A stretch of 8,609 nucleotides of DNA, from assembly GCA_021793115.1 (NCBI GenBank), contig JAJYTJ010000159.1, forward strand, positions 1-8,609, read 5' to 3'. A program made the position numbers and the translations under genes. Of the stretch, positions 1 to 8,609 are shown in pieces; the stretch's first letter is position 1; every line of letters begins with the position of its first letter. This DNA is from Actinomycetes bacterium. GTDB taxonomy: Bacteria; Actinomycetota; Actinomycetes; Actinomycetales; Cellulomonadaceae. The notes under the pieces are model-generated. The model was not told the DNA's origin and did no database searches. It saw only the letters and a program-made list of their open reading frames with translations.

Positions 1-10
1 CGCGACGACG

Positions 11-16
11 AGGAGG
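11..16 (+). promoter_or_regulatory. Shine-Dalgarno of the aldo/keto reductase gene
   Basis: AGGAGG lies five bases before ATG at 22. It decides the start: a TTG at 19 is in frame one codon earlier but would be only two bases from the motif. A TGA at 20-22 in another frame overlaps this ATG, so a preceding gene could end here and be translationally coupled, but only 21 bases are visible. Confidence 0.8.
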
Positions 17-21
17 TCTTG

Positions 22-972
22 ATGTCCTGGATGCGCCCGCTGGGTGCCACGGGCCTGGAGGTGTCGGCGCTGTGCCTCGGCGGCGGACCGCTCGGCAGCA
101 TGCCGCGGCTGTTCGGCGTCGAGACCCCGGCGGAGCGGGGCATCCAGACCGTGCTCGCCGCCCTGGACGGCCCGATCAGGTTCATCGACACCTCCAACGG
201 CTACTCCGACGGCGAGAGCGAGCGGCGCATCGGCGAGGCGTTGCGCCGTGTCGGCGGCCTGCCGGAGGGCGTCGTCGTCGAGACCAAGACCGACCCGCGT
301 GACGGCGACTACTCCGGCGACCGGGTGCGCCGCAGCGTCGCGGAGTCCATGGCCCGCCTGGGCCTCGACCGGCTGCCGTTGGTGCACCTGCACGATCCGG
401 AGTTCCACGACTTCGACGACATCGCCGGTCGGGGCGGCGCGGTCGACGCGCTCGTCGGGCTGCGCGAGGAGGGCGTCGTCGGCGCGATCGGCCTGGCCGG
501 CGGCGACGTGCGCGTCATGGCGCGGTACCTGGCGCTCGGGGTGTTCGACGTGCTGCTGGTCCACAACCGGTGGACCCTGGTGGACCGCAGCGCGGGCGGG
601 CTGGTGGCGGAGGCGCGGCGCCAGGGCATGGGCGTGCTCAACGCGGCGGTGTACGGCGGCGGGATCCTCGCCCACCAGGACGACGAGGGCAGCCCGACGA
701 CCTACGGCTACCGCCCGGCGTCGCCACCGGTGCTCGACGCGGTCCGCGCGATGCGGGCGGTGTGCGCGCGGTACGGCACCGACCTGCCGACCGCCGCGCT
801 GCAGTTCTCGGTGCGCGACGACACCTTCGCCGCGACGGTCGTCGGGATGTCGCGGCCGGAACGGGTCGCCGCCACGGTGGCGGCCGCGCAGGCGCCGCTG
901 CCCGACGACCTGTTCGCGGAGCTGGAGACCCTGCTGCCGGCCGAGGAGCAGTGGCTCGACGCTCCGTTGTGA
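22..972 (+). CDS. Aldo/keto reductase (aldose 1-dehydrogenase-like)
   Basis: A 316-residue cytosolic NAD(P)-dependent oxidoreductase with the complete AKR barrel. Near the N-terminus is RPLGATGLEVSALCLGGGPLG (first strand and cofactor region). The catalytic tetrad is visible: Asp56 and Tyr61 in FIDTSNGYSDGESE, Lys89 in VVETKTD, and His124 in HLHDPE. NRWTLVD (about 182-188) and the C-terminal VVGMSRPERV (about 273-282, coenzyme-binding region) are also typical. Length fits the family. The overall pattern resembles the branch annotated as D-threo-aldose 1-dehydrogenase or L-fucose dehydrogenase, which oxidises a sugar C1 to the lactone, but the substrate cannot be fixed from sequence alone. ATG at 22 is chosen for its strong Shine-Dalgarno sequence. 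It is the only long plus-strand gene here and may be the last gene of an operon entering from the left. Confidence is high for the family and low for the substrate. Confidence 0.93.
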   Translation: MSWMRPLGATGLEVSALCLGGGPLGSMPRLFGVETPAERGIQTVLAALDGPIRFIDTSNGYSDGESERRIGEALRRVGGLPEGVVVETKTDPRDGDYSGDRVRRSVAESMARLGLDRLPLVHLHDPEFHDFDDIAGRGGAVDALVGLREEGVVGAIGLAGGDVRVMARYLALGVFDVLLVHNRWTLVDRSAGGLVAEARRQGMGVLNAAVYGGGILAHQDDEGSPTTYGYRPASPPVLDAVRAMRAVCARYGTDLPTAALQFSVRDDTFAATVVGMSRPERVAATVAAAQAPLPDDLFAELETLLPAEEQWLDAPL

Positions 973-992
973 CTCTTGCACGTCAGCAAGTA

Positions 993-1021
993 CGCCGGCG
1001 ACGACCGGTCCCGAGCCGGCG
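993..1021 (+). terminator. Weak hairpin downstream of the aldo/keto reductase
   Basis: CGCCGGC at 993-999 pairs perfectly with GCCGGCG at 1015-1021 across a 15-base loop, 21 bases after the stop codon. No T-tract follows, so this is at best a factor-assisted or weak terminator. GC-rich DNA yields such pairs by chance. Confidence 0.25.
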
Positions 1022-1106
1022 GGCGACAGCGCCGCCAGCGGTCACGTTACCGTTCACTTCTCCCTGTCTCGACGCGCTGACCTGCGATGTTATGGCTCAT
1101 GGGGTG

Positions 1107-1128
1107 AAATCGGGCGTCCGCCCGATTT
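1107..1128. promoter_or_regulatory. Perfect 22-base palindrome, candidate operator or short terminator
   Basis: AAATCGGGCG at 1107-1116 and CGCCCGATTT at 1119-1128 are exact reverse complements separated by TC. As RNA this gives a 9-bp stem with a GUCC loop, A-rich on the 5' side and U-rich on the 3' side, so a short bidirectional terminator is possible, but the run is only three T. As DNA it is a good dyad for a dimeric regulator. It lies about 50 bases upstream of the riboswitch, where an activator or repressor site would be expected. No known regulator is recognised from the site. Confidence 0.55.
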
Positions 1129-1167
1129 GGTCGTTCTGACGGCTTCCGTACCGCTGCTGTCATCGTC

Positions 1168-1173
1168 TACTGT
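1168..1173 (+). promoter_or_regulatory. Possible -10 hexamer of the riboswitch transcript
   Basis: TACTGT fits the actinobacterial TAnnnT -10 pattern and would place the transcript start near 1179-1181, almost exactly at the first strand of riboswitch stem P1. The best -35 match (TTCCGT at 1144-1149, 18-base spacer) is poor, so the call is tentative. If transcription starts this late, P1 would be shortened by one or two pairs. Confidence 0.3.
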
Positions 1174-1177
1174 CTGA

Positions 1178-1264
1178 CCTGTCAGCGAACCGGCAAACCC
1201 GCTGTGAGGCGGGGACGCAAAGCCACGGGGCCCTCACGGGTCAGCCGGGCTGCCGAAAGACAGG
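1178..1264 (+). ncRNA. Cyclic di-GMP-I (GEMM-I) riboswitch
   Basis: The conserved GEMM-I core is readable throughout. GGCAAACC (1192-1199) leads into a stem CCCGCT (1198-1203) / GGCGGG (1208-1213) capped by GTGA (1204-1207), a GNRA tetraloop. GACGCAAAGCC (1214-1224) is the hallmark junction and tetraloop-receptor segment. ACGGGGCCC follows, then the second hairpin around CAGCCGGGCTGCCGA (1242-1256). Closing stem P1 is CCTGTC (1178-1183) with GACAGG (1259-1264), a perfect 6-bp match. GEMM-I aptamers bind c-di-GMP, and a variant subgroup prefers cGAMP. In my hand alignment the ligand-contacting G is retained (1192), favouring c-di-GMP. The P1 3' strand contains the AGGA used by the open frame at 1272, so ligand binding could mask the ribosome site. 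A second CTGTC at 1170-1174 could act as an alternative P1 strand. Confidence is high for the class and lower for ligand and mechanism. Confidence 0.87.
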
Positions 1265-1271
1265 AACACCG

Positions 1272-1421
1272 ATGGAACAGCGCGGGCAGGCTGCAGGGCC
1301 GTTCAGCTCCCCCACTCCGCACCCGGACCTGCCGGTCGCGCGGTTGCAGGCCTGGGCCCGCCGGGCCGCCGAGCTCGGCGCCGTCACCCTCATCCCGACC
1401 CAGGACGACGCGGCCGCCTGA
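1272..1421 (+). CDS. Riboswitch-controlled small protein, 49 residues, unknown family
   Basis: The ATG is six bases after AGGA (1262-1265), which sits inside the riboswitch P1 3' strand. The frame runs 49 codons to TGA, and about nine codons in ten end in G or C, like the neighbouring real genes; the exceptions (GAA, GCT, GCA, ACT) are all in the first 15 codons. The protein starts MEQRGQAAGPF, has a Pro/Ser-rich segment to about residue 21, then a likely amphipathic helix from PVARLQAWARRAAELGAV (21-38), followed by TLIPTQDDAAA at the C-terminus. There is no signal peptide, membrane span or Cys motif. I do not recognise the family. It is the only frame suitably placed to be the riboswitch target on this strand. 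It ends three bases before the stop codon of the convergent minus-strand gene. It could instead be a leader peptide or a decayed gene end, but start context and codon use favour a real small gene. Confidence 0.6.
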   Translation: MEQRGQAAGPFSSPTPHPDLPVARLQAWARRAAELGAVTLIPTQDDAAA

Positions 1422-1424
1422 GCC

Positions 1425-3944
1425 CTACAGCTCTCCCACCCGTTGCAGGTGGCGCATCGCCACCCAGCCCAGCGGGATCCGCAGCCAGTAGGTGAGGACG
1501 CGGAACAGCACCGCCACGGAGAACGCGACACCTGGGTTGATCCCGGCAACGGTGCCGAGGCCGGCCGCCAGCGCCGCCTCCGTGGTGCCCACCCCACCGG
1601 GTGTCGGCACCAGCGCGCCGAGCGTGGTGCCGGCGAGGTAGACGATCGCCACCTGCACCAGGCTGACGTGCTGGCCCAGGCCGTGCAGCGCCGCGTCGAA
1701 CGCGAGCACGTAGCCGAGCACCGTGACGGCGTTCCCTGCCAGCCCGAGCAGCAGCCGGCCGGGCTGCCCGACGACCTCCACCAGCCGCGGCCAGGTCTGC
1801 TGCAACGTCGGCATGACCCGCGTGGCGACCCAGGTGCGCACCTGCGGCACCAGGAGCGCCGCGGCGAGCGCGAGGACGACGATGCCGATCACCACCAGCA
1901 CGGCCGGTGACAACGGCACCGGCGACTGCTGCTGGGTGCCGGACGTCAGGGTGAGCACCACGAGCAGCAGCACGGTGACGACCATCTGCGCCACCTGGAT
2001 GAGCGCGACGGTGGCCGTGGCCAGCGTCGTGGACACCCCGCGTCGCGTCAGGCTGCGCAGGTTGAGCGCGGCCGGGCCGATGCCGGCGGGCGCGGCGAGC
2101 GCCACGAACGCGGCGGCGGCCTGCACGGTCGTCGCGCGCCACAGGCCCAGCCGGACCGGGGAGAAGGCGACCAGGCTCAGCGCGGCACCGACAAGCGTCA
2201 GCAGACCGAGCGCGTACGCGGTGACGGAGTAGCGCCAGTCGGCCACGCGCAGGGCCAGTCCGATCTGGTGCACGTTGATGGTGGTGAGGATGACGAACGC
2301 CGCGATGATGGTGACGACGATCGTCAGCACGGTGCGGGCCCCGAACCGGACCAGCCGCTGCGGCTCGATGCTGGCCTCCGGCAGGCGGGCGACGATCTCC
2401 TGCCGCAGCTCGGCGAGCACCTCGCGGTGGTGACGCATCAGCTCGCGGGTCTGCCGCGGCAGCGTGATCGTCTGCAGCATCGGGCCGATGGCGGCGACGT
2501 CGTCGTCGGCCAGCGCGTCGGCGACCGACCGGACGGCCCGCGCCGCGCCCACCCGCAGCGCCAGGACGGCGAGCATCTGCGTGATGTCGATGCGGCGCGC
2601 CAGCTCGGACGAGGCGACGTCGCCCGAGTCCCACCCGGTGAGCCACACCCCGTGGTGCGTGGTGCCGGGCCCGACGAGCAGCGTGTCGGCGGTGATCGCG
2701 CGGTGCGCGATGCCGGCGTGGTGGGCGGCGCGCAGCTGCGTCCAGACCTCCGCGAGCAGCTCGTCGGTCAGCTGCTCGTCCGGGATCTGGCTGAGCGGCA
2801 CCGCACCCGCCGGATGCTCCTGGAGCAGCATCATCGAGTCGGCGTTCTCGCTGATCCGCAGCAGTCGCGGGGTGTGGACGCCGGCCGCGGTCGCCGCGTA
2901 GGCCAGCAGGGCGGCCCGCTCGGAGGCCTGCCGCAGCGAGACGATGTTGCGTCCCTCGATGCCGCGCAGCCGCAGGCTGCGCCAGGTGCGGGCCAGCATG
3001 CCGACCACCTGGCGGTCGCCGTCGAGCACCCGCAGGTCGAGGACCTCGTCGTACGTGGTGCGCACCTGGTAGACCCGGGCGTCCGATGAGCGCACCAGCG
3101 CCGCCGAGGCCTCGTCGGGCGCCGGCAGGTTGTGCTCGCGATGCAGCTGCTCGGCGGCGGCGCGGGTGTCGGCGTCCGGCACCCGGACCAGCGACACCGG
3201 GGTGTACCCGGCGCGCCGGATGCCGGCCACGAGCGCGTCGCCGTAGGCGCGTTCCGGAGCCACCCCGGCGAGGTAGCGCACGCCGAGGCCCGCGAGCCGG
3301 CCCAGCGCGAGCGCGAGCGCGACGCCCGGCAGGGACACCTGGGCGGTGATGAGCGTGACGCCGATGGCGGTCCACAGCGCGTTCCAGCTCCACCGCACCG
3401 ACGTGCGGTGCGCGCGCGGCCCGGCCAGCGTGAGCAGCGCGGCGAGCATGGCGACGTACCCGGGCAGCGTGAGGGCAGGGACGTCGAGGTGCGTCGTGGC
3501 ATCGGTCTGGACCACGGACATGGTGGCGACGAGCTCGTGGCTGCCGAAGGTCATCAGCGCCCAGTGGCCGAGCGTCGTCAGCGTGAGGCCGGCGGCGCCT
3601 GCCGCGGACATCTCGAGCAGCAGCCGGCCCTGCCGGCGCACCGCCAGGTCGATGAGCACCGCGAGCGGCACCAGCACGGTGACGAGCGAGACGAGCGCGG
3701 TCACGGGCACGAAGAGGATGCGGCGCAGCAGCGTGGCGAAACCCTGCACGTCCTCGGCGATGCCGCCGGTGGTGTTGTGGGCGTAGGCGGCCAGCACGAC
3801 GACGAGCACGGCGCCGAGGGTCGCGAGCACGACGCCGAGCAGGTCCGACTGGTGGTGGACCCGAGCGGCGGGGATGTCGATGACCTCGACCGCGACCCCT
3901 GGTGCGGACCGGCTGGTCGCGGCTCCCTCCTGCGCCGTGCTCAC
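1425..3944 (-). CDS. LPG-synthase-type membrane protein with internal pseudokinase-like domain
   Basis: An 839-residue integral membrane protein in three parts. Residues about 35-222 hold several hydrophobic helices. About 280-505 is soluble and kinase-like: ERAALLAYAATAAGV resembles the small lobe of lipopolysaccharide/APH-type kinases, HRAITADT (414-421) sits where HRDLKPEN would be, and WDSG (438-441) where DFG would be. The catalytic Asp, Lys and Asn of the loop are replaced by Ala, Thr and Thr, so phosphotransfer is unlikely. About 535-825 is the UPF0104/LPG_synthase_TM domain with roughly eight helices and the characteristic PTPGGVGTTEAAL (780-792). The C-terminal GNAT-like lysyl-transferase domain of true MprF is absent, so a lipid-flipping or lipid-binding role is more plausible than aminoacylation. 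Start: GTG at 3944 is preferred over TTG at 3962 because neither has a Shine-Dalgarno sequence but the GTG has a -10-like hexamer 7 bases upstream. It follows the CPBP gene by 61 bases. Confidence 0.88.
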   Translation of the reverse strand: MSTAQEGAATSRSAPGVAVEVIDIPAARVHHQSDLLGVVLATLGAVLVVVLAAYAHNTTGGIAEDVQGFATLLRRILFVPVTALVSLVTVLVPLAVLIDLAVRRQGRLLLEMSAAGAAGLTLTTLGHWALMTFGSHELVATMSVVQTDATTHLDVPALTLPGYVAMLAALLTLAGPRAHRTSVRWSWNALWTAIGVTLITAQVSLPGVALALALGRLAGLGVRYLAGVAPERAYGDALVAGIRRAGYTPVSLVRVPDADTRAAAEQLHREHNLPAPDEASAALVRSSDARVYQVRTTYDEVLDLRVLDGDRQVVGMLARTWRSLRLRGIEGRNIVSLRQASERAALLAYAATAAGVHTPRLLRISENADSMMLLQEHPAGAVPLSQIPDEQLTDELLAEVWTQLRAAHHAGIAHRAITADTLLVGPGTTHHGVWLTGWDSGDVASSELARRIDITQMLAVLALRVGAARAVRSVADALADDDVAAIGPMLQTITLPRQTRELMRHHREVLAELRQEIVARLPEASIEPQRLVRFGARTVLTIVVTIIAAFVILTTINVHQIGLALRVADWRYSVTAYALGLLTLVGAALSLVAFSPVRLGLWRATTVQAAAAFVALAAPAGIGPAALNLRSLTRRGVSTTLATATVALIQVAQMVVTVLLLVVLTLTSGTQQQSPVPLSPAVLVVIGIVVLALAAALLVPQVRTWVATRVMPTLQQTWPRLVEVVGQPGRLLLGLAGNAVTVLGYVLAFDAALHGLGQHVSLVQVAIVYLAGTTLGALVPTPGGVGTTEAALAAGLGTVAGINPGVAFSVAVLFRVLTYWLRIPLGWVAMRHLQRVGEL

Positions 3945-3951
3945 CTGGGGG

Positions 3952-3957
3952 AGTCTA
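3952..3957 (-). promoter_or_regulatory. -10-like hexamer for a leaderless transcript of the LPG-type gene
   Basis: TAGACT on the minus strand is followed by seven bases (CCCCCAG) and then GTG at 3944. This spacing would put the transcript start at the start codon, as in the common leaderless actinobacterial genes. No TTGACA-like -35 is evident in the GC-rich upstream sequence. No Shine-Dalgarno sequence precedes this GTG or the in-frame TTG at 3962, which would overlap the hexamer. Confidence 0.45.
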
Positions 3958-4005
3958 GGCAACGGGATGGGTCGGGACGGGGGATCCGGCGCCCCCGCGG
4001 CCCGC

Positions 4006-4839
4006 TCAGGTCAGCCCCAGGCTGGCCAGCAACGCGTGCGGGACCACGTCGTAGCCGACGAACACCACCATGTCCATGAGGAAGTGTGCGACGACCAGCG
4101 GTGCGACCCGGCGCGTCCGGCGGTAGTACTCCGCGAAGACCACGCCCATCACGGCGTTCCCGATGAACGGTCCCCAGCCCTGGTAGAGGTGGTAGGAACC
4201 GCGCAGCAGTGCCGAGGCGACGATGATCGCCGGCCCGCGCCAGCTCAGCTGGCGGAGCCGCTCCGACAGGTAGCCGACGACGACGACCTCCTCCAGCAGC
4301 CCGTTCTGCGCCGCGGACAGCACCAGCACCGGAATGGTCCACCAGTGCGCGTTGAGCGCGCTGGCCTGCACCTGGACCGTGATGCCGAGCGCCCGCCCGA
4401 GGACGTAGAAGCCCAGTCCCGGCAGGCCGATGGCGGCGGCGAGGCCGGCGCCCCAGCCGAGGTCGCGCCAGGGGCGGTCGGCGGTGAGGCCGATGCGACG
4501 CACCGCGGAGCGTCCCGGCTGGTGCAGCAGGTACAGCGCGAGCGCGACCGGCAGCAGCGCGAAGAAGATCCCGGTCAGCTGGTAGGTGAGGTCGAGCAGC
4601 GGCCGTGGCGAGGCGCTGACGTTGAGCGCCGTCGACTGCGCGGCCAGCGGCGGCCCCGCCGTGAGCTTGGCGACCAGGCTGATCACCGCGTAGACGGCGG
4701 ACTGTCCCAGGGACAGCCCGAGCACCACCCACACCTCGGCGGTCAGCCGCCGTCGGCTCGGCGCCGCGGTGGCCCCGGCCAGGGGGCCCGGTACGTCCGT
4801 GGTGGGTGCGGGCGGGGTCGACGACTCCGGCACGGCCAT
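4006..4839 (-). CDS. CPBP-family intramembrane glutamic protease-like protein
   Basis: A 277-residue membrane protein of the CPBP (CAAX protease and bacteriocin-processing, Abi) family. After a Pro/Thr-rich cytosolic tail of about 33 residues come roughly seven to eight hydrophobic helices. Motif 1 is QNGLLEEVVVVGYL with Glu183-Glu184; motif 2 carries His217 in RGSYHLYQGWGPF; motif 3 is HFLMD (His252, Asp256). These are the residues expected to activate water for peptide cleavage in the bilayer. The usual EExxxR arginine is replaced (EEVVVVGY), which may mark a subfamily or altered activity. Substrates are unknown; relatives process prenylated proteins, bacteriocins or signalling proteins. 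ATG at 4839 is chosen over GTG at 4851 because the latter overlaps a -10-like hexamer and neither has a ribosome site. The gene runs in the same direction as the LPG-type gene below it, with a 61-base gap, so partial read-through is possible. Confidence 0.9.
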   Translation of the reverse strand: MAVPESSTPPAPTTDVPGPLAGATAAPSRRRLTAEVWVVLGLSLGQSAVYAVISLVAKLTAGPPLAAQSTALNVSASPRPLLDLTYQLTGIFFALLPVALALYLLHQPGRSAVRRIGLTADRPWRDLGWGAGLAAAIGLPGLGFYVLGRALGITVQVQASALNAHWWTIPVLVLSAAQNGLLEEVVVVGYLSERLRQLSWRGPAIIVASALLRGSYHLYQGWGPFIGNAVMGVVFAEYYRRTRRVAPLVVAHFLMDMVVFVGYDVVPHALLASLGLT

Positions 4840-4847
4840 GGACCGGC

Positions 4848-4853
4848 ACACTA
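4848..4853 (-). promoter_or_regulatory. -10-like hexamer upstream of the CPBP gene
   Basis: TAGTGT on the minus strand lies eight bases before ATG at 4839, again with no Shine-Dalgarno sequence between. The arrangement matches a leaderless start. It sits immediately downstream of the RHH-gene hairpin, so the CPBP gene probably has its own promoter. No good -35 is visible; the -35 position falls inside the hairpin DNA. Confidence 0.4.
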
Positions 4854-4870
4854 CGACGCCAGGCTGGGGG

Positions 4871-4891
4871 CCGCCCGCCTCAGGCGGGCGG
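4871..4891 (-). terminator. 9-bp GC hairpin enclosing the RHH stop codon
   Basis: CCGCCCGCC at 4871-4879 and GGCGGGCGG at 4883-4891 are perfect reverse complements around a three-base loop. On the minus strand the loop is TGA, the stop codon of the RHH gene, so the 5' arm encodes its last three residues. No T-tract follows. It probably ends or stabilises the SPFH-RHH transcript. Confidence 0.5.
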
Positions 4892-5119
4892 GCGGCCGCG
4901 GCGACGGGGCGGCGTCAGGCTGGCGGGCGCCCGGCCGGCGCGGGTCAGCGCCTCGCGCAGCAGCAGGTCGATCTGGGCGTTGACGCTGCGCAGCTCGTCG
5001 GACGCCCAGCGTGCCAACGCGTCGTGCACCGCAGGGTCGAGCCGCAGCAGCACAGCCTTGCGCTCGCGCGCGGCAGGCCGCTGCTCGTCGTGCGGCTCGA
5101 CCCTGCGGTCCGCTGTCAC
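4880..5119 (-). CDS. Ribbon-helix-helix (Arc/MetJ-type) DNA-binding protein
   Basis: A 79-residue protein. After a charged N-terminal tail, RKAVLLRL (20-27) is the expected beta-strand that pairs in the dimer and enters the DNA major groove. DPAVHDALARWASDEL (28-43) is helix A, and SVNAQIDLLLREAL (45-58) is helix B with the typical S-x-N-x-x-I start. The C-terminus is basic, PPRRRGRPPA, and contains RGRP, the core of an AT-hook, which would bind the minor groove. The GTG start overlaps the stop of the SPFH gene by four bases (GTGA), implying translational coupling and equal expression. No toxin gene lies beside it, so antitoxin is less likely than local regulator. It plausibly binds the palindrome at 6111-6126 and regulates its own operon; that is inference from position and fold. 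Pairing of SPFH genes with such small RHH genes is, to my recollection, recurrent in actinobacteria. Confidence 0.85.
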   Translation of the reverse strand: MTADRRVEPHDEQRPAARERKAVLLRLDPAVHDALARWASDELRSVNAQIDLLLREALTRAGRAPASLTPPRRRGRPPA

Positions 5120-6063
5120 TGGTAGAGGGTCCCCGTGTTGACGACGGGTGTGGCCCGGGCCTCGCCGCAGAGCACGACGAGCAGGTTGGAGACCATGGCC
5201 GCCTTGCGCTCGTCGTCCAGCGCGACGACGGAGTCCGCCTCGAGGCGGCTCAGCGCGTCCTTGACCATGCTCACGGCGCCGTCCACGATGCGGCTGCGGG
5301 CTGCGATGATCGCGCCCGCCTGCTGCCGCTGCAGCATGGCCCCGGCGATCTCCGGGGCGTACGCGAGGTTGGAGATGCGCGCCTCGATGACCTCCACGCC
5401 CGCGATCGCCACCCGGGCCGCCACCTCGTCCGCGATCTCGCCCGAGACGAGGTCGGTGGCGCCGCGCAGCGAGCTCTCCCGGGCGTCCGCGTGGTCGTAC
5501 GGGTGGGACATCGCGACGTGCCGCAGCGCGGACTCGGACTGGACGCGGACGAAGTCGCCGTAGTCCTGGACCGCGAACACGGCCTTGGCGGTGTCCGCGA
5601 CCTGCCACACCACGATGGCCGCGATGTTGATCGGGTTGCCCTCCTGGTCGTTGACCTTGAGCTCGTTGGTCTCGAAGTTGCGCACCCGGACCGAGACGTT
5701 GCGCCGGGTGGCGAGCGGGACGGTGAGCACCAGGCCGGTGCGGCGCACGGTGCCGACGTAGCGCCCGAAGAACAGCACCACCCGTGTGCTGCCGGGGCTG
5801 ACGATCGTCAGGCCGGAGAACGCGACGACCGCGGCGAGGACGAGGACGACACCCAGGGCGCCCCACAGGCCGTTGCCGGTGGAGTCCGCGCGGGAGAAGA
5901 GCGGGAAGCCGCCGACGAAGGCGGCAACGGCGAGGATCGCGACGACGAACGCCGGGCCGCTCGGCAGCGACCATGCGGGCCTCTCCGTCACGTCGACCCG
6001 GGCGCCGGGACGGACGGTCGGGTCGTGGCCCACCGGCACCTGCGCGGTGGCGATGTCGGACAT
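5116..6063 (-). CDS. SPFH/Band-7 domain membrane protein
   Basis: A 315-residue member of the stomatin/prohibitin/flotillin/HflK superfamily, which form large membrane-anchored rings or microdomain scaffolds. After a cytosolic tail of about 35 residues there are two hydrophobic helices (about 36-56 and 65-88). The SPFH domain then begins with VSPGSTRVVLFFGRYVGTVRRTG, continues with ATRRNVSVRVRNFETNELKVND and NIAAIVVWQVADTAKAVF, and runs to EVIEARISNLAYAPEIA (about 224-240). A helical region with QRQQAGAIIAARSRIVDGAV follows, typical of the coiled coil in this family. The C-terminus is short (VVNTGTLYQ). ATG at 6063 is chosen for AAGGAGT five bases upstream and because the upstream frame runs into repeat DNA. 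It is the first gene of a two-gene operon. There is no NfeD-like or FtsH partner in view. The client protein is unknown. Confidence 0.92.
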   Translation of the reverse strand: MSDIATAQVPVGHDPTVRPGARVDVTERPAWSLPSGPAFVVAILAVAAFVGGFPLFSRADSTGNGLWGALGVVLVLAAVVAFSGLTIVSPGSTRVVLFFGRYVGTVRRTGLVLTVPLATRRNVSVRVRNFETNELKVNDQEGNPINIAAIVVWQVADTAKAVFAVQDYGDFVRVQSESALRHVAMSHPYDHADARESSLRGATDLVSGEIADEVAARVAIAGVEVIEARISNLAYAPEIAGAMLQRQQAGAIIAARSRIVDGAVSMVKDALSRLEADSVVALDDERKAAMVSNLLVVLCGEARATPVVNTGTLYQ

Positions 6064-6067
6064 GTGG

Positions 6068-6074
6068 ACTCCTT
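6068..6074 (-). promoter_or_regulatory. Shine-Dalgarno of the SPFH gene
   Basis: AAGGAGT on the minus strand lies with its GGAG about five bases before ATG at 6063. It is the strongest ribosome site among the minus-strand genes here and rules out the longer in-frame extensions that would translate the upstream repeats. Confidence 0.85.
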
Positions 6075-6110
6075 GCGGGCGCGCGCCGGCGGGTCCGGCG
6101 TCGCGATAGC

Positions 6111-6126
6111 AATGTGATATCACATT
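6111..6126. promoter_or_regulatory. 16-bp perfect palindrome, candidate operator of the SPFH-RHH operon
   Basis: AATGTGATATCACATT is fully symmetric and strikingly AT-rich in a very GC-rich window. It lies 48-63 bases before the SPFH start codon, where it would overlap core promoter elements. Dimeric RHH proteins usually bind short palindromes near their own promoter, and an RHH protein is encoded in this operon; the AT-rich centre would also suit its AT-hook-like tail. Binding is inferred, not shown. The core promoter cannot be fixed: TGCTAT or TATCGC just downstream are possible -10 elements. Confidence 0.65.
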
Positions 6127-6136
6127 CTCGCGAGAA
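6125..6136. promoter_or_regulatory. Second perfect palindrome abutting the first
   Basis: TTCTCGCGAGAA is a perfect 12-bp dyad that shares its first two bases with the end of the 16-bp palindrome. The two together form a 26-base composite site. It could be a second regulator's site or a second half of a cooperative operator. Nothing known is recognised in it. Confidence 0.45.
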
Positions 6137-6168
6137 GCGCACGTCCCGCGAGATCCGTGCCTCCGCGC

Positions 6169-6300
6169 GAGCGCCGACCCCGGGAGCGGTGCCCCCCCGG
6201 CGAGGAGCGCCGACCCCGGGAGCGGTGCCCCCCGGCGAGGAGCGCCGATCCCGGGAGCGGTGCCCCCCGGCGAGGAGCGCCGATCCCGGGAGCGGTGCAC
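6169..6300. repeat. 35-bp direct tandem repeat, about 3.7 copies
   Basis: The unit starts GAGCGCCGA and contains CCCGGGAGCGGTGCC and a C-run before GGCGAG. Copies begin at 6169, 6205, 6240 and 6275; the last stops at about 6300. The first copy has one extra C in its C-run (36 bases). Copies 1-2 read GACCCC and copies 3-4 read GATCCC, so the array seems to have grown from two subtypes. Each junction forms a small hairpin CGGCG-AGGAG-CGCCG. A degenerate further copy may lie at about 6134-6168. There are no unique spacers, so it is not a CRISPR array. Confidence 0.92.
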
Positions 6301-6325
6301 TTCCCTGCGAACAGTGCACGTGGGG

Positions 6326-6360
6326 GTGCACCCCTCGCGGGGATGTGCACCCCTCGCGGG
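6326..6360. repeat. 19-bp tandem repeat, about 1.8 copies, with GTGCAC
   Basis: GTGCACCCCTCGCGGGGAT begins at 6326 and again at 6345, the second copy being 16 bases long. Each unit holds CCCC-TCGC-GGGG, a small hairpin. The palindrome GTGCAC also occurs at 6295-6300 and 6314-6319, giving four copies spaced 19, 12 and 19 bases apart. Confidence 0.85.
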
Positions 6361-6362
6361 CT

Positions 6363-6406
6363 GCTGGGACGCGGCGGTGCTGGGACGCGGCGGTGCTGGG
6401 ACGCGA
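6363..6406. repeat. 16-bp tandem repeat, about 2.75 copies
   Basis: GCTGGGACGCGGCGGT starts at 6363 and 6379, with a partial third copy at 6395-6406. The unit is unrelated to the two neighbouring arrays. It lies 51 bases beyond the end of the copper ATPase gene and may be part of its 3' untranslated region. Confidence 0.88.
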
Positions 6407-6457
6407 TGGCCGGCCGCCACGGGCTGCGGCGGGGCTGGGGGGCAGGGGCGGACGGGG

Positions 6458-8609
6458 TCAGGCGAAGCGGCGCAGCCGCAGCGAGTTCGTCACGACGAGC
6501 ACCGAGCTGAACGCCATCGCCGCACCCGCGATCATCGGGTTGAGCAGGCCGAACGCCGCCAGCGGGATGGCCGCGACGTTGTAGGCGAACGCCCAGAACA
6601 GGTTCTGCTTGATGACGCGCAGCGTGCGGCGTGAGAGCCGGATCGCCTGCGGTGCCGATCGCAGGTCGCCGCGGACCAGCGTGAGGTCGGCCGCCCGCAT
6701 CGCGACATCGGTCCCGGTGCCCATCGCCAGGCCCAGGTCGGCCGTGGCGAGGGCCGCGGCGTCGTTGACCCCGTCGCCCACCATCGCCACGGTCCGGCCC
6801 TGCGCCTGCAGGCTCGCCACCACGGCCACCTTGTCCTCCGGCAGCACCTGGGCGACGACGTCCTCGGGCGCGATGCCCGCCTCGCGTGCCGCTGACCGGG
6901 CCGCGCCCGGGTTGTCGCCGGTGAGCAGCACCGGCCGCAGCCCCAGCGCCCGCAGCTCGGCGACCGCCTGGGCGCTCGTCGGCTTGAGCGGGTCACGCAG
7001 CACGAGCACGCCGCGCGCGGCGCCGTCCCAGCCGGCCATGACGGCGGTCCCGCCGTCGGCCTCCGCCGCCTCGAGCGCGCCCTCCAGGGCGGAGGTGTCG
7101 ATGCCCGCCTCCCGCAGGTAGGCCGGGCTGCCGACGAGCACGCGACGGGTCTCGTCGCCGCGCCGCACGTCGCCGGCGACCCCCCGCCCGGGGACGGTGA
7201 CGAAGCCGGTGACCGCGGGTGTCGAGCCTGCGGCGTCGGTGGCCGTCCCGGTCCCGTGGTCCGCGGGTGCGGCATCCCCCGCGAGTCCGTCCGCCGACGA
7301 AGCCGTCAGGGTGGGCGCGTGCTGCGACACCGCCGCGGCGATCGCCGCGGCGACCGGGTGCTCCGAGAGGCGCTCCACGGTGGCCGCCCACGCCAGCACC
7401 TCGTCGCGTGAGGCGCCGGCCGCCGGCACCACGTCCACGAGCGCCATCCGGCCCTGCGTGAGCGTGCCGGTCTTGTCGAGCACCACCGTGTCGGCCGTGC
7501 GGGTGCGCTCGAGCACCTCGGGCCCGGAGATGAGGATGCCCAGCTGGGCGCCGCGGCCGGTGCCGACGAGCAGGGCGGTCGGCGTGGCCAGCCCGAGCGC
7601 GCACGGGCACGCGATGATGAGCACCGCCACGGCGGCGGTGAACGACTCCTGGACGCCGTGCCCGGTCGACAGCCAGACGACGAGCGTGGCCAGCGCGAGC
7701 CCGATGACCACCGGCACGAAGACCGACGAGATCCGGTCCGCGAGCCGTTGCACCGGTGCCTTGCCGGTCTGTGCGGCCGCCACCAGTCGCCCGATCTGCG
7801 CCAGCCGGGTCTGCTCGCCGACCTGCGTCACGCGCACCACGAGGTGGCCCGACGTGCTCACGGTCGCACCCGTCACCTCGTCGCCGGGACCGACCTCCAC
7901 CGGGACCGGCTCGCCGGTGAGCAGCGACGTGTCCACGGCGGACTGGCCGGAGACCACGACGCCGTCGGTGGCGATCTTCTCGCCCGCCCGCACCGCGAAC
8001 AGGTCGCCGACCTCCAGCCGCGACACCGGGACCCGCCGCTCCACGCCGTCGACGAGCAGTGCGACGTCTTTCGCGCCGAGGTCGAGCAGCGCGCGCAGCG
8101 CGTCGCCGGCGTGCCGCCGGGCGCGGTGCTCGGCGTACCGACCCGCGAGCAGGAACGCCGTGACGACGGCGGCGGCCTCGAAGTACAGCTCCGGGTGGGA
8201 CATCGCGCCGGTACGTGCCGGCACGAGGGTCGCCGTCATCCGGAGCCCGAGCCGGCCCGTACCACCGAGCAGCAGCGCCCACAGCGACCAGCCGGTGGCG
8301 GCGATGATGCCGATCGACACCAGCGTGTCCATGGTCGACGAGCCGTGCCGGGCCGCCCGGGCGGCGGCGCGGTGGAACGGCCAGGCCGCCCACGTCACCA
8401 CGGGCAGCGCGAGCACGGCGACCACCCACTGCCAGCCGCGGAACTGCAGCGGCGGCACCATCGACAGCAGCACCACCGGCACCGCGAGCGCCGCCGCCAC
8501 CCGCAGCCGGCGGCGCAGGTCGTTGCCGCGGGTGTCGGTCGGCGCCGACGTGTCCGTGGCCTCGTCGTGCTCCATGCCGGGGTGCGACATGGCGGACAGC
8601 GCCATCTCC
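6458..8609 (-). CDS. copA: Cu(I)-translocating P1B-type ATPase, 5' end outside window
   Basis: An inner-membrane pump that exports Cu(I) using ATP. Counting from the first visible ATG (8605), 715 residues are seen, with every key motif: TGE (230-232, actuator), CPC in IACPCALG (333-335, ion site), DKTGT (phosphorylated Asp377), SEHP (414-417, nucleotide domain), TGDN (562-565), GDGVND (610-615). In the last two helices, YN (675-676) and MAFSS (697-701) are the residues that mark the Cu(I) group P1B-1. A low-complexity Ala/Thr/Gly/Asp insert of about 30 residues lies in the nucleotide domain (about 432-463). ATG at 8605 has GGAG directly touching it, too close for a ribosome site, and the frame is still open, so the gene most likely continues rightward, probably into an N-terminal HMA metal-binding domain. 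His/Met-rich [10 protein letters not shown] (6-15) would then be linker. Copper induction is likely but the promoter is not in view. Confidence 0.93.

Follow-up and report, generated by a model that had tools for sequence, protein, structure and literature searches.

What does a cyclic di-GMP riboswitch do in front of a gene of only 49 codons? The question is raised by a stretch of 8,609 nucleotides (hereafter, the window) from a member of the Cellulomonadaceae, where a c-di-GMP-I (GEMM-I) aptamer lies directly upstream of a small open frame (Table 1). The riboswitch class is known, but its output gene here is an undescribed small protein. The locus holds a genuine aptamer and a frame under coding selection, and the two are linked in every strong hit in Cellulomonas and its sister genera. 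From the comparisons below, we consider that the small gene probably encodes a regulatory protein with a riboswitch of its own, which would act most likely at the level of translation, and that this protein may belong to the BldC/WhiG circuit. With respect to the preliminary description of the locus, made from the letters of the DNA, our analysis adds the conservation across the genus, a regulon shared with bldC and a sigma factor gene, and a resemblance to BldC.

Table 1. Coordinates of the features at the riboswitch locus, in positions of the window.
Feature	Position	Strand	Basis
Aldo/keto reductase, upstream neighbour	19-972	+	Pfam PF00248, E 1.7e-37
P1 5' strand, CCTGTC	1178-1183	+	Sequence; predicted pairing with 1259-1264
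c-di-GMP-I riboswitch aptamer (RF01051)	1182-1257	+	cmscan, 64.4 bits, E 3.5e-11
P1 3' strand, GACAGG	1259-1264	+	Sequence; minimum-energy folds
Putative ribosome-binding site AGGA, overlapping P1	1262-1265	+	Sequence; maximum pairing of a site base with the 5' strand, P 0.98
49-codon gene, undescribed small-protein family, motif R-x3-W-x3-A ... [VI]P-x-Q	1272-1421	+	Homologues, alignments, pN/pS, upstream riboswitch, AlphaFold helix
LPG_synthase_TM / flippase-like membrane protein, convergent neighbour	1425-3962	-	Pfam PF03706, E 1.5e-27

The preliminary description had read a GEMM-I aptamer with a GNRA loop, and the covariance model bears this out. The RF01051 match found by cmscan is full-length (1-87 of 87) and scores well above the gathering score of 35, and RF01051 is the sole Rfam family at or above its gathering score in the whole window. 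According to the covariance match, the conserved core elements of the class are present, and the sequence of the aptamer shows GACGCAAAGCC as well as a GUGA tetraloop, which is of the GNRA type. In the numbering of the class, the ligand-contacting residues are G20, A47 and C92. The window has all the bases to which we assign these numbers, namely the first G of GGCAAACC, the first A that follows GACGC and, in the CC that precedes GAA, the first C.

The overall sequence is also similar to that of c-di-GMP-I-GGC (RF03167), and a variant riboswitch with another ligand is one of the rival readings. The orthologue from Cellulomonas sp. 73-92 reaches 68.6 bits with the RF03167 model, above its gathering score of 59. 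Nevertheless, the window aptamer, searched alone, stays under that threshold with 57.4 bits, and it carries an A where the RF03167 consensus has a G in GACGCGAAGCC, that is, at the variable position of GACGC[A/G]AAGC, so that it does not qualify as a member of the variant family. All parsed leaders of the two sets described below share the A (147 of 147 in the genus set and 83 of 83 in the second set), in a count for which the search pattern fixed the neighbouring bases and which leaves 5 and 7 further loci, respectively, unparsed. We therefore regard a different ligand as highly improbable.

The small frame had been described as starting seven bases after GACAGG and as showing a GC bias at third codon positions. 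Both statements are correct: the ATG occupies positions 1272-1274 and the TGA 1419-1421, and the GC content by codon position is 0.80/0.61/0.92. We compared 29 non-overlapping pairs of same-length orthologues, taken from 76 distinct genes and aligned without gaps, and obtained a pN/pS of 0.355 in frame versus 1.32 and 2.10 in the other two frames, with 139, 105 and 319 changes at codon positions 1, 2 and 3. Between the window gene and its counterpart in Cellulomonas sp. 73-92 (locus L001), pN/pS is 0.41. Among 5.8 billion proteins searched, 14 matched, including the window's own; over 98-100% of the length, the other 13 show 71-86% identity. With a wider alignment as query, a search that admits only lengths close to that of the query gave 79 matches of 38-92 residues; in the names listed, these are either left without a name or described as hypothetical or uncharacterized. 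Because relatives exist and selection acts at the codon level, we conclude that the frame is a real gene and not a chance occurrence.

The protein belongs to no family that we could recognize. The window protein has no significant match in Pfam, NCBIfam or the PDB, and Pfam gives no significant match over a 73-member alignment either: five families touch one member each, the best at E 0.011, below the cut-off. In a 78-row alignment, M1, R24, W28, A32 and P42 do not vary, and Q44 hardly does; when the version of the protein found in sister genera is added, M1, A32 and P42 stay invariant, and W28 and Q44 are kept in at least 90%. The C-terminus is AA in 58 of the 78 small proteins of the genus set and AS in 11. 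AlphaFold predicts a single helix over residues 22-37 (mean pLDDT 75, pTM 0.37), and Foldseek finds no match for this model in the PDB. We found no description of the small gene, of its family or of a riboswitch before bldC among titles and the beginnings of abstracts, in a collection that lies mostly outside subscription journals; the family appears to be undescribed in the literature.

Is the riboswitch really dedicated to this gene? A profile search of 221 genomes of the family gave 90 strong hits (E <= 2.4e-8) in 86 genomes, 77 of them among the 81 genomes of the genus, and an RF01051 aptamer stands directly upstream on the same strand in 90 out of 90. Among the weak hits, the riboswitch is upstream in 2 of 19 and absent in 17. 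In 40 relatives, a wider profile found 28 strong hits (E <= 1.8e-7), all of them preceded by a riboswitch as matched by eye, and a weak 29th (E 6e-4) in a genome without riboswitch; nine of the carrier genomes also belong to the 86. In an order-wide sample of 396 genomes, 18 have a match: 16 are known carriers and two are weak, near E 7e-4, so the strong hits are confined to known carrier genomes. A scan of public genomes with an alignment of close relatives had returned one locus, probably because its patterns were narrow, and is superseded by the whole-genome searches. Judging from these, the family is so far confined to riboswitch-preceded sites in Cellulomonas and its closest relatives. 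The idea of a riboswitch devoted to a small, soluble-looking and unrecognized protein is upheld by these counts.

RF01051 itself is found in 79 of the 81 genus genomes, mostly in two copies. Four genus genomes are devoid of the small gene: G005 and G064 have no riboswitch match, while in G035 and G065 the single riboswitch among the matches listed precedes bldC.

The genes around the riboswitch bear on what the small frame does. In the closest named relative, Cellulomonas sp. 73-92, the order is the same as in the window: aldo/keto reductase, riboswitch, small gene and convergent flippase. Among the 78 small-gene loci listed in the genus set, the aldo/keto reductase orthologue is upstream in 11, and the flippase orthologue lies downstream on the opposite strand in 72, at 0.2-2.3 kb. 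In sister genera, we examined 19 loci that carry the second version of the protein and found no flippase orthologue within flanks of 1.5-3 kb, which indicates that the riboswitch and the small gene are independent of this neighbour.

Alternatively, translation of the small frame could serve to control a neighbouring gene, in the manner of a leader peptide or an upstream frame, and its product would have no function of its own. Two genomes (G049 and G030) would suit this reading, since a copy of the small gene lies there directly before a sigma factor gene, and in two other genomes a WhiG-type sigma factor carries a somewhat similar N-terminus in one continuous frame. In the window, however, the next gene is convergent rather than codirectional, its stop codon starting three bases after the small gene, and the frequent convergent orthologue downstream tells the same story, although at distances of up to 2.3 kb intervening genes are possible in some loci. 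Furthermore, the conserved residues extend to the C-terminus, and the in-frame pN/pS refers to the whole frame. We find a mere leader peptide improbable, and a small protein with its own function remains our preferred reading.

We then consider how the riboswitch would act. The AGGA site overlaps the 3' strand of P1 in the sequence, as had been described, and from this overlap a simple on-off logic had been proposed, in which the closed P1 hides the ribosome site. This mechanism is plausible for the window copy and only partly supported across the leaders. In the ensemble of the window, the ribosome-site base that is most paired with the 5' strand is so at P 0.98. P1 is present in the minimum-energy fold of 1174-1274 and absent from that of 1174-1300, and in folds starting at 1172 it is present at five out of five 3' ends, set from 0 to 60 bases past the ATG. 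No rightward intrinsic-terminator-like site was detected on the plus strand in 970-1500, so a translational switch fits best; a search of the same interval for a sigma-70-type promoter pattern was also negative.

Among leaders with a recognisable site, no more than 51 of 91 before the small gene and 39 of 76 before bldC have this site paired with the 5' strand at a probability above 0.5, and in 25 and 23 of them, respectively, the probability is below 0.1; the 103 small-gene leaders examined had been chosen with a W..PxQ/P pattern, and at least two (L248 and L268) are probably not members. The 3' strand of P1 shifts by one or two columns between alignment rows, and for this reason we used pairing probabilities after swapping the outer strands as a control. 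Of the non-redundant small-gene leaders, 28 of 48 pair at P > 0.5, compared with a mean of 42% and a maximum of 48% in ten swaps. For bldC, 20 of 42 pair versus a swapped mean of 44% (maximum 52%), with no clear excess. According to these figures, the window copy is likely to be a switch that high c-di-GMP turns OFF; the same logic is weakly supported for the small-gene leaders as a class and not supported for the bldC leaders as a class.

The genus set comprises at least 152 loci, including the window and L001, 147 with the strict core pattern and five without it. Contrary to the case that would have spoken against the preliminary description, in which homologous riboswitches are consistently followed by a different gene and never by this frame, the small gene follows 78 of the 147 leaders listed. 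The others stand before bldC (61, with one place entered twice, as L003 and L124), a frameshifted bldC (one), a WhiG/FliA-type sigma gene (two) and genes for probably secreted proteins (five, two of which were run against Pfam). One of the riboswitch-preceded BldC proteins reaches 101 bits, where the BldC cut-off is 77, and the two sigma proteins (L092 and L170, in G014 and G028), whose genes are directly behind the riboswitch, score 253.1 and 262.2 bits against a cut-off of 189.6. The second set, with 83 leaders, comes for the most part from sister genera and includes a few genus loci; its targets are the small gene in 30 (L268 being doubtful), bldC in 23, long genes in 18, among them that of an EAL-domain protein, and others in 12. 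Besides the small gene, leaders related to the RF01051 aptamer of the window thus precede bldC, WhiG-type sigma genes, an EAL gene and genes for probably secreted proteins.

Several observations on these targets deserve a record of their own. bldC is found behind a c-di-GMP-I riboswitch both in Cellulomonas (e.g. L009 and L104) and in sister genera and other loci of the second set (e.g. L190 and L223), sometimes as several paralogues, and at L261 (G096) two riboswitch-bldC units lie in tandem, about 430 bases apart. The sigma proteins of L092 and L170 have a variable N-terminus that bears the [VI]PxQ motif. In G049 and G030 (L105 and L106), the riboswitch and the small-gene copy are directly before a second, FliA-like sigma gene, whose product has FVPTQ in its C-terminal region. 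At L207 and L235 the riboswitch precedes the gene of an EAL-domain protein (Pfam EAL shown for L207), which might feed back on c-di-GMP. In the second set, L200, L217, L226, L237, L238 and L243 have frames of 30-43 residues of another kind behind their riboswitches.

The FliA/WhiG family model is over its cut-off in 76 of the 81 genus genomes. We call these matches WhiG-type, by our own reading, because lower-scoring ones adjoin flagellin genes, as in G049. A WhiG-type match is found in 75 of the 77 genus genomes with the small gene versus 1 of the 4 without it (Fisher p 0.00046). The sigma gene is absent from five genomes and the small gene from four, and it is on these, some of which are probably incomplete assemblies (that of G064 has 1.9 Mb), that the association rests. 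A motif may connect both proteins: GVIPx[QP] is found upstream of sigma region 2 in 22 of 22 readable Cellulomonas WhiG-type loci out of 30 fetched, 19 of them with the strict [VI]PxQ, in a stretch that may extend beyond the start codon. In 17 sister and riboswitch-free genomes, 16 of them readable, the WhiG-type N-termini are mixed and often show VPxP for VPxQ, so the motif link to WhiG is either specific to Cellulomonas or accidental.

A flagellar role was also considered for the small gene and finds no support. Flagellin is absent from 21 of the 81 genus genomes and the small gene is present in all 21, while the four genomes that lack the small gene all have flagellin. The distribution of the small gene thus does not track that of flagellin, which makes an exclusively flagellar function unlikely.

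The small protein also resembles BldC. The sister version contains ..VPPQVLARWAA.., similar to VDPKTVTRWA in the recognition helix of BldC, and [VI]PxQ tails are present in both proteins. Besides this helix and tail, the small proteins share with the BldC family (NF033787; PDB 6ama) the kind of riboswitch upstream and a small size; they differ in having no wing and no domain match. In the last 25 residues, [VIL]PxQ occurs in 62 of 67 BldC proteins and in 9 of 694 long frames, six of these nine being riboswitch targets. The slightly wider [VILA]PxQ is found in the tail of 91 of 93 small proteins, a count inflated because the 93 had been selected with the W..PxQ/P pattern.

In view of these likenesses, the small protein could be a mini-version of BldC without a wing, or could mimic the recognition helix and tail of BldC, and in this way disturb the head-to-tail oligomers of BldC or compete for a BldC partner. 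Aligned with BldC by hhalign, the sister version scores 19.6, a value matched by 1 of 150 column shuffles, and the full set 15.1, matched by 2 of 150, but the hhalign probabilities are 3.6-15.7%. With hmmsearch, the 67 BldC proteins average 6.6 bits against the full-set profile (0.34 when shuffled; the BldC median is reached by 4 of 1340 shuffles) and 7.2 bits against the sister profile (-0.43 when shuffled; 2 of 1340). The excess is weaker for a narrower genus profile, A2 (3.8 versus 0.1 bits; 22 of 1340), and the best shuffle beats the best BldC for all three profiles. At E up to 10, the PDB search retrieved just two sequences, one of them BldC 6ama, whose E of 3.9 is not significant. A study of Streptomyces BldC places Phe21, Val23 and Trp31 of one subunit opposite Leu11, Ile40, Thr42, Leu43 and Gly44 of the next (PMC5859096). 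Our alignment identifies Trp31 with the tryptophan in the BldC helix to which the small protein is similar, and its place in the oligomer interface makes interference with BldC oligomers a conceivable, unproven idea. Against membership of the BldC family itself, the 49 residues show no NF033787 or other NCBIfam match, no significant Pfam match, no wing and no RTLGGHRR. The BldC comparison was moreover picked after the resemblance had been noticed. In summary, the resemblance exceeds that of most shuffled controls, which does not prove homology, and we hold a BldC relative or mimic to be unlikely.

The explanation we favor is that of a dedicated regulatory protein under riboswitch control. At high c-di-GMP, the ligand would stabilise the aptamer together with P1, whose 3' strand holds the ribosome site, and translation would be off; as c-di-GMP falls, the small protein would be made. 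The same signal would reach BldC, which stands behind a riboswitch of this type. More tentatively, the small protein may be a linear-motif peptide, made of one helix with R and W followed by a [VI]PxQ tail, that would act by binding a putative partner in the BldC/WhiG circuit, and not as an enzyme or through a DNA-binding fold of its own. Some of the observations above weigh against this explanation: the pairing of P1 with the ribosome site is not universal, P1 is lost in one of the window folds, the promoter search of 970-1500 was negative, and the protein model has a low pTM and no Foldseek match.

A more specific version, which we put forward as unlikely, would be a riboswitch-gated peptide whose docking elements resemble both those of BldC (the recognition-helix tryptophan and the [VI]PxQ tail) and the motif near the N-terminus of the Cellulomonas WhiG-type sigma factor. 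Released as c-di-GMP falls, it would tune BldC oligomers or a shared partner, with RNA sensors driving a regulator, a peptide modulator and, in some species, a sigma factor.

The locus provides an unannotated family of small proteins with a predicted signal (c-di-GMP) and a likely circuit. In Cellulomonas, bldC and the gene of the small peptide seem to have riboswitches, as does a WhiG-type sigma gene in two genomes. Cellulomonas is not known to sporulate, and the role of BldC and WhiG-type regulators outside sporulation becomes testable here, in bacteria that can be grown. More generally, tracing riboswitch hits can reveal small genes that domain libraries miss.

In Streptomyces, c-di-GMP controls development through the binding proteins BldD and RsiG-WhiG, and acts on WhiG and other developmental regulators (PMC8325347, whose main text contains neither Cellulomonas nor riboswitch). 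In that circuit c-di-GMP binds proteins, whereas here the riboswitch stands on bldC and, in two genomes, on a WhiG-type gene, with control predicted from sequence.

Finally, the window contains two tandem arrays elsewhere, both between a SPFH/band-7 gene and a P-type ATPase gene: one at 6169-6298, with 3.7 copies of a GC-rich unit of 35 bases (97% matches), and the other at 6362-6405, with 2.8 copies of a 16-base unit.
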